This document shows positions 1 to 64,000 of a stretch of 64,000 bases of DNA, one piece after another; the first letter of the stretch is position 1; each line of letters opens with the position of its first letter. The stretch covers positions 1 through 64,000 of the forward strand of contig NZ_DASQNA010000015.1 of assembly GCF_035645195.1 (NCBI RefSeq). Direction: 5' to 3'. The notes beneath the pieces were generated by a model. It was not told where the DNA came from, did not search any database, and saw only the letters and a list, made by a program, of their open reading frames with translations. The position numbers were made by a program, and so were the translations under genes. This DNA is from Paenibacillus sp. (GTDB lineage: Bacteria; Bacillota; Bacilli; Paenibacillales; YIM-B00363).

Positions 1-64
1 AGCGGCGGCGCGCTTGTCCGAGCAGCATCACTCCAGCGGTGCGTAAAAAGGCAATACGAAACTG

Positions 65-95
65 GCCCCGATCCATCGGATCGGGGCTTTTCTTT
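65..95 (+). terminator. Rho-independent terminator of an upstream gene outside the window
   Basis: A perfect 10-bp stem (gccccgatcc / ggatcggggc) with a 3-nt loop is followed by ttttcttt on the plus strand. It would end a plus-strand transcript whose gene lies mostly before the window; nothing in bases 1-60 can be identified as a gene. Confidence 0.75.
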
Positions 96-110
96 GCCTG
101 CAGCAGCCCC

Positions 111-345
111 CGGAGCGCGCCGACAGCATAAAACATGTGCGCTTGAGCGCGAAGAGCACAAAAGTTGTGCGGATGAACGGAGCGTAAGCTTCGGTCCGGA
201 GGCGCGAGAGATGTTGGCTGAACCGCTTAGAGCGCCGGAGCCCGCCGACAGCACAAAACATGTGCGCTTGAGCGCGAAAAGCACAAAAGTTGTGCGGTTG
301 AACGGGGCTGGCGCTTTGGTCCGGGAGGGAAGCATGCGAGCATCA
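111..345. repeat. Tandem ~125-bp intergenic repeat rich in small hairpins
   Basis: Two copies start at 111 and 236. The first 70 bp of each (111-180 and 236-305) are almost identical; the rest is diverged but alignable (a shared ggtccgg block). Each copy carries three short inverted repeats in a row: GCACA...TGTGC, GCGC...GCGC and GCACA...TGTGC (the first arm is imperfect in copy 1). Copies are open in one frame but have no convincing start, so this is treated as non-coding. Confidence 0.7.
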
Positions 346-377
346 AAAAAATCCCCGAACGTATCGTTCGAGGATTT
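345..377 (-). terminator. Terminator of the lytic transglycosylase gene
   Basis: On the minus strand, an AAATCC..CGAACG stem pairs with CGTTCG..GGATTT around a 3-nt loop and runs into a seven-T tract. It lies about 40 bp past the transglycosylase stop codon. Confidence 0.8.
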
Positions 378-416
378 CGCATCGTCGGATTCCCGCCGCT
401 TCGCGCGGGCGGCGAA

Positions 417-1103
417 TTAAACGCCCTTCGCGTCCAGCACCTTGCGAATGTACGCCTGCGTCTCCTTCGGCAGCCGCTCCATCGCCATCGACAAATCGGC
501 GTCCGTCTTGATGCCGAGCCGATCGATCCGCCCGGGGCCCGCGTTGTACGCGGCCAGCGCGACGGCTTCGCTGCCGTTGTATTTCGTCAGCAAGTAGGAC
601 AAATAGCGCGTGCCGCCGTTCACGTTCTGCACCGGATCGAACGAATCGGTCACGCCGAGCGACCGCGCCGTCGCGTCCATCAGCTGCATCAGCCCTTTGG
701 CCCCGGCCGGCGACACCGCATTCGGGTCGTACCCGGACTCGACGCGCACGACCGCCCGCACGAGCGACGGATCGACCCCGTACGCCGCGCTCGCCTCGCG
801 GATCATCTCTTCTACGCCGGTATCCGGCTTCGACTCCCCTGCCGTCGCGTACCGCCCGAGCGGGACCGACGCGGTGAGCGCCTCCAGCCCGAACTGCGCC
901 GCGGATCCGCTCGGCTCCTCGACGGCGGTGCCGTTGCCCGATGTCGCCGTCATCAGCTGCAGCAGCGCCGCGAAATCGGCGCCGCCCTCCGCGCCCTGGC
1001 CCCCGCCGAGCGACGCCGACGTCACGTCCGTCGACGATATGAATTGCGTCCGCAGCCATGCGCTGATCAGCTTCGGATCGATCGCTTCCATCCCCATACT
1101 CAT
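417..1103 (-). CDS. Lytic transglycosylase, SLT/goose-lysozyme-like domain
   Basis: Predicted murein lytic transglycosylase of about 228 residues that cleaves the MurNAc-GlcNAc bond of peptidoglycan. The C-terminal half has the SLT signature: the catalytic Glu in VRVESGYDP, then GAKGLMQLM and the AYNAGPGR motif near the end. The N-terminal half is a low-complexity Gly/Ala/Ser linker and no signal peptide is visible, as in B. subtilis YjbJ-type enzymes, so the export route is unclear. I start at MSMGME, 10 nt after GGAG; the reading frame is open 25 codons further upstream without a ribosome site. It stands alone with its own terminator. Family call is firm; physiological role is not. Confidence 0.85.
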   Translation of the reverse strand: MSMGMEAIDPKLISAWLRTQFISSTDVTSASLGGGQGAEGGADFAALLQLMTATSGNGTAVEEPSGSAAQFGLEALTASVPLGRYATAGESKPDTGVEEMIREASAAYGVDPSLVRAVVRVESGYDPNAVSPAGAKGLMQLMDATARSLGVTDSFDPVQNVNGGTRYLSYLLTKYNGSEAVALAAYNAGPGRIDRLGIKTDADLSMAMERLPKETQAYIRKVLDAKGV

Positions 1104-1227
1104 GCCGTTCAGTCTCCGTTCTCCGTGGATGCGTCTATTATAGAGGAAATCGGACGAGAGCTCCATCGTTTTTTGCATGAAAAAAGCGCCGCCCGGACAT
1201 GCCGGACGGCGCGAAAGGAATGCGCTG

Positions 1228-1683
1228 CTATACGCTGTTCTGGAGCGTCATCAGGAAGATAAAGAACGAAATGAGTCCGAGCGCGACGGCCCAGCCGCCC
1301 ATCGCTTTCCGCCCTTGCGCGTACGCCATGAAGCCGACGACGGCCGCAGCGGGCCCCAAGATGCTCGGCAGCAGGAAGAACGACAACACCGCCGTCAACA
1401 GCGCGGCGAGCCCGAGCGCATAGCCCGGCTTCGCGTTCTGCCGCGCGTCTCCCGCCGTCCCGCCGGCACCGGCGGCCCCGGCAGGCGGCGCGGCCAGTTC
1501 GGTCCCGAACTCCGCGTCTTCGGCTCCCTTCGACCCCTCGTTCGAGTCGGGGACGATCGGCTGCACTTTTTCTTCCTGGAAGAACGCTTTGTCCGAAACG
1601 GACGATTCGCTTTCGAACCCGGTTTCCGGGCCGAACGAGGCCGAAGCGTCGTCGGCCGCCGTACGATCTGGATGCTCGTTCAC
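1228..1683 (-). CDS. DUF4190-like small membrane protein
   Basis: A protein of about 151 residues: an acidic, disordered N-terminal 75 residues, a Gly/Ala linker, then two hydrophobic segments near the C-terminus (around LAALLTAVLSFFLLPSILG and VALGLISFFIFLM) joined by a short basic loop. This layout resembles DUF4190 family proteins, whose function is unknown. GTG is chosen as start because an AAGGAGGG box sits just upstream; the longer ATG frame runs through the neighbouring DUF1540 gene and has no such site. It probably shares a transcript with that gene, 34 bp upstream. Confidence 0.6.
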   Translation of the reverse strand: MNEHPDRTAADDASASFGPETGFESESSVSDKAFFQEEKVQPIVPDSNEGSKGAEDAEFGTELAAPPAGAAGAGGTAGDARQNAKPGYALGLAALLTAVLSFFLLPSILGPAAAVVGFMAYAQGRKAMGGWAVALGLISFFIFLMTLQNSV

Positions 1684-1717
1684 GTGGAGTTCCCTCCTTG
1701 CGTTCTGTCCGGCGTCG

Positions 1718-1933
1718 TTACGCTTTCGGCTTGAACGTATGGCAGCAGGTGGACGACGACGACTTGGCGGCGTCCTGGTGATCGGAATCAAAGCTTTCCC
1801 CGGCGAACTCCGCGTCGTAGTTCATTCGCGCGTGTTTGTCGATATCGACCATGATGAGGTCCGCGCCGCAATTGTTGCCTTCTTTATTGAAGACGCAATT
1901 CGATACGCTGCATTTGACCTGTGTCAAAACCAT
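1718..1933 (-). CDS. DUF1540 domain protein
   Basis: A 71-residue protein with the Cys pattern of DUF1540 (KCSVSNCVFN, then NNCGADLI, and a CC pair near the end), which suggests a small metal-binding knuckle. The start used is the ATG directly after GGAGGGGGTG. DUF1540 proteins are common in spore-forming Firmicutes and often short; no activity is established. It lies between ypuI and the DUF4190-like gene on the same strand. Confidence 0.8.
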   Translation of the reverse strand: MVLTQVKCSVSNCVFNKEGNNCGADLIMVDIDKHARMNYDAEFAGESFDSDHQDAAKSSSSTCCHTFKPKA

Positions 1934-1984
1934 CACCCCCTCCAAAGGTTGCCCGTCCGGAGGGGGTGAGTATGCGAGGGAGGT

Positions 1985-2485
1985 TTAGGTACGCTCGCCC
2001 TGCATGCGGCGCTGCGTGATGTAGTCCGTTTCGTAATAAGCGAGATCTTCGCGAAGCTCTTCGAAAATTTTGGACAGCGACAGCGTCAAATCGCGCACGT
2101 CGCGGACCGGCTTTTTCCGGAAGCGGATCGCGTCTTGCCCCGTGTACGCGTAACGTCCGTCTTCGGAATAGCATTCATGCTTCGGATAGAAGAAGTTGTT
2201 GACGGAGCTGTGGTACACGTCGTACAGGACGCGCTCCGCATAATCGTTGTTGAACGTCGGGCGGCGCAGCGCGACGCCGAGCTTCTCGTAATTGACGGTC
2301 GAAAACACAAGCAGGTGACGCATATCCGATAAAAAGCCGCGGTTGAACTCGTCCAGCGCCGGATCTTGCTCCGGGTTCAGGCTCGTCAACGTGACGCTGT
2401 TTAAGAACGGTTCGATCGTATCGATCGCTTGCTTGAGCTTTTGTTTCGTCGTTTCGCACAATTGTTGGACGTTATGAATCGCCAT
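1985..2485 (-). CDS. ypuI: YpuI family protein (DUF3907)
   Basis: About 166 residues, matching my memory of B. subtilis YpuI: an N-terminal helical stretch (NVQQLCETTKQKLKQAI), then FNRGFLSDMRHLLVF, a YHSSVNNFFYPKHECY segment and a charged C-terminal helix. No membrane segments or catalytic motif are visible, and the family has no assigned function. The start at MAIHN is set by AAGGGGG 11 nt upstream; 18 codons of open frame further upstream are ignored. It is divergent from the subtilase gene with a 172-bp gap. Confidence 0.8.
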   Translation of the reverse strand: MAIHNVQQLCETTKQKLKQAIDTIEPFLNSVTLTSLNPEQDPALDEFNRGFLSDMRHLLVFSTVNYEKLGVALRRPTFNNDYAERVLYDVYHSSVNNFFYPKHECYSEDGRYAYTGQDAIRFRKKPVRDVRDLTLSLSKIFEELREDLAYYETDYITQRRMQGERT

Positions 2486-2657
2486 AAAGGTTATCCCCCT
2501 TACCTCATTCACCGGGCGCAAAACCGCGCCGATGCTCATCCATCATCCTATCACAAATAAGGCAAAAACGGTACTCCTCGCCGCGAATAACCGAAAGCCG
2601 GGAAGCCACCCTAACAAACAAAGAATCATGCGTCGCAGAGGGGAGCGCAATCGATCT

Positions 2658-4553
2658 ATGGACAAACGGAAAATCGGCGCAGGCGTGCTGGTCGCCTTGT
2701 TCGCGCTGGCGTTGCCCGCGGCTTATTGGCTGCAGCAGGACCGGCCCGGCGACGGGCCGCGCGCCGCCGACGTCGGCGATCCGGCCCGCCGGCCCGCCGC
2801 TCGATTCGAGCATCGGCATAAACAAAAGATACTGGCGAGCGACGTCTCCACGACCGCCGCGCTCTGCCGTCTCCAATGCCGCAGCGATTTGGCGTCGTTC
2901 GCGAAGCGAAACGGCGGCCGGAACCAAGAGCAGATTCGACTTGAGCTCGCCGAGATGCGCGGCATGCATCCGCATCTCCATGCGCTGGCGTGGGTCGACG
3001 GCGGCTCCGCGCTGACGGACGGTAGTCTCGGCAACGCGGCGCCGGACGCGAAGGCGCGCTGGGAGGAAGCCATTCGCGCGGTGCGGGCCGGCAAGCGCTA
3101 CGAATCGAAGCCGCTGCAAGGAACGGACGGCGATCAATACTTCGTGCTCGGCGAACCGGCGGGCGCCGGCCGCGGCCAAGGCGCCGTCGGCTTCGTCCAT
3201 CAGGACGTCCTGCGCCAGGTCGCAAGCAACCAGTCCCGAAACCTGCGATTGAAAGAGTTTCCGGACGAGGACAAACGGTTCGGTATTCGCGCGGTCGATC
3301 CGGAAACCGGCCGCGAGGTCGACGTCGACACGCCGGAGGAAAACCAGGGCGTCAGCCATTACCGCAAACGCGAAGTCGTCGTTAAATTCAAGAAACCCCC
3401 GAGTCCTGACGACATCGCGCGGATGAAGGCCGAGACGAAGGCCGTCTCGGTCAAGCAGCTCGGCCCCGCGTTCGTCTTCGATTCCCGGCAGATGACGACC
3501 GCGCAGCTGATGGACTATTTCAAGAAGCGCGACATTGAATACGTCGAGCCGCATTATATGTACGTTACGAACGAAACGTCGGCGGCGGAGCCGAACGACG
3601 AGCTGTACGGACGATACCAATGGAATTTGCCGATCATCGAGACGCCTGCCGGATGGACGCTCTCGAAGGGCAATGCGGAGGTCGTCGTCGGCGTCATCGA
3701 CACCGGCGTCGCCCTCTCCCACCCCGACCTCAAAGAGCACATCGTCGAGGGATACAACGTCGTCGAACCGGCCTCGCCGCCGGAGGACGACGTCGGCCAC
3801 GGCACGCACGTCGCGGGCGTCGTCTCGGCGCTCACCGACAACGGCCAAGGGGTCGCCGGCATGACGTGGTACAACAAAATCATGCCGGTGAAGGTGCTCG
3901 ACTCGACCGGCATGGGCAGCACGTACTCCGTCGCCGAGGGCATCATTTGGGCGACGGATCACGGCGCGAAGGTGATCAACATGAGCCTCGGCAACTATGC
4001 GAGCGCCGAGTTTCTGCACGACGCCATCCGTTACGCGTTCGACCGGGACGTCGTGCTGATCGCGGCGACCGGCAACGACAACACGAGCGATCCCGGCTTT
4101 CCGGCCGCCTATCCGGAGGTGTTCGCCGTCTCCGCCACGAATCAGGATCGGGAGAAAGCGACGTTCTCGAACTATGGCGATTACGTCGACGTCGTCGCCC
4201 CGGGCGAAAATATCGCGAGCACGTATACCGACAACCAATACGCCGCCCTATCCGGCACGTCAATGGCGAGCCCGCACGTCGCCGCGCTCGCGGCGCTGAT
4301 CCGCTCCGCCAATCCGGCGCTGAAAAATACGCAGGTGTACGACATTATGCGCAAGAGCGTCGACGATTTGGGCACGCCGGGAAGAGATCCCTACTACGGG
4401 TATGGGCAAATCAACGTGTCCCGCGCGCTGCAGCTCGCGGTCGGCCAAAAGCCCGAAGCGGCGTCGGACGACGGCGCCGAGCGGCGGACGGTCGGACGCA
4501 AGCCCCGCGAATCGTTCTTCGAAGAGCTGGTCCGCTCCATGTTCGGTTCGTAA
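2658..4553 (+). CDS. Membrane-anchored S8 family (subtilisin-like) serine protease with a sensor-like N-terminal region
   Basis: A 631-residue subtilase. The triad is intact: Asp348 in VIDTGV, His381 in GHGTHVAG and Ser535 in SGTSMASPH; the oxyanion Asn lies in AATGND. Residues about 6-25 are hydrophobic and act as signal or anchor. Residues about 235-310 look like an I9-type propeptide (EVVVKFKKP...). Between them, residues about 60-200 resemble an extracytoplasmic Cache/PDC-like domain (HLHALAWVDGG ... YFVLGEPA), which is an inference from pattern only. The charged tail after the catalytic domain ends in a short amphipathic helix. Start MDKRK follows AGAGGGGAG. Substrate unknown; likely acts outside the membrane. 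Confidence 0.9.
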   Translation: MDKRKIGAGVLVALFALALPAAYWLQQDRPGDGPRAADVGDPARRPAARFEHRHKQKILASDVSTTAALCRLQCRSDLASFAKRNGGRNQEQIRLELAEMRGMHPHLHALAWVDGGSALTDGSLGNAAPDAKARWEEAIRAVRAGKRYESKPLQGTDGDQYFVLGEPAGAGRGQGAVGFVHQDVLRQVASNQSRNLRLKEFPDEDKRFGIRAVDPETGREVDVDTPEENQGVSHYRKREVVVKFKKPPSPDDIARMKAETKAVSVKQLGPAFVFDSRQMTTAQLMDYFKKRDIEYVEPHYMYVTNETSAAEPNDELYGRYQWNLPIIETPAGWTLSKGNAEVVVGVIDTGVALSHPDLKEHIVEGYNVVEPASPPEDDVGHGTHVAGVVSALTDNGQGVAGMTWYNKIMPVKVLDSTGMGSTYSVAEGIIWATDHGAKVINMSLGNYASAEFLHDAIRYAFDRDVVLIAATGNDNTSDPGFPAAYPEVFAVSATNQDREKATFSNYGDYVDVVAPGENIASTYTDNQYAALSGTSMASPHVAALAALIRSANPALKNTQVYDIMRKSVDDLGTPGRDPYYGYGQINVSRALQLAVGQKPEAASDDGAERRTVGRKPRESFFEELVRSMFGS

Positions 4554-4565
4554 TAAAAGCGTCTA

Positions 4566-4610
4566 AACGCGAAGAAAGAGCTGTCGAAGGTTCGACAGCT
4601 CTTTCGCGTT
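4566..4610. terminator. Bidirectional terminator between the subtilase gene and rnpB
   Basis: A 14-bp perfect stem (AAAGAGCTGTCGAA with its complement, 2-nt loop) is extended by AACGCG/CGCGTT. It lies just past the subtilase stop and about 12 bp past the 3' end of the RNase P RNA, so it can serve both convergent transcripts. Confidence 0.8.
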
Positions 4611-4621
4611 ATGGTGATCAA

Positions 4622-5032
4622 GAGAAGTTTGCCGTAAGCCGGGTTCTGTACTTCCAGTGGTCAGATCGGGTCACCTGCCCTCCCACCGCGGAAGCGACAA
4701 TCATCTATCTAGGCGGCGCATTGCTGCGACGCTCAAGCGACCAACCCGAACGCGCCTCGGGCCAAGGCTGCGGCGCGAAGCCGCGGCGTTCTCCTCGGTC
4801 TTGCTCCAAGTGGGGTTTACCAGGATGTATGTCACCATACCTCCTCGTGGTCTCTTACACCACGGTTCCACCCTTGCCTGTGCCTTCTCGCGAAGGCCAT
4901 CGGCGGTCCATTTCTGTGGCACTATCCTTCGGCTCGCGCCGACTGGACGTTATCCAGCACCCTGCCCTGTGGAGCCCGGACTTTCCTCCCGCGAGCCTTG
5001 CGGCCCGCCGGCGATTGTCTGTCAAACTTCTC
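4622..5032 (-). ncRNA. rnpB: RNase P RNA, class A architecture
   Basis: The catalytic RNA that cleaves 5' leaders from pre-tRNAs. Ends are set by a perfect 10-bp P1 helix (GAGAAGTTTG with CAAACTTCTC). Conserved blocks appear in order: GAGGAAAGTCCGGGCTCC, CAGGGCAGGGTGCTGG, CACAGAAA, ACCGCCGATGGC, GGTAAACCCCAC, GGAGCAAGACC, CTAGATAGATGATTGTC and AGAACCCGGCTTA. The GGGCAGGGTGC and GGAGCAAGRCC...GGTYGCTTGAG blocks resemble the E. coli-type (class A) RNA and not the B. subtilis class B RNA, which lacks them and has its own P5.1/P15.1 helices. Length about 411 nt. Own promoter upstream. Confidence 0.95.
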
Positions 5033-5045
5033 GAATCTATAACTC

Positions 5046-5074
5046 AGTATACTCGCTGGCTCGGCTCGTTGCAA
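5046..5074 (-). promoter_or_regulatory. SigA-type promoter of rnpB
   Basis: TTGCAA, a 17-bp spacer and TATACT read on the minus strand about 10 bp before the 5' end of the RNase P RNA. Confidence 0.75.
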
Positions 5075-5129
5075 CGACAGGTTATTGGCACGGCTTCCAG
5101 CCGGGTCGATTCCGCCCGAGAAACGCGCC

Positions 5130-6245
5130 CTATATGAACGTGAACGGCTCCGTCGACGGCGCCGAAGCGTACGCCTCGACGTTCCAGCCTTCGCGCGCCG
5201 CGTGGGCGTTCAGCTTCTCCGCGACGGCCGCCTTCATCACCTGTTCGATATGATGCCCCGGATCGACGAGCGCGAGACCGGCCGCCAGCGCGTCGTGCGC
5301 CGTATGATGGTCTAGGTCGCCCGTGACGTAGACGTCGGCGCCGGCGGCGAGCGCGTGCTTCACGAAGCTGCGCCCCGAGCCGCCGACGACAGCGACGCGG
5401 CGCACCGGCTTCGCGGCGTCGCCGACGAAGCGGAGCGCGGGCACGCCGAACGCCGCCTTCGCCCGCTCCGCGAACGCGCGCAGCGGCTCCGCCGCCGGCA
5501 GCTCGCCGATGCGGCCGATGCCGTACGGCGCTCCGCTCAGCTCGAGGCGGAACACGTCGTACGCGACCTCCTCGTAAGGATGCGCCGCGATTACCGCTCG
5601 GACGACGTCCGCCCTGCGGCTCTCCGGCACGATCGTTTCGAACCGAACCTCTTCGGCCCGCTCCAGCTTGCCGGCCTCCCCAAGGTACGGGTTCGCTCCC
5701 GCCTCCGGCAGGAACGTGCCGGTGCCGTCGACGGAGAAGCCGCAGTGGCTGTACCGTCCGATATGGCCCGCCCCGGCGTCGAACGCCGCTTGACGCACCG
5801 CGTCCGCGTGCGACGCCGGCACGTAGACGACCAGCTTATAGAGCGTCTCGCGGCCGGTCGTCTTGAGCGGCGCCGTGCCGGTCAAACCGAGCCGCTCCGC
5901 GAGCAGGTCGTTGACGCCGCCTTCCGCGACATCCAAATTCGTATGCGCCGCGAACACCGCGATGTCGTGCAGCAGCAGCTTTCGAAGCAGCCGCCCGTCG
6001 GGGCGGTCCGTGCGCACGGCGGCGAGCGGCCGATAAATGAGCGGATGATGCGCGATAATGAGCCCTGCCCCGGCGGCGATCGCCTCGTCGACGACCTCCT
6101 CCGTCACATCGAGGGCGACCGCCGCTTTGGCGACCTTCGCGTCCATCGAGCCGACGAGCAGCCCGATTTTATCGCCCTCCTCCGCGAGCGACGGCGGCGC
6201 CCAGCTTTCCATCCAGCGTACGATCCGTTTCACTTCGACAGCCAT
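5130..6245 (-). CDS. yqfO: Nif3-like dinuclear metal center protein (YqfO family)
   Basis: A 371-residue Nif3/DUF34 protein, the length of Bacillales YqfO, which carries an inserted PII/CutA-like domain. Metal-site motifs are visible: IIAHHPLIY (residues about 67-75), HTNLDVAEGG, and DPGHHIEQ near the C-terminus. The inserted domain spans about residues 135-240 (KLVVYVPASHADAV ... SYHP-type segment ending in AHPYEEVAYDV). Start ATG follows GAGGTG and lies 16 bp inside the end of trmK, so the two are translationally coupled. Its biochemical role in Bacillales is not settled; a GTP cyclohydrolase-like name used in databases is not proven. Confidence 0.9.
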   Translation of the reverse strand: MAVEVKRIVRWMESWAPPSLAEEGDKIGLLVGSMDAKVAKAAVALDVTEEVVDEAIAAGAGLIIAHHPLIYRPLAAVRTDRPDGRLLRKLLLHDIAVFAAHTNLDVAEGGVNDLLAERLGLTGTAPLKTTGRETLYKLVVYVPASHADAVRQAAFDAGAGHIGRYSHCGFSVDGTGTFLPEAGANPYLGEAGKLERAEEVRFETIVPESRRADVVRAVIAAHPYEEVAYDVFRLELSGAPYGIGRIGELPAAEPLRAFAERAKAAFGVPALRFVGDAAKPVRRVAVVGGSGRSFVKHALAAGADVYVTGDLDHHTAHDALAAGLALVDPGHHIEQVMKAAVAEKLNAHAAREGWNVEAYASAPSTEPFTFI

Positions 6246-6991
6246 GACAGCACCTCGTTCACTTCGTTCCTCTCTTGCGACAACTCCTCGCGCTTCTTCT
6301 TCGCTTCCAAGCTGTCCGACCGCCCGATTTGCTCGATCAGCGCGTCCAGCTTCGCGGAATACGCGGTCCACTTCCGGACGAACAGCTCCGTCGGGCGCCG
6401 CAGCAGATGCGGTCCCATCAAGAGGCGTACGGCCCGCGGCACCGGAGCCCCGGCCCCGTCCACGGGACCTTCGTACAGCGCTTCGTTCCACTCGCGCGCC
6501 TCCGCCGGATCCGTCGCCCGGTCGGCCGTCAGCACTTCGTACATCAGGCCTTCTTCTTCGAGCAGCGTCTCGGCCGTAAGCTTCCAGTCCTGCCGAAGCA
6601 GCCACTCGCGAACGAGACGCTCGCCGATGTTCGGCTGCAGCACGAGCCGACGGACGCCGGCAAGCGCCTCCCCGCCGGAAGATAAAATATCGACGATCGT
6701 GCCCCCGCCCATGCCCGCGATGGCGATCGTCGCCGCCTCGCCCGGGCGCAGGACGGCGAGGCCGTTGCCGATGCGCACGTCGACGCGGTCCTCGAGTCCG
6801 GCCGCGCGCACCTGGCGCTCGGCCGCCGCGGCGGGACCTTCGTGAATGTCGCCCGCGACCGCCCGGGGAATATGCCCGCGCTGCACGAGCGCCACCGGCA
6901 GCAGCGCGTGGTCCGTGCCGATATCCGCCAGCGTGCCGCCGGGCAGCACCTGCTCCGCCACGGCCCCGAGCCGTTTGGATAATTCGATCAT
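6230..6991 (-). CDS. trmK: tRNA (adenine(22)-N1)-methyltransferase TrmK
   Basis: A 253-residue class I SAM methyltransferase. The SAM-binding start is VLPGGTLADIGTDHALLPVAL, followed by AVAGDI (acidic ribose ligand) and the AIAGMGGGTI motif; the C-terminal half is a helical coiled domain (LEAKKKREELSQER), typical of TrmK. It methylates N1 of A22 in tRNA-Ser/Tyr-type substrates in B. subtilis. Start MIELSKR is used because the preceding gene ends one base earlier; the ribosome site is weak, so coupling to that gene is likely. The order sigA-X-trmK-yqfO matches Bacillus. Confidence 0.93.
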   Translation of the reverse strand: MIELSKRLGAVAEQVLPGGTLADIGTDHALLPVALVQRGHIPRAVAGDIHEGPAAAAERQVRAAGLEDRVDVRIGNGLAVLRPGEAATIAIAGMGGGTIVDILSSGGEALAGVRRLVLQPNIGERLVREWLLRQDWKLTAETLLEEEGLMYEVLTADRATDPAEAREWNEALYEGPVDGAGAPVPRAVRLLMGPHLLRRPTELFVRKWTAYSAKLDALIEQIGRSDSLEAKKKREELSQERNEVNEVLSWLSK

Positions 6992-6992
6992 A

Positions 6993-7817
6993 TTACACAA
7001 CCCATTCCGTCCAAGTTTTTCGTAGAGCGAACGCGGCCGCGCCGAGCGCGGCCAGCTTGCCGAACATGACCGACTGCGTAACGACAAGCGGCTGCTCCGT
7101 CAACGCATACGCATAGCCTTCAGGGACGAACCACAGCAGGCAGGCAACGATGAAAAACACGGCGCCCGCCTCCTTCGCCCGCCGGCTGAGCAGCCAACCG
7201 ATCCAGCCGAACAGCAGCGACAGCGGCACCCAGCTCAATTCGAGCGCCGCCCAACCTTCCGGGGCGACGATCCGGTGAACGGCCAGCGTGTACGAGAGGA
7301 GGAATCCGATCCAACCGCATAGATGAATCCAAGGCACCCGCAGCGCGAGTCCGAACGCGATCCATAGGATGGAGCAGCAGGCGATATACAAGGCCCCGGC
7401 CCCCCAATGTCCGCCGCCGTCCGCCTGCATCATCCACGCGCCGCCGACGAGCAGCGCGAACGCGCCGACGCCGAACAGCCCGTACGACAGCAGCGGCTTG
7501 CGGCGGCGGAACGCCGCGCTCGCCGCATGCGCGCCGACGACGACGGCGGCGTACACGCCGATTTGCAATAAGGGCGGAAACAGGCTAAAATGTAGACCAA
7601 TATAGCAAATCAACCCAATGCTGGCAACAAGTAACAGCCAGTGCATCGGATGGCTCTCGACGATCCGGCGTTTCCGCTCCTGCTGCTTCGCGTCTCGCGA
7701 TTCTTCCGGATCGCGATACAGATTCAGCAGGAAATCGCAATAATGGTCCGGCAGCAGCTTGCTTCGCTTCCAATGCTCGATTTCCTTGACGATCACCGCT
7801 CGCTTGGCTTCATCCAT
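6993..7817 (-). CDS. Polytopic membrane protein in the slot between sigA and trmK
   Basis: About 274 residues. A cytoplasmic N-terminal helical region (VKEIEHWKRSKLLPDHYCDFLLNLY), which resembles the helical head of DUF2157 proteins, is followed by eight or so hydrophobic segments from residue 60 to the C-terminus. No heme, transporter or catalytic motif is visible. In B. subtilis this position holds cytochrome cccA; this protein is unrelated to it. Start is the ATG after GGAGGATGCGTATCG. It ends one base before trmK, so it heads a three-gene unit with trmK and yqfO. Function unknown. Confidence 0.75.
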   Translation of the reverse strand: MDEAKRAVIVKEIEHWKRSKLLPDHYCDFLLNLYRDPEESRDAKQQERKRRIVESHPMHWLLLVASIGLICYIGLHFSLFPPLLQIGVYAAVVVGAHAASAAFRRRKPLLSYGLFGVGAFALLVGGAWMMQADGGGHWGAGALYIACCSILWIAFGLALRVPWIHLCGWIGFLLSYTLAVHRIVAPEGWAALELSWVPLSLLFGWIGWLLSRRAKEAGAVFFIVACLLWFVPEGYAYALTEQPLVVTQSVMFGKLAALGAAAFALRKTWTEWVV

Positions 7818-7840
7818 CGATACGCATCCTCCGTTAAGGG

Positions 7841-7877
7841 AAAAGACCCCAGCCGCATTCACAGCAAGAGGTCTCTT
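7841..7877 (-). terminator. Terminator after sigA
   Basis: An 8-bp stem with one G-U pair (AAGAGACC / GGTCTTTT) encloses a GC-rich loop and ends in TTTT. It separates the sigA operon from the membrane-protein/trmK unit. Confidence 0.5.
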
Positions 7878-7885
7878 CGTTCATA

Positions 7886-9001
7886 CTATTCCAGGAAATC
7901 TTTAAGCCGTTTGCTGCGGCTCGGATGGCGAAGCTTGCGAAGCGCCTTCGCTTCGATTTGACGAATCCGCTCGCGCGTGACGCCGAACACTTTGCCGACC
8001 TCTTCGAGCGTACGCGTCCGGCCGTCGTCGAGTCCGAATCGCAGACGAAGCACGTTCTCCTCGCGCTCGGTGAGCGTATCCAGCACGTCCTCCAGCTGTT
8101 CCTTCAGCAGCTCGTATGCGGCCGCGTCCGCCGGAGCGAGCGCCTCTTGATCCTCGATGAAGTCGCCGAGGTGGCTGTCGTCTTCTTCGCCGATCGGCGT
8201 TTCCAGCGAGACAGGCTCCTGCGCGATTTTCATAATTTCGCGAACCTTCTCCGTGCTGAGATCCATCTCTTTGGCGATCTCTTCCGGCGTAGGCTCCCGG
8301 CCGAACTCCTGCAGCAGCTGGCGCGACACCCGGATAAGCTTGTTAATCGTCTCCACCATATGTACGGGGATCCGGATCGTGCGCGCTTGGTCCGCGATGG
8401 CGCGGGTGATCGCTTGGCGAATCCACCACGTCGCGTAGGTGCTGAATTTAAATCCTTTGTCATGATCGAACTTTTCGACCGCTTTAATGAGACCCATGTT
8501 GCCTTCCTGGATCAAATCGAGGAACAGCATGCCGCGGCCCACGTACCGCTTCGCGATGCTGACGACGAGGCGCAGGTTCGCTTCCGCGAGCCGGCGTTTC
8601 GCTTCTTCGTCGCCCTGTTCGATCCGCTTCGCAAGCTCGATCTCGTCTTCGGCGGAGAGGAGCGGCACGCGCCCGATCTCCTTCAAATACATCCGAACAG
8701 GATCGTTGATTTTTACGCCCGGCGGCAGCGACAAATCTTCGTCGAATTGGAAATCGTCATGCTCGTCGTCCGGAAGCGCCATGCCCCCGTCCTCGTTTTC
8801 GTTCACGACTTCGATGCCTTGCTCGGCGAGCACCTCGAAAAACTCGTCGATTTGTTCCGGGTCCTGATCGAACGGGGACAATCGCTCCGTAATATCTTTA
8901 TACGTCAGCGTCGACCGCTTCTTCCCTTGTTCGATCAGTTGTTCTTTGACTTGCTCCAGGGTCAATTCGGTCTCCTGCTCCGTATGCTGTTCGTTCGTCA
9001 T
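7886..9001 (-). CDS. sigA: RNA polymerase primary sigma factor SigA (RpoD)
   Basis: 371 residues, equal to B. subtilis SigA. Region 1.1 fills the acidic N-terminus; region 1.2 begins at [11 protein letters not shown]; region 2 includes [19 protein letters not shown] (core binding) and [14 protein letters not shown] (-10 recognition, with the melting aromatics); region 3 follows; region 4 has the [16 protein letters not shown] and [21 protein letters not shown] helix-turn-helix for -35 contact. Start ATG has AGGAGGGAG upstream. It follows dnaG by 18 bp, the classical macromolecular synthesis operon linking replication priming and the housekeeping sigma factor. Confidence 0.98.
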
Positions 9002-9019
9002 TCGACAACTCCCTCCTCC

Positions 9020-10855
9020 CTAGATCCGTTGACCAAGCGACTTGAGCTCCTTCTCTAGGGTAATGATCTCGATTCCGATCTGCGCGGCGGCGCCGAAATC
9101 CGACGCTCGCTCGGCTCTTGCAAGCTTCTGTTGCATTTGCTTCAATTTCTGCACTAAGCCCTGTTTGCGGATTTCCGTCAGGCAATCCTCGAGCACTTTA
9201 TCGTTCGCTGCGTCCTGCGGGTAGGAGAGCAAAATCGAGCTGGCCTCCGCTTCGAGCGCGTCGTCGTGCAAGGTGGCGACGAACCCGCTCGGATTCGGAG
9301 CCTTGCCTTCGGCATAGTAAGCATATAAATAAGCAGCGATCGCCGCATGAGCTTCCACGTGAAATTCGTCGCCCACTTGATCTTGGACGAGCCGTGCGAC
9401 ATCTTCGCTGTGCATCATCGCGGAAAGCAGCTGTCGTTCCGCCGCGATGTACGCCGGCCGCAGCGTCGGCACCGGCGGGGCCGGGGGGCCCTTTTCATTC
9501 ATATCAGTATTCCACGGAATTTCGTTCTTATCCCCGGGGCCTCTCATTTTCTGCCGGATTTCATGCATTTCTTGTTTCAAAGTTTCAAAGGCGTATCCGG
9601 TTTCCGAAGCGACGTCCCGCAGATAATGTTCCCGCTCCGTCGGCGATTCCAGAGCGGCCACGATCCGAAGCGCGGCTCTCGCGAACGACAGTCTGCTCCC
9701 GTCATCTTGTAGTGTATGTTCCTTCTTTAAATATAGTATTTTATATTTTGTCGAAGAAACCGCCTGACGGATGACGCTCGACAGGAACGCTTCGGGGCCG
9801 TATGTCGAAATGTATTCGTCGGGATCTTTCCCTTCGGGCAGCAGCGCCACTTCCGCTTTCATGCCGACCTTTTCGCACAAAAGCACGCATTTATGCGCCG
9901 CGGCTTGTCCCGCGCGGTCCCCGTCGTAACAGATCAGCACCGAATCGCAATACCGTTTGAGCAAAGCTACATGCGACTCCGACAAGGCCGTGCCGAGCGT
10001 CGCTACCCCGTTCTCCACCCCCGCTTCCCTCGCCTTGATGACGTCCACCATGCCCTCGAACAGAACCGCCTGCCGCGATTTGCGAATGGCGGCTTTCGAC
10101 AGATGGAGCGGATACAACACCTTGTTTTTCTGGAACAAGGGCGTCTCCGGTGAATGCAAATATTTCGGCTGCGCATCCCCTACCGCGCGGCCGTTAAAGG
10201 CGATGATTTTGCCGCCGGCGTCCCAAATCGGAAACATGACGCGATCGCGAAATCTGTCGAACCAGCCCTCGCTTTCCCGAGCGACGATCAGTCCCGCGCG
10301 CTCCGCAACTTGCGGCGGGTACCCTTTCGTCTGGAGAAATTGCGTCAAGCTGTCCCACAACGGAGGCGCAAAGCCGATTTGGTATTCGTCGATCATCTTC
10401 TGGGTAAAACCGCGCCTCTTCAAATACGCGTAAGCCGCTTGCCCCTGCTCCGTGCCGCCGAGCACGAAGTGGAAAAACTTCGCGGACTCCTCGTTGGCGG
10501 CGACATACCGAACCGCCTCTCTTTGCTCCGGCGTCATCTCGCTCGGCGCGGGCGCGAAATCGAAAGCGATGCCCGCTTCCTCGGCGAGCGCGCGAACCGC
10601 TTCCGGGAACGACAACCCTTCGGATTTCATCAGAAACCGAATGGCGTTGCCTCCCGTGCCGCAACCGTAGCAGTAGAAAATCCGCTTCTCCGGCGTGACG
10701 TGAAAAGAGGGCGTTCTTTCGGAATGGAAGGGGCATAATCCGAGAAAGCCTCGACCGCTTTTGGACAATTTCACGGTGCGTCCGATCAGCTCCGCGATGT
10801 CCGTTTTGTCCAATACCGCCTGAATGACGCTCTCCGGAATCGAACCTGTCCTCAT
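9020..10855 (-). CDS. dnaG: DNA primase DnaG
   Basis: 611 residues. The N-terminal CHC2 zinc finger is intact (CPFHSERTPSF ... FYCYGCGTGG, residues about 40-64). The central catalytic core holds EGYP-like and Toprim motifs (LFEGMVDVIKAREAG, then SVLICYDGDRAGQAA with the metal-binding acidic residues). The C-terminal region (from about 455) is the helicase-interaction domain expected to bind DnaB/DnaC-type helicase. It makes RNA primers at the replication fork. Located between yqxD and sigA as in B. subtilis. Confidence 0.98.
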   Translation of the reverse strand: MRTGSIPESVIQAVLDKTDIAELIGRTVKLSKSGRGFLGLCPFHSERTPSFHVTPEKRIFYCYGCGTGGNAIRFLMKSEGLSFPEAVRALAEEAGIAFDFAPAPSEMTPEQREAVRYVAANEESAKFFHFVLGGTEQGQAAYAYLKRRGFTQKMIDEYQIGFAPPLWDSLTQFLQTKGYPPQVAERAGLIVARESEGWFDRFRDRVMFPIWDAGGKIIAFNGRAVGDAQPKYLHSPETPLFQKNKVLYPLHLSKAAIRKSRQAVLFEGMVDVIKAREAGVENGVATLGTALSESHVALLKRYCDSVLICYDGDRAGQAAAHKCVLLCEKVGMKAEVALLPEGKDPDEYISTYGPEAFLSSVIRQAVSSTKYKILYLKKEHTLQDDGSRLSFARAALRIVAALESPTEREHYLRDVASETGYAFETLKQEMHEIRQKMRGPGDKNEIPWNTDMNEKGPPAPPVPTLRPAYIAAERQLLSAMMHSEDVARLVQDQVGDEFHVEAHAAIAAYLYAYYAEGKAPNPSGFVATLHDDALEAEASSILLSYPQDAANDKVLEDCLTEIRKQGLVQKLKQMQQKLARAERASDFGAAAQIGIEIITLEKELKSLGQRI

Positions 10856-10897
10856 GACCTCTTCACCACGTTCCGAAATTGCAAATATTAGTATTCG

Positions 10898-11368
10898 CTA
10901 TGATGAACCATTCTCCTGCAACCTCGACAAAACTTTTGTCAAAACGTGTAGAAACTTGTCTCGGTCTTCTTTCGTGAACGGCCTCGGCCCCCTCGTTCTC
11001 CCGCCGGACCGCCGCACCTTCGCCGAATGATGGCGTTCCTCGAGAAGCCGGTCGATGTTGTCGTTCGTAAACATCGTCCCGCGCGGGGACAGCACCGTCG
11101 TCCGCTTGGCGAGGCCGATCGTCGCGAGACCGTAATCGCCGGTGACGAGCACGTCCCCCGGCGCCAGCCGATTCGCGATATACAAGTCGGCGGATTGGTT
11201 CGACGCGTCCACCTGTACGTTCGTCACGCCCGGCAGGTCGGGCAGCCGATGGTTGTACGACGACACCATCCAAGCCGGGATGCCGAACCGGACGGCGACG
11301 GCCGAAATTTCTTCCTTCACCGGACAAGCGTCGGCGTCTACGACGATCTTCGGCTTCGCCGCGTCCAT
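10898..11368 (-). CDS. yqxD: YaiI/YqxD family protein (DUF188)
   Basis: 156 residues with the DUF188 hallmarks: IVVDADACPVK at the N-terminus, VTGDYGLA in the middle and a basic SGGRTRGPRPF segment before the C-terminal helix. The conserved Asp cluster suggests a PIN-like nuclease fold, but activity has not been shown for the family. It lies upstream of dnaG, the standard Bacillales position, with a 42-bp gap, and probably starts the dnaG-sigA transcript. Start ATG has a modest GGCGGTGA site. Confidence 0.92.
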   Translation of the reverse strand: MDAAKPKIVVDADACPVKEEISAVAVRFGIPAWMVSSYNHRLPDLPGVTNVQVDASNQSADLYIANRLAPGDVLVTGDYGLATIGLAKRTTVLSPRGTMFTNDNIDRLLEERHHSAKVRRSGGRTRGPRPFTKEDRDKFLHVLTKVLSRLQENGSS

Positions 11369-11425
11369 GATGCGTTCACCGCCGTTCCTTCGATGAAATA
11401 AAATCGAGTCCTTACTAATATATAC

Positions 11426-11462
11426 GAGGGCGTCACGGAAAACTCCTGCTTCCGGCGCCCTC
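11426..11462 (-). terminator. Possible terminator after glyS
   Basis: GAGGGCG pairs with CGCCCTC and an inner GGAA/TTCC pair lies in the loop. The T tract behind it is poor (TATATATT), so it may instead be part of the yqxD promoter region. Confidence 0.35.
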
Positions 11463-11480
11463 GCGAAAAAGTTGTCGAGT

Positions 11481-12866
11481 TTAGAACGCGATCTTGCTAG
11501 CCAAATACGCCGGAAGGTCCGCGATCGGCATGCGCACCTGCTCCATCGTGTCGCGGTCGCGAACGGTCACTTGACCGTCGGTTTCCGAATCGAAATCGTA
11601 CGTGATGCAAAACGGCGTGCCGATTTCGTCGTGGCGGCGGTACCGTTTGCCGATCGAGCCCGCGTCGTCGAAATCGACCATGAAGTCGGCCGCCAGCTTC
11701 TCGAACACCGCGCGCGCGCCGTCGTTCAGCTTCTTGGACAGCGGGAACACCGCCGCTTTGTACGGCGCCAGCGCAGGGTGCAGATGGAGCACGACGCGGC
11801 TGTCGTCGCCTTCGAGCTGCTGCTCTTCATACGCGTCGATGAGGAACGCGAGCGTGACGCGGTCGGCGCCGAGCGACGGCTCGATGCAGTACGGGACGTA
11901 CTTTTCGCCGGTCTCCTGGTCGTGATAATGGAAATCCTCGCCGGAGTGCTCCATGTGCTGCTTCAGGTCGTAATCGGTCCGGTCGGCGATGCCCCACAGC
12001 TCGCCCCAGCCGAACGGGAATTTGTACTCGATGTCGACCGTCGCGTTGCTGTAGTGGGACAATTCGTCCTCGGAATGGTCGCGCAAGCGGATGCTGTCTT
12101 CCTTCATGCCCAGCTTGAGCAGCCAGTCGCGGCAATACGCGCGCCAATATTCGAACCATTGCATATCTTCGCCCGGCTTGCAGAAAAACTCGAGCTCCAT
12201 CTGCTCGAACTCGCGCGTGCGGAACGTAAAGTTGCCCGGCGTAATTTCGTTCCGGAAGCTTTTGCCGATTTGGCCGATGCCGAACGGCAGCTTCTTGCGC
12301 ATCGTGCGCTGCACGTTTTTGAAGTTGACGAAAATGCCCTGCGCCGTCTCCGGACGCAAATACACTTCGTTCGCGCTGGACGCCGTGACGCCTTGGTGCG
12401 TCTTGAACATTAGGTTGAACTGGCGGATGTCCGTATAGTCGAACGCGCCGCAGTCCGGACATACGATGTGATGCTCTCGGATCAGGTCCATCATTTGGTC
12501 GAACGTCATGCCGTCGACGATAATTTCTTGCCCTTTCTCGGCGAGCGCGTTTTCGATCAGCTTATCGGCCCGGTGGCGCGACTTGCACTGCTTGCAGTCG
12601 ATCATCGGGTCGTTGAAGTTGCCGACGTGACCGGAGGCGACCCACGTTTGCGGGTTCATCAAAATCGCCGCGTCGAGGCCGACGTTATACGGCGACTCTT
12701 GGATAAACTTTTTCCACCAAGCGCGTTTGATGTTGTTTTTCAGTTCGACGCCGAGCGGCCCGTAATCCCACGTATTCGCGAGACCCCCGTAAATTTCCGA
12801 GCCCGGAAAAATAAAGCCTCGGTGTTTGGCTAACGCCGTTACTGCGTCCATCGTTGTCGCTGACAT
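11481..12866 (-). CDS. glyS: Glycyl-tRNA synthetase, single-chain (alpha2) type
   Basis: 461 residues; a class II synthetase that charges tRNA-Gly. Motif regions are clear: [20 protein letters not shown] at the N-terminus, a zinc-type CKQC ... CPDCG insertion, [32 protein letters not shown] (motif 2) and IEPSLGADR (motif 3), then the anticodon-binding domain ([16 protein letters not shown]). This is the archaeal/eukaryal-like homodimer, not the two-gene GlyQ/GlyS enzyme that B. subtilis keeps at this same locus. Start ATG lies behind AAGGAGAG and a T-box leader. The ccpN and yqfL genes found next to it in B. subtilis are absent. Confidence 0.97.
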
Positions 12867-12890
12867 GTTTCGTTTTCTCTCCTTATATGC

Positions 12891-12936
12891 AAAAATCCCG
12901 TCTCTACGCCCGTTGACACGGACGTAGGGACGGGTT
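12891..12936 (-). terminator. T-box terminator hairpin of the glyS leader
   Basis: CCCGTC.CTACG..CCGT pairs with its complement over about 17 bp with a TGAC-like loop and is followed by TTTTT on the minus strand, 25 bp before glyS. Formation is expected when tRNA-Gly is charged. Confidence 0.85.
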
Positions 12937-12942
12937 TGTTTT

Positions 12943-13129
12943 CCCGCGGTTCCACCCTACTTGGCGCATCGATGTGCGCCCGCCTTTCGTTCGACAAACC
13001 CGCCGCTCCGAGAACGCCTTCGCTTACGGCACGGACCCGGGCTTTCACCATCCCCGGTCGCTGCGCTCCGCCGCGCATAAGCTACTTGTTTTCCCTTCAA
13101 CGCGTAACGCGTATGTCACTTCATACTAT
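12943..13129 (-). promoter_or_regulatory. T-box riboswitch controlling glyS
   Basis: The leader contains the T-box core AGGGTGGAACCGCGG at about 12943-12958, which binds the free 3' end of uncharged tRNA and forms the antiterminator. Further upstream are a GGGAAAACAAGTAG stretch and GGTGAAAGCC-type internal loop elements of stem I. I could not fix the specifier codon with certainty; a glycine GGC/GGU would be expected. Transcription begins near 13129 from the promoter embedded in the end of recO. Confidence 0.9.
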
Positions 13130-13135
13130 TGGTGG

Positions 13136-13164
13136 ATTATAACAACGTATCATGGCATTGTCAA
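13136..13164 (-). promoter_or_regulatory. Consensus SigA promoter of the glyS T-box leader
   Basis: TTGACA, exactly 17 bp, TATAAT on the minus strand. The -35 box overlaps the recO stop region, so glyS can be expressed apart from recO. Confidence 0.9.
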
Positions 13165-13949
13165 GACGTTTCGTTCGGTTCCGCGGGTTCGTCGTACACC
13201 GCTTCGATCTGGTCCAAGACGGCGCGAGTTTTCAGCCGGACGTCGGCGTGCGCGTCCAAGTACCGGCGCAGCGCCTCCTTCAGCGCCCGCTTCGTGGCGG
13301 GCTTCACGCTGACGTCGCCGATGCGGCGAAGGTCGGCGCGCTGCAGCACCGGCAGCAGCCGAATCGCTCCCGGCGGCAGCGGCATCCGGTCCGCGCGGTC
13401 CGCCGCGCATCTCGCGCAGACGAGGCCGCCCGCCGAAGCGCTCCAGTATGCTTTCTCCTCCGGCTGCGGAACCCGCCCGCACTCGGCGCATTCGCTCGTC
13501 AGCGGCGCGAAGCCGGCGAACTGCGCCAGCTTCAGCTCGAGCATGGCGGCGACGACCGCCGGATCTTTGCCCGCCGAGAGCGCTTCGTACGCCGCTTTCA
13601 GCTGCTCGAACAAAAACTGGCTCGCCTCCCCGTCGGGCACGAGCCGGTCCGTCAATTCGGCGAAATACGCCGCGTACGCCGATGCGCGCAAATCGCCGCG
13701 AATGCCGGAGAAGCCGTCCAGCAGCTCCGCCGAGTTGAGCGTGCCGAGCCCGCTCGCCTGCGATTTGTAAAACACGAAATCTCCGTATGTATACAGCTGG
13801 GTGACGGCAGCGTGACGGCTGCGCGCCTTCTTCGCCCCGCGGACCATCACCCCGACTTTCCCGACCTCGCCGGTAAACAGCGTGACAATCAGATTGCCTT
13901 CGCCGTACGCGACGGATCGGATGACGATTCCCTCTACTCGGTATAACAT
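13161..13949 (-). CDS. recO: DNA repair protein RecO
   Basis: 262 residues. The N-terminal OB fold begins YRVEGIVIRSVAYGEGNLIVTLFT, and the middle is helical. A zinc site is seen as CAECG ... CARCA (residues about 156-182). RecO loads RecA with RecR at gaps and anneals single strands. Its start lies inside the last codons of yqzL (16-bp overlap), which argues for coupled translation and fixes the ATG. Position between era/yqzL and glyRS is as in Bacillus. Confidence 0.96.
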   Translation of the reverse strand: MLYRVEGIVIRSVAYGEGNLIVTLFTGEVGKVGVMVRGAKKARSRHAAVTQLYTYGDFVFYKSQASGLGTLNSAELLDGFSGIRGDLRASAYAAYFAELTDRLVPDGEASQFLFEQLKAAYEALSAGKDPAVVAAMLELKLAQFAGFAPLTSECAECGRVPQPEEKAYWSASAGGLVCARCAADRADRMPLPPGAIRLLPVLQRADLRRIGDVSVKPATKRALKEALRRYLDAHADVRLKTRAVLDQIEAVYDEPAEPNETS

Positions 13950-14086
13950 GCCTCGGTTTCATCTTCCCCCGGGATCGCGTCCATGTCGATACCGGAAACG
14001 GCCTTCACCTGGTCCCATTCGCGGTATAGCATATAAGCATCTACATCCCCAGTCAAAGTAAAATACGTCCACGAAAAATCTCGCAT
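13934..14086 (-). CDS. yqzL: YqzL family small protein
   Basis: A 50-residue protein beginning MRDFSWTYFTLTGDVDAYML, which matches the short YqzL family found between era and recO in Bacillales. An AAAGGGATG site precedes the ATG. The gene is acidic at its C-terminus and overlaps the recO start by 16 bp. Function is unknown. The strict conservation of position and the aromatic N-terminus make this a real gene despite its length. Confidence 0.88.
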   Translation of the reverse strand: MRDFSWTYFTLTGDVDAYMLYREWDQVKAVSGIDMDAIPGEDETEACYTE

Positions 14087-14209
14087 CCGAATTCATCCCT
14101 TTCGCCTGTGGTGTGACATGACGCTATGGTCTTAGGATGGGATGGGAGCGTGTTTCCTATGCCTTGTAATAGATGGGAAAGGCGCGCGCGAATAACGAAT
14201 CGGCTCGCG

Positions 14210-15124
14210 TCAATCGTTGCGGAAGCCGAGATCCTTAAGCACGTGCTCGGTGTTCCGCCAATCTTTTTTCACCTTGACCCACAGCTCCAGGAAAATGCGC
14301 GAGCCGAGCAGCGCTTCGATATCTTTGCGCGCCGCTTCGCCGATTTGCTTCAGCAGAGCGCCCTTCTTGCCGATGATGATCGGCTTTTGGGAATCGCGCT
14401 CGACGTAGATGACTGCGGAAATGTCGACGACGCCGTTGTCCCGCACGCTCATCGCTTCGATCGCGACCGCGACCGAGTGCGGTATTTCTTCCCGCGTCAG
14501 GTGCAAAATTTTCTCGCGGATCATTTCCGCGCATACGAACTGCTCCGGGTGATCCGTCACCTGATCGGCCGGATAATATTGCGGGCCTTCCGGCAAATAC
14601 TTGGTCAGCTGCTCGAGCAGCGTCGAGACGTTGTTGCCCTGGAGCGCGGACACCGGCACGATTTCGGCGAACTCGTACAAATCTTTGTACTGCGCGATGA
14701 CCGGCAGCAGCGCTTCCGGATGCACCTTGTCGATTTTGTTCAGACCGAGCACGACCGGGGTGCGCACGTTTTTCAGCTGTTCGACGATGTACCGGTCGCC
14801 GCCGCCGAGGCCGGCCTCGACGTCCACGAGAAACAGAACGACGTCGACCTCCTTCAACGTGTCGGTCGCCGCCTTCACCATGTAATTGCCGAGCTTCGAC
14901 TCCGGCTTATGGATGCCGGGCGTATCGAGAAACACCATTTGCGACGTATCGGTCGTGTACACGCCGTGAATTTTGTTCCGCGTCGTCTGGGGCTTGTCCG
15001 ACATGATGGCGATCTTTTGGCCGATGATTTGGTTCATCAACGTCGATTTGCCCACGTTCGGCCGCCCGATGATCGTGACGAAGCCGGAGCGGAACGCTTT
15101 TTTACCGTGTTGATTCTGATTCAT
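14210..15124 (-). CDS. era: GTPase Era
   Basis: 304 residues. G domain: GRPNVGKST (G1), DTPGIHK (G3) and NKID (G4); the C-terminal KH domain includes the [16 protein letters not shown] loop that binds the 3' end of 16S rRNA. Era assists 30S assembly. The start MNQNQ overlaps the stop of cdd by 4 bp (ATGA). A longer open frame upstream overlaps cdd and is rejected. Confidence 0.97.
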
Positions 15125-15534
15125 GCAGGACCGTTCCCTTCCAGGACGAAGGCGCCAGGCAGCAGCTCCGCCACCGTCATCACCATGACGTCTCCGCGCA
15201 AATTGCTCATGATGACCGGCATATCCGGCGGGCACAGCTCGGACAGCACCTGCCGGCATACGCCGCACGGCGTGCACGGGCCGGCCGTGTCGGCGACGAC
15301 CGCGATCGCTTGGAACGCCCGCGGCGGCACGCCGTCCGCGATCGCGCGGAACGCCGCCGTCCGCTCGGCGCAGTTCGTCGGGCCGAGCGCGCCGTTTTCG
15401 ACGTTGCAGCCGTAATGGATATGCCCTTGCGCGTCGAGCAGGGCGCTGCCGACCGCGAATTTCGAATAAGGAACGTATGCCCGCTTGCGGGCTTCCAGCG
15501 CGTGGTGCAGCAGTTCTTCGTAACTCATCTGCAT
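15121..15534 (-). CDS. cdd: Cytidine deaminase
   Basis: 137 residues, homotetrameric type. Active-site motifs: [18 protein letters not shown], with the catalytic Glu and first zinc Cys, and [10 protein letters not shown] with the other two zinc Cys ligands. It converts (deoxy)cytidine to (deoxy)uridine for pyrimidine salvage. The ATG follows AGAGGG. Sits between era and dgkA as in B. subtilis. Confidence 0.96.
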
Positions 15535-15572
15535 CTATGTATCCCTCTGTTTCCCGGTGAAATGTACGTTTG

Positions 15573-15938
15573 TTACGCTCCGTTCCATCGCGTCAGCACC
15601 GCGGGCACGAGAACGACGGCCAAGACGACGAGCGAAAAGGCCGCCAGCACGAGCACCGCCCCCGCCGCGGCGTCCTTCGCCTGTCCCGCGAGCGGCTCGC
15701 GCGCGGTGCCCACCGTCAAATCGACGACCCGCTCGATCGCCGTATTGACCGCCTCGGCGCTGATCACGAGCGCGATGGCGAGCGCGACCCACAGCCATTC
15801 CGCGGCCGTGATGCGGCCGTATACGCCTAGCGCGACCGCGCCGGCCGCCGCCGCCAAATGAATACGCATATTGCGCTCGGCGCGCGCCGCGTGCACAAGC
15901 CCTTGCAGGGCGTATTTCAGGCCGATTCCCCGTTTCAC
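15573..15938 (-). CDS. dgkA: Diacylglycerol kinase family protein (probable undecaprenol kinase)
   Basis: 121 residues, three transmembrane helices. The family signature [13 protein letters not shown] lies at the end of the second helix, and KDAAAGAVL begins the third. Gram-positive DgkA proteins phosphorylate undecaprenol, feeding the lipid carrier pool for wall synthesis. GTG start, overlapping the ybeY stop by 4 bp (GTGA). Confidence 0.93.
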
Positions 15939-16462
15939 CGGGACAGCCCCGCCTTGCCGAGCACGCGCTCCTGCTTCTCCGTCATGACGGCTTCCGCCGC
16001 CTCGTCCTGATGATCATAACCGATCAAATGGAGGAAGCCGTGCACGAACAAGAAGCCGAGCTCGCGCTCGAGCGAATGCCCGTACTCCTCCGCCTGGCGC
16101 TTCGCCGTCGCCGCCGAAATGACGATGTCGCCGATCGGTTCGTCCGGCAGCTCCACGAGCTCGCCTTCCTCGCCTTCGTCCGCGTCCGTCTCGTCCGCTT
16201 CGTCGCCGTAATGGATCGGCGCTTCGTCTCCGGCCGTCTCCAGCATCGAGAACGACAAGACGTCCGTCGACTTATCTAAGCCGCGGTACTGCGCGTTCAG
16301 CTCGCGGATCGATTCGTCGTCCACGATCGTGACCGACACGTCGCCCGTCTCGACGCCTTCGAGCTCGCCCGCGATCGCGAGCAGCTCCTCCAGCTTGTTT
16401 TCGAGCCCTTGAGGCAGCTCCACCTCGTCCTGCTCGTTCGCGAAATCCAATCGCAGCGTCAT
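15935..16462 (-). CDS. ybeY: Endoribonuclease YbeY
   Basis: 175 residues. The zinc-binding HGFLHLIGYDHQDE motif near the C-terminus is complete, and the middle has LNAQYRGLDKSTDVLSF. An acidic insertion of about 25 residues (rich in Asp/Glu) precedes PIGDIVIS, so it is somewhat longer than the B. subtilis protein. YbeY acts in 16S rRNA 3'-end maturation and ribosome quality control. Start MTLRLDF is preceded by GGAGGGAAC and overlaps the pgpH stop by 4 bp. Confidence 0.95.
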   Translation of the reverse strand: MTLRLDFANEQDEVELPQGLENKLEELLAIAGELEGVETGDVSVTIVDDESIRELNAQYRGLDKSTDVLSFSMLETAGDEAPIHYGDEADETDADEGEEGELVELPDEPIGDIVISAATAKRQAEEYGHSLERELGFLFVHGFLHLIGYDHQDEAAEAVMTEKQERVLGKAGLSR

Positions 16463-18765
16463 GGGGTTCCCTCCTTCTTGAGTTGTCCCTGCGTCCCGCT
16501 CCCCGCCGGCGCGTCGCCGGGATATTCGATCCGGGAGTGGAAGACGCCGAGCAGCGTTTCCTTCATGCTTTTCGCGATGATGTCCAGCTCTTTCAGCGTC
16601 ATGTCGCATTCGTGGAACTGCTGGTCGTCCAGCCGATCCTTAATGATCTTCCGCACGATCGAATCGACCTGCTCCACCGTCGGATTGCGCAAGCTCCGCA
16701 CGGCCGCTTCCACCGAATCGGCGATGCCGACGACCGCCGCTTCCTTCGTCTGCGCTTTCGGGCCGGGGTACCGGTATTCCGACTCGGGAATCGGCTCCAC
16801 CGCCGCGGCCGCTTCCGCGTCGCCGGCCGATTCCGCGATGCGCGCGGCGTACTCTTCCCGCTGCTTCAGCGCTTTGTGGTAAAAATATTTCAGCAGCGTC
16901 GTGCCGTGGTGCTGCTCCGCGATGTCCCGAATCGGCTTCGGAATTTTCGCCTCGTTCAGCATGTCCACGCCGTCCTTCGCGTGCGCGATGATGATCGCCT
17001 TGCTCACGCTCGGATCGAGCGTGTCGTGCGGGTTGTCTCGGTTCATCTGGTTTTCGATGAAGTACGCCGGACGCCGCGTCTTGCCGATATCGTGGTAGAA
17101 CGAGCCGACGCGGCACAACAGGCCGTTCGCGCCGATCGCCTCCGCCGCCGCCTCCGACAAATTGCCGACCATGACGCTGTGGTGATACGTGCCCGGCGCT
17201 TCGGTCAAGAGCTTGCGCAGCAGCGGGTGATTCGGATTCGACAGCTCCACGAGCTTCAGCGGCGACAAAATGCCGAACGTCGCTTCGAAGAACGGCATGA
17301 GGCCGAGCACGAATACCGCCGTAACGACGCCGCCGGTGAACGCGTAAGCGACGGCGAGCAGCACCTCATGATAATTCCCCATTTCGGGGTTTTCGATTAA
17401 TGCGAGCAGCGTCACCGATAACGCCGAGACGATCGAAATGGCCATGCCGGCGCGGAGCACCGACGCCCGCTGGCTCACCCGGCGGATCATGAAAATGGCC
17501 ATAAAGCCGACGACGAGCGACACGAAGCCGTAATGGTAATCGAACAGCGCATCCTGCTCGGCATGGAACAGGATGCTGGCCATCGTGCTGAACAGCACCG
17601 TCGATATGATCGCGAGCTGATCGTCGAGCAAGAGCGCGATCAGCATCGTGCCGAGCGCCACCGGCGCGAGATAAGCGAGCGACGGATCCAAATCTTGCGC
17701 GACGGTGACGATTTTCATCAAGACGAGATTGATGGCGTAAATGAGCCAGAGCATGAGCAGCAGCCGATTGTCGGAGCGGACCGCCTGCCGCGAGTGGCGA
17801 ATGAACCAATGCAGCGCGCCTAGGAACAGGAAGCACAGCGCCGCGAGCCCGACCCTCGGAAGCACGTTGTTGTTCCGATTTTGAATCAAATTCATTTCGT
17901 CGAGCTTTTGGTACATCTCTTCGGTGATCGTTTCGCCCGCTCGGACGATCACTTCGCCCTTCTCGAAATAGATCGGCTCGGTTTCCCGCTCGGCCGCCTC
18001 CCGCGCGCGCTGCGTCGCTTCCTCGTCGTAAAACCGGTTCGGCGTCAGGGCGAAGCGAATGATTTCCTGCGTCAGCCCGCGGGTCACGTTGCTCGTCAAG
18101 TCGGAGGCGTTCACCCATTCCGGCACTTGCAGGCGGACCGCTTCCGCGTCGACGACCGGGTCGCCCATCAGCCGGTTCACGATGTTGATCGCGACCGGTT
18201 CCATTTCGAGCAATTGTTTCTCCGTTAACTTCGGCAGTTTATATAAGTCCTCTTCTTGAAAACGGTACTGCTGTTCGTACAGCCGCAGCCGAATTTCTTC
18301 GATTAAGGTATCGCTGTACGCGTTCGTGTTGTGCCACCGAGTGAGCGTCGTTTCGTACGTCTCGCGGAACATCTCGGGCAGCTTGTTCCGGTAGACGCTG
18401 ACCTTCTCCTCCGTCGTCAAACCGTCGTCGGCGTTGATGCGGGCGATTTCGTCGAACAGCCGCTCCACCAGCTCCGCGTTGCGCATCGGGACGATCGTCG
18501 ACACCGGCTGCACGCGCCGGACGGCTTCTTTCCGCGCCGCCTCAGTCGCCAGCTCGTCTTCGATTCGATCAGTCGCGTAAATCGTTTGTTTGCTTTCCGT
18601 ATTCGGCTGCACGTTATACGTCGGCGGGATGACGTTCTCTGCCAGCGTAAAATAAAAAAGAAGGGCGAACGACAGCAACAATGCCGCCCGAACACCCATG
18701 CTGTATCTCCAGCCTGTAGTTGTATATCGATGCTTGCCGCGAACGCGGACCTCTTTCGACGTCAT
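16459..18765 (-). CDS. pgpH: PgpH-type HD-domain c-di-AMP phosphodiesterase (7TM-7TMR-HD)
   Basis: 768 residues. One N-terminal transmembrane helix (residues about 25-45), a large extracellular domain to about 285, seven membrane helices to about 480, then a cytoplasmic HD domain with FYHDIGK and a second His pair in EQHHGTTLL. PgpH homologues hydrolyse cyclic di-AMP to pApA. It sits between phoH and ybeY, as yqfF does in B. subtilis. ATG follows GTAGGAGG. Confidence 0.95.
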   Translation of the reverse strand: MTSKEVRVRGKHRYTTTGWRYSMGVRAALLLSFALLFYFTLAENVIPPTYNVQPNTESKQTIYATDRIEDELATEAARKEAVRRVQPVSTIVPMRNAELVERLFDEIARINADDGLTTEEKVSVYRNKLPEMFRETYETTLTRWHNTNAYSDTLIEEIRLRLYEQQYRFQEEDLYKLPKLTEKQLLEMEPVAINIVNRLMGDPVVDAEAVRLQVPEWVNASDLTSNVTRGLTQEIIRFALTPNRFYDEEATQRAREAAERETEPIYFEKGEVIVRAGETITEEMYQKLDEMNLIQNRNNNVLPRVGLAALCFLFLGALHWFIRHSRQAVRSDNRLLLMLWLIYAINLVLMKIVTVAQDLDPSLAYLAPVALGTMLIALLLDDQLAIISTVLFSTMASILFHAEQDALFDYHYGFVSLVVGFMAIFMIRRVSQRASVLRAGMAISIVSALSVTLLALIENPEMGNYHEVLLAVAYAFTGGVVTAVFVLGLMPFFEATFGILSPLKLVELSNPNHPLLRKLLTEAPGTYHHSVMVGNLSEAAAEAIGANGLLCRVGSFYHDIGKTRRPAYFIENQMNRDNPHDTLDPSVSKAIIIAHAKDGVDMLNEAKIPKPIRDIAEQHHGTTLLKYFYHKALKQREEYAARIAESAGDAEAAAAVEPIPESEYRYPGPKAQTKEAAVVGIADSVEAAVRSLRNPTVEQVDSIVRKIIKDRLDDQQFHECDMTLKELDIIAKSMKETLLGVFHSRIEYPGDAPAGSGTQGQLKKEGTP

Positions 18766-18783
18766 GAGGGGGGCCTCCTACGG

Positions 18784-19758
18784 CTATTGATGATCCTTGA
18801 ACCGATCGTACGCCACGATGATTTTTTGGACCAACGAATGGCGGACGACGTCCGATTCGGCGAAATAAATGAAGCCGATTTCGGGGATGGAGCGCAGGAT
18901 GCGTTCCGCTTCGACGAGACCGGAGCTTTTGCCCCGGGGCAGGTCGATTTGGGTGACGTCCCCGGTGACGACCATTTTCGAGCCGAAGCCGAGACGCGTC
19001 AGGAACATCTTCATCTGCTCCGGCGTCGTGTTTTGCGCTTCGTCCAAAATGATGAACGAATCTTCCAGCGTCCGTCCCCGCATGTAGGCGAGCGGCGCGA
19101 CCTCGATCGTCCCCCGCTCCAGCGCCTTCGCGACCGCTTCGGGTCCGAGCACGTCATGCAGCGCGTCGTACAGCGGACGCAAGTACGGGTCGACCTTCTC
19201 CTGCAGATCGCCCGGCAAGAAGCCGAGGCTTTCGCCCGCTTCCACGGCCGGACGCGTGAGCACGATCCGCTTCACTTTGCCTTCTTTGAGCGCCGTGACG
19301 GCGAGCACGACCGCGAGGTACGTCTTGCCCGTCCCGGCCGGTCCGATCCCGAACACGATATCCTTCTTGCGGATCGTCGATACATAATGCTTCTGGCCGA
19401 TCGTCTTCACCTTGATCGGCTTGCCTTTGTACGTCGTCGTAATTTCGCCCTTGAACAGATCGAGCAGCTGGTCGGCCTGCATCGTGCGGGCGAGTTCGAT
19501 CGCGTACATGACGTCCCTCTCCGACAGCGCGTACCCGCCGCGGATGAGCTCGAGCAGCACCTCGAACAGCTGCGTGAGCGATTCCACCTGTTCCTTCGTG
19601 CCCTGTACGGTCAGCTCCGCGTCCCGGGAAAACAGCCGGGCGTTCATCTCTTTCTCGATCAAGTGAAGGAAAGTATCCCCTGGACCGAACAGGGCCAGTC
19701 CTTCGGCCGCGTTGCGCAGCGTTATTTTAGCGGAATGTTCAGCGATGCGTTCGTTCAA
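18784..19758 (-). CDS. phoH: PhoH-like ATPase
   Basis: 324 residues. Walker A is GPAGTGKTYLAV (residues about 140-150) and the Walker B-like segment is SFIILDEAQNTTPEQ, followed by TRLGFGSKMVVTGDVTQIDLP. A KH-like N-terminal region precedes the ATPase. PhoH is a predicted RNA-acting ATPase, often co-located with ybeY as here. The reading frame begins with TTG, downstream of AAGGAGTGAAGGA; no ATG occurs near the expected N-terminus. Confidence 0.93.
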   Translation of the reverse strand: MNERIAEHSAKITLRNAAEGLALFGPGDTFLHLIEKEMNARLFSRDAELTVQGTKEQVESLTQLFEVLLELIRGGYALSERDVMYAIELARTMQADQLLDLFKGEITTTYKGKPIKVKTIGQKHYVSTIRKKDIVFGIGPAGTGKTYLAVVLAVTALKEGKVKRIVLTRPAVEAGESLGFLPGDLQEKVDPYLRPLYDALHDVLGPEAVAKALERGTIEVAPLAYMRGRTLEDSFIILDEAQNTTPEQMKMFLTRLGFGSKMVVTGDVTQIDLPRGKSSGLVEAERILRSIPEIGFIYFAESDVVRHSLVQKIIVAYDRFKDHQ

Positions 19759-19840
19759 TAGCGTCCTTCACTCCTTGTTGGCTTGTCGAAGTCGTCGCAG
19801 GGCCGCGGGCGCCGCCCGGGCAAGTCCGTACCGTCGAACG

Positions 19841-21073
19841 TCAGGAGCGATTTTCTTTCTCGGCGGGTTCCGGTTCCGGCGGAGCGAGCTCCTCCGGCAG
19901 GATCGTTCTTTCCGCCGCCAAATCGACCTCGACTTCGAATACCACTTTCATTACCACTTTACCATTGTCGGTACGCTCATGCAAAATTTTTTCCTGCCGA
20001 ATGACCGCGTCCCCCCCGACGTTCGCGACCAAATCGGCCCGGGCGTTCGCGAGGCCCGTCTCCCTCGCCTCTTTCGCCGTCCGCTTCTCCTCTTGCACCG
20101 AGGCTTCGTGCCGCGTCACCGTCATCCACCCGACCGGCGTCGTCCACGGCCCGAGGCGGAGCTGCTTGCGGTCGGATTCGACGCGCTCGTTCGCGAACGG
20201 CTTCTGCCAATACCCTGTCAGCTGCAGCGCCCGCGATCCGAGCACGAGATGGAACGACGAGCGCGCGTTGCCCGTGAGCGCCTGATGCTGTTTGACGGTG
20301 GGCACGGTGACGTTGTATTCGTACCAGACGAGTCCGCGGACCTTCCCCTCCGCTACGACGGCTTCGCGGTTTTCTTCATCTCCTAGAATGCCCGAAATCA
20401 AAATATCTCCTCGTTTCACCCGCGCGTGGACGCCGACCTGCGGCACGCCGCGGTCCGCGATGATGCTCGTAATGACGCCGTCCGAATTCGATACGATGTG
20501 GCGCGGGCTTTGCGGCGTCCGCTTCGCGGGAATCGTCGCTTCGACGACGCGGATCGTCGCGGCGGTCCCCTGCATGTCGATGCCGACCCACGCGGCGTTC
20601 GGCAGCGAGCGGGTCAGCCGGTCGGCGAGCTCGCCGCGGTCGCCGAGCCGGAACTTCCACTGGAGCGGGTGCAGTCCTTCGGCTCTCGCGGCCTGCAAAA
20701 TTTGCTCCTTCGGAATCGTATCGTTGCCCGTCACCTCGACGCTCCAGACGACGGCGGACAGCAGATACATGCCGACGACGAAGCCGGCCGCGCCGGCCAG
20801 AAACCATTTCCGCCGGGCCAGTTTGTCCAACAAAAAGGGAAACCCGTAGCGCCCCGTCGTCCGCACCCGGCAGCCTGTCTCCCGCAAAAACGGCTTCAGC
20901 CGGAAGTAGTCCGGCACCGTAATATAGCACTCGCCCCGATTCTCGCCGCGCCGGCGAATGTCCCACACGGGGACGCCGCCTTCGGCCAGCCGGTTGATGA
21001 GCCTCTCGAACGACGTCCCGGCGACGGTCACCTTCACATATCCCTGTATGTATCGAATCAGCTGCGCGTTCAT
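19841..21073 (-). CDS. yqfD: Sporulation protein YqfD
   Basis: 410 residues. A cytoplasmic N-terminal domain ends at a single hydrophobic helix (WFLAGAAGFVVGMYLLSAVVW, about residues 90-110, 21 positions), followed by a POTRA-like segment (VEVTGNDTIPKEQILQAA) and a large beta-rich outer domain. YqfD family proteins are needed for efficient sporulation, controlled by SigE in B. subtilis. Forms a pair with yqfC, 22 bp upstream. Acidic Pro/Glu tail at the C-terminus. Confidence 0.93.
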   Translation of the reverse strand: MNAQLIRYIQGYVKVTVAGTSFERLINRLAEGGVPVWDIRRRGENRGECYITVPDYFRLKPFLRETGCRVRTTGRYGFPFLLDKLARRKWFLAGAAGFVVGMYLLSAVVWSVEVTGNDTIPKEQILQAARAEGLHPLQWKFRLGDRGELADRLTRSLPNAAWVGIDMQGTAATIRVVEATIPAKRTPQSPRHIVSNSDGVITSIIADRGVPQVGVHARVKRGDILISGILGDEENREAVVAEGKVRGLVWYEYNVTVPTVKQHQALTGNARSSFHLVLGSRALQLTGYWQKPFANERVESDRKQLRLGPWTTPVGWMTVTRHEASVQEEKRTAKEARETGLANARADLVANVGGDAVIRQEKILHERTDNGKVVMKVVFEVEVDLAAERTILPEELAPPEPEPAEKENRS

Positions 21074-21095
21074 CCGCCTTCCCCCTTCTATCGCG

Positions 21096-21371
21096 TTACC
21101 CGAATTTCACTTCGTCGATATGTCCTTCGATGAACACTTCTTCCGTTACGATCGCGCGGATCGACAGCTGCCTGCCGCGGATTTCGAGCGTCCCCTGCGT
21201 CAGCGCGAGCTTTAAGTACGTGTCGGTAAAATGGAGCACCCCCCGGTGGTTCTCCACGTACACCTGCATGTTGCCGATCATCGTGACGCGCGGCAAGTCG
21301 AAGACCACGTCCTGGGGAAGGTCCAGCATGTCCGTCGTCCACTTCGTCAGCTTGCGAGTCCAGCGTCGCAT
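21096..21371 (-). CDS. yqfC: Sporulation protein YqfC
   Basis: 91 residues; the YabP/YqfC family fold is indicated by LDLPQDVVFDLPRVTMIG, ENHRGVLHF and the RGRQLSIRAI strand. YqfC is a forespore-engulfment-stage protein in B. subtilis. ATG is used; the GGAGGGAGG box lies about 17 nt upstream, a little far. A SigE-like promoter candidate precedes it. Confidence 0.92.
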   Translation of the reverse strand: MRRWTRKLTKWTTDMLDLPQDVVFDLPRVTMIGNMQVYVENHRGVLHFTDTYLKLALTQGTLEIRGRQLSIRAIVTEEVFIEGHIDEVKFG

Positions 21372-21406
21372 AAGGTCAATGGGCGCCTCCCTCCTGATCT
21401 CTTAAC

Positions 21407-21435
21407 AAAATATGCGGCGTAACGGCCGAATATAA
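21407..21435 (-). promoter_or_regulatory. Candidate SigE-type promoter for yqfC-yqfD
   Basis: On the minus strand TTATATT, 14 bp, CATATTTT. This fits the mother-cell SigE pattern (KMATATT, 13-15 bp, CATAHNNT) with one mismatch in the -35 box and suits the known regulation of these genes in Bacillus. Confidence 0.5.
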
Positions 21436-21476
21436 GAAAAACTTTTCGGCCGGCGGGGGCGCTCCTCCAGACGCAA

Positions 21477-21514
21477 AACGGCCGGACCGGAGGTTTTCCT
21501 CCGGCCCGGCCGTT
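21477..21514 (-). terminator. Terminator after the floA unit
   Basis: AACGGCCGG..CCGGAGG pairs with CCTCCGG..CCGGCCGTT around a 4-nt loop, followed by TTTTGCG on the minus strand. It separates the nfeD-floA unit from yqfC-yqfD. Confidence 0.7.
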
Positions 21515-21534
21515 GCGAAAAGGCGGGCATATCG

Positions 21535-21993
21535 TTAACGTTTGCGGCTCGTATGCGGGCGGATCGCCCTAGGGGGGCCGAACACTTCGGCCCAGATCAT
21601 GCCCTCCGCGGCGCGGCGCGGATCGATGCCCGCCGGCCGGCGCTTCGGGGCCGGCGCGGGCGCGGGCCGCGGCGCAGGAGCCGGCCGCGCGGCGGCGGCT
21701 CGCGCAGGCTTGGACGGCGCGGACTCCGGCTCCGACGGCTCCCAGGCGGCAGCGCGAGGATCGGCCGGCTGAGGCGCCGTCGGCGCATCCGCCGGACGCG
21801 CCGGCTCCCCGCGGGAGAGGCCGCCCCCGAGGGGGCCTTCGCCGCCGAACGGCGGCATGCCGCCCCGCGGGCCGCCCTGCGCGGTCGCGCCGCGAATTTT
21901 ATTGACGAGGAAGGAGATGATGCCGAACGCGATCGCGACGACGAACACGTTGTCGAAGATGAGGTCCAGCAGCATCATGATTAAATCGTCCAC
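21535..21993 (-). CDS. Membrane protein with Pro/Ala-rich tail, in the yqfB position
   Basis: 152 residues. One N-terminal transmembrane helix (DNVFVVAIAFGIISFLV), then a Gly-rich stretch and a long low-complexity Pro/Ala/Arg region ending in a short conserved-looking block (GMIWAEVFGPPRAIRPH). GTG start behind GAGGTG, 24 bp after floA. In B. subtilis a small unrelated-looking gene (yqfB) lies here. The tail composition is typical of disordered cytoplasmic or wall-spanning linkers. A role with the flotillin is only suggested by location. Confidence 0.65.
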   Translation of the reverse strand: MDDLIMMLLDLIFDNVFVVAIAFGIISFLVNKIRGATAQGGPRGGMPPFGGEGPLGGGLSRGEPARPADAPTAPQPADPRAAAWEPSEPESAPSKPARAAAARPAPAPRPAPAPAPKRRPAGIDPRRAAEGMIWAEVFGPPRAIRPHTSRKR

Positions 21994-22017
21994 GCGTCAG
22001 CACCTCGTTTCGCCGGA

Positions 22018-22998
22018 TTACTTGCTGCCGCCATCGTCCGGATTCATCTTGCCGAACGCGTCGCGCATTTGCGTATCCGCGTCGATGTTTTTCAGGTTCA
22101 TGTAATCCATTACGCCGAGCTTGCCGCCGCGAAGCGCTTCCGCCATCGCGAGCGGGACCTGCGATTCGGCTTCGACGACCTTCGCGCGCATTTCCTCGAC
22201 GCGCGCTTTCATCTCCTGCTCGTGAGCGACGGCCATCGCGCGGCGCTCCTCCGCCTTCGCTTGGGCGATGCGCTTGTCGGCTTCCGCCTGCTCGGTCTGC
22301 AGGTTCGCGCCGATGTTTTTGCCGACGTCCACGTCCGCGATATCGATCGACAAAATTTCGAACGCCGTTCCGGCGTCGAGCCCTTTGCCGAGCACCGTGC
22401 GGGAAATGAGGTCCGGGTTTTCCAACACTTCTTTATGCGTGCTCGCCGAACCGACGGTCGTGACGATGCCTTCGCCGACGCGCGCCATGATCGTCTCTTC
22501 GCCGGCGCCGCCGACGAGGCGTTCGATGTTCGCGCGCACGGTCACCCGCGCCTTCACCTTCACCTCGATGCCGTCTTTCGCCACGGCGGCGACCCACGGC
22601 GTCTCGATCACCTTCGGATTGACGCTCATTTGCACCGCCTGCAGCACGTCCCGGCCGGCAAGGTCGATCGCCGCGGCGCGCTCGAACGCGAGCTGAATGT
22701 TGGCGCGCTCGGCGGCGATCAGCGCGTTGACGACGCGGTCGACGTTGCCGCCCGCGAGGTAATGGCTCTCGAGCTGGTTGATCGTAATGGCGAGGCCCGC
22801 TTTATGCGCTTTGATCATCGGGTTTACGATGCGGCTCGGGATGACGCGGCGCAGCCGCATCGCCACGAGCGTGATGATGCCGATCCGAACGCCCGACGCG
22901 AGCGCCGAAATCCACAGCATCACCGGGAAGAAGCTCATAAACACGATGAACGCGATCAAGATGACGGCAATCAGCAATAAACTGGTAATGTCCAACAT
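22018..22998 (-). CDS. floA: Flotillin-like protein FloA
   Basis: 326 residues. N-terminal membrane hairpin ([18 protein letters not shown]), then the SPFH/band 7 domain ([13 protein letters not shown] ... [16 protein letters not shown]) and a long coiled coil rich in Ala/Glu/Arg ([19 protein letters not shown]). FloA marks functional membrane microdomains and oligomerises there. Upstream nfeD and this gene form the conserved yqeZ-floA pair. The final segment ([20 protein letters not shown]) is highly conserved in the family. Confidence 0.96.
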
Positions 22999-23025
22999 TT
23001 CTAAATTCCTGCCTCTCGATTTAAA

Positions 23026-24426
23026 TTAGGCGTCCCCTTGCGGGGGCACTTCCTTCACGACGACGCGCATTCCGTCGACGTCTACGACCGCGACGTCCGC
23101 GCCGGCCGGGATAAATTCCCCGTTCGTCACGACGTCGATCCGTTGCCCGCCCACGAGCGCGATGCCCGACGGGCGAAGCGGCGTCGCCGCCGTTCCGTTT
23201 TGCCCGACCAATTCCTTCCTAGTCTCGTGCGAAACGTAGCCTTCCTCGGTTTTCAGCGCGTCCCGCAAAATGAATCGATTCCATACGCCGCGGTGCTTAA
23301 AATAGCGGACGAACACTGCCGCGATCGCCGCCCCGACGAACGCCGCGATGCCGAGCGAGCGAAGCGCGTCGCCCGTATCGTAGGCGGCTAAGACGACGCC
23401 GGCGATGAGCGACGCCGAGCCGAGAATGCCGAGGATGCCGAAGCTCGGGATGAACAGCTCCAGCACGAGCAGAGCGATGCCGGCGACGAACAAGGCGATA
23501 TGCTCCGTTCCCGCGAAGCCCGCAATGAAATTGCCGAGAAAATACAGCCCGAACGATGCGACGCCGACGATGCCGGGCGCGCCGAAGCCGGGCACGAGCA
23601 GCTCGATTAAGAGCCCCGCGACGCCGAGGACGAGCAGGATCGTTTGGGTCGCCGGATGCGTCAGAAACCGGGCCGCCTCCTCGGCGAGCGTCGGCTCGAT
23701 CCGCTCCACGCGCTCCGCTTGAATCGTCGCGAGCACCTCGTCGAGCGTCGCGACGACGCCCTCCGCGTACCCGACGCCCGCGGCGTCCTTCGCCGACAGC
23801 GTAATCAAATCGCCGGGTTCCTTCACCTTGCCGATGGCATCGAGCGTGACGCGCACCGTGTCGTCGACCATCCCTTCGGCGATGTCGGGATCCCGTCCCG
23901 CCCGCTGCGCGGCGCTGCGCATTTGCTGCACCCAGACCGACACGATCTTCGAATCTCTCACCCGCTCCCCCGAGCCGTCGACGATCGCCGCCGCCCCGAG
24001 CGTGCTGCCTTCCTGCATGTAAATTTCGTCGGCGTTCAGAGCAATGTAACTGCCGGCCGAAATCGCTTTGCCTTCGACGTATGCGACCGTACGGAGCGGG
24101 CTTTGACGAATTTCTTCGCCGATTTCCGTCGCGGCGTCGAGCCGTCCCCCGAACGTATCGATGACGAGCACGACCGTGTCGGCGCCCATCGCCTCCGCTT
24201 CTCCGAGCGCCCGCGTCAAAAATCGCTGCAGCCCCGCTTCTACCGTTCGATCGACGGGGATGACCGCGACGGTGCCGGCGTCCGTCGTTCTGCCGTCCGC
24301 CGTCTGCGCCGTCGCCGCTTCTCCGGCCGACGCGGCGCCCGCCGCCCCGAACGCGAACGCGGAGGCTGCCGCCAGCAGCAGCGAGGCGGCGATGCGCCCG
24401 CGCAGCCGGCGAATCGCGTTGCCCAT
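23026..24426 (-). CDS. nfeD: NfeD family membrane-bound ClpP-class protease
   Basis: 466 residues. Signal-like N-terminus (LLLAAASAFAFGAAGAA), a ClpP-class protease domain (residues about 50-240) with the catalytic Ser in KAISAGSYIAL and the downstream GSTLGAAA stretch, then four membrane helices and a C-terminal OB fold (GQNGTAATPLRPSGIAL). Co-transcribed with floA, matching the long NfeD1b type partner of flotillins. Substrate in the cell is not known. Confidence 0.93.
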   Translation of the reverse strand: MGNAIRRLRGRIAASLLLAAASAFAFGAAGAASAGEAATAQTADGRTTDAGTVAVIPVDRTVEAGLQRFLTRALGEAEAMGADTVVLVIDTFGGRLDAATEIGEEIRQSPLRTVAYVEGKAISAGSYIALNADEIYMQEGSTLGAAAIVDGSGERVRDSKIVSVWVQQMRSAAQRAGRDPDIAEGMVDDTVRVTLDAIGKVKEPGDLITLSAKDAAGVGYAEGVVATLDEVLATIQAERVERIEPTLAEEAARFLTHPATQTILLVLGVAGLLIELLVPGFGAPGIVGVASFGLYFLGNFIAGFAGTEHIALFVAGIALLVLELFIPSFGILGILGSASLIAGVVLAAYDTGDALRSLGIAAFVGAAIAAVFVRYFKHRGVWNRFILRDALKTEEGYVSHETRKELVGQNGTAATPLRPSGIALVGGQRIDVVTNGEFIPAGADVAVVDVDGMRVVVKEVPPQGDA

Positions 24427-24539
24427 AGCGTCACTCCTTTTCTTTGCTTTCGTTCTTTATTATGTACGGTATTACGCAACGAGAACGCTGTCGTTTCAAA
24501 ACGCCGAATTCCCGCCCGCATTCGAGCCGATAAACCGAA

Positions 24540-24567
24540 AACGCCCCCGATCGTCGATCGGGGGCGT
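24540..24567 (-). terminator. Terminator after yqeY
   Basis: Perfect ACGCCCCCGATC/GATCGGGGGCGT-type stem with 3-nt loop, ending in TTTTCGG on the minus strand. It isolates rpsU-yqeY from nfeD. Confidence 0.75.
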
Positions 24568-24578
24568 CTGTCGGGTTG

Positions 24579-25022
24579 TTATACCAATAACCGCTGCACG
24601 GCTGCGTTCACTTGCTTGCCATCTGCACGGCCTTTCACCTTCGGCATCAATGCGCTCATTACTTTGCCCATGTCGGCTTTGGAGGTTGCACCCACGGCGC
24701 TGATCGTCTCTTGCACCAGTTGGTCCAGCTCTTCGTCGGTTAAGGGTTGAGGCATGTAGCGCTGTATGATTTCCAATTCAGCCTTCGCTTGCTCGGCAAG
24801 GTCCTCGCGGCCTGCTTTCTCGAACTCTTGAAGGGCGTCCCGACGCTGCTTCGTTTCACGAGTCAGAATGTCCATCACTTCGTCGTCGGTAAGGTCGCGG
24901 CGCGCGTCAATTTCCGCATTCTTGACCGCCGAACGAACCATGCGCACGACGGAAAGGGCGAATTTATCACCGCTCTTCATCAATGCTTTCATATCTTCGT
25001 TCAAGCGTTCGCTCAGCTTCAT
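24579..25022 (-). CDS. yqeY: GatB/YqeY domain protein
   Basis: 147 residues, all-helical. Begins MKLSERLNEDMKALMKSG and carries the GatB tail-like C-terminal region (GKVMSALMPKVKGRADGKQVN) typical of YqeY. The free-standing family resembles the tRNA-binding tail of the amidotransferase GatB; its own role is not established. Follows rpsU by 15 bp. Confidence 0.94.
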   Translation of the reverse strand: MKLSERLNEDMKALMKSGDKFALSVVRMVRSAVKNAEIDARRDLTDDEVMDILTRETKQRRDALQEFEKAGREDLAEQAKAELEIIQRYMPQPLTDEELDQLVQETISAVGATSKADMGKVMSALMPKVKGRADGKQVNAAVQRLLV

Positions 25023-25037
25023 GCTTCGGACAGCCTC

Positions 25038-25211
25038 CTAGAATTTGCGCTTGCGGGCAGCTTCGGACTTCTTCTTGCGCTTCACGCTCGGCTTCTCGTA
25101 ATGTCTGCGTTTCTTCACTTCAGCCAATACGCCGTCTTTGGAGATGGATCTCTTGAATCGGCGAAGAGCAGCGTCGATGGTCTCGTTTTTGCGAACTTTC
25201 GTTTCGGACAC
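25038..25211 (-). CDS. rpsU: 30S ribosomal protein S21
   Basis: 57 residues, same length as B. subtilis S21, with [19 protein letters not shown] and a very basic C-terminus ([14 protein letters not shown]). Start is GTG (VSETKVRKN) preceded by GGAGGGAGG; the longer frame to an upstream Met would add residues foreign to the family. S21 sits at the anti-Shine-Dalgarno platform of the small subunit. Confidence 0.95.
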
Positions 25212-25266
25212 CTGTTTTCCCTCCCTCCGACTAAGCACTCCAAAAAAACGCGGTATATCATACGAT

Positions 25267-25296
25267 ATTATAATGTATAGGCGAATGCGGTGTCAA
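25267..25296 (-). promoter_or_regulatory. SigA promoter of rpsU-yqeY
   Basis: TTGACA, 18 bp, TATAAT on the minus strand, 56 bp before the rpsU start. Confidence 0.85.
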
Positions 25297-25302
25297 CTCG
25301 GT

Positions 25303-25644
25303 TTATCCAACAATCGGTCCGAGCTTTTTTCCCCCTAGCAAATGGAAGTGCAGGTGGTATACGACCTGCCCGCCTTCGTCGTTGCAATTGTTGATCAAAC
25401 GGTACCCTTTGTCCTTGATGCCGAGCTGCTCGGCGACCTGCTGCGCGGCGAGCGCGATGTCTCCGATGACGTTCGCGTCTTCCGGCGTCACGTCGTTCAT
25501 CGTCGCGATGTGCTTCTTCGGGATGAGCAGCACGTGCACGGGCGCGGCCGGTTGAATGTCGTGGAACGCGAGCACCGTGTCGGTCTCCAGCACCTTTTTA
25601 GACGGGATGGCGCCCTCGACAATTTTGCAAAAAATGCAATCCAT
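25303..25644 (-). CDS. HIT family (histidine triad) protein
   Basis: 113 residues, Hint branch. N-terminal CIFCKIVEGAIPS, then VLLIPKKHI and the triad HLHFHLLGG near the C-terminus. Such proteins hydrolyse nucleoside phosphoramidates, including aminoacyl-adenylates. Strong AAGGAGG start. Divergent from the DUF421 gene; a TTGGAC-18 bp-TAAAAT promoter candidate lies at 25686-25715. Confidence 0.94.
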   Translation of the reverse strand: MDCIFCKIVEGAIPSKKVLETDTVLAFHDIQPAAPVHVLLIPKKHIATMNDVTPEDANVIGDIALAAQQVAEQLGIKDKGYRLINNCNDEGGQVVYHLHFHLLGGKKLGPIVG

Positions 25645-25770
25645 CGCTCCATGCCTCCTTCCTGGCGAATGTTCCGTATTTCCACATTTTACACCGTCGG
25701 CGCGGGCTCGTCCAATGTACGTTTAGTTCGCCGCCGGCGTGCCCATCCTGTAGATAGAGGTGTAGTTGCC

Positions 25771-26469
25771 ATGGGTCCGTACGCGACGATCGCCGCCGAG
25801 CTCGTCATCGGGTTCGCGGCTTTGTTTTTATATATGAAAATTCTCGGGAAAGCGCATTTTTCCAAACTGACGCCGTTCGACTTCGTCTCCGTGCTGATGC
25901 TCGGGGAGCTGCTCGGCAACGCGGTGTACGACAAACACGTGCATATCGGTCACTTGCTGTTCGCCACGTCGCTGTGGGGCGGACTCATCTGGGTGATCGT
26001 CACGATCACGACGAAGTTCACCTCCTCCCGCAAACCGCTGGAGGGGGAGCCGACCGTCATTATCCGCAACGGGAAGCTGCTGTACGACGCCATGAAGATA
26101 TGCCGTCTCGACTTGAACGAGCTGCAGACGATGCTGCGGCAAGCGGGCTACTTCTCGATGGATTTCGTAGAGTTCGCCGTGCTGGAAACGAACGGCAATT
26201 TGAGCGTTATGCCGAAATCGCGCTACGACAAGCCGACGCGCACCGAGCTTGGGCTTCCGGAGCAACAGGTCGCTATGCCCGTATCGCTCATCCTGGACGG
26301 CGAGCTCGTGCGCGACAACTTGAAGGAAGCAGGCGTCGACGAGGCGTGGCTGCGCGGGCGTCTGCGCGAACGCGGCATCGCGGCGTACAAGGATGTATTT
26401 TTCGCCGAGTGGCACGGGGACGATGCGCTGTACGTCGCGACGTACGACGAGTCGCAGCAGCAGCGGTGA
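25771..26469 (+). CDS. DUF421 (YetF family) membrane protein
   Basis: 232 residues, the usual YetF length. Two to three transmembrane helices in the first 80 residues, including the LTPFDFVSVLMLGELLGNAV motif, then a cytoplasmic two-domain part (PTVIIRNGKLL ... GYFSMDFVEFAVLETNGNLSV). Domain function is unknown; several YetF relatives affect spore traits. The ATG lies after AGAGGTG. A plus-strand gene amid minus-strand neighbours, with no partner gene. Confidence 0.9.
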   Translation: MGPYATIAAELVIGFAALFLYMKILGKAHFSKLTPFDFVSVLMLGELLGNAVYDKHVHIGHLLFATSLWGGLIWVIVTITTKFTSSRKPLEGEPTVIIRNGKLLYDAMKICRLDLNELQTMLRQAGYFSMDFVEFAVLETNGNLSVMPKSRYDKPTRTELGLPEQQVAMPVSLILDGELVRDNLKEAGVDEAWLRGRLRERGIAAYKDVFFAEWHGDDALYVATYDESQQQR

Positions 26470-26532
26470 AGCGGGTCGCGGTGTTGTTGGTTGGGCCCGA
26501 GACGAGGGCGCGCCGGGCGGCCGTACCGCGGG

Positions 26533-26685
26533 ATGCAGTCGGAGATACTCCGACGATTTCACGCCACAAGGCCGGTTCGCCGCATGCAGTCGGAGATACT
26601 CCGACGATTTCACGGCCCAAGGCCGGTTTGCCGGATGCAGTCGGAGAAACTCCGACGATTTCACGGCCCAAGGCCGGTTCGCGCC
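26533..26685. repeat. Three tandem copies of a 51-bp hairpin-containing repeat
   Basis: Copies at 26533-26583, 26584-26634 and 26635-26685 with exact 51-bp period and few differences. Each contains a 7-bp perfect stem GTCGGAG / CTCCGAC with a 3-nt loop, a shared CGATTTCAC, and a GGCC...GGCC half. Because 51 is divisible by three, both strands stay open as repetitive peptides, but neither has a start site or family match. Confidence 0.9.
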
Positions 26686-26697
26686 CCCCGGAACCGC

Positions 26698-26732
26698 AAA
26701 AAGACCCGCCGCGCCCTCGCGGCAGGTCCTTG
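26698..26732 (-). terminator. Terminator of the GY-rich small gene
   Basis: GACCTGCCGCG pairs with CGCGGCGGGTC (one bulge) and runs into TTTTT on the minus strand, 13 bp past the stop codon. Confidence 0.75.
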
Positions 26733-26744
26733 CCTAACGCCGAA

Positions 26745-27056
26745 TCAGAAATACGGCAGCAGCGAAATCGCCGCGAGCGCCGCGAGCGGCAGCGCCAGCC
26801 GGCGGAACCGGCCGCCGTAACCGTAATACGGGTACCCATAGTACGGGTAGCCGTAATGCGGATATCCGTAGTAGCCCGTCAACGCGCGCGCCTGCGGCAT
26901 CATGGCGTCCGCCGCGCCGGCCGGCACCGCCAAAATGACATGCTCCTCGTCGATCCCTGTGATAATGCCGTCGTAATGAAGTCCGTCCGTCGTATGGATG
27001 AGCACGTACTTATGCATATGCTGTTTGCAAAGCTCCACCGCTTCATGCTTGTGCAT
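26745..27056 (-). CDS. Small GY-repeat protein with Sm-like N-terminus
   Basis: 103 residues. The first 60 residues (CKQHMHKYVLIHTTDGLHYDG, then ITGIDEEHVILAV) look like an LSm/Sm-like beta barrel, which is inference from pattern. A tail of GYPHYGYP repeats follows, then a basic patch and a hydrophobic C-terminal helix. Start is the ATG eight bases after GGGAGG; a GTG three codons earlier overlaps that box. GYPY-type tails occur in spore-coat-like proteins. Function not recognised. Confidence 0.7.
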   Translation of the reverse strand: MHKHEAVELCKQHMHKYVLIHTTDGLHYDGIITGIDEEHVILAVPAGAADAMMPQARALTGYYGYPHYGYPYYGYPYYGYGGRFRRLALPLAALAAISLLPYF

Positions 27057-27138
27057 ATCGCACACCTCCCTATGCCGACATCGTATTCAGCAAAGGGAAC
27101 TTTGGGCGCTTGTACGGTCTCGTCCTGGTCAAAAATTT

Positions 27139-28173
27139 TTACAGTTCATCCCAATTGAGATTGGACGATTTCGTATAATTCGTAACCTTCTGTTCGAAAA
27201 AGTCCGTTTTCATCGCGTTCATGTTGCTGAAGCTTTCCACCCACTTCATCGGATGCTCGACGATTTCCGGGTACAGCGGCTCGAGATCGAGCTTGCGCAG
27301 CCGCTCGTTCGCCAAATACTTGATGTATTTATCGATCAGTTCGTTACTGAGCCCCGCGATTTTGTTCGCCGTAATGTACTGCCCCCACGCGATTTCGTGC
27401 TCCGCGGCGGTGCGCATCATCTCCCGCAGCTCCTCGATGTCGCTCGGCCCGAACAGCTCCGGATTTTCCCGCCGCAGCTCGCGGAACATCGATTGAAACA
27501 GCGCCAAATGCGTCAGCTCGTCGCGCTGAATATATTTGATCTCGGACACCGTGCCGAGCATTTTCCCCTGCCGCCCGAGCGCATAGAAGAAGCTGAAGCC
27601 GCTATAGAAATAAATCCCCTCGAGGATGTAATTGGCCATGATCGTCCTAAGCAAATTCGCCTCCGACGGATCCTCGAGGAACCGCTCGTACAAGTCGGTA
27701 ATGAACCGATTGCGGGCGAGCAAATGTTTGTCCTCCCGCCACTCGTTATATATCCGATCCCGCGCCTCCGCCGAGCACACGCTGTCGAGAATGTACGAAT
27801 AGCTTTGGCTGTGCACCGCCTCCTGGAACGTATGAATCGTCAGGATGAGGTTAACCTCCGGCGCCGTAATATACTCGTTGATATTCGGCAAATTCGCCGT
27901 CTGCAGCGAGTCGAGGAAAATGAGAAAGCTGATGATTTTATCGTAGCTCTGCCGCTCTTCGGGCGACAGCAGCTTGTAGTCCTTCGCGTCTTGCGCGAGC
28001 GGAATTTCTTCGGGAATCCAGAAGTTGTTCATCATCGTGCGGTACATTTTCGTCGCCCATTCGTACTTCACGTTGTTCAGCTCGATCAGGTTCGTCGTGT
28101 TGCCCCCGATCAGCCGCCGCTTGCCCCAATCCCGATCTCCGTGCTCGTTGAACAATTTCTTTTTCTCCAACAT
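27139..28173 (-). CDS. nrdB: Class Ia ribonucleotide reductase, beta subunit
   Basis: 344 residues, di-metal tyrosyl radical subunit. All ligands are recognisable: Asp in FLDSLQ, Glu and His in QEAVHSQSYSYIL with the radical Tyr four residues after the His, Glu in EGIYFYSGF, and Glu and His in EIKYIQRDELTHL. The C-terminal tail (NLNWDEL) is the peptide that docks on the alpha subunit. It supplies the radical for dNTP synthesis. It follows nrdA after a 357-bp gap that contains hairpin repeats, an unusual spacing for this pair. RBS GGAGC. Confidence 0.96.
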   Translation of the reverse strand: MLEKKKLFNEHGDRDWGKRRLIGGNTTNLIELNNVKYEWATKMYRTMMNNFWIPEEIPLAQDAKDYKLLSPEERQSYDKIISFLIFLDSLQTANLPNINEYITAPEVNLILTIHTFQEAVHSQSYSYILDSVCSAEARDRIYNEWREDKHLLARNRFITDLYERFLEDPSEANLLRTIMANYILEGIYFYSGFSFFYALGRQGKMLGTVSEIKYIQRDELTHLALFQSMFRELRRENPELFGPSDIEELREMMRTAAEHEIAWGQYITANKIAGLSNELIDKYIKYLANERLRKLDLEPLYPEIVEHPMKWVESFSNMNAMKTDFFEQKVTNYTKSSNLNWDEL

Positions 28174-28276
28174 GAATGCTCCAAACCCTCTCTATGGTGA
28201 AAATGTTCTCGCTCGCCCGCTCCCGCCCGCGTTAAGCGAATGTTCGAGCAAAGCGGACACGCGGTTCGGTCTCTCT

Positions 28277-28345
28277 GCTCAAATAACGAGCTTATCGCAC
28301 AAGTAGCGAGTCTAGCCTCGCAAATAGTGCAATTTCCTCACTAAT
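28277..28345. repeat. 20-bp modular repeat in the nrdA-nrdB spacer
   Basis: Three degenerate modules of 20 bp start at 28277, 28297 and 28317 (pattern NNNCAARTARCGAG). Together they also form nested inverted repeats: GCAC-GCGAG with CTCGC-GTGC, and GCTC with GAGC. The rest of the 357-bp spacer is GC-rich with imperfect tctcgctaagc-like repetition; no gene is seen. Confidence 0.6.
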
Positions 28346-28530
28346 CGGCCCGGCGGGGGCGCAGGCTTCGCTAAGCCGCCCGCGGCGCGGGTACGTCGGC
28401 ATCGCTAAGCGGCTTGGCGGGTGCGTTAGCAACCCGAAGCGGCCCGCCGTCGCCCCGCTGTCGCCCCGCCGCAGGCTCGCCAAATCCATTGCCGTTCCTC
28501 GACGCCCGCATCCCCCTCAAGTTTCGCCGG

Positions 28531-30771
28531 TTACGCGGAGCAGCTGACGCAGTCCTCGACGTCGACGCTTTGGTTGCGGCAATAGTACACGGTTTTAACC
28601 CCGAGCTGCCACGCCTCCATGTACAGCTCCAAGAACTCGCGCGCGGACATGGCCGGCGTAATGTACAGGTTGAACGACTGCGCCTGATCGATATGCTTTT
28701 GGCGCGCCGCCGCCGCTTTCACGCTCCAGCTTTGGTCGATCGTATGCGCCTCTTTGTAGAACCACATCGTCTTCGGCCCGAGGTTCGGCGCCGTCTGCGG
28801 GATGACCGCGTTTTTCTTCTCCTCGACGAAAAACTTGCGGAACACCGGGTCGATGCCGGCCGTCGAACCCGAGATCAAACTCGTCGACGCCGTCGGCGCG
28901 ACCGCGAACATCCACGCGTTGCGCACGCCGTGCGCCGCCACGTCCGCTTTCAGCGCCTGCCAGTGCGCGCCCTCGTAGCCGCGGCGGTCGAAGTATTCGC
29001 CCGTCTGCCACTCGCTGCCTTCGAACACGCTGTACGCGCCTTTCTCCTTAGCGATCTCGTACGACGCTTTGATCGCGCAGTAGCCGATCCACTCGTACAG
29101 CTCGTCGGCGGTCGCGAGATGCTCCTCGGACTCCCACGCGATGCCCGCCTCCGCGAGGAACTGATGGTAGCCGCTCGTGCCGAGGCCGACGGCGCGGTAT
29201 TTTTTGTTCGTCCGCTCCGCCTGCGGCACCGGGTATTCGTTCAGGTCGATGACGTTGTCCATCATGCGCATCTGCAGCGAGACGACGCGCTCGATGTCCT
29301 CCTTCGTTTTCACCCGGCCGAGGTTGAGCGACGACAGGTTGCACACGACGAAGTCGCCGGCTTTCGCTTTCGTCGTAATGATGCCGTCCTCGTGCACCGT
29401 TTGGATAAGCTCCGTCGGCGACATGTTCTGCGCGATTTCCGTGCACAGGTTCGAGCAGTAAATCATGCCCGCGTGCTTGTTCGGATTGGCGCGGTTGACC
29501 GTGTCGCGGTAGAAGACGAACGGCGTGCCCGTTTCGAAGGCGCTCGCGAGGATGCGCTTCATGATCTCGACGGCCGGCAGCTCGTCGCGGGACAGCGTCG
29601 GATGCTCGACGCACGCTTGATAGCGGCGCTCCCACTCTTCGCCCCAGCTATCCTCGAGCGAGAAGCCGAGCTTCGTCCGCACCTCGTGCGGGTCGAACAA
29701 ATACCACGTGTCCCGGCTTTGGACGCGGCGCATGAACTCGTCCGGGATGCAGACGCCCGGGAAAATGTCGTGCGCCTTCATCCGGTCGTCGCCGTTGTTC
29801 GTTTTCAGATTAAGGAAATCGAGAATATCCTTATGCCACACGTCGAGATAAATCGCGACGGCGCCGGATCTGACGCCGAGCTGGTCGACCGCGAGCGCGG
29901 TGTTGTTGTAGTTTTTGATCCACGGCACGACGCCGCCCGCGGCGCCTTTGTGACCGCGGATGTCCGAGCCTCGGCTGCGGATTTTGCCGACGTAGATGCC
30001 CATGCCGCCGCCGTGCTTCGACACCTGCGCGAAGCTCGCGTTCACGTTGTAGATGCCCCACAGATCGTCCGGCGCCGTGTCGATGAAGCAGCTCGACAGC
30101 TGGTGCTTCGGCTTGCGCGCGTTCGCGAGCGTCGGCGTCGCCACCGTCATTTCGAGCTTCGAGAGCGCGTCGTAAAACTGCTTCGCGTAATGGAGGCGTT
30201 GCGAAGGCTGCTCGTTGCTCGCAAGATGCATCGCGACGCCCATGAACAGCTCCTGCGGCAGCTCGAGCGTTTCTTTGTCGCGGCCGCGGATGAGGTACCG
30301 GTCGGCGAGCGTTTGCAGACCGATGTAGGTGAACAGGAAGTCGCGCTCCGGCTTCAGGTACGCCTGCAGCTCGTCGATTTGCTCTTCGGTGTAGCTTTCA
30401 AGGATATAAGCGCCGTACAAATTTTCGCGGGTAAGCCGCTCGATCAGCTTGCGGAAGCTGCCCGGCTCCCCGTAGCCGAACGATTCGTAGCCGCGATGAA
30501 TGCCGGCTTCTTTGTACAGATCGTAAATGAGGAGCCTGGCGGCGACGTACTGCCAGTCCGGCTCGTCGACGCTCGTTTTCTCGACCGCCGTGCGGATGAG
30601 CAGGCGCTGAATTTCTTTCGTCGTCATCCCTTGGCGGAACAGCGGCAGCAGCGCCTGCTCGAGCTCGAGCGGGTCGCAGGACGGGTACGCTTCGCAGGCG
30701 AAGTCGATCACTCTTTTCAATTTGGCGAACACGAGCTCTTCGCGTTGTCCGTTGCGTTTTACGATTTCCAT
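28531..30771 (-). CDS. nrdA: Class Ia ribonucleotide reductase, alpha subunit, with ATP cone
   Basis: 746 residues; reduces ribonucleoside diphosphates to deoxy forms. An N-terminal ATP-cone (residues about 1-90, VKRNGQREELVFAKLKRVI) provides allosteric control by ATP/dATP. The 10-stranded barrel carries SSCFIDTAPDD, SKHGGGMGIYVG and NLCTEI motifs. The C-terminal CVSC pair re-reduces the active site. ATG has GGAGG 11 nt upstream. The gene lies behind an adenosylcobalamin riboswitch and a terminator, so it is repressed when B12 is present. The open frame upstream crosses the terminator and is not translated from a convincing start. Confidence 0.96.
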   Translation of the reverse strand: MEIVKRNGQREELVFAKLKRVIDFACEAYPSCDPLELEQALLPLFRQGMTTKEIQRLLIRTAVEKTSVDEPDWQYVAARLLIYDLYKEAGIHRGYESFGYGEPGSFRKLIERLTRENLYGAYILESYTEEQIDELQAYLKPERDFLFTYIGLQTLADRYLIRGRDKETLELPQELFMGVAMHLASNEQPSQRLHYAKQFYDALSKLEMTVATPTLANARKPKHQLSSCFIDTAPDDLWGIYNVNASFAQVSKHGGGMGIYVGKIRSRGSDIRGHKGAAGGVVPWIKNYNNTALAVDQLGVRSGAVAIYLDVWHKDILDFLNLKTNNGDDRMKAHDIFPGVCIPDEFMRRVQSRDTWYLFDPHEVRTKLGFSLEDSWGEEWERRYQACVEHPTLSRDELPAVEIMKRILASAFETGTPFVFYRDTVNRANPNKHAGMIYCSNLCTEIAQNMSPTELIQTVHEDGIITTKAKAGDFVVCNLSSLNLGRVKTKEDIERVVSLQMRMMDNVIDLNEYPVPQAERTNKKYRAVGLGTSGYHQFLAEAGIAWESEEHLATADELYEWIGYCAIKASYEIAKEKGAYSVFEGSEWQTGEYFDRRGYEGAHWQALKADVAAHGVRNAWMFAVAPTASTSLISGSTAGIDPVFRKFFVEEKKNAVIPQTAPNLGPKTMWFYKEAHTIDQSWSVKAAAARQKHIDQAQSFNLYITPAMSAREFLELYMEAWQLGVKTVYYCRNQSVDVEDCVSCSA

Positions 30772-30824
30772 AGGGTGGAATGCCTCCTGTGCATATGTAG
30801 TAGATTCGCGGATTCGCGAGAAAT

Positions 30825-30863
30825 AAAAAAAAAGCATTGCCTCCTCTGCAGAGAAAGCAATGC
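30825..30863 (-). terminator. Attenuator terminator between the B12 riboswitch and nrdA
   Basis: GCATTGC pairs with GCAATGC, with an inner TCTGCAGA palindrome, followed by nine T on the minus strand. It lies 54 bp before nrdA and is the expected expression platform. Confidence 0.88.
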
Positions 30864-30959
30864 GATGATTTGCGCGAAAACTAGCACGAAGGGCGTACGG
30901 CTCCGCACACGTCAAGTACGAACGGCGAGCCGCGCCGCGCAAACACCTCCCTATCTCCC

Positions 30960-31155
30960 GTAGGTTCCACAGTGTTCACGAACGAGGCAGGTCTCCTGGC
31001 TTGCGGACTCGAACGCTGCGCAGCGACGCCTTCCCACCCTTCTTAAGGGCAGTGGCTTCTTGCACGCTTGCAGCTCGTCCGTTACAGTGGCGGGACCGCG
31101 CCGGCTTCACACCGGTCTTCCCTATTAAGTCCTACTCTCGTAGGACACCCCATTC
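30960..31155 (-). promoter_or_regulatory. Adenosylcobalamin (B12) riboswitch controlling nrdA
   Basis: On the minus strand the conserved blocks come in order: GTCCTAC...GTAGGAC stem, AATAGGGAAG, CCGGTGTGAAGCCGG, GCGGTCCCGCCACTGTAAC, GAAGCCACT, GGGAAGG and AGTCCGCAAGCCAGGAGACC. This is the cobalamin riboswitch aptamer. Ligand binding should favour the downstream terminator and shut off nrdA-nrdB. Confidence 0.95.
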
Positions 31156-31182
31156 GCACAATATGTAGTTGTGATAGACGTA

Positions 31183-31211
31183 CTATAATACAAGATATTG
31201 AGAGTTGTCAA
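31183..31211 (-). promoter_or_regulatory. SigA promoter of the nrd leader
   Basis: TTGACA, 17 bp, TTATAG on the minus strand, directly after the sbcC stop codon. Predicted transcript start is near 31176, giving a leader of about 400 nt. Confidence 0.85.
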
Positions 31212-31221
31212 ATCTTGTCGC

Positions 31222-34200
31222 TCATGTCGTTTCGATCCGGACGCGGCTGCCCGCGCCGAGCGGGTCCGCCGGCGTCACGATCAGCTTGCGCGGCAGGCGC
31301 GCTTGCAGCTCCGGCACGTGCGAAATGACGCCGACCGCGAGCCGCTCGAGGTGCAGCTTCTCGAGCGCCGACACGACGTTGTCGAGCAGCTCGGGATCGA
31401 GCGTGCCGAATCCTTCGTCGAGGAAGAAAAACTCGAGCGGGTATTTGCCGCTCAGCTGAATTTGCGCCGAAAGGGCGAGCGCGAGGGCGAGCGACGTCAG
31501 GAACGTCTCGCCGCCGGACAGCGTCGAAACGGAGCGGCGCAGGCCGCCGTTCGCGTCGTCGCGGATGACGAAGCCGCCGCTCGAGTCGAGCTCGATCGCG
31601 TATCGGCCGCGCGTCAGCCGCCCGAGCCGCTCGGAAGCGGCGCGGGTGACGCCGAGCAGCTGCTCCTCGGCGAGAAACTCGACGAACGCGTTGCCGCGGA
31701 ACACCGTCTGCAGCTTCGCGAGCTGCTGCTGGAGCGCGGCCGCCTCTTCGTACCGCCGCGTCAGGCGCAGCCATTGCTCATGCTTCGCCCGCAGCTCCTC
31801 CACGGCGCGCTCCGCTTTGGCACGCTGCGCGAGCGCTTCCTCGCGCAGCGCCTTCGCCTCCAGCAGCCGGCGCTCGGCCTCGGCCCACTGCTCCTCCGTC
31901 AGCGTGCGGCCGGCGAGGCGCGCTTCCGCCGCCCCGCGGCGGGCCGACGCCGACGCGAGCTCCTCTTTGTAGGCGGCCGCTTCGCGCGCGAGCGCCTCGC
32001 GCCGCTCCGGCGGCAGCGCCGCCGCCCGCACCGCGTCCGCGCCATCGAAGACGCTCGCTTCGAGCGCCTCGGCCCAGCGGCGGTCGGCCCGCTCCCGGGC
32101 GTCCGCCGCGGCCTTCACCGCCTCCTCGGCGGCAGCGAGCCGCTTGCCCGCGGCGTCCGCGGCGGCGCGCGCCGCTTCTTCCGCCGCGCGCGCCGCCTGC
32201 GCGTCCGCCCGCCAGCGCTCGAGCTCGGCCGCGAGCTTCGCGGACAGCGCGGACGGCGATTCCGCGGCGCCGCCGGTCAGCGCGGCGATGTCCGCGCGCC
32301 GCTCCGCGATTCGGCGCTCCGCGGCCGCCGCCTCCGCCTCCAGCGAGGCGAACCGGCGCTCCGCGTCGGCGAGCCCCTGCTGCAGCTTCTCGATGTCCGC
32401 TGCGTTGCTCTCGAGGTACGGCTCGCTCTTCGTAAGCCGCTGCTGCAGCTCCTCCGCGTGCCGCTCCTTGCGCTCCAGCGCCGCGAGCGCTTCGGCGAAC
32501 GTCTCCGCCGGCCACTCCGGGTACGCCTCGCGCCAGCGCAGCGCCGCTTCGGCCGCCGCGCGCTCCGCCTGCTCCGCCTTCGCCTCCGCCGCCTTCGCGA
32601 CAGAGACGGCGGCGGCGAGCGCCGCCCGCTCGTCCCGCAGCCGGCCGCGCAGCGCCTCGAGCCGCTCCAGCCGCTGCCGCAGCTCCGGCAGGACGGCCGC
32701 GAGGCTCGCTGTGACGCGCTCGACGTCCGCGAGCGCCGCGCGGCCTTCCTCCTGTGCCGCGATCAGCCGCGCGGCGGCGCCGTCCCCGCCGGCCGCCGCT
32801 TCGGCGTACGCCGACGGCGCGTTCGGCAGCGCCGCGTCGAGGCGAACGAGCGCCTCCTGGACGCGCGCCGCCTCCTTGCGAGCGAGCGCCGCGCCTTCCC
32901 GCACCGTCTCGAGCTCGCGCTCAAGGCGCTCGGCTTCGGCGCTCGGCGCCTCCGGCGCGGGCTGCGCCGGCGCGGGATGGTCCGCGGACCCGCACACCGG
33001 GCACGGCTCGCCGTCCGCAAGCCGCTCCGCGAGCGCATGCGCCCACGCCCGCCATTCGCCGCCGGCCGCCGCCGTCCGCGCCGCTTGGATCGCGTCGCCG
33101 AGCCGCCGCTCCTCGCGCTGCAGCGCCGTTTCGGCGAAGGAAAGCGCGGCGCCGCTCTGCGCCACGGCGTCTCGCACCGCCGCAAGCTGCGCCTCGGCCG
33201 AGGCGGCCGCCTCAGCCAGCGCGGCCGCCTCGCGCTCGCGCCGCGCCGCGTCCGCCGACGCGGCCCCGGCCTCAAGCCGCAGCGCGCGCGCCTGCTCGGC
33301 GAGCGCCGCCGCGGCGCTCCGTTCCCGCTCGGCGGCCGCCATCCGGCGGCGTTCCTCCGCGGATACCGCGTTCGCGGCGAGCTCCGCCTTCAGGCTCGCC
33401 TGCAGCTCGAGCGCCTTCGCCCGCTGCTCCCGCTTCGCCGCGAGGGCGGCGCCTGCGCTCTCGCGCTCCGCCGCGAGCTTCGTCAGCGCCCCGCGCTTCT
33501 CCCGAAGCGCCTCTTCGTCGGCGCGCGCCTGCGCTTCGAGCGCCGCCGCTTGGCGCAGCTGCTCGAGCCGCACCGCCGTCGGCGCCTCGCGCTCGGCCAG
33601 CGTCCGCTCCGCGGCGGCGAGCGCCTCCCGGGCGGCGCCGTGCCGCGCCGTCTCGCTTGCCAGGGCGCGCTCCGCCTCGGCGAACGCGGCCGCAAGGCGC
33701 GCCTCCGCCTCCGCCGCCTGCTCGGCGTCGCGCCGCACGGGCAACAGCGTCTCCGCCGCCGCCGCGGCCGCAAGGCGCGCCTCGAGCGCCTCGATCTCCG
33801 GCCGGCGCGCCTCGAGCGCGGCGAGCTCGCGCGCCGCTAGAGCCGCTTCGGCCATCGCCTCGCGCAGCCGCGCCGCCTCCGCATGCGCCGCTTCCGCCGC
33901 CGTCAGCGCCGCCGCGAGCCGCGCCTCCTCCGCGGCGGCCTGCGCGTAAGCCGCCTCCGCCGCTGCGAGCGCCCCAGGCGACGCGTCGCCGAGGCCGGCA
34001 AGCTCCGCCGCCGCCTCCCGCGCGTCCGCTTCCGCGCGGTTATGACGCGACCGGAGCCGCGCCGCCAGCTCGTCGCCGTACCGCTCGAGGCGGAACAGCC
34101 GCTCCAGCATCGCCCGGCGGTCTTTGCCCTTCAGCGACAGAAACTCCGAAAATTTCCCCTGCGGCAGCACGACGGCGCGCGTAAAGTCGGTCATCGACAG

Positions 34201-34617
34201 CCCGATGAGCGCGACGACGCCGTCGTTCACGTCGCCCGCTTTGTCCGCCATGACGACGACGCCCTCCGGCGTCTCCTCGGACAGCCGGGCCATCCGCTGC
34301 TCGACGGTGCCGTCGGCTTTCCGCCGGTACGTCCGCTCGACCCGGTACGTTCGACGACCCGCCCCGTCGGCGAGCTGGAACGCGAACGCGACGGACAGCG
34401 TGTCCTCCTGCGCGTTCATGATGCCTTGGATGCTGTTGCCGGCCCGCTCCACGGAGCCGTACATCGCGAGCGTCACCGCGTCGAGAATGGTCGACTTGCC
34501 GCTGCCCGTCGGCCCGAATATGCCGAACACGCCCGCCTCCGCGAGGCGGGAGAAGTCGATCGTCTGCTCCTCGCGATAGCTCTGCAGCCCTTGAATCGTC
34601 AATCGAATCGGTTTCAT
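31222..34617 (-). CDS. sbcC: Exonuclease subunit SbcC (SMC-like ATPase)
   Basis: 1131 residues. Walker A GPTGSGKST at about residue 35, two long Ala/Glu/Arg-rich coiled-coil arms, the zinc hook CPVCGSADHP at about residue 538, and at the C-terminus the ABC signature LSGGETFLTSLALAL and Walker B FFFLDEGFGTLD. With SbcD it opens hairpins and trims DNA ends (the bacterial Rad50/Mre11). The ATG overlaps the sbcD stop by 4 bp. Confidence 0.96.
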   Translation of the reverse strand: MKPIRLTIQGLQSYREEQTIDFSRLAEAGVFGIFGPTGSGKSTILDAVTLAMYGSVERAGNSIQGIMNAQEDTLSVAFAFQLADGAGRRTYRVERTYRRKADGTVEQRMARLSEETPEGVVVMADKAGDVNDGVVALIGLSMTDFTRAVVLPQGKFSEFLSLKGKDRRAMLERLFRLERYGDELAARLRSRHNRAEADAREAAAELAGLGDASPGALAAAEAAYAQAAAEEARLAAALTAAEAAHAEAARLREAMAEAALAARELAALEARRPEIEALEARLAAAAAAETLLPVRRDAEQAAEAEARLAAAFAEAERALASETARHGAAREALAAAERTLAEREAPTAVRLEQLRQAAALEAQARADEEALREKRGALTKLAAERESAGAALAAKREQRAKALELQASLKAELAANAVSAEERRRMAAAERERSAAAALAEQARALRLEAGAASADAARREREAAALAEAAASAEAQLAAVRDAVAQSGAALSFAETALQREERRLGDAIQAARTAAAGGEWRAWAHALAERLADGEPCPVCGSADHPAPAQPAPEAPSAEAERLERELETVREGAALARKEAARVQEALVRLDAALPNAPSAYAEAAAGGDGAAARLIAAQEEGRAALADVERVTASLAAVLPELRQRLERLEALRGRLRDERAALAAAVSVAKAAEAKAEQAERAAAEAALRWREAYPEWPAETFAEALAALERKERHAEELQQRLTKSEPYLESNAADIEKLQQGLADAERRFASLEAEAAAAERRIAERRADIAALTGGAAESPSALSAKLAAELERWRADAQAARAAEEAARAAADAAGKRLAAAEEAVKAAADARERADRRWAEALEASVFDGADAVRAAALPPERREALAREAAAYKEELASASARRGAAEARLAGRTLTEEQWAEAERRLLEAKALREEALAQRAKAERAVEELRAKHEQWLRLTRRYEEAAALQQQLAKLQTVFRGNAFVEFLAEEQLLGVTRAASERLGRLTRGRYAIELDSSGGFVIRDDANGGLRRSVSTLSGGETFLTSLALALALSAQIQLSGKYPLEFFFLDEGFGTLDPELLDNVVSALEKLHLERLAVGVISHVPELQARLPRKLIVTPADPLGAGSRVRIETT

Positions 34618-35819
34618 GCGCGCTCCTCCTCCCGCTCCGCGTCTCCGTCTTCCCGCACCAGCTCGAGGAACAGCCGGATCATCGTCTCGTCCGGCTCCGC
34701 CCCGCCCGTCTGGCGAACGTAAAACCGCCGGAACAGCTCGTCGATCGGCAGCGCCCGCTCCGCGCGCGCCGCGGCGGCCTCCCGCTCCAGCGCGAACACC
34801 GGCCGGATGTTGACGAGACCGTCATGCGCGCGGCGGAGCGCCTGGATTTGCTCCATCGTCAGCGCGTCCGTCAAATGCAGCTCCAGGTCGATCCACGCGT
34901 TAGCGTCGCGCCCTTCGTCGATCCACCGGTGCACCTCCGCGACGCCCCCCTGCGCGATCCAGCTGACGAGCGTCCGGCCGGACGACAGCGGAATTTCTTC
35001 GATCGCCGGCGCGCCGCCGGGAGACACGTCGACGATCGTCACCGACTTCGCCTGCCCCGCCTCGGAGAAGCTGAACGCGAGCGGCGAGCCGCTGTACCGG
35101 ACGATCGGGCCCGGACCATCGTCGCGCCGCCGAACGTTCTGCGGCCGATGCAGATGGCCGAGCGCGACGTACTGCGCCGCCGTCCCGAACGCGGACGGAT
35201 CGACCGTATACGCCCCGCCGACCTCGATCGGCCGCTCGGACTCCGGCGTCGCCGAGCCGCCGAGCGCGTGCAGGTGGCTCATGATCACGTTGACCGTGCC
35301 GGCGCCGAACCGCTCCGCGGAGGCGTCCCGCACCAGCTTCGCGATGCGCGCCGAGTACGCCTGCTGGAGCGCCTGCTCGTCCGCTTCGGCGGACAGCAGC
35401 TCCTTCAGGCGCGATTCCGACGGATACGGCAGCGCGTACACGATCGCCCGCTCGCCCGTTCTCGCGGCGTCGACGGCGATCACGTCGACCGTCGGCAACC
35501 CGACGAGCGACACCCCTTGCGCGCGCGCGAGCGGACCGGCCGCGCGCAGCCGATCCGGGTGGTCGTGATTGCCCGCGATCGCGAGCACCGGGCGCCGCCC
35601 GCCCTTCGACAGGCGCGTCAGCGCCTCGTAAAACAACGTCTCGGCATCGGCCGGCGGGTTGACCGAATCGTACACGTCCCCCGCAAGCAGCACCGCGTCC
35701 GCCTCCGCCTCGTCGGCGAGCCGCACGAGCTCGTCCACGAACGCCTCGTGTTCCGCCGCGCGGCTTCTCCCTTCCAGCGTTCTTCCGAAATGCCAGTCCG
35801 CCGTATGCAGCAACCGCAT
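34614..35819 (-). CDS. sbcD: Exonuclease subunit SbcD (Mre11-like nuclease)
   Basis: 401 residues. Phosphoesterase motifs in order: LHTADWHFGR (I), LLAGDVYDS (II), LAIAGNHDHPDR (III), then MSHLHALGGS and VALGHLHRPQ (IV/V). The C-terminal cap and SbcC-binding part follow. Nuclease partner of SbcC. Lies 39 bp after addA, so addB-addA-sbcD-sbcC read as one double-strand-break repair operon. Confidence 0.96.
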   Translation of the reverse strand: MRLLHTADWHFGRTLEGRSRAAEHEAFVDELVRLADEAEADAVLLAGDVYDSVNPPADAETLFYEALTRLSKGGRRPVLAIAGNHDHPDRLRAAGPLARAQGVSLVGLPTVDVIAVDAARTGERAIVYALPYPSESRLKELLSAEADEQALQQAYSARIAKLVRDASAERFGAGTVNVIMSHLHALGGSATPESERPIEVGGAYTVDPSAFGTAAQYVALGHLHRPQNVRRRDDGPGPIVRYSGSPLAFSFSEAGQAKSVTIVDVSPGGAPAIEEIPLSSGRTLVSWIAQGGVAEVHRWIDEGRDANAWIDLELHLTDALTMEQIQALRRAHDGLVNIRPVFALEREAAAARAERALPIDELFRRFYVRQTGGAEPDETMIRLFLELVREDGDAEREEERA

Positions 35820-35858
35820 CCGTACAACCCCTCTCCCGTTTGTAACGCTAACCGAACC

Positions 35859-38800
35859 TTATAGTTTCACGGCGCGAGCGCCGTCGAAAAAGTACAAATA
35901 CCGATCCGGCACCGGCCGGCCGAGCGCCGTTTCCGCCGCCTTCGCGTATACGGCGAGCTGCAGCCGGTACTGCGCGACGAGCTCCGCCAGCCTCGCTTCG
36001 TCGTACACCGCGTCCGTTTTGTAATCGATCATCGCAAGGCCTTGTTCGTCCTCGAACAGGCAGTCGATGATCCCCTGCACGAGCACCGTTTCGCGCGCCG
36101 TCGCCTCGTCGAGCGGAACGCCGTGCGGCGCCTCCCCGTACACGACGGACGCCGGCAGCCCGACGCTGAACGGCAGCTCGCGGTGCGACCTGCCGGCACG
36201 CATCAAGCGCTGCCCGGGCTCGCTGTGCGCGAACCGGGCGACCGCGTCGACGTCGATCGCCTGCCGCTGTTCCTCCGTCAGCAGCTCCCGCAGCACGAGG
36301 GAGGACAGCTGCGCTTCGACGTCCGCCGCGGCAAGCCCCGGCGACAGCGCCAAATGCTGCATCGCCGTATGGTACGCGACGCCGCGCTCGACCGGGGTGA
36401 GCCCCCGGCGCGACAAGAAGCGCGGACGTTTGGCGGGAATTCGCGCGGGCGGCTTCCCGGCGGAGCCGGCGCTTGATGCGCCGTCCGCGGCGCTCTTCGA
36501 CGCGCGCTCCGGCGCGCTTTCGGCGTCGCCGCCCTCGGCAAGGCCCGACCCGCCGAATCCGGCGCTGCCGCCGAACCCCGGGAACGACGCGTTCGTCGGC
36601 TCGTCCTCTTCCTCCTGCAGCCGCCGTTTCCACTCCGTCACCGACGTCTTCGCGAACAGCGCGGACGCCGCCGGGCGCGGATCTTGCCAGCCGAGGACGC
36701 GCATGACGTCGCCGTCCCGCGCCGCCCAATCGTCGGGCGCCGGCCGCGCCTCTCGCACCGCGAATTCGACCCACGGCTCTTTGCGTTCGCTCGCCGGCGC
36801 CGCCTCTTGCAGCGCGTCCGCGCCGGGCAGCGAGGCGACCAGCCGCCAGCGCGAGCCGTCCGCCACCCGCGACTCCGCGGGCGGCGCGTCCAGCCCGTAC
36901 GCTTCCCGCAGCTCCTCCGCCGCGGGATGACGCAGCAGCGCCGGCACGAGCCAATCGAGGAAGCAGGCGCCTCGGCGGACCGCGTGCGCGGGCAGCTTCG
37001 GCCCCGGCAGCGCCGCCAGCGCATTCCATTCCGCGAGCCGCTTCGGCAGCTCCTTCGCCGAGCCGACCAATATCAGCTTCTCCTTCGCCCGCGTCAGCGC
37101 GACGTACAGCACGCGCATCTCCTCCGCGAGCGCTTCGGCGCGCAGCCTGCGCTTGATCGCGAGCTGCGGCAGCGTCGGATACGCCGTGCCGAGCTCCGGA
37201 TCGACCCAGCGCGGGCCGAAGCCGAGCTCCTTATGCACGAGGAACGGCTCCCGCTCGTCGCCGCGGTTGAACGATTTCCCGAGGCCCGCGACGAATACGA
37301 TCGGAAATTCGAGCCCTTTCGATTTGTGGATCGACATGATCCGGACGACGTCCTCGGCCTCGCCGAGCGCGCGCGCCGGCGCGAGGTCGGAGCCGGAGTC
37401 GCGCAGCCGTTCGATGAATCGCAGGAAGCGGAACAAGCCGCGGAAGCTCGTCGCCTCGTACTGCCGCGCCCGGTCGTACAGCGCCCGCAGATTCGCCTGG
37501 CGCTGCTCGCCGCCCGGCAGCCCGCCGACGAAGTCGAAATATCCGGTTTCCCGGTACAGCCGCAAAATCAAATCGGAGAGCGAGCCCTGCCGCGCCGCCG
37601 TCCGCCACGTCTCCAGCGTCGAGACGAACCGCGCCGTCTTCTCGCGCAGCGCTTCCGGCGCCTCCGCCCGGCCGGACGCGACCGCGCCGACCGCCTCGTA
37701 GAACGAGCGGCCGCGGCCGCCGGCGATGCGCACGCGGGCGAGCTCCTCCGCCGTAAACCCGAACACGGGCGAGCGGAGCGCCGCCGCGAGCGGAATGTCC
37801 TGCAGCGGGTTGTCGATCGTCTGCAGCAGCGACAGCGCCGTCTCGACCTCGACGGCCTCGAAGTATCCGCCGCCGAGCTCCGCGTGGGCCGGAACGCCGT
37901 GCGCGCGCAGCTGCTCGAGGAACGTCGGCGCCCAAGCCTTGTCCGCCCGGAGCAAGATAACGACGTCCCGGAACGACGCGGGACGCATGCCGCCGGCCGC
38001 TTTGTCGAACACCGCCATCGCGGGCTTGCCCGCCGCGCCGATCAATTCCAGGATGCGCAGCGCGATCGCGCGCCCTTCCAGCTCCGCGGCGTCGGCGTCC
38101 GCCGCTTCCGTCTCCTCGCCCGTCTCTCCGTCGCCTGATGGAGCCGCCCCGCCCGTTCGATCGAGCAGCAGCGCTTCCGCGTCGGCGCCGTGCGTCGGAT
38201 CCGGCTCCGGGTACGACGCCCCGCGCACGAGCTCGGCGCGCTCGTCGTAATCGAGCTCGGCCGCTTCCTCGTGCATCGTCTGGCGGAACACGAAGTTGAC
38301 CGCGTCGACGACCTCCTGCCGCGACCGGAAATTGCGGGCGAGGTCGATGCGGACGCCGCCGCCCGCGGCGATGTCGCGCGCCGCCTCGGCGAACGGGCGG
38401 TACGTCTTGTATTTGCGCAGAAACAGCCCCGGCTCGGCAAGCCGGAACCGATAGATGCTCTGCTTCACGTCGCCGACCATAAACCGGTTGCCCGGCGCGG
38501 CGGCGCCGGACGCGTTCTCCGTCTCGCCTCTCGAGACGAGCCGCAAAATCGTCTCCTGCACCGCGTTCGTATCCTGGTACTCGTCGACGTACACTTCTTC
38601 AAACTGCTCCCGGTAGCCGAGCGCGGCCGGCGTCGGCACGATACGGTCCGGCGTCGACGACGGATCGCGCAGAATGTGCAGGCACGCGTGCTCCAGATCG
38701 CCGAAATCGACGAGCCCTTTCGCCGTTTTCGCCCGCCGGAACGCTTCCGCGTAATCGAGGACGAGCCGCACGAGCTCGTCCATCAGCGGCGCGAGCGCCC

Positions 38801-39866
38801 GGCATTCCGCGGCGTAATCGTCGGTCGATCGCGTCAGCAGCTGCTCGATAAGCGCGTCCAGCCGCTCCTTGGCGTCCTTGCGGAGCTTCTTCACCCGCTC
38901 GACGACCGCTTCATCGGCCGTATCGCCTTTCTTCTGCGGCTTCAGCCGCCCGAAGGCGCCGCCGAGACCGCCCGCGGCCGCCTCCTGCAGCGCGGGCCAG
39001 CCGCCATTGACGAGCGCCCCGAGCAGCCGCTCGACCCCTTCGGCGTCCGCGCTCAAATTATCGACGTACGCCGACGGTCCGCTCGGCGTCATCGACAGCT
39101 CGAGCGCCGAACGAAGTCCGGCAACGATCGCCTCCAGCTCGAGCTTCGCGTCCGCGGCAAGGCTCGCAAGCCACGGATGATCGGGCGAAACCGCCCCCGC
39201 GCTCGCTTCCTCGTCCGCTCCGGCGTCCAGCCGGAACGCCGCGGCCGCCTCCCGCAGCCACAGCTCCGGAAACGGATGGCTGCGCGAGAAATCGTACAGC
39301 CGGTCGACCAGCTTCATCAGCGCGTCGTCGCCGCGCTCGCCGCCGAACCGGTCGGCGAGCTGCCAGAACGGATCCGTCTCCGCCGCCTCGCCGTACCTCT
39401 CCTCGAACACCGCTTCGAGCGCCTCCTGGCGCAGCAGCGCCGCCTCGGTCTCGTTCGCGATGCGAAACGCCGGATCGAGCTCCGTCAAATGCACGTACCG
39501 CCGCACGACGTCCAAACAGAACGAATGCAGCGTCGTAATGGACGCGCGCCCGACGAGCGCCAGCTGCTTGCGCAGATGGCGCGACTGCGGCTTCGCCGTC
39601 AGCGCCTTCTCGAGCGCGTCGCGCAGCCGGTGGCGCATCTCCGCCGCCGCCGCGTTCGTGAACGTGGCGACGAGCAGCCGGTCGATGTCGATCGGGCGGG
39701 CTTCGTCGGAGACGGTGCGGATGATGCGCTCGACGAGCACCGCCGTCTTGCCCGAGCCCGCGGCGGCCGCGACGAGCAGATGGTCTCCCCGCGCCGCGAT
39801 CGCCTGCCACTGCTCGTCCGTCCATGTGCTGCCTTCCGGCTTCGGCGCAATGTAAGTATTCGTCAC
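35859..39866 (-). CDS. addA: Helicase-nuclease subunit AddA
   Basis: 1335 residues. UvrD-like helicase: Walker A VAAAAGSGKTAVLV near residue 30, Walker B VYVDEYQDTNAVQ, RAD motifs to about 1000, then a C-terminal RecB-like nuclease domain with GLAMIDYKTDAVYD near residue 1280. With AddB it resects double-strand ends up to Chi and yields RecA-ready tails. GTG start, overlapping addB by 4 bp (GTGA), fits the B. subtilis addBA layout. The longer ATG frame inside addB is rejected. Confidence 0.96.
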   Translation of the reverse strand: MTNTYIAPKPEGSTWTDEQWQAIAARGDHLLVAAAAGSGKTAVLVERIIRTVSDEARPIDIDRLLVATFTNAAAAEMRHRLRDALEKALTAKPQSRHLRKQLALVGRASITTLHSFCLDVVRRYVHLTELDPAFRIANETEAALLRQEALEAVFEERYGEAAETDPFWQLADRFGGERGDDALMKLVDRLYDFSRSHPFPELWLREAAAAFRLDAGADEEASAGAVSPDHPWLASLAADAKLELEAIVAGLRSALELSMTPSGPSAYVDNLSADAEGVERLLGALVNGGWPALQEAAAGGLGGAFGRLKPQKKGDTADEAVVERVKKLRKDAKERLDALIEQLLTRSTDDYAAECRALAPLMDELVRLVLDYAEAFRRAKTAKGLVDFGDLEHACLHILRDPSSTPDRIVPTPAALGYREQFEEVYVDEYQDTNAVQETILRLVSRGETENASGAAAPGNRFMVGDVKQSIYRFRLAEPGLFLRKYKTYRPFAEAARDIAAGGGVRIDLARNFRSRQEVVDAVNFVFRQTMHEEAAELDYDERAELVRGASYPEPDPTHGADAEALLLDRTGGAAPSGDGETGEETEAADADAAELEGRAIALRILELIGAAGKPAMAVFDKAAGGMRPASFRDVVILLRADKAWAPTFLEQLRAHGVPAHAELGGGYFEAVEVETALSLLQTIDNPLQDIPLAAALRSPVFGFTAEELARVRIAGGRGRSFYEAVGAVASGRAEAPEALREKTARFVSTLETWRTAARQGSLSDLILRLYRETGYFDFVGGLPGGEQRQANLRALYDRARQYEATSFRGLFRFLRFIERLRDSGSDLAPARALGEAEDVVRIMSIHKSKGLEFPIVFVAGLGKSFNRGDEREPFLVHKELGFGPRWVDPELGTAYPTLPQLAIKRRLRAEALAEEMRVLYVALTRAKEKLILVGSAKELPKRLAEWNALAALPGPKLPAHAVRRGACFLDWLVPALLRHPAAEELREAYGLDAPPAESRVADGSRWRLVASLPGADALQEAAPASERKEPWVEFAVREARPAPDDWAARDGDVMRVLGWQDPRPAASALFAKTSVTEWKRRLQEEEDEPTNASFPGFGGSAGFGGSGLAEGGDAESAPERASKSAADGASSAGSAGKPPARIPAKRPRFLSRRGLTPVERGVAYHTAMQHLALSPGLAAADVEAQLSSLVLRELLTEEQRQAIDVDAVARFAHSEPGQRLMRAGRSHRELPFSVGLPASVVYGEAPHGVPLDEATARETVLVQGIIDCLFEDEQGLAMIDYKTDAVYDEARLAELVAQYRLQLAVYAKAAETALGRPVPDRYLYFFDGARAVKL

Positions 39867-42800
39867 TCCCGCTCCTCCTCTCCGCCGATGCGCTCCCACA
39901 CGTCCTCGTCCGTCAGCGGCGGCAGCAGCCGATAGTCGCTGCCCGGAATGTCCGGGTCGAAGCCGCACACCGGCTTATATGCGCAGAACGTGCAAGGCGT
40001 CTCCTGCTTGCTGCGGTACGGCGCCGCTTCCACGGTTCCGCACGCCGCCTTGTCGCCGAGCTCCGCCATCTTCTCGCGCACGAAGCCGCGCAGCCGCCGC
40101 CACTTCGCAGCGCTCGCCGCCTTCGATCTCGCGCCGAGCGAACCGTCCGCCTTCCGGCTGAGCGGCACGACGGGCGAGTCGCCTTGGCCGAGCTCCGTAT
40201 CCATCAATCGGGTCGCCTCCGGATCGTCCAGCAGCAGCCCGCTCATTTTGAACTTTTTGAACAGCTCGTTCGCGGCAACCTCCGGAGGCGCCGCGTTATG
40301 CAGCGTCAGCGACGGCCGGTGCACGTGGAAATAGAGCGCACCCGCCGCCTCCGCCGGCTCGCCGAGCCACGCCTCCGCTTCCTCGGCCGCCGCGTCCGCG
40401 TAAGCGAGCAGCTGCAGCGACAAGCCGTAATAGACGTCGGACAGCCGCAGCCGGTGCGAGCTCGACTTATAATCGACGATGCGTAAATACGCTTCCCCCT
40501 GCTCCCCGCGGGCGGCGTCGATCCGGTCGATTCGCCCGTGCAGCTCCATGACGCGCCCGCTCGGCAGCGTCAACCGGATCGGCGGCAGCGCGCCGCCGTC
40601 GCCGAACGCGAGCTCGGACGCCGCCTGGCGGAATCCGCTGCGCTTCGATTGCCCGCGCAGCGCCTCCGCCGACTTGCCGACGACGGCCTTCAGCTTGCGG
40701 GTAATGTAACGGTGGCGGTTCGTGCTGTACAAAATTTCCGCCAGCAGCTTCGGCGCGAGCTCCTCCACCGTCTGGAACGCAAGGCGCGCGCATTCGGCGT
40801 CGTCGAGATCGGCCCACGTCCGGCCCTCGTCCGCGAGCCGCTTCGCCAGCGCGCTGAGCGCGGCGTGGTACAGCTGGCCGACGTCGGGCGCCTCCAGACG
40901 GTACAGCCGCCGCTCGGTCAGCCGGAGGCCGTACGCCGCGAAATGCGCGAACGGGCACCCCGCGAACTTCTCGAGCCGCGACACGCTCGACCGCAGCGGG
41001 TCGCCGTACAGCGCGAGCGCCGTCTCCTCAGACAGCGGCTCCTCCGCATTGGAATATTCAAGCGACGGCAGCAGCGCGAGCAGCTTCTCTCGCCAATACG
41101 GTCGTTCGACGAGCCAGTTGTACACCGCCCACCACACGCCGGACACCGGCTGTCCCCGCTTCCATCGCCGCAGCTGCGGCAGCAGGTCCGACAGCGCCCG
41201 GGACGGCGTCGACAGCCGCTCGACCGCCTCGTCGTCGGACGGTCCCGCGGGCGGATCGCCCGCGGCGTGCAGCCGCCGCGCGTCCGGCGCGAGCTGCTGC
41301 AGCGCGCGGATCCATTCCGACGGCAGCTGCGGCTTCCCCTCGGGATCGGACAGCGCATAGCTGATCCACAGCCCTTCCGACGGCAGGAACAGCGCGTTAT
41401 ACAGAAGGAACCGCTCGTCCAGCATGCGCCGCCGGCCGTCCGGCGCGAGCTCGAGGCCCGTCGCGAGCAGCCGCTCCCGGTCCGCTTCGGAGACGACCCC
41501 GTTCTCCTGCGGGCGAGCCGGCAAGACGCCGTCGTTCGCGCCGAGCAAGTAAAGCCGCCGCACCCCGAAGGCGCGCGTCCGATCGAGACTGCCGACGAGC
41601 ACTTGATCGAGCGCCGGCGGCACGAGCCCCATGCGGATGCTGTCGAGTCCGGAGGCGATCATGCCGGCGAACAGCTCGCCGTCGGCCGGCTCGTCGCCGA
41701 CGAGCTCGACGAGCTGGTCGAGCGCGTCGACGACGCGGTCCCACAGCTGCTCGTGCTCCTTCGCCCGCTCGACGTCGCCCGCGGCCTCAGCCGCTTCTCT
41801 CCAGCGCGTCAGCGTGTCCGCCGCTCCGGCGTCTTCCAAGAAGCGGAACAACGCTTCCGCGAGATCCCGCATCGTCTCCGCCTTCTTAAACCGCTTCTCG
41901 AACGCGAGCAGCGGCGCGGCGACGACGTCCCGCCATCGCTGGACGCGCTCTTCCTCCGCGCGGCGCCGCTCCTCCCGGACGGCTTCCTCCTCGCCCTCGA
42001 GCGGCTGTCCGGCGGTGAGGCGCCACGGCTTGCCGTCGGTCCAGCGCGAGCCCTTGATGCCGTATTCCAGCACGACGTTCTCGAGCCGGTCCATCGCGAA
42101 GCGCGCATCCGCCTCCGTGCGGAACGTGCCGCGCGGGAACAGCAAATCCGTCTTCACGGCGCGGAACACCGCGTCGTACGTCCAGCGGGACAGCACGACG
42201 TCGATCGCCGCGCGGACGAGCTCGCTGAGCGGATGATGCGCGACGCCGCGCTTCTGGTCGAGAAAGCACGGAATGCCGTGATCCGCGAACGCCGCCGCGA
42301 TCACCTCGCCGTAGCCCTCCCAATTGCGCACGAAGACGGCGACATCCCGCCACCTGGCGGCGCCGGAGGCGACGAGGCGCACGATGTCGCGCGCCGCCGC
42401 CTCGGCCTCCGCCCGCGGGGTCGCCGCCGAGACGAGCGCGAGGGCGCCGCCGGCGCTCGCCGGCGCGAACGTTCGGCCGTTCGCGCGGTCCACGAACGCG
42501 CGCTCGAGCGCGGCTAGTCCCGGCGCCGCGGCGAACCGCTGCGCGCCGTCCAGCACCGTCACGCTCTCGACGTCGACGCCTTCCTCCGCCGCCATCCGCT
42601 TCAGCGCCGTCAGCGTCGCCGCCGTCGGATGGAACAGCTCGAGCTCGTCGGGCTTCTCGTCCGGCGCGTAGTCGCGGTCGATCGTCAGCATGAACGTGAC
42701 GCTCGCCGCATGCTTGCACAGACTGCGCAGCGCAGCCATCTCGGTCGGCGTGAAGCCGTGGAAGCCGTCGACCCAAAGCCGCGCGCCGCGCAGCGCGTCG

Positions 42801-43369
42801 ACGCGCGGCACGAGCTCCGCGAGCAGCGTCAAATAGTCTTCGGAATCGACGTATTTCCCCGCGAGCTCCGCCTCGAGGTCGCCGAGCAGCAGCGACATGT
42901 CGTGCAGCTTGTCCCGCAGCGCGTTCGGGAACGTCTCCGTTCCGGCCGCGCCGCGCAGCGCCTCCGCGTCGACGCCGTACCGCTTGCACTCCGCGAACCA
43001 GTCGAGCGCCGCGTCGATCCAGCCGCCCGCTTCCGTCAGCCGGCGGAACGCTCTCAGCTCGCGGCTCCGCTTCCTTGCGATTTTATATAACAGCATCTTC
43101 TTGCCCGTATCGTCGATATGTAATCGGGAAGCGCCTCCCGCCTCTTGCATGACGCGAAACGCCAGCCGGCGAAAGCTCAACGTCTGTGCCCGGATCGTCG
43201 CGCCGAACCGGCCGACGATGGCGCGATCCGCCGCCTGCGTCATCTGTTCGGGAACGAGCAGCACGAGCGGCGGTCCGTCGGGCGAGCGGCTCAGCTCCTC
43301 CCCGATGTCCTCGAACGCTAGGCGGCTTTTGCCCGCGCCCGCGCGTCCCAGCACGAACCGAATGCCCAC
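39863..43369 (-). CDS. addB: Helicase-nuclease subunit AddB
   Basis: 1168 residues, close to the B. subtilis length. N-terminal Walker A-like VLGRAGAGKSR, a degenerate helicase middle region, and a C-terminal nuclease with RIVDYKSSSHR. A 4Fe-4S site is predicted from Cys805 and the trio Cys1126, Cys1129 and Cys1135 (CTFCAYKPVC). GTG start after GGAGGGG; a longer frame from ATG would cross the promoter. A TTGCAA-17 bp-TACTTT promoter lies just upstream. Confidence 0.96.
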   Translation of the reverse strand: MGIRFVLGRAGAGKSRLAFEDIGEELSRSPDGPPLVLLVPEQMTQAADRAIVGRFGATIRAQTLSFRRLAFRVMQEAGGASRLHIDDTGKKMLLYKIARKRSRELRAFRRLTEAGGWIDAALDWFAECKRYGVDAEALRGAAGTETFPNALRDKLHDMSLLLGDLEAELAGKYVDSEDYLTLLAELVPRVDALRGARLWVDGFHGFTPTEMAALRSLCKHAASVTFMLTIDRDYAPDEKPDELELFHPTAATLTALKRMAAEEGVDVESVTVLDGAQRFAAAPGLAALERAFVDRANGRTFAPASAGGALALVSAATPRAEAEAAARDIVRLVASGAARWRDVAVFVRNWEGYGEVIAAAFADHGIPCFLDQKRGVAHHPLSELVRAAIDVVLSRWTYDAVFRAVKTDLLFPRGTFRTEADARFAMDRLENVVLEYGIKGSRWTDGKPWRLTAGQPLEGEEEAVREERRRAEEERVQRWRDVVAAPLLAFEKRFKKAETMRDLAEALFRFLEDAGAADTLTRWREAAEAAGDVERAKEHEQLWDRVVDALDQLVELVGDEPADGELFAGMIASGLDSIRMGLVPPALDQVLVGSLDRTRAFGVRRLYLLGANDGVLPARPQENGVVSEADRERLLATGLELAPDGRRRMLDERFLLYNALFLPSEGLWISYALSDPEGKPQLPSEWIRALQQLAPDARRLHAAGDPPAGPSDDEAVERLSTPSRALSDLLPQLRRWKRGQPVSGVWWAVYNWLVERPYWREKLLALLPSLEYSNAEEPLSEETALALYGDPLRSSVSRLEKFAGCPFAHFAAYGLRLTERRLYRLEAPDVGQLYHAALSALAKRLADEGRTWADLDDAECARLAFQTVEELAPKLLAEILYSTNRHRYITRKLKAVVGKSAEALRGQSKRSGFRQAASELAFGDGGALPPIRLTLPSGRVMELHGRIDRIDAARGEQGEAYLRIVDYKSSSHRLRLSDVYYGLSLQLLAYADAAAEEAEAWLGEPAEAAGALYFHVHRPSLTLHNAAPPEVAANELFKKFKMSGLLLDDPEATRLMDTELGQGDSPVVPLSRKADGSLGARSKAASAAKWRRLRGFVREKMAELGDKAACGTVEAAPYRSKQETPCTFCAYKPVCGFDPDIPGSDYRLLPPLTDEDVWERIGGEEERE

Positions 43370-43399
43370 AATGAACCCCTCCGCGATCTCTTTTTTTCC

Positions 43400-43428
43400 A
43401 AAGTACACAATCGAACGGGTGTTTGCAA
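43400..43428 (-). promoter_or_regulatory. SigA-type promoter of addB
   Basis: TTGCAA, 17 bp, TACTTT on the minus strand, about 30 bp before the GTG start. The shared 147-bp gap also drives greA; its TACAAT -10 box is at 43471-43476. Confidence 0.65.
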
Positions 43429-43516
43429 TGTAATTTTTTGGTTTAGTCGTATTTCGACCGCAAAATAGAGTACAATGAATCATAGAGAATTTATAGAGGT
43501 GCGAAGGAGTGCGGGT

Positions 43517-43990
43517 ATGGCGAACGAAGAAATCATCTTGACCCCGGAAGGATTGCAAAAGCTGAAGGATGAGCTCGAAGAATTGAAAACGGTCAAGCGC
43601 GCCGAATTGGCAAGCCGCCTAAAAACGGCGATCAGCTACGGCGACCTGCGGGAGAACAGCGAGTATCATTCGGCGAAAGACGACCAAGCCTTCATGGAAA
43701 CGAGGATTTTGACGATCGAGCATATTTTGCGGAAAGCGCGCGTCGTCAGCAGCATCGACACTTCTGCGGTGCAGGTCGGCTCGACCGTTACGTTGCTCGA
43801 CGTCGAATTCGACGAAACGATCGATTACCAAATCGTCGGCCCGTCCGAAGCGGACGTGTCGCAAAACAAAATTTCGTACGAAAGCCCGCTCGGGCAAGCG
43901 CTGATGGGCAAGACGGTCGGCGAAACGATCACGGTCAACGCCCCCGCGGGCGAGATCGCCTACAAGCTGCTCGATATTAAAGTATCGTAA
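43517..43990 (+). CDS. greA: Transcription elongation factor GreA
   Basis: 157 residues. The N-terminal coiled coil carries YGDLRENSEYHSAKDDQ at its tip, with the acidic residues that enter the RNA polymerase secondary channel, and the C-terminal FKBP-like domain ends AYKLLDIKVS. It stimulates cleavage of backtracked transcripts. Start MANEEI is preceded by AAGGAG. Divergent from addB. Confidence 0.97.
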   Translation: MANEEIILTPEGLQKLKDELEELKTVKRAELASRLKTAISYGDLRENSEYHSAKDDQAFMETRILTIEHILRKARVVSSIDTSAVQVGSTVTLLDVEFDETIDYQIVGPSEADVSQNKISYESPLGQALMGKTVGETITVNAPAGEIAYKLLDIKVS

Positions 43991-44022
43991 AAAACGCCGG
44001 CCCTTAGGGGTCGGCGTTTTTC
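43989..44022 (+). terminator. Terminator of greA
   Basis: AAAACGCCGGCCC pairs with GGGTCGGCGTTTT (one mismatch) and ends in a T run, directly at the greA stop. Confidence 0.85.
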
Positions 44023-44224
44023 CATAACGGCTCCACATGTCGAAGCTCGCGGCTCCATCTCCCCATAACGCCTCCCGGACGCCTCTGTCCGCGGCGCCGT
44101 CCCCACATGATGGGAAGGATGTACGCAAAACAAAGGAAGGGTATTCCCTTCTTATGCATACTCCCTACCCATAACGCCTCCCGGACGCCCCCGTCCCCGG
44201 CGCCGTCCCCCCATAACGCCTCCT
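44021..44224. repeat. Direct repeats of a ~44-bp CCCATAACGCCTCC element
   Basis: Two nearly identical copies begin at 44061 and 44167 (106 bp apart), and shorter partial copies of CCATAACGSCTCC occur at 44021 and 44210. Between the full copies lies a 6-bp perfect hairpin (GAAGGG/CCCTTC at 44136-44151). The rest of the 312-bp gap between greA and the methyltransferase holds no gene. Confidence 0.7.
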
Positions 44225-44265
44225 AATGCCGGCAACCACCGCCCCAGCGCGCGGCGCAAACGAAA

Positions 44266-44293
44266 CCGCCGGCCCACAGGGACCGGCGGTTCA
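44266..44293 (-). terminator. Terminator of the RlmI-like methyltransferase
   Basis: AACCGCCGG pairs with CCGGCGGTT across a 10-nt loop; the minus-strand tail is weak (TTCGTTTGC). Confidence 0.6.
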
Positions 44294-44302
44294 ATTATCG
44301 GA

Positions 44303-45682
44303 TTATCGGCTCCGCACCTCGAAAATCGCGAACTTCAAATAGTTGCCCTCGTCGACGCCGAGCAGCTGCGGATGGTCCTTGCCGGCGCCGCGGAACTCGA
44401 CGAGCCGCAGCACCTTGCCCGCGTCCGCGGCCGCCGCGTGGATCGTCGACAGAAACACGTCCGGCCGCACGTGATACGAGCAGCTCGCCGTCACGAGGTA
44501 TCCGCCCTCGTTAACGAGCTTCATCCCGTGCAGGTTGATGTCCTTGTACCCGCGGCAGGCGCCTTCCACCGCGCCCTTCGTCTTCGCGAACGCCGGCGGG
44601 TCGAGGATGACGACGTCCCACGTCCGCCCCGCGCCCGCGGGCAGCGGCTTCGATGTGTCCACCTTCGCCCCGGCTTCGCCCGCCTTCGCACGCGCCGTCC
44701 GCTCCTCCAGAGCGCGCACCTGCTCGCGCAAATAATCGAACGCGTTCGCGACGACGAATTCGACGCGCTCGCTAAAGCCGTTGCGCTCGACGTTCCGGCG
44801 CGCCGTCTCGATCGCGTGCTCCGAAATGTCGAGGCACGTCACCTTCTTCGCCCCGTATTTGCACGCGTGCAGCGTGAAGCTCCCCGTATGCGAGAAGCAT
44901 TCCAGCACCGTGGCGCCGTCCCAGTACGGGAACGTCACCTCTTTGCCGTTCGCGTTCACGGGCGCGACGCGCGTCGTGCCGTCCGGCTCCGCGACTTCGC
45001 GCAGCTCGATGCCGCTGCGGCGGCCCCAGCCGGTCATGAGCGGGCGTATGGCCGCCCGGTTTTCGCGCTGGTCGTAAAAATATCCCGTCTTCTGTCCGCG
45101 GACGACGTCGACCTCGAGCTCGAGCCCGTTCTCGCGGATGACGAGCGACTCCGGCGGCTCCTCGCCGTACAGCGTGCCGGTCCGCTCCTCCAGCCCTTCC
45201 AGCGCGCGGACGCCGACGTCGCTGCGCTCATAGATCGTCTTCGGCGCGAACACGTCGACGAGCGCTTCGACGATGTCGCCGCGGACGCGGTCCATGCCGA
45301 GCGTCACGATTTGCAGCACGAGCGTGTCGCCGAACCGGTCGACCGTCAGCCCCGGCAGGAAATCGGCCTCGCCGTATACGATCCGGCAATATCGCGGATC
45401 TTCGACGAAGCGCTCGCGCACGCCGAGGCATGCGCGGAACCGTTCGACGAAGAACGCTTTGTCCATCCGCTCGAGCTTCCCGTAGGAGACGACGCGTCCG
45501 ATCATTTGCGAGGCGGGGTTGACGTAAGCGGAGGCGAGAAATTTGCCGCGGTGATCCGTCACCTCGGCGATGCCGCCCGGCTCCGGCTCGCCGTCGATCC
45601 GCTCGACCTCGTTTTTATAAATCCATGGATGTCCCGCTTCCAGCCGTTTTTTCCGGGACGATTTCAATACTAATGTCGCCAC
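44303..45682 (-). CDS. RlmI-like 23S rRNA (cytosine-C5) methyltransferase
   Basis: 459 residues. N-terminal PUA domain (VLKSSRKKRLEAGHPWIYKNE), a linker domain with QKTGYFYDQRENR, then the SAM fold: VLECFSHTGSFTLHA, CLDISEHAIETARRN and VVILDPPAFAKTK, with the catalytic Cys likely in ASCSYHV. Belongs to the RlmI/YwbD family. Two insertions (about residues 225-250 and 335-355) make it longer than RlmI. GTG start after AGAGGTG. Confidence 0.9.
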   Translation of the reverse strand: MATLVLKSSRKKRLEAGHPWIYKNEVERIDGEPEPGGIAEVTDHRGKFLASAYVNPASQMIGRVVSYGKLERMDKAFFVERFRACLGVRERFVEDPRYCRIVYGEADFLPGLTVDRFGDTLVLQIVTLGMDRVRGDIVEALVDVFAPKTIYERSDVGVRALEGLEERTGTLYGEEPPESLVIRENGLELEVDVVRGQKTGYFYDQRENRAAIRPLMTGWGRRSGIELREVAEPDGTTRVAPVNANGKEVTFPYWDGATVLECFSHTGSFTLHACKYGAKKVTCLDISEHAIETARRNVERNGFSERVEFVVANAFDYLREQVRALEERTARAKAGEAGAKVDTSKPLPAGAGRTWDVVILDPPAFAKTKGAVEGACRGYKDINLHGMKLVNEGGYLVTASCSYHVRPDVFLSTIHAAAADAGKVLRLVEFRGAGKDHPQLLGVDEGNYLKFAIFEVRSR

Positions 45683-45799
45683 TGCTTGGGCACACCTCTT
45701 CGCGTTCCGGGAGACGAGTCATGCTCGTCCCGGTGGGTTCATATATATGTAGTTGACTGGACAGACCGAACATTCGCGCATAAGGGAGGGATCGGGAAC

Positions 45800-46783
45800 A
45801 TGCTGCAAGAGCTCGCGCTGCCGTTCGCTCTCGGGCTCGCCGTCTTCGTGTTCGGCATGAAGGCGATGGAAATCGGCCTGCACGATTGGGCCGGCCCGTT
45901 CCTCTCCGGCCTGCTGCGCCGGTTCACGAGCTCGCCGTTACGCGGACTCGTCGCCGGCACGCTCGCCACGACGGCGCTCCAATCGAGCGACGCCGTCACC
46001 GTCATCACGATCGGCCTCGTCAACGCCGGCGTCCTGACGTTCCGCCAGACGCTCGGCATCGTGCTCGGCGCCAACGTCGGCGCGAGCCTCACCGCGGACA
46101 TGCTCGGTCTCGACATGACCGCGCAGGCGCTGCCGATGCTGCTCGCCGCAGGCAGCTGCTGGTTCCTCTGCCTGCTGATCCAGCGGCTGCGCCGCGGCGA
46201 CGGCACGTCGCGAGCAGTGCGGGCCGCGGTGCCGCTGCGCCATTTGTCCCTCACCGTCTGCGGCTTCGCCAGCGTCTTGATCGGCATGGAGCGCATGTAT
46301 AGAATCGTGCCGGAGCTGCAGTCGCGCGGCTTGTTCGTCTGGTTTCTCGAACGGGCGCAGGACAGCCTCGCCTTAGGGCTCGCCGCGGGCGCCTTCGTCA
46401 CCGCCATCATCCAGTCGAGCGCCGCGACGATAACCGTCGCGATGGGCCTCGCCTCCGTCCAAGCGATATCCGTCGAGCTCGGCATCGCGATCGTGCTCGG
46501 CGCCAACATCGGCACATGCTCGACGGCGCTGCTCGCCTGCATCGGCGGCACGCGGGCCGGCCAATACGTCGCTTGGTCGCATATTTTGCTCAACCTCGGC
46601 GGCAGCCTGCTTTTCTTCCCGTTCATCGCCGAGCTCGCCGCGCTGTCGGCCATCGGCACCGAATCGCCTTACGACCAAATCGCCCGCGCCCAAACGTTGT
46701 TCAACGCGATCTGCTCGCTGATCGCGCTGCCGCTGTGCTACATCGGGGTCAATACGTACCGGAAGCGTCGGAAGCTTCGCTAG
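45800..46783 (+). CDS. yqeW: Na/Pi cotransporter family protein (YqeW-like)
   Basis: 327 residues, about eight membrane segments in two inverted halves, each with the PNaS signature: [13 protein letters not shown] and [15 protein letters not shown]. Likely couples sodium to phosphate transport, though only family-level evidence exists. In B. subtilis yqeW follows mtaB; here it lies nearby but reversed. Start MLQEL has AGGGAGGG upstream. Its last 35 bp overlap the end of deoC on the other strand. Confidence 0.9.
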
Positions 46784-47444
46784 CGCCGCCCGCGACGATC
46801 GCGACGCCGGAGCTCGTCCCGAGCCGGCTCGCGCCGGCCAGGATCATTTTGACCGCCGTCTCGTAATCGCGCACGCCGCCCGACGCCTTGACGCCGACCG
46901 ACGGCGACACGCTCGCGCGCATCAGCTCGACGTGCTCGACCGTCGCCCCGCCCGGACCGAAGCCCGTCGACGTTTTGACGAAATGCGCTCCGGCTTCCTC
47001 CGACAGCACGCAAGCGATTTGAATCTGCTCGCGGGTGAGGAACCCCGTTTCGAAAATGACCTTCACGATTGATTGCCCCTTCACCGCGTCGACGACCGCC
47101 TTGATGTCCGCCCGCACGTCGTCATGGCGGCCCTCCAGCAGCCACCCGATCGGCAGCACCATATCGATTTCGGCCGCGCCCTGCTTCGCCGCCGCCGCCG
47201 CCTCGAACGCTTTCGCCTCGGAGCTCATCGCCCCGAGCGGAAAGCCGACGACCGCCGCCACCTTCACGCCCGTCCCCTCGAGCGCCTTAGCGCAATGCGC
47301 CACCCAGGCTCCGTTGACGCACACGCTGTAGAAGCCGTATGTTTTCGCCTCGCCGCACAGCTTGTCGATCTCGGCCGTCGTCGCGTCCGGCTTTAAGTAT
47401 GTATGGTCGATATATTTTTCGATATGTTTCACTTCGAAGCTCAT
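46749..47444 (-). CDS. deoC: Deoxyribose-phosphate aldolase
   Basis: 231 residues, class I aldolase barrel. Schiff-base Lys in FVKTSTGF, the second active-site Lys in [11 protein letters not shown], and [10 protein letters not shown] at the N-terminus. It splits 2-deoxyribose-5-phosphate to glyceraldehyde-3-phosphate and acetaldehyde. ATG overlaps the nudix stop by 4 bp with GAGGAGG upstream. The C-terminus overlaps the convergent yqeW gene by 35 bp; both ends look genuine, since deoC needs TSSG to complete its phosphate site. Confidence 0.95.
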
Positions 47445-47881
47445 GCTTCATCCTCCTCGACGGGAATTCCGAGCTTGACGAGCGCCCTGCGCAGAATATC
47501 GTCGTTATTATCGTACCCCGAAGCTTTTTGTTTCTCCCACGCCGCGAGCGGCTCGAACCAATCGACGCCGCGAATTTCTTCGACTTGCGCCACGAGCTCG
47601 CCTTCCGACGCCTCAACCAAATAGTAATGCACTTCTTTATCGACGAGGCCTTTGTCCGGATGCTTGTACTGGTATTGAATCAGCGCGAGCGGTTCGCGGA
47701 TCGTGCCGCGAATGCCGGTTTCCTCGAGAATCTCCCGAAGCGCCGTTTGCTCGACGGTTTCTCCCGGCTCCATTTTGCCCTTCGGCAGCGAAGTCCGGCC
47801 GTAGCGGTCTTGGATCAACTGTATTTCGATGCGTCCGTCGTGCTTGCGGAAGACGACGCCTCCGGCGGATATTTCCTTCAT
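47441..47881 (-). CDS. Nudix hydrolase
   Basis: 146 residues. The Nudix box is complete: [20 protein letters not shown] followed by TGI, matching GX5EX7REUXEEXGU. The N-terminus [16 protein letters not shown] and the tail DVDWFEPL-like segment resemble bacterial MutT/Ap4A-type hydrolases, but the substrate cannot be read from sequence. Coupled to deoC. Confidence 0.92.
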
Positions 47882-47943
47882 CGGATGTCACCTCGTTCTC
47901 GTATCGTACCCCATTGCCGCAAAACCATATATGTTGAAAGAAA

Positions 47944-47984
47944 GGGAGGACCGCGCGCGCGAATCTCCGCCGTTCCTCCCCATG
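47944..47984 (-). terminator. Possible terminator of mtaB
   Basis: GGGAGGA pairs with TCCTCCC over a GC-rich loop with TTTCTTTC behind it. The long loop makes it uncertain. Confidence 0.4.
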
Positions 47985-48003
47985 TCCCTATGCCGGCTTC
48001 GCG

Positions 48004-49347
48004 TTAAAACGAAGCGGCGCCCGGCAGCGCCGGCTCGGCGATTCGCTCGCCCTTGCATTCGTTGACGCCCGCTTCCAGCACGCGCACCTTCACGACCTGT
48101 CCGATCAGGGACGAATCGCCGGGGAACACGACCTGTAAATAGTTGTCTGTGTATCCGCTGAGCAGTCCTTGCCCTTCGGCGCCCTTCGCCTCGCGCTCCG
48201 GAATGACCGACAGCTCCTCGCCGACGAACTTCCGGGCGTACGCGAGCTGCATCGATTCGGACAAGTCGATCAGCTTGTGGACGCGCTCGTTTTTCAGCTC
48301 TTCGTCCACCTGATCCTCCATCCGCGCCGCCGGCGTGCCGGTCCGCTTCGAATACGGGAAGACGTGCATTTCGGAAAAGCCGATCTCTTGCATGAACCGG
48401 AAGCCGGTTTCGAACATTTCGTCCGTTTCGCCGGGGAAGCCGACGATGACGTCCGTCGTGATCGCCACTTCCGGCCAGCGCTCGCGAATGCGGGCGATCC
48501 GCTCCGCGTATTCGGCCGTCGTATATTTGCGTCGCATCCGCTTCAGCACCGCGTCGTCACCCGCCTGCAGCGGCACGTGCAGATGGCGGCAAAACTTCGG
48601 CGAGCTCATGAGCACGTCGATGACCTCGTCCGTAATTTGGCTCGCTTCGATCGAAGAAATGCGCAGCCGCTCGATGCCGTCGACCTCCGCGAGGTCGCGC
48701 AGCAGCGCCGCGAAATTGTAGTTTTCCAAATCTTCGCCGTAGCCCGCCGTATGAATGCCCGTCAGCACGATCTCTTTGTAGCCCGCTTCGACAAGCATAC
48801 GCGCCTGCTTAATGACGCTCTCCGGTTCCCGGGAACGCAGCAGACCCCGCGACCACGGAATGATGCAGAACGTGCAGAAATTGTTGCAGCCTTCCTGAAT
48901 TTTCAGGAACGCCCGCGTCCGATCCGCGAAGTCCGGCACGTCGAGCTCCTCGAATTGGCGCGTCTTCATGATGTTGCGCACCGCGTTGATCGGCTGGCGC
49001 TTCTCCATCACTTCGTTGACCAAATGGATGATCTCGCCCCGCCCTTGCGTGCCGATGACGAGATCGACCCCCGGAATGGCCATAATTTCCGCCGGCGACG
49101 TCTGCGCGTAGCAGCCCGTCACGGCGATGACCGCGTCCGGATTGCGGCGCACGGCGCGCCGGATGATTTGGCGGCTTTTCTTGTCGCCCGTGTTCGTGAC
49201 GGTGCACGTGTTGATGACGTACACGTCCGCCGTCTTCGATTCGAAGTCGACCTGTTCGTAGCCTTCGTTCTTGAACAGCTGCCAGATCGCTTCGGTATCG
49301 TAAAAGTTTACTTTGCAGCCTAACGTATGAAACGCCACTGTCGGCAT
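48004..49347 (-). CDS. mtaB: tRNA-t6A37 methylthiotransferase MtaB
   Basis: 447 residues, radical SAM. N-terminal UPF0004 domain with three Cys (FHTLGCKVNFYD, NTCTVT and TGCYAQ) for the auxiliary Fe-S cluster; radical SAM CNNFCTFC; C-terminal TRAM domain. It makes ms2t6A at position 37. Starts 3 bp after rsmE ends, so the two are coupled, as yqeU-yqeV in B. subtilis. Confidence 0.97.
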   Translation of the reverse strand: MPTVAFHTLGCKVNFYDTEAIWQLFKNEGYEQVDFESKTADVYVINTCTVTNTGDKKSRQIIRRAVRRNPDAVIAVTGCYAQTSPAEIMAIPGVDLVIGTQGRGEIIHLVNEVMEKRQPINAVRNIMKTRQFEELDVPDFADRTRAFLKIQEGCNNFCTFCIIPWSRGLLRSREPESVIKQARMLVEAGYKEIVLTGIHTAGYGEDLENYNFAALLRDLAEVDGIERLRISSIEASQITDEVIDVLMSSPKFCRHLHVPLQAGDDAVLKRMRRKYTTAEYAERIARIRERWPEVAITTDVIVGFPGETDEMFETGFRFMQEIGFSEMHVFPYSKRTGTPAARMEDQVDEELKNERVHKLIDLSESMQLAYARKFVGEELSVIPEREAKGAEGQGLLSGYTDNYLQVVFPGDSSLIGQVVKVRVLEAGVNECKGERIAEPALPGAASF

Positions 49348-49350
49348 CGG

Positions 49351-50103
49351 TTATCCTCCCATCTCGCCGGTTTCGTAAAAAATGCAGCTGGCCGCGACGA
49401 GTCCGGCCGTCTCGGTGCGCAAAATGCGCCGGCCGAGGCCGACGCCAACGCAGCCGCGACGCTCGGCTTCTTCCGCTTCCTCCGCGGTAAAGCCCCCTTC
49501 GGGGCCGACGATGACGAGCACGGGGCCGCCGCCTTCGACGAGCCGCGCGCCGCGCAGCGCCTCTTTCAGACCGCGTCCGTCCTCTTTCTCGTAGCAAAAC
49601 AGCGCGAGCTGCGCCCGCTCCGCGACCGCGAGCAGCTCGCTCCACTTCAGCGCGTCGCGCACGTCGGGCACTTTGCTCCGATGCGCCTGCTCCGCGGCTT
49701 CTTTGGCGATTTTGCGCCACCGCTCGAGCCGCTTCGCTTCCTTCTTCGCGTCGTACTGCACGATGGTGCGCGCGGAGACGAACGGCAGGAAGGCGCTCGC
49801 CCCGATCTCCGTCCCCTTCTGGATGACGGTTTCGAGCTTGTCGCCTTTCGGCAAGCTTTGCGCGATCCAGACGTCGACGCGCGGCTCGCCCGCCATCGGC
49901 CGCTCCTCCACGAGCCTTAGCAGCACGCGATCTTTATTCAGTTCGACGACTTCGGCGAGGCATTCGCGGTTCGTTCCGTTGCTGACGATCGCCTGATCGC
50001 CGGGCTCCGCGCGCATGACCCGCATCAAATGATGCGCGTCGTCCCCGCGCACGATCGCCTGATCCTCGAACATATCTTCCGGGGTTACGAAATATCGCTG
50101 CAT
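49351..50103 (-). CDS. rsmE: 16S rRNA (uracil(1498)-N3)-methyltransferase RsmE
   Basis: 250 residues. N-terminal PUA-like part (GDDAHHLMRVMRAEPGDQAI), then the SPOUT domain with the knot signature VIVGPEGGFTAEEAEEA and LGRRILRTETAGL. Methylates U1498 of the decoding centre. Follows the site-2 protease gene by 71 bp. Confidence 0.96.
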   Translation of the reverse strand: MQRYFVTPEDMFEDQAIVRGDDAHHLMRVMRAEPGDQAIVSNGTNRECLAEVVELNKDRVLLRLVEERPMAGEPRVDVWIAQSLPKGDKLETVIQKGTEIGASAFLPFVSARTIVQYDAKKEAKRLERWRKIAKEAAEQAHRSKVPDVRDALKWSELLAVAERAQLALFCYEKEDGRGLKEALRGARLVEGGGPVLVIVGPEGGFTAEEAEEAERRGCVGVGLGRRILRTETAGLVAASCIFYETGEMGG

Positions 50104-50174
50104 AACAAGCCCTTCACTCCAGTTTACATCGTTTCCGCGGCGATTTCCATTCCCGCCGCGGCGCCAAAGTTACC

Positions 50175-50870
50175 CTACGCGAGAATCGTCTGCCAATCGA
50201 CGACGTTCCCGAACCAGGACGCCATCAGGCCGAGCAGCCAGAACAGCATCCTGACGACCTGAGACAAAATCGGCCCGATCGTTACGTTATAGATCGGCGT
50301 AATGAAGACGATGAGCAGGAAAATGTATACGCCCCACGCTTCGTATTTCATCATCTGCAGCCTGAGCGGCCGCGGCGCCAAATCTTCGACGATGCGGTAC
50401 CCGTCGAGCGGCGGCAGCGGGATCAGGTTAAAAATAAACAGCAGCAAATTGATCTGTACGAGATAAAAGAATATAAGTCCGACTGCTTTGTACGCGCCGA
50501 GCGACGCGTCGTTCAACGCGCCCGTCGCGAACAGCGCGTAGGCGGCTGCCGCCGTGACGAACGCCACGAGCAAATTGCTGAGCGGGCCGACCGCGGAGAC
50601 GACGATGCTCATCAGCCGCGGGTTTTTGAAATTCGACCGGTTGACCGGCACGGGCCGCGCCCAGCCGAAGCCGAGCAGCAGGATGAACACAAACCCGAGC
50701 AGGCTGATGTGCGGCATCGGATTGAGCGTCACGCGGCCGAGCTTATACGCCGTCGGATCGCCGAACTTGTACGCGGAGTACGCGTGCGCGAACTCGTGCG
50801 CCGTGAAAGCGACGATGATCGCGAGAATTTGGAACGGCAAATGCTCGAAGTTGAAGGGGAGGAATTCCAT
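50175..50870 (-). CDS. Site-2 protease family membrane metalloprotease (M50)
   Basis: 231 residues, about five or six membrane helices. The zinc motif HEFAH lies in AFTAHEFAHAYSAY (residues about 19-32), and the second metal motif is NLIPLPPLDG. Resembles YwhC-type small S2P proteins, which lack a PDZ domain. Possible role in intramembrane cleavage of a regulator; no target is near. It begins 3 bp after prmA and is an insertion relative to the B. subtilis prmA-rsmE order. Confidence 0.92.
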   Translation of the reverse strand: MEFLPFNFEHLPFQILAIIVAFTAHEFAHAYSAYKFGDPTAYKLGRVTLNPMPHISLLGFVFILLLGFGWARPVPVNRSNFKNPRLMSIVVSAVGPLSNLLVAFVTAAAAYALFATGALNDASLGAYKAVGLIFFYLVQINLLLFIFNLIPLPPLDGYRIVEDLAPRPLRLQMMKYEAWGVYIFLLIVFITPIYNVTIGPILSQVVRMLFWLLGLMASWFGNVVDWQTILA

Positions 50871-50873
50871 CCG

Positions 50874-51836
50874 TTACCCCCGCTTCCTGGCGACGAGCGC
50901 CACCCAGCCGTTCTCTTCGCTGCGCGATTCCATCGCGAAGCCGGCGCGAAGGAGCGCGTCGGTCACGTCGGCTTCCTTGCTCGTGATGATGCCCGAAGCG
51001 ACGTAATAGCCGTCAGGCTGAAGCGCCTGATACACGTCGTCCACGAACGTCACGATAATTTCCGCGAGAATGTTGGCGACGACGACCTGCACCGGCAGCT
51101 TCACGCCCGTCGGTTCGTCCGCCTTCAGCGCGCCCAGCAAATCGCTCAGCTGCACCTCGATCTGGTCGCTCAGGCCGTTCAGCTTCGCGTTCTCCTTCGC
51201 GCTCGATACCGCGACCGGATCGAGGTCGAGCGCGAGCACCCGCTCCGCGCCGAGGCGAACCGCCGTGACGGCGAGAATGCCCGAGCCGGTGCCGACGTCG
51301 ATGACGTGATCGCCCGGCTTGACGACGCCCTCGAGCGTCCGCATGCACAGCGCCGTCGTCGCGTGCGTGCCGGTGCCGAACGCCATGCCCGGGTCGAGCT
51401 CGATCACCGTCTCGTGGGCTTTAGGCTCGTACGTTTCCCACGTCGGCTTAATGACGAGCCGCTCCGACACGTGCGTCGGCTTGAAGTACTGCTTCCACGA
51501 CTCCGCCCACGCGTCTTCCTCGATCGATGCGAGCGTAATGTCGCCTCGGCCCGGGTCGAGCCCGAAGCCAGGCAGGTCGCGCAGCAGCGCTCGCAGCCCG
51601 TCTTGAATGACGTCCATGTCGGTATCCTCGGAGAAATACGCCTTCATCAGCGCGTCGCCCTCCGGGATGTCGTTGAGCGGCTTCTCGTACCACTGCCCGA
51701 GCGATGTGTCGCGCTCGCGGTCGAGCGAGCCCGACTCCTCGATGGAGACGCCGCCGGCGCCCTGCGCATGCAGCCAATCCGCGATCGCCTCGCTCGCCTC
51801 CTCCGTCGTATATATCGTTAATTCATGCCATATCAT
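50874..51836 (-). CDS. prmA: Ribosomal protein L11 methyltransferase PrmA
   Basis: 320 residues. N-terminal substrate-recognition domain (IWHELTIYTTEEASEAI), linker, then the SAM fold with DVGTGSGILAVTAVRLGA, ALDLDPVAV and VVVANILAEII motifs. Trimethylates Lys/N-terminus of L11. Start MIWHEL has AAGGA upstream. The dnaJ gene that precedes it in B. subtilis is not present. Confidence 0.96.
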   Translation of the reverse strand: MIWHELTIYTTEEASEAIADWLHAQGAGGVSIEESGSLDRERDTSLGQWYEKPLNDIPEGDALMKAYFSEDTDMDVIQDGLRALLRDLPGFGLDPGRGDITLASIEEDAWAESWKQYFKPTHVSERLVIKPTWETYEPKAHETVIELDPGMAFGTGTHATTALCMRTLEGVVKPGDHVIDVGTGSGILAVTAVRLGAERVLALDLDPVAVSSAKENAKLNGLSDQIEVQLSDLLGALKADEPTGVKLPVQVVVANILAEIIVTFVDDVYQALQPDGYYVASGIITSKEADVTDALLRAGFAMESRSEENGWVALVARKRG

Positions 51837-51924
51837 ATCGTGTCCTTCACCGCTTTCCTGCGCCGTCTCGCAGCGCATGTATCTGACTCATTTTACCGAA
51901 AACCGAACGGAATTACAAAAATGA

Positions 51925-51950
51925 GACGAAAAAAGGCCCGCTAGCCGCGA
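51925..51950 (-). terminator. Terminator of the nuclease-like secreted protein gene
   Basis: GGCTCGC pairs with GCGGGCC (one G-U) around GGCTA, followed by TTTTTTC on the minus strand. Confidence 0.7.
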
Positions 51951-51979
51951 GCCCCATCCTTAGTTTTGAAACTTTGGCT

Positions 51980-53338
51980 TCATTCCACGATTTCGATTTT
52001 GACGCCCTGCGTCTGCCCCGGATACGACGTGAGCATAATGCCGGCGAACCACGCCTTCGCCTTCTGTCCGACCGCGAACGCGCCGTCGCCCGTCCGGAAG
52101 ACGACCTCCGCGTCCTCCGCCAATGTGACCCATACGGCTTCGGGCAGTTCATCCGGGCCGAGCAACCGTCCGCGATCCACGATCAACACCCGATCTCCCC
52201 GCTCGCCGATCGCTTCGATGACGCCCTCGATATCCGGCTGCTTCGGGATGACGTACTGGCTCAGCCGGATCGGGAACACGCTTCCAGCCTTCTCGTACAG
52301 CGCGAAGGCCAGCGCGTCCCGTTGCTCGGGCGTCAGGAGCGTCTTATGGTCTCCATATTTTCGAAAATCGAGCTGGAGCCATCCGCCCTCGCCCCCTCCG
52401 CTCAACATGACGATGCGATGTTCGTCCTGAATCCGCCGGTAGTCCGCCAGCATTCGCTCCTGAATCGCGCCCAGCGCTTCCGAATTGAAGCTTCGTCCGC
52501 AGGCGGTGTCGAGCGCGCCGCCTTCCGCCCACACGCCGCGCCCCCGGCTTTCCGCGAGCCGCTCGCGGTCGCACAGCCACTCTCCCCATGCGATGTCGGG
52601 CTCGAACGGCAGCGCATAGCCGTAGCCTTCCGCCAGCAGGGAAGCATTGACCATCGTTCCGTCTTCCTTATAAACATAGACGCGCTGCCCGTCCTGCTCG
52701 GCATGCCTTCCATCCGTCGGTTCGATCCACACGCGCTCGCCGAGCAGCGCCGCCTCAAGGTACGCCGCGGCCGCATCGGCGATCTCCCCCGGGGGAACCG
52801 CGACGCCGGCCAGCCGGATGGTTTCGGCGGTCGGCCGATCCTCGCCGAGCGGTTCGACCGCAAGCGCCGCCGGGCCCGCGACGCCGACGACCTTCCCCGG
52901 CCGCCTCGGTCCCGTCGTCACCGTCGCGGCGCCGCCGTCCGCTTCCCAGCCGACCAAGCCGCCGAAGGCGCTCGCCGCGGCACGCAGCGGAACGTACACG
53001 GTCCCGCCGATCCGTTCGACGCTGCCGCGCAGGTCCTCCCGCCTTCCGTCCGCGGTCGTCAACCTCTCGGAACCGAGGTGCAGCGTCGCCCGCTCGCCGC
53101 TCCGGACGACGGAGATGTCGCCCGTGTTCTCGTCCCAGGCGACATCGGCTCCGATCCGTTCGAAGAATGACCGGAACGGAACATACGTCACCCCCGTTTC
53201 CCGGACCTGAGGCTTCGGGTACATGACCCGCTCCCCGTCGATGTAAACGGGAGAGCCTGCGTTCGCCGCGGCGGAAGAAGCGAAGGCGGCGCTGACGATA
53301 AGAGAAAGTAGGACGAGGGACCGCACGATCCTTCCCAC
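51980..53338 (-). CDS. Secreted protein: copper-amine-oxidase-N-like, SNase-like and DUF3221-like domains
   Basis: 452 residues, GTG start behind GGGAGGT. Signal peptide to about residue 25. Residues about 30-140 form the stalk domain found in many Paenibacillus exported proteins (VYIDGERVMY, VPFRSFFERIGADVAWDE, VPLRAAASAFGG). Residues about 145-275 look like a thermonuclease fold (ETIRLAGVAVPPGE, then YVYKEDGTMVNASLLAEGYG). The active-site Asp and Glu of staphylococcal nuclease (VDTPE) are replaced by VAVPP, so nuclease activity is doubtful. The end (AWFAGIMLTSYPGQ) resembles DUF3221. Likely an extracytoplasmic binding protein. Confidence 0.75.
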   Translation of the reverse strand: MGRIVRSLVLLSLIVSAAFASSAAANAGSPVYIDGERVMYPKPQVRETGVTYVPFRSFFERIGADVAWDENTGDISVVRSGERATLHLGSERLTTADGRREDLRGSVERIGGTVYVPLRAAASAFGGLVGWEADGGAATVTTGPRRPGKVVGVAGPAALAVEPLGEDRPTAETIRLAGVAVPPGEIADAAAAYLEAALLGERVWIEPTDGRHAEQDGQRVYVYKEDGTMVNASLLAEGYGYALPFEPDIAWGEWLCDRERLAESRGRGVWAEGGALDTACGRSFNSEALGAIQERMLADYRRIQDEHRIVMLSGGGEGGWLQLDFRKYGDHKTLLTPEQRDALAFALYEKAGSVFPIRLSQYVIPKQPDIEGVIEAIGERGDRVLIVDRGRLLGPDELPEAVWVTLAEDAEVVFRTGDGAFAVGQKAKAWFAGIMLTSYPGQTQGVKIEIVE

Positions 53339-53424
53339 CGGATTTACCTCCCTTCAATGGAATCGTTTACCACCATGCCTTTGCATAAAAGACGCTTCGC
53401 GATGCAGATTCGTTGCGCCTTTGC

Positions 53425-53456
53425 GAAAAAAACGCCGACAGTCCCGCTGTCGGCGT
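53425..53456 (-). terminator. Terminator of the SpoIID-like gene
   Basis: ACGCCGACAG pairs with CTGTCGGCGT around a 5-nt loop and ends in seven T on the minus strand. Confidence 0.85.
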
Positions 53457-53461
53457 CGTAC

Positions 53462-56377
53462 TTACTTCGGCTTTACGAGCACGCGAAGCTCGGCCGTCGC
53501 GTCCCCGACCGTCGCCGTGACCAGCGCCGCCCCCGGCTTCAGCGCCGTCAAGACGCCGTCCGGCGTCACCTCGGCCGTCCGCTCCTGCTTCACTTCGAAC
53601 GTCACGCCTTCCGCAATCGCTCTGCTGCTGCCGTCCTCGTAATGACCCGTCACCGCAAGCTGAACCGTTTCCCCCTCCGTCAGCTCCGTCTTCCCTTCGA
53701 TCGTGATGCGCGTCAACGCCGGCGCCGGCACGACGTCGACGACGGCGGACGCTTCGGCGCCCCCGTAAGAAACCTTGATCTCGGCCGTGCCGACCGCATG
53801 CGCCGCGATGACGCCGGCGGCGTCGACCGACGCGATGTCCGGCCGGCTGGACGCGAACGACGCGCCGGACTCGATCACGGAAGAGCTGTCATCCGAGTAG
53901 AATGCTGTCACGACGACTTGCGCCCGGTCGCCCGTCCACATCGTCGCCGGCGCGTCGAGCTCGAGCCGTTCGACGGCCGCGTCGCCCGTCACGCTGACCG
54001 TACGCGACGTCAGCTTCCCGCCGTAAGATACCGTAATCGTCGCCGCGCCTTTCCCTTTCGCCGTCACGGTGCCGTCCGGGGCGACGAGCGCCACCGACGG
54101 CCGAGAGCTCGCGAACGACGCGCCCGCCGCGATCGCCGCCTTCGAGCCGTCGCTGTATACGCCGGCAACCGCGATTTTCCCGCTCTGCCCGACCGCAAGC
54201 GTCGACGGGCCGCTCGCCTCGAGGCTTTCCAAGGTAAGCACGGTGCCGTTCACCTTCACAAGCTCCATGCCGGCATAATAGCTGTTCAAAATTTGCTCGT
54301 AGCTCCAGCCTTGTCCGCCGAGCATCGATGCGCCGTATTGGCTCATCCCGACGCCGTGGCCGTTGCCGCCGCCGTAGAACGTAATTTGGGTCGGCGCGCC
54401 GGACGCGTCGCGATCGATCTCGAACGCGGCGAACGCCGAGTTCAGAATCGACGGGTTTTTCAATTGGAACGCCGCATCGTATTGGCCCAGACCGCCTTTC
54501 GCCCGGTGGAGGATGACGTCGGCGCCGCGCGTGTACGTTCTGGACGGTCGAATCGTGAACCGAATGTTATACTCTTTCAAAATTTTATAAGTGCCTGTCG
54601 TTCCCTCGACGACCAATTCCATCATATTGCCGCCTGCGCCGCGTTTCGTTACGTACATGTCTTTCAGCGTGCCGATCCCCTCCGCCGGAATCGGGCGGCT
54701 CGCGAAGCTGCCGTCGGGCATCTTCGTCAGCACGAAGTTCGGATCGGCCTGCTGCCTTCCCGCCAAATTGGCGTTGATCGTATGTTCCAACTCCGTCCTG
54801 CTAAGGCTTACCATCCATCTGAAATAATACGACTCGGAATCGTATCCGGTAAGCGACAGATCCTTGTAGAACGCAAGAAGCGCCTGCTCGTCCTGCGTAT
54901 CGATCTCGAGCAAGTTCCCCGGATGATTCGGATCGTACGTATAGCTGCGCGCCGTCAAATACGGAATCGGCACGCCCGGGAACGCGTTCGTCCCGATGTC
55001 CGACCACACCTCGTGCTTCGAGGCGCCGTAGCCGCCGGACGTCGAATAAAACCGGGCGTCGACAAGCTCGCCGCCGCTCATCATGACAGTGCCCGACGTA
55101 TCGTTCACGGCTTGCGTCGTGAGCGGATGCTCTAGGCTGTTGTTGTACACTTGGCTGAGCGTGCTGTCGTCGATATGGAAGCCCCGGTCGGCGAATCGGT
55201 TGCTCCGGTAATCGCTAAGCGCGTACGTCCTCGCCGCCACCGCCTGCGCGCGCAGCGCCTCGAGGCCGAACGACGCCGGCATTTCGCTCGGCACGACCTG
55301 GTACAAATATTGCTCCATATTCACTTCGTTGATCAGCTTCAGCGCCGTTAAGTTCGGAGACGTCAGCGAAATCTCGAACACGCCGCGGTACCACGGATTG
55401 CCGTATGCCCGCGTGAAGCTTTTGGCCTGCATTTTCCCGCCGGGCGCGGCCGGCTCCGCGTACAACCGGTTCGGCGTCCGCAGCGCTTCCGTTCCGTCTA
55501 CGAGCACCGCGATTTGCTGTTCGGCGGGCAGGAACGACACGAGCTTGCCGGCCGGCACGTCCAGCGCGGCTCCCGCCTTTTTGTCGGTTATGCGGATACC
55601 GGCGTCGGAAGTCACATCGATCCGTTGATGGTCGAACTGCGTGTAATCCGCAATGTTCGCGATGCTTTTCCGGATGCCGACCCGCATTGCGTCGACCGGC
55701 GTTTCGCCGTCGAGGACGATCTTGTACACTTGGCCGGCGCTGTTGAACAGGAACGAAGCGTTCCGCGCGCCGACCATGACGTCGCTGAGCGATTTCGTCA
55801 CCGTTAGGCCGCCGAGTTGCTGCTCGACCGCGTAGAACGGCGTAAGGGTGACGAAGCCGCGGTCCTCCAGCTCCAGCGTGCGGAGCGCGGCGTTCTTGGA
55901 CAGCGGCCGATCGGGCACGGGCGCCGCCGAGGACGCCTCGACCTGCAGCGTGAATTCCCCGCTCTCGGTCCCGTACCAAGCGCGGATGACCGCCGTGCCG
56001 GGATGGCGCCCTTCGACGAGACCGTCCGCGGTGATCCTGGCCACCTGCTCGTTCGAGCTTTCGTAGACGACTCCTTCCGGCTGCTCCTGGGGGACGCCGT
56101 CCACGGTAATTAGAAGCTCGGTCTGCGCCGTTTCGCCGACCGGCACATGCGACGGTCCCGACAACGTCACCTGAACGCCGTATACGTCCGAGCTTACTGT
56201 GTAATCGCTTCCAATGTTTTGTTCGAAAGCGGACCGGCTTTCGCCCTGCGCCGGCTGCGCCGTTTCGTCCGCCATGGCGGCGGCGAAAGGGGAACCTGCC
56301 AAAATGAGTGCTAGAATGCATGAAACCCATGTGCGAAACATCGCTGCCCGAACCGAATATGGACCCGTCAACCGCAT
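53462..56377 (-). CDS. SpoIID/LytB domain protein with Ig-like (Big_2) repeats
   Basis: 971 residues with an N-terminal signal peptide (VSCILALILAGSPFAAAMA). One Ig-like domain at about 65-150; the SpoIID domain spans about 300-700, with YLYQVVPSEMPASFG, EALRAQAVAARTYAL and the closing GHGVGMSQYGA signature. Three tandem Big_2 domains of about 80 residues (from about 715) form the C-terminus. SpoIID cleaves glycan strands bare of stem peptides; whether this vegetative-looking relative acts in sporulation or wall remodelling is open. ATG after GGGGAG; two SigA-like promoters lie upstream. Confidence 0.88.
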   Translation of the reverse strand: MRLTGPYSVRAAMFRTWVSCILALILAGSPFAAAMADETAQPAQGESRSAFEQNIGSDYTVSSDVYGVQVTLSGPSHVPVGETAQTELLITVDGVPQEQPEGVVYESSNEQVARITADGLVEGRHPGTAVIRAWYGTESGEFTLQVEASSAAPVPDRPLSKNAALRTLELEDRGFVTLTPFYAVEQQLGGLTVTKSLSDVMVGARNASFLFNSAGQVYKIVLDGETPVDAMRVGIRKSIANIADYTQFDHQRIDVTSDAGIRITDKKAGAALDVPAGKLVSFLPAEQQIAVLVDGTEALRTPNRLYAEPAAPGGKMQAKSFTRAYGNPWYRGVFEISLTSPNLTALKLINEVNMEQYLYQVVPSEMPASFGLEALRAQAVAARTYALSDYRSNRFADRGFHIDDSTLSQVYNNSLEHPLTTQAVNDTSGTVMMSGGELVDARFYSTSGGYGASKHEVWSDIGTNAFPGVPIPYLTARSYTYDPNHPGNLLEIDTQDEQALLAFYKDLSLTGYDSESYYFRWMVSLSRTELEHTINANLAGRQQADPNFVLTKMPDGSFASRPIPAEGIGTLKDMYVTKRGAGGNMMELVVEGTTGTYKILKEYNIRFTIRPSRTYTRGADVILHRAKGGLGQYDAAFQLKNPSILNSAFAAFEIDRDASGAPTQITFYGGGNGHGVGMSQYGASMLGGQGWSYEQILNSYYAGMELVKVNGTVLTLESLEASGPSTLAVGQSGKIAVAGVYSDGSKAAIAAGASFASSRPSVALVAPDGTVTAKGKGAATITVSYGGKLTSRTVSVTGDAAVERLELDAPATMWTGDRAQVVVTAFYSDDSSSVIESGASFASSRPDIASVDAAGVIAAHAVGTAEIKVSYGGAEASAVVDVVPAPALTRITIEGKTELTEGETVQLAVTGHYEDGSSRAIAEGVTFEVKQERTAEVTPDGVLTALKPGAALVTATVGDATAELRVLVKPK

Positions 56378-56417
56378 TCACTCCCCTAGCGTTGGTTGTC
56401 GGACAAGGCTGCTCGAT

Positions 56418-56446
56418 TGCCTATCCGCAGCAGAAATAATTGTCAA
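56418..56446 (-). promoter_or_regulatory. SigA-type promoter of the SpoIID-like gene
   Basis: TTGACA, 17 bp, TAGGCA on the minus strand, 40 bp before the ATG. A second, TTTACT-17 bp-TATGAT, lies at 56465-56493. Confidence 0.5.
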
Positions 56447-56544
56447 TTCCCTCCTCTCGTCCCTATCATAGGTTAAAATTTTGTTTTAGTAAATACAATT
56501 CGTCATGAAATTTTACTTCGCGGACATTGCGTCCAAAACGATAA

Positions 56545-56581
56545 GCGCCGCCCTTGCGCAGCTTGATGCTGCAGGCGGCGC
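56545..56581. other. Hairpin in the gene-free region 56378-56783
   Basis: GCGCCGCC pairs with GGCGGCGC, with an inner TGCAGC/GCTGCA pair. No T tract follows on either strand. The 406-bp gap also contains the spoIID-like promoters; no gene is supported. Confidence 0.4.
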
Positions 56582-56783
56582 CTCAGAATATTCCCGCTTC
56601 CCGTTGCTCTATCGTTCCGGCCGGCTTCCGCTCGAAAACTTGCCGATCATTATGAACGAAAAACGGGGAACGAAACCGGTGCGGAGTAAAATCGAAAACA
56701 GGCGCAATGCGCGCCGCAGTTGATTCACTCACCTACAGCCGATTCACCGGGATGCGCGTATGATGCTACGGGAGGTGGTCCTT

Positions 56784-57233
56784 GTGGCTCGACACAGGCA
56801 CGGACAGATGCAAATGCAGACGCCGCCATCGGCGTTATGCAGAGCGTTCGCTAGATTGCTGCGCGCGACGCCCTCGGTCATCAACGGGGTATGCACCGCC
56901 ACGAATTCGCGGACGAACATTATCCCGAAAGTTTTGGGAAGGAAAGCGGCTTCCTTCATGTTTGTGCCGCAAGCGTACTCGTTCGAAAACGTGGACAGAA
57001 ACGGCAGAGCGCTGTGTTTGGGGGAAACAGTCATCCTTCAGTCCGAGCTCCAGCCGTACATGTCCCGCCTGCGGAAGCACGGCATTAAAATTACGACGAC
57101 GCACAATCACTGGCAATTCGAATCCCCTCGACTGATGTACATTCATTTCGAATCGATCGATAGACCCTTGGATTTCGCCAGGAAAGTCCGCGACGCGAAC
57201 CGCGTTCTAACGGCCCGCACCGTTCGGGGATAA
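56784..57233 (+). CDS. DUF1259 (LppY/LpqO-like) protein, first of a tandem pair
   Basis: About 149 residues. GTG start after GGGAGGTGGTCC; upstream Met codons lack a ribosome site. Conserved features: NGVCTATNSRTNI, VPQAYSFENVD, a second half with IKITTTHNHWQFESPRLMYI and HFESIDRP. The closely spaced His (HNHW ... H) look like metal ligands, which is an inference. No signal peptide is seen, unlike the mycobacterial LppY/LpqO lipoproteins. Paralogous to the next gene with a 25-bp gap. Confidence 0.8.
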   Translation: MARHRHGQMQMQTPPSALCRAFARLLRATPSVINGVCTATNSRTNIIPKVLGRKAASFMFVPQAYSFENVDRNGRALCLGETVILQSELQPYMSRLRKHGIKITTTHNHWQFESPRLMYIHFESIDRPLDFARKVRDANRVLTARTVRG

Positions 57234-57258
57234 TTTCCGCACGAAAGGAGGCTACGCC

Positions 57259-57693
57259 ATGGCTGCCAACTTCGAACAAACGTGCCGGCGCTTTTCCGCC
57301 GTGCTCGGCGGCATGCATACGGCCGAGAACGGCGTCTGCACCGTCATGAAGTCCCGCTCGAACATCAAGCCGATCGTTCTGGGCAGACGCGCGAAATCGT
57401 TCCTGCTCATTCCGCAAATGTTCGCGTTCGAATCCATGACGAGAGACGGAAAAGCGCTGTGCAGCGGGGAGACGGTCGTGCTCTCCTCCGAGGTCAACCC
57501 GCTCATCAAGCGGCTCCGCAAGCACGGCATCATCGTAACGGCCGTGCACAACCACTGGCTGTTCGACCGGCCGCGGCTCCTGTACATGCACTGGGAAGCT
57601 GTCGACGACCCGGTCGCGTTCGCCCGGAAAACGAAAGACGCCTTGAGCGTATTGACGACACGGGTCGTGCGCCCGGTCGCGGCTCGGCGGTAA
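57259..57693 (+). CDS. DUF1259 (LppY/LpqO-like) protein, second of a tandem pair
   Basis: 144 residues, start ATG behind AAAGGAGG. It repeats the architecture of its upstream neighbour: NGVCTVMKSRSNIKP, IPQMFAFESM, IVTAVHNHWLFDRPRLLYMH and WEAVDDPVAF. Similarity over the full length shows a tandem duplication. The HNHW and H positions are conserved in both copies, arguing that this is the functional site. Role unknown. Confidence 0.85.
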   Translation: MAANFEQTCRRFSAVLGGMHTAENGVCTVMKSRSNIKPIVLGRRAKSFLLIPQMFAFESMTRDGKALCSGETVVLSSEVNPLIKRLRKHGIIVTAVHNHWLFDRPRLLYMHWEAVDDPVAFARKTKDALSVLTTRVVRPVAARR

Positions 57694-57705
57694 TCGCAGC
57701 AAAAA

Positions 57706-57762
57706 CAAAAAACGCTCGGCGCGCAGGTTCCTTCCCTCGGAACGCTGCCGTCGAGCGTTTTT
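57706..57762. terminator. Bidirectional terminator between the DUF1259 pair and the membrane protein
   Basis: AAAAAACGCTCG pairs with CGAGCGTTTTTT, with further internal pairing (CAG.TTCC/GGAA.CTG). It has T runs on both strands and lies between convergent genes. Confidence 0.85.
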
Positions 57763-57778
57763 TACGCCGAACGAGCTG

Positions 57779-58663
57779 TTACGCGGCCCGTCTTCTCCGC
57801 ACCGCGCTCCGCTTCCTGGCGTCGTTCCATAGGAGCCGAGCCGCCGGGGCCAGCGACGCCGCGAAGCAGGCGAAGGCGAGCAGCGACGGCAGCGACCAGG
57901 ACAGCACCGGTTCGCCGAGCGCCGTCTGCCACCCGACGGCGGCGAGTCCTGCCGCATATGACGCGCCGGCGAAGTGAATCAGGCCGCGCCTCTCCCTTGC
58001 GCGCGCCTTCCGCTCCGCAAGCCAAGCGGCGAACGGCAGCGCCTGCAGCGCATGGAAGCCCAGCCCATGCAGCCACAGCAGGCTGCCGGATTCCCCGACG
58101 GCGCTGCCGCCATTCAAGGCGATCCCGATCCCGGCCGCGAAGGACAGCATGACCGCGGCCATCGCATACCGGATCGCGAGTACCATGTCGGGCCGAATCG
58201 CCGCGGCCCGCTTCCGGAAGTATTGCGCCGCAAGCGCCGCGTACGCCAGCACGAGCAGCAGCGCGACGATGCCGAAGCCGATGCCGAGAAACGTATCGAA
58301 CGCCGCGCCGCCCTCCGGGAAGCGCGGATTGACGCCGCGGAAATGCTGCGCCGTCTCCGCGAAATACGAATACATGGCCAGGATCAAGTAGCTCCGCCGA
58401 AACAGCCGCTTCCCCCGATCGCTCAGCCCGGAGAGCGGCAGGATCGCCGCCGTCGACAATAAGAACACCCCTAGCGCGGCGTTGAAGGAGAACGCCTTCC
58501 ACACGTCTCCGTCCGGGGCGACCCCGCCTCCGAATGCAAGCGCCCACGCCCCGCAAACGCCCGCCAACAGAAAGCCCAGCAAGCCGGCCAGCGTCAGCGC
58601 CCCTTCTCCCCGAAACAACGCGGCTGCGTCGTTCCCCTGCCCCGTTCTTGCCTGCATCGACAT
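57779..58663 (-). CDS. Uncharacterised multi-pass membrane protein
   Basis: 294 residues, start MSMQAR with GGGAGG 12 nt upstream. Seven or eight hydrophobic helices are spread over the length (LAGLLGFLLAGVCGAWALAF to LLAFACFAASLAPAARLLW). The loops are Gly/Arg-rich and hold no catalytic motif; an HGLGFHALQALPF segment has two His inside or near the membrane. An overlapping frame on the same strand is Arg-rich and not membrane-like, so this frame is preferred. Family not recognised. Confidence 0.7.
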   Translation of the reverse strand: MSMQARTGQGNDAAALFRGEGALTLAGLLGFLLAGVCGAWALAFGGGVAPDGDVWKAFSFNAALGVFLLSTAAILPLSGLSDRGKRLFRRSYLILAMYSYFAETAQHFRGVNPRFPEGGAAFDTFLGIGFGIVALLLVLAYAALAAQYFRKRAAAIRPDMVLAIRYAMAAVMLSFAAGIGIALNGGSAVGESGSLLWLHGLGFHALQALPFAAWLAERKARARERRGLIHFAGASYAAGLAAVGWQTALGEPVLSWSLPSLLAFACFAASLAPAARLLWNDARKRSAVRRRRAA

Positions 58664-58771
58664 CCAACGTCATCCTCCCGTAAGTTCACGTATAACTCTA
58701 CTGTACCGGGAGGAAGCCGCAGCGGCTTCCGGCGCAAGGCAGAGCGCATGCCGCTGCGATAGGTCGGGGAA

Positions 58772-59443
58772 TTACCAGACTTTGGTCTTGCCGGTCTCGT
58801 TCATTCGGATCGGCAGCGGCGAAAGACGGAGGCCGAGCGCTGCGATCGACAGAGCGATCCAACCGAGCGCGAACGGCAGCTTCATGACGCCGAGAAAGAC
58901 GTCCCACGCGGGCGAACCGTCGGAGTGCAGGGCGAACACGAACGTTTCGGCAGCGAACGTCGCGATCGCGAGCAGACCGGTCGCGGCGACGGCGATGCGC
59001 AGCGCGGCCGGCTGTTCGCGCCAGGCGGCGCCGCAGACGATCATGCTTACGCCGAAGACGAGCCACGACACCCAAAACATCAGGTAGCCGAGCGTCACCG
59101 GCAGCGACCTCCAGTCGACAAGCGTATTCACGACATGATACTGCAGCACTTGAGAGACCAGCTGCGCCGCCAATGCGCCTGCCGCCGCATAGTACCCTCG
59201 TCTCGCGGACGGGCGAGAGAAGCGCGCCGCCGGACGCAGCGCGAGCAGCAGCACTAGAAAGCAGATGCAGTGAAATACATTCCAACGAGAATATGTCAAA
59301 TTGTCGATGCCAAGCCACAGCCGCTCCTGATTGTAACCTAGACTGCCGTGCGTCATCGCCCACGCCATGCCGAGGAATGCGTATGCGGCGCCGCCGGCGA
59401 TGCCTGACGCGGCCGCGATTACGCGTAACGAAATAGTATTCAT
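58772..59443 (-). CDS. Uncharacterised membrane protein
   Basis: 223 residues, start MNTISL after AAGGAAGG. Five or six hydrophobic segments, beginning with [18 protein letters not shown] and including [11 protein letters not shown]. Shares the general look of DUF4386-like or cytochrome-b561-like small membrane proteins but no diagnostic motif was seen. A longer open frame to 59746 lacks a start site. Divergent from the flavin-dependent oxidoreductase gene. Confidence 0.6.
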
Positions 59444-59576
59444 CGGACGCTGCCTTCCTTTCGAAGAGGTTTGCACCGATTGTATCGAAGGAATGCGAAA
59501 GTTTTGCCGAGTTCGTGCGAAGCCGCCGCGAAGATTTGCAGAAACTAAGTGCATCAGATCACAAATTATCTTCAAT

Positions 59577-59605
59577 TTGAGAAATATATCGATTTGCATT
59601 ACACT
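59577..59605 (+). promoter_or_regulatory. SigA-type promoter of the luciferase-like oxidoreductase
   Basis: TTGAGA, 17 bp, TACACT on the plus strand, about 29 bp before the ATG. Confidence 0.7.
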
Positions 59606-59633
59606 AGTGGTATTGAAAGGGGAGCTGTCAATT

Positions 59634-60713
59634 ATGGCCGAACAAGCATCAGCGCCAACGATGGAAATCGGAATCAGCACGTTTTTGGAAACGACGCCGA
59701 ACCCGGCGACGGGCGAGGTGATCAGCCACGCCGAGCGGCTGCGCAACGCGGTCGAGGAAATCGTCCTCGCCGACCAAGTCGGGCTCGACGTTTACGGAAT
59801 CGGGGAGCATCACCGGGCCGATTATGCCGCCAGCGCCCCCGCCGTCATTCTCGCGGCCGCCGCGCCGCTCACGAAGCGCATCCGCCTCACGAGCGCCGTA
59901 ACCGTCCTGTCCTCGGACGATCCGGTGCGCGTGTTTCAGCAATTCGCGACGGTCGACGGCCTGTCGAACGGCCGCGCCGAAATTATGGCGGGCCGCGGCT
60001 CGTTCATCGAATCGTTCCCGCTGTTCGGCTACGACCTTGAGGACTACGATACGCTGTTCGACGAGAAGCTCGAGCTGCTGCTCGCGCTGCGGGAATCGGA
60101 GAAGGTGACGTGGCGCGGCGGCGCGCATCGCCCCGCTATCGAGGGCCGCGGCGTGTACCCGCGTCCCGTGCAGCAGCCGCTGCCGGTATGGATCGCGAGC
60201 GGCGGGAACCCGGAATCCGTCGTGCGCGCCGGAATGCTCGGCCTGCCGCTCGCCCTTGCGATTATCGGGGGCATGCCGGAGCAGTTCGCGCCGCTCGTCG
60301 CCCTGTACAAGGAAGCCGCGTCCCGCGCCGGGCACGACCCGTCGAAGCTGGAAATCGCGACGCATTCGCACGGCTTCGTCGGCGACACGACCGAGCAGGC
60401 GGCGGAATTGTTCTTCCCTCCGACGCAGGCCCAGATGAACGTCATCGGCCGCGAACGCGGTTGGGGCCATTACAGCCGCGCCGCCTTCGACGCCGCTCGA
60501 ACGCTTCGGGGCGCGCTGTACGTCGGCGATCCCGAATTCGTCGCCGAGAAAATTTTGCTCCTGCGCAAAAACTTGGGCGTGACCCGCTTCTTCCTGCATA
60601 TTAATGTAGGCACGATGCCGCACCGCGACGTCCTGCACGCGATCGAGCTGCTTGGCACCCGCGTCGCGCCGATCGTCCGAGCGGAGCTCGCGAAGCAAGA
60701 AGCGAACGGCTGA
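59634..60713 (+). CDS. LLM-class (luciferase-like) flavin-dependent oxidoreductase
   Basis: 359 residues, TIM-barrel monooxygenase-like. N-terminus [18 protein letters not shown], then [17 protein letters not shown] and [27 protein letters not shown], which is the flavin/F420 pocket pattern of the family; [20 protein letters not shown] follows. Substrate not deducible. Start MAEQ has AAGGGGAG 14 nt upstream. Single-gene transcript with own promoter and terminator. Confidence 0.92.
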
Positions 60714-60742
60714 CACAACGGCTCCCGCGTCCCCCAAGCAAC

Positions 60743-60783
60743 GCCAGTCGCTGTTCTGCAAAGCAGAGCAGCGGCTTTTTTTT
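60743..60783 (+). terminator. Terminator of the oxidoreductase gene
   Basis: CGCTGTTCTGC pairs with GCAGAGCAGCG (one mismatch) around a 3-nt loop, followed by eight T. Confidence 0.88.
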
Positions 60784-60919
60784 CGAGCGCCCCTTCGCAG
60801 GAACCCCTTCCTTGCCGCCTTATCCCCCTTCCCTCGCAATTCCGACTTCTGTCATTCGCCGCATCCGCCCGCATATACATGAAGTGGCGTTTATTTTTCT
60901 TTATCGAAGGAGGTTCGCC

Positions 60920-61129
60920 GTGAAAGACTGTGCCAACCCCCGCTGCCGCTGCGGCGATTGTTCGTGCGGCGAAGGCTGCCGCTGCGATCACCGAGCATAC
61001 CCGTACCCGACGCCATATCCCGTGCCGTACATCCCTTATTACCGGGACGTCCCGTCCCCGTCGGCCGTCGGCCGATTCGGCGCTCCCCCGCCCGCGTTCG
61101 GCGCTCTGCCCTACGCTATCACGCCGTAA
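60920..61129 (+). CDS. Small Cys-rich, metallothionein-like peptide with Tyr/Pro tail
   Basis: 69 residues, GTG start right after AGGAGG. The first 22 residues hold seven Cys (CANPRCRCGDC, then SCGEGCRC), a spacing suited to metal binding. The rest is a PYPTPYPVPYIPYY proline/tyrosine tail. This layout recalls small spore-coat or exported surface proteins more than classical metallothioneins. It lies 11 bp before the DUF2935 gene and should be co-translated with it. No family match is claimed. Confidence 0.65.
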   Translation: MKDCANPRCRCGDCSCGEGCRCDHRAYPYPTPYPVPYIPYYRDVPSPSAVGRFGAPPPAFGALPYAITP

Positions 61130-61140
61130 GGAGGTATCGG

Positions 61141-62064
61141 ATGCAACCTACTCCGTTCTCGCACAACGCGTTCTGGTCGCAGCTGCTGAACAGCCGCCTC
61201 GTTCCCGACCGGGAATCGCTGCTCGCCGCCGTCGAGGAAATGAAAGTGTGGACCGTACTGATGGCGGAGCACGCCAAATTCATTCGGCTCGGGCTCGACC
61301 CGAATCCGAACCAGGAAGAACTGTTCCGCATGGCGGACCAGTTCGCGATCGAGCTGGATCGACTGTACAGCCGCACCATTATCGCCCCGAACGCGCCGGA
61401 CGAAACGCTGTATATTCTTCGGGAAGAGACGATCGTTCTCGTCAATAAGCTGATTCAATTCAAGAAGGAGCTGTTCCAAGCGCTGGAGTCCTGCCAAGGG
61501 CTCGCCATCTTGCCCGCGATATTGGTCGATCATGTCCGCCGGGAGGCGGATCGGTTCGTCGGCACGCTCGAACGCTCCAAACACGATCAGCAAACGAGAA
61601 GCAGGGACACGCTCGGCCTTAGCGGCGGCGGCCAGCTCGCGCAAACCGTTCCGCGCCAGCTGTACCATCGCCTTCCGCCGCAGCAGCTGTTTACCGTCGC
61701 CGTCGAGGAGACGATGTTCTTCTCCAGAATCCACTCCGAGCACGCCGAGCATTTATCCATGAGCTTCCGTCCCGAAGTGCAGGAATCGCACCGCCAAACC
61801 GCCATCCGGTTTCACCACGACTATAACAACTTGTTGATGCAAGCCGCGGAGGTCGAGCAGTCCGGCACCCAGCTCCGGCAGTTGATCGATGAGGAGCGGA
61901 AGCTGTCGCACGCCTTCCGCGACTATTTGGGTCAGCTGCTGGATGAAATATCGACATGCCGCATCCCGACCGGGCAGACGAACTTCCCGCCGCTTCTCGC
62001 CGATCATATGCGGAGGGAAGTCATTTATTTTATCGATATTTTGGATCGGTTCCGGTTCTCGTAA
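61141..62064 (+). CDS. Double DUF2935 protein (ferritin-like/metal-binding helical bundle)
   Basis: 307 residues with two tandem DUF2935-like halves. Both contain an EHA motif (AEHAKFIRLGLDP and SEHAEHLSMSFRP), a central helix, and a closing DHVRREADRF / DHMRREVIYF. The family adopts a helical bundle with metal-ligand Glu/His, known from a Bacillus cereus structure; function is open. Start ATG after AAGGAGG. Its partner is the upstream Cys-rich peptide. Confidence 0.85.
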   Translation: MQPTPFSHNAFWSQLLNSRLVPDRESLLAAVEEMKVWTVLMAEHAKFIRLGLDPNPNQEELFRMADQFAIELDRLYSRTIIAPNAPDETLYILREETIVLVNKLIQFKKELFQALESCQGLAILPAILVDHVRREADRFVGTLERSKHDQQTRSRDTLGLSGGGQLAQTVPRQLYHRLPPQQLFTVAVEETMFFSRIHSEHAEHLSMSFRPEVQESHRQTAIRFHHDYNNLLMQAAEVEQSGTQLRQLIDEERKLSHAFRDYLGQLLDEISTCRIPTGQTNFPPLLADHMRREVIYFIDILDRFRFS

Positions 62065-62075
62065 AACGCTTCGTG

Positions 62076-62104
62076 CCGGGGATAGCGGCCGCCGCTTTCC
62101 CCGG
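62076..62104 (+). terminator. Probable terminator of the Cys-rich/DUF2935 unit
   Basis: CCGGGGA pairs with TCCCCGG with an inner AGCGG/CCGCT stem. T tract weak (GGTTGTTT). Confidence 0.55.
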
Positions 62105-62147
62105 GGTTGTTTCCTATTCGACGATAGCCATATCCAATCATCCCCAT

Positions 62148-62153
62148 TATAAT
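62148..62153 (+). promoter_or_regulatory. -10 box before the LysR gene
   Basis: A perfect TATAAT, 36 bp before the start codon. The -35 region (TAGCCA, 17 bp upstream) is poor, which would suit autoregulation or activation. Confidence 0.45.
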
Positions 62154-62188
62154 GATCTTATTTTCCAGTCGTTAGCGGAGGGGATGAA

Positions 62189-63088
62189 ATGGAACTTAAG
62201 CAATTGGAATATTTCATGGCCGTTTGCCAAGAGCTTCACTTTACGAGAGCCGCGGAAAAAATGGGGATCGCCCAGCCTTCGCTCAGCCAGCAAATACGGT
62301 TACTGGAACACGAGCTCGGCACGCCGCTGTTCGACCGCGTCGGCAAGAAAATCGTCATGACCGACGCCGGACGAGCCCTGCGGCACCACTGCTACAACGT
62401 GTTCCATGAATTGGCCCAAGCCAAAGCCGCCATCGGCGAACTTCAAGGCCTGCAGCGAGGCTCCTTGAAAATCGGCGCTCTGCTGACCGTAGTCAACTCC
62501 CTGCTCCCCCCGGCCGTGGCCGCGTTCCATCGGCGTTACCCGAACATCGAGCTGTCCGTGCTCGGGCTGCGCACCGGGGACATCCGTGACGGGCTGCTGC
62601 GGAACGAACTGGATCTCGGCGTCGTGTACTTGCCGGCGGACGACGAACACTTGGAAACGATCCCGCTGTATACGGAGCGGCTCGCGTTCGTGTTCGCGAA
62701 AGAGCACCCGATCGCGAGGGATCCCCTGGTCTCTTCGCTAGAAATGTTACACCGGTATCCTAGCATCCTGCTGCCTTCCTCCTATTCTTTGCGCCAACGG
62801 ATCGACCGCCAATGCCAAGCGATGGGATTCGCGCCGAAGCCCGTCATGGAAATGACGACGATGGAATCCATCCTCGCCATGGTGAGCCAAGGGGTGGGCG
62901 TGACCGTCCTGCCGAAAACCTATGCGGATCGCGTCAATGCTCCGAACGTCGTCTCGGTTGCGATCGAGAAGCCCGCGCTGCCGATCCAAGTCGGAATCGC
63001 CTACCGCAAGAACAAGCATTTGTGCGCGGCCAGCCGAGCGTTTATGGAACAGCTGCTTACGGCGAAGGATCGCATACGAACGGGATAA
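62189..63088 (+). CDS. LysR-family transcriptional regulator
   Basis: 299 residues. N-terminal winged helix-turn-helix (ELKQLEYFMAVCQELHFTRA, AEKMGIAQPSLSQQIRLLE) and a C-terminal effector domain from about residue 90 (GSLKIGALLTVVNSLLPPAV). Closest in style to CynR/YtlI-type members. ATG with GGAGGGG upstream. It is not divergent from an obvious target; convergent with the MOSC gene, with only 7 bp between the stops. Confidence 0.94.
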   Translation: MELKQLEYFMAVCQELHFTRAAEKMGIAQPSLSQQIRLLEHELGTPLFDRVGKKIVMTDAGRALRHHCYNVFHELAQAKAAIGELQGLQRGSLKIGALLTVVNSLLPPAVAAFHRRYPNIELSVLGLRTGDIRDGLLRNELDLGVVYLPADDEHLETIPLYTERLAFVFAKEHPIARDPLVSSLEMLHRYPSILLPSSYSLRQRIDRQCQAMGFAPKPVMEMTTMESILAMVSQGVGVTVLPKTYADRVNAPNVVSVAIEKPALPIQVGIAYRKNKHLCAASRAFMEQLLTAKDRIRTG

Positions 63089-63095
63089 CGATTGA

Positions 63096-63779
63096 TTATA
63101 ATGGACCGTTCAATCTGGCCGCCGCGTCCTCCGATTCCCCTTGCAGACGCTTCTGGAACGTACGCCTCCAATTGTCCGACAATGCTTCGACCTCGAGAAT
63201 GTTCCGGATCAGATCGACATTGGACCGATCCCGATGCATCGCGGCGTTGGCGGCCGCGACGGTAATGCCTAACGGATGCCTTCGCCGCAAAAGGAGGACG
63301 TCCCCGCTCCGTACGTACCCCTCGCGGAGAACGCGGAAATAGTACCCCGTGTAACCGGTTTGTTGAACGCGCATCGGCAAATCGGGCACGCCGTATCGGA
63401 CAGCCAGCTTATAGCACGGTTGGCGCGGCTGACTGAGCTGAATGACCGCGCCCCCCGCCTCGTACACATCCCCGATGCAGACATCGCCCTCCATTACGCC
63501 CGCCAACGTCAAATTTTCCCCGAATGCGCCGAACCGAAGCGGAGCGCCCAATTCCTTTTCCCAATACGCGTAATGTTCGTAAGGATAGGCGCAGACGGCT
63601 TTGTCTTTGCCTCCGTGGTGAACCGGATCGGCCTGCCGGTCGCCTTCGAAGTTCAAGCAGGTCAAGAACGCGCCGTCTTTCGCGGGAACCTTCTGTATTC
63701 CCGAGATCACTTCTTTGTTTCTATACGTCATCGCGGCCGGCTGTCCCACGTTTAAGGACAAGATGCGAGCTTCTGTCAT
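63096..63779 (-). CDS. MOSC domain protein (YiiM-like)
   Basis: 227 residues. GDRQADPVHHGGKDKAVCAYP, then FGENLTLAGVMEGDVCIGDVY and QLSQPRQPCYKLAVRYG hold the conserved Cys of the MOSC domain, followed by the 3-alpha C-terminal region. YiiM relatives use molybdenum cofactor to reduce N-hydroxylated compounds. Start ATG after AAAGGGG. Confidence 0.94.
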   Translation of the reverse strand: MTEARILSLNVGQPAAMTYRNKEVISGIQKVPAKDGAFLTCLNFEGDRQADPVHHGGKDKAVCAYPYEHYAYWEKELGAPLRFGAFGENLTLAGVMEGDVCIGDVYEAGGAVIQLSQPRQPCYKLAVRYGVPDLPMRVQQTGYTGYYFRVLREGYVRSGDVLLLRRRHPLGITVAAANAAMHRDRSNVDLIRNILEVEALSDNWRRTFQKRLQGESEDAAARLNGPL

Positions 63780-63808
63780 GTTCGACGCCCCTTTCGGTAA
63801 AAAGATAA

Positions 63809-63830
63809 GAAGGCGCGGATCCGCGCCTTC
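63809..63830 (-). terminator. Terminator of the thioredoxin-fold gene
   Basis: Perfect GAAGGCGCG / CGCGCCTTC stem with GATC loop, then TTATCTTTTT on the minus strand. Confidence 0.8.
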
Positions 63831-63836
63831 CTCTTG

Positions 63837-64000
63837 TCAACCTTGTTTGACGTCGTCCAAGCTGGCGCCGTAATTGATGTGATACGGCGTCCCGTCGACG
63901 ACGAGCGCCGGAACGGATTTGACGCCGGCAAGCTCGGCCTCCGCGATCCGGGACCGGTCTTGACCCAGATGCACGACCTCCGTCGTCACCTTGGCCGGGT
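63837..64000 (-). CDS. Thioredoxin-fold protein, C-terminal part only
   Basis: The gene runs off the right edge, so only the last 53 residues are visible. VKSVPALVVDGTPYHINYG has the cis-Pro segment and strand of thioredoxin-like folds (here SVPA); the CxxC active site, if any, is outside the window. It ends DDVKQG. Could be a glutaredoxin- or thioredoxin-like protein. Terminator just downstream. Confidence 0.7.
   Translation of the reverse strand, partial: PAKVTTEVVHLGQDRSRIAEAELAGVKSVPALVVDGTPYHINYGASLDDVKQG

Follow-up and report, generated by a model that had tools for sequence, protein, structure and literature searches.

Cobalamin control of the Streptomyces nrdABS genes is experimentally supported (Borovok 2006, as cited in PMC4991794 and PMC4342826). 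For nrdAB of Propionibacterium acnes, RNA-seq shows that most transcription ends before the first gene (PMC3848588), and PMC4342826 describes an AdoCbl riboswitch upstream of nrdAB in Bacillus methanolicus MGA3, based on RNA-seq and annotation. Isozymes of B12-dependent enzymes form a standard category in a large regulon survey (PMC3766115). The original prediction for the locus described here, that its regulatory logic is known from Streptomyces and elsewhere, agrees with these precedents.

The locus lies in a 64,000-nt stretch of Paenibacillus sp. DNA (contig NZ_DASQNA010000015.1), hereafter the window. The leader of nrdA occupies positions 31211-30825 on the minus strand, and sbcC is located upstream of it in the same orientation. 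As had been predicted, the leader begins with a SigA-type promoter, TTGACA-18-TATAGT (31211-31182 (-)), which is near-perfect (11/12 matches) and rare in shuffled sequence (0.4 sites per region); an equivalent of the TTGACA element was found in most of the nrd leaders compared. The promoter is followed by the aptamer of a cobalamin (AdoCbl-type) riboswitch (31167-30969 (-)), delimited with RF00174 and by alignment. A cmscan of the window returned a single cobalamin riboswitch, on the minus strand, which scored 120.4 bits (E=1.2e-29; gathering score, 31.5) and covered model positions 1-189 of 189. The sequence and secondary structure are thus those of a cobalamin riboswitch, and the aptamer with its core blocks, first noticed by inspection of the letters, fits the covariance model clearly from end to end. 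Between the aptamer and nrdA, we observed an intrinsic terminator of the kind needed for attenuation, consisting of a 13-bp stem (30863-30834 (-)) with a UGCA loop and a calculated energy of -18.4 kcal/mol, directly followed by the nine T that had been reported (30833-30825); such a hairpin with nine T is rare in shuffled sequence. Aptamer and terminator are 105 nt apart, close to the initial estimate of about 100 nt. Elsewhere in the window, a class A RNase P RNA was detected (4620-5030 (-), 277 bits).

The nrdA gene (28531..30771 (-)) encodes the large subunit of a class I ribonucleotide reductase, a protein of 746 aa with an ATP-cone (TIGR02506, 617 bits; PF03477, PF00317, PF02867). The nrdB gene (27139..28173 (-)) encodes the small subunit, of 344 aa (NF007184, 516 bits; PF00268), in which the tyrosine at the radical position is present (EAVHSQSY). 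Since NrdA carries an N-terminal ATP-cone and a profile search found no nrdI anywhere in the genome, a combination that characterizes class Ia, the sequences identify the enzyme as the NrdAB type and not class Ib. NrdA matched TIGR02506, which describes class I in general, and remained below the cut-off of the class Ib model (392 versus 750). The more precise label, class Ia, was supported by these features, but not by a class-Ia-specific curated model, NrdA scoring 380 bits versus the 813 required by NF006578, a model that looks narrow.

Gene content of the genome was derived from profile searches, which yielded two matches to large reductase subunits, namely nrdA and a class II NrdJ; NrdD was not found. 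The class II enzyme, whose presence in the same genome had been anticipated, is encoded on contig 42 as an intact protein of 871 aa (TIGR02504 (NrdJ_Z), 574 bits versus a curated cut-off of 400 for adenosylcobalamin-dependent reductases). Other users of B12 were a methylmalonyl-CoA-mutase-type enzyme and MetH, the latter just below the model cut-off and on a truncated locus, so that B12 use, on which the original prediction depended, is apparent from the gene content. The only other cobalamin riboswitch of the genome precedes a B12 uptake and salvage operon (btu/cob), with genes for a periplasmic-binding protein, a permease, an ATPase, CobT, CobU, CbiB, CobS, and an aminotransferase; a cobalamin adenosyltransferase gene adjoins this operon. 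Through uptake, CobU/CobS/CobT/CbiB, and the adenosyltransferase, the cell would have a source of AdoCbl. No CbiC was found in the genome by profile search, which, together with the uptake and assembly genes, suggests that corrinoids are probably taken up and finished rather than the ring being made.

Two further observations were made around nrdJ. Contig 42 (G000) carries a match resembling a c-di-GMP-I-GGC riboswitch (L119:7090-7173 (-)), with 56.1 bits versus a gathering score of 59. In a genome of the same genus, G001, nrdJ (L120 reverse complement, ~3630-3900) contains an interruption of ~260 nt with stop codons, directly after the CTNPCG codons near the active site; it gave no Rfam match and is possibly an unrecognised intron.

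From the sequence of the leader and the gene content, it is very probable that this class I (AdoCbl-type) cobalamin riboswitch binds AdoCbl and serves as an OFF switch that attenuates nrdAB transcription. B12 most likely shuts off nrdAB because the bacterium also has a B12-dependent reductase, and the gene content supports the predicted logic of repression by B12, which requires NrdJ alongside nrdAB. When AdoCbl is bound, loop L5 of the aptamer would dock with loop L13, hold the P13 hairpin, and block an antiterminator; the terminator would then stop RNA polymerase before nrdA, and dNTPs would come from NrdJ. When AdoCbl is lacking, the 3' strand of P13 would pair downstream and sequester the 5' arm of the terminator, and NrdAB, which is oxygen-dependent and B12-free, would be made.

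The P13-type hairpin (AACAC/GUGUU and CCUA/UAGG; 30976-30942 (-)) is supported by covariation in 12 leaders, those of the window and eleven relatives, which share the consensus RACAC...CCUR[loop]YAGG...GUGUY after the aptamer. In these leaders, all 106 pair cells were standard (100%), versus 31-43% when the pairing was slid, and six double-sided changes were counted, versus a shuffled mean of 1.8 (0 of 500 shuffles). The P13 loop of the window, CGGGA (30960-30956), is a perfect complement of L5, UCCCG; this complementarity is short in some relatives. As L5 is invariant, covariation is uninformative on the L5-L13 contact. The original prediction had also left room for an extra antiterminator. 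With the transcript folded up to the terminator loop, the window and most relatives showed pairing between the 3' half of P13 and the terminator 5' arm, which gives a candidate antiterminator (30957-30936 with 30876-30851 (-)) formed by GGUGUUUGCGCG and CGCGCAAAUCAUC plus GAGA and UCUC of the terminator 5' arm. The truncated transcript can thus adopt such a fold, but in the duplex test the energies were not better than those of shuffled arms (mean z -0.5). The antiterminator is therefore treated as a plausible model only. The leader downstream of the aptamer showed no unusually stable fold (z -1.35).

In weighing the OFF switch, we counted in its favor the aptamer, the covariation of P13, the terminator, the presence of NrdJ with neither NrdD nor NrdI, the salvage operon behind a second riboswitch, the adenosyltransferase and the absence of CbiC, the nrdR gene with its box pair (see below), the order of leader elements kept in relatives, and the precedents; we counted against it the antiterminator duplex, which resembles shuffles, the z of -1.35, the invariance of L5 and the short L13 complementarity of some relatives, and the lack of a riboswitch in most class Ia relatives. 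The first of these unfavorable points also bears on a different mode of action, in which a genuine aptamer controls translation or RNA stability, the hairpin and its nine T being a leaky or constitutive attenuator. Many cobalamin riboswitches elsewhere control the ribosome binding site, and an antiterminator pairing not above chance would fit this mode. Here, however, the AGGAGG that precedes the nrdA ATG at 30771 (30788-30783 (-)) lies beyond the structured leader, 37 nt after the T run, and a terminator-like hairpin with a T-rich tail stands between aptamer and gene in 11 of the 12 related leaders (in L020, only a weak one). Control of translation or stability is accordingly considered improbable.

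A little less probable again is the sensing of a corrinoid other than AdoCbl, namely MeCbl or aquocobalamin (class II type). RF00174 scores the general aptamer and is compatible with such a ligand, but the aptamer is long and its P6-side extension complete, which we take to indicate the AdoCbl type. Moreover, NrdJ uses AdoCbl, so AdoCbl sensing fits the regulatory logic.

Regulation of nrdAB by transcription attenuation would be combined with a second control at the promoter. Every pair of 16-mers 31-32 bp apart in the window (127,906 pairs) was scored against the published NrdR consensus, acaCwAtATaTwGtgt (PMC4009431). The best pair of the whole window, in a 32-bp register, reached 24/32, versus 19 for the next independent pair, and consisted of box 1, TCTCAATATCTTGTAT, between -35 and -10 (31203-31188 (-), 12/16), and box 2, CAACTACATATTGTGC, which covers the start site and runs into the 5' end of the aptamer (31171-31156 (-), 12/16). 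The boxes are separated by a spacer of 16 bp, the usual NrdR spacing being 15-16 bp (PMC12051234). The genome encodes nrdR and, with two 16-bp boxes at the right spacing, the promoter has the features of one controlled by NrdR, which would repress initiation through both boxes when dATP is high. Because the box pair overlaps the promoter and the start site, nrdAB is probably controlled both at initiation, by NrdR, and at elongation, by the riboswitch. Tandem NrdR-type boxes recur at the nrd leaders of relatives, whether the riboswitch is present or absent, and nrdJ of this genome has one strong NrdR box ~100 bp upstream.

To describe the distribution of the riboswitch, we used 56 Paenibacillaceae-type class Ia nrdA loci with their flanks. 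Besides the window, four loci carried it (L008, L020, L035, and L036), and no recognisable riboswitch was found in 52 of the 56; its presence before class Ia nrdAB is thus patchy. Five Alicyclobacillus-like nrdA loci, one of Sulfobacillus, and one clostridial locus also had a riboswitch. L008 had been scored as riboswitch-free in a motif scan of 700 nt upstream, a result overturned by a profile search, which located the element ~940 nt ahead of nrdA, on the far side of tandem repeats. In G001 (L102:1570-2160), ~530 nt of tandem repeats, with a unit like GACAAACTCCGGTTACAAGGCGGAAAATCGGGTCCGCGACGCCAAATAGCCG, lie between terminator and nrdA. The nrdA leader of Paenibacillus naphthalenovorans (L039:4640-5010) retains NrdR-like boxes, a terminator, and a GCAGACCTGCC block, but the core of the aptamer is gone (19.8 bits with model R1); judging from this arrangement, it looks like a decayed cobalamin riboswitch. 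That the copy in the window is likewise decaying and non-regulating, NrdR alone controlling nrdAB as in most class Ia relatives, is very unlikely, for although the 52 riboswitch-free loci and the P. naphthalenovorans copy point in that direction, the window retains a full model match of 120 bits, the core blocks, P13, and the 13-bp terminator, and in L008, the closest relative, the elements follow one another in the same order.

An order-wide survey of 200 genomes, with counts based on the best 150 matches listed, gave a broader picture. Among the matches listed, riboswitches immediately preceded class I reductases in several genera, and the same leader order was kept in relatives before both nrdAB and nrdIEF. 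Within the genus of the window, G001 has a class Ia reductase behind the riboswitch, and three genomes (G002, G003, and G005) have class Ib there; the class Ib identity was confirmed by nrdI and NrdE profiles in G005, with nrdI/nrdE-like ORFs in G002 and G003. Only 5 of the 200 genomes were without a cobalamin riboswitch among the matches listed. By the same matches, four of these are members of one genus with one reductase match each, and the fifth, a 1.4-Mb genome (G007), has one reductase match that is class-II-like by score. Within this order, cobalamin riboswitches also precede metE (L117, L137, and L139). The NrdA tree, whose branches among Alicyclobacillus, L074, and L080 are long, was used for presence counts only. 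On the aptamer tree, which has open branches, the nrd label requires six changes; this tree fits one origin or several.

As a tentative reading, rather less than an even chance in our estimation, Paenibacillales may possess one promoter module, in which tandem NrdR boxes run into a cobalamin riboswitch with P13 and an attenuator, joined to whichever class I reductase is present, so that members of a single genus may have either nrdAB (class Ia) or nrdIEF (class Ib) behind it. If so, the regulatory leader would have persisted or been reacquired through a change of enzyme class, and the riboswitch would have been lost several times in class Ia lineages. In the open-licence literature searched, we found no report of a class Ib reductase under a cobalamin riboswitch, nor of one enzyme class replacing another behind a similar leader. 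With the related leaders, this mode of control, described mostly in actinobacteria, would reach many Paenibacillales as well as class Ib enzymes, and the patchy presence of the riboswitch provides naturally occurring pairs that have or lack it. The OFF switch further predicts that scavenged B12 decides whether the oxygen-dependent or the B12-dependent enzyme makes the DNA building blocks.

Compared with the described systems, the locus resembles Streptomyces coelicolor nrdABS, where a cobalamin riboswitch precedes class Ia nrdAB and NrdJ is encoded in the same genome (Borovok et al. 2006, as cited in PMC4991794 and PMC4342826). There, the promoters of both the class Ia and the class II genes are bound by NrdR (Grinberg 2006, as cited in PMC4009431). 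S. coelicolor belongs to another phylum and has nrdS in its operon, which is lacking here. P. acnes similarly combines a cobalamin riboswitch and an NrdR box at the nrdAB promoter with the presence of nrdJ, but it is an actinobacterium, has one NrdR box versus two here, and also has a riboswitch before nrdDG, whereas this genome is without nrdD (PMC3848588). B. methanolicus is a member of the Bacillota and has an AdoCbl riboswitch before nrdAB (PMC4342826), but belongs to another order. The cobalamin riboswitch of metE is alike in that B12 turns off a B12-free isozyme, the B12-independent methionine synthase, and differs in the enzyme concerned. Given the Streptomyces, P. acnes, and B. methanolicus precedents, cobalamin control of B12-independent isozymes is a kind of control already known, of which the window is a well-predicted further example.
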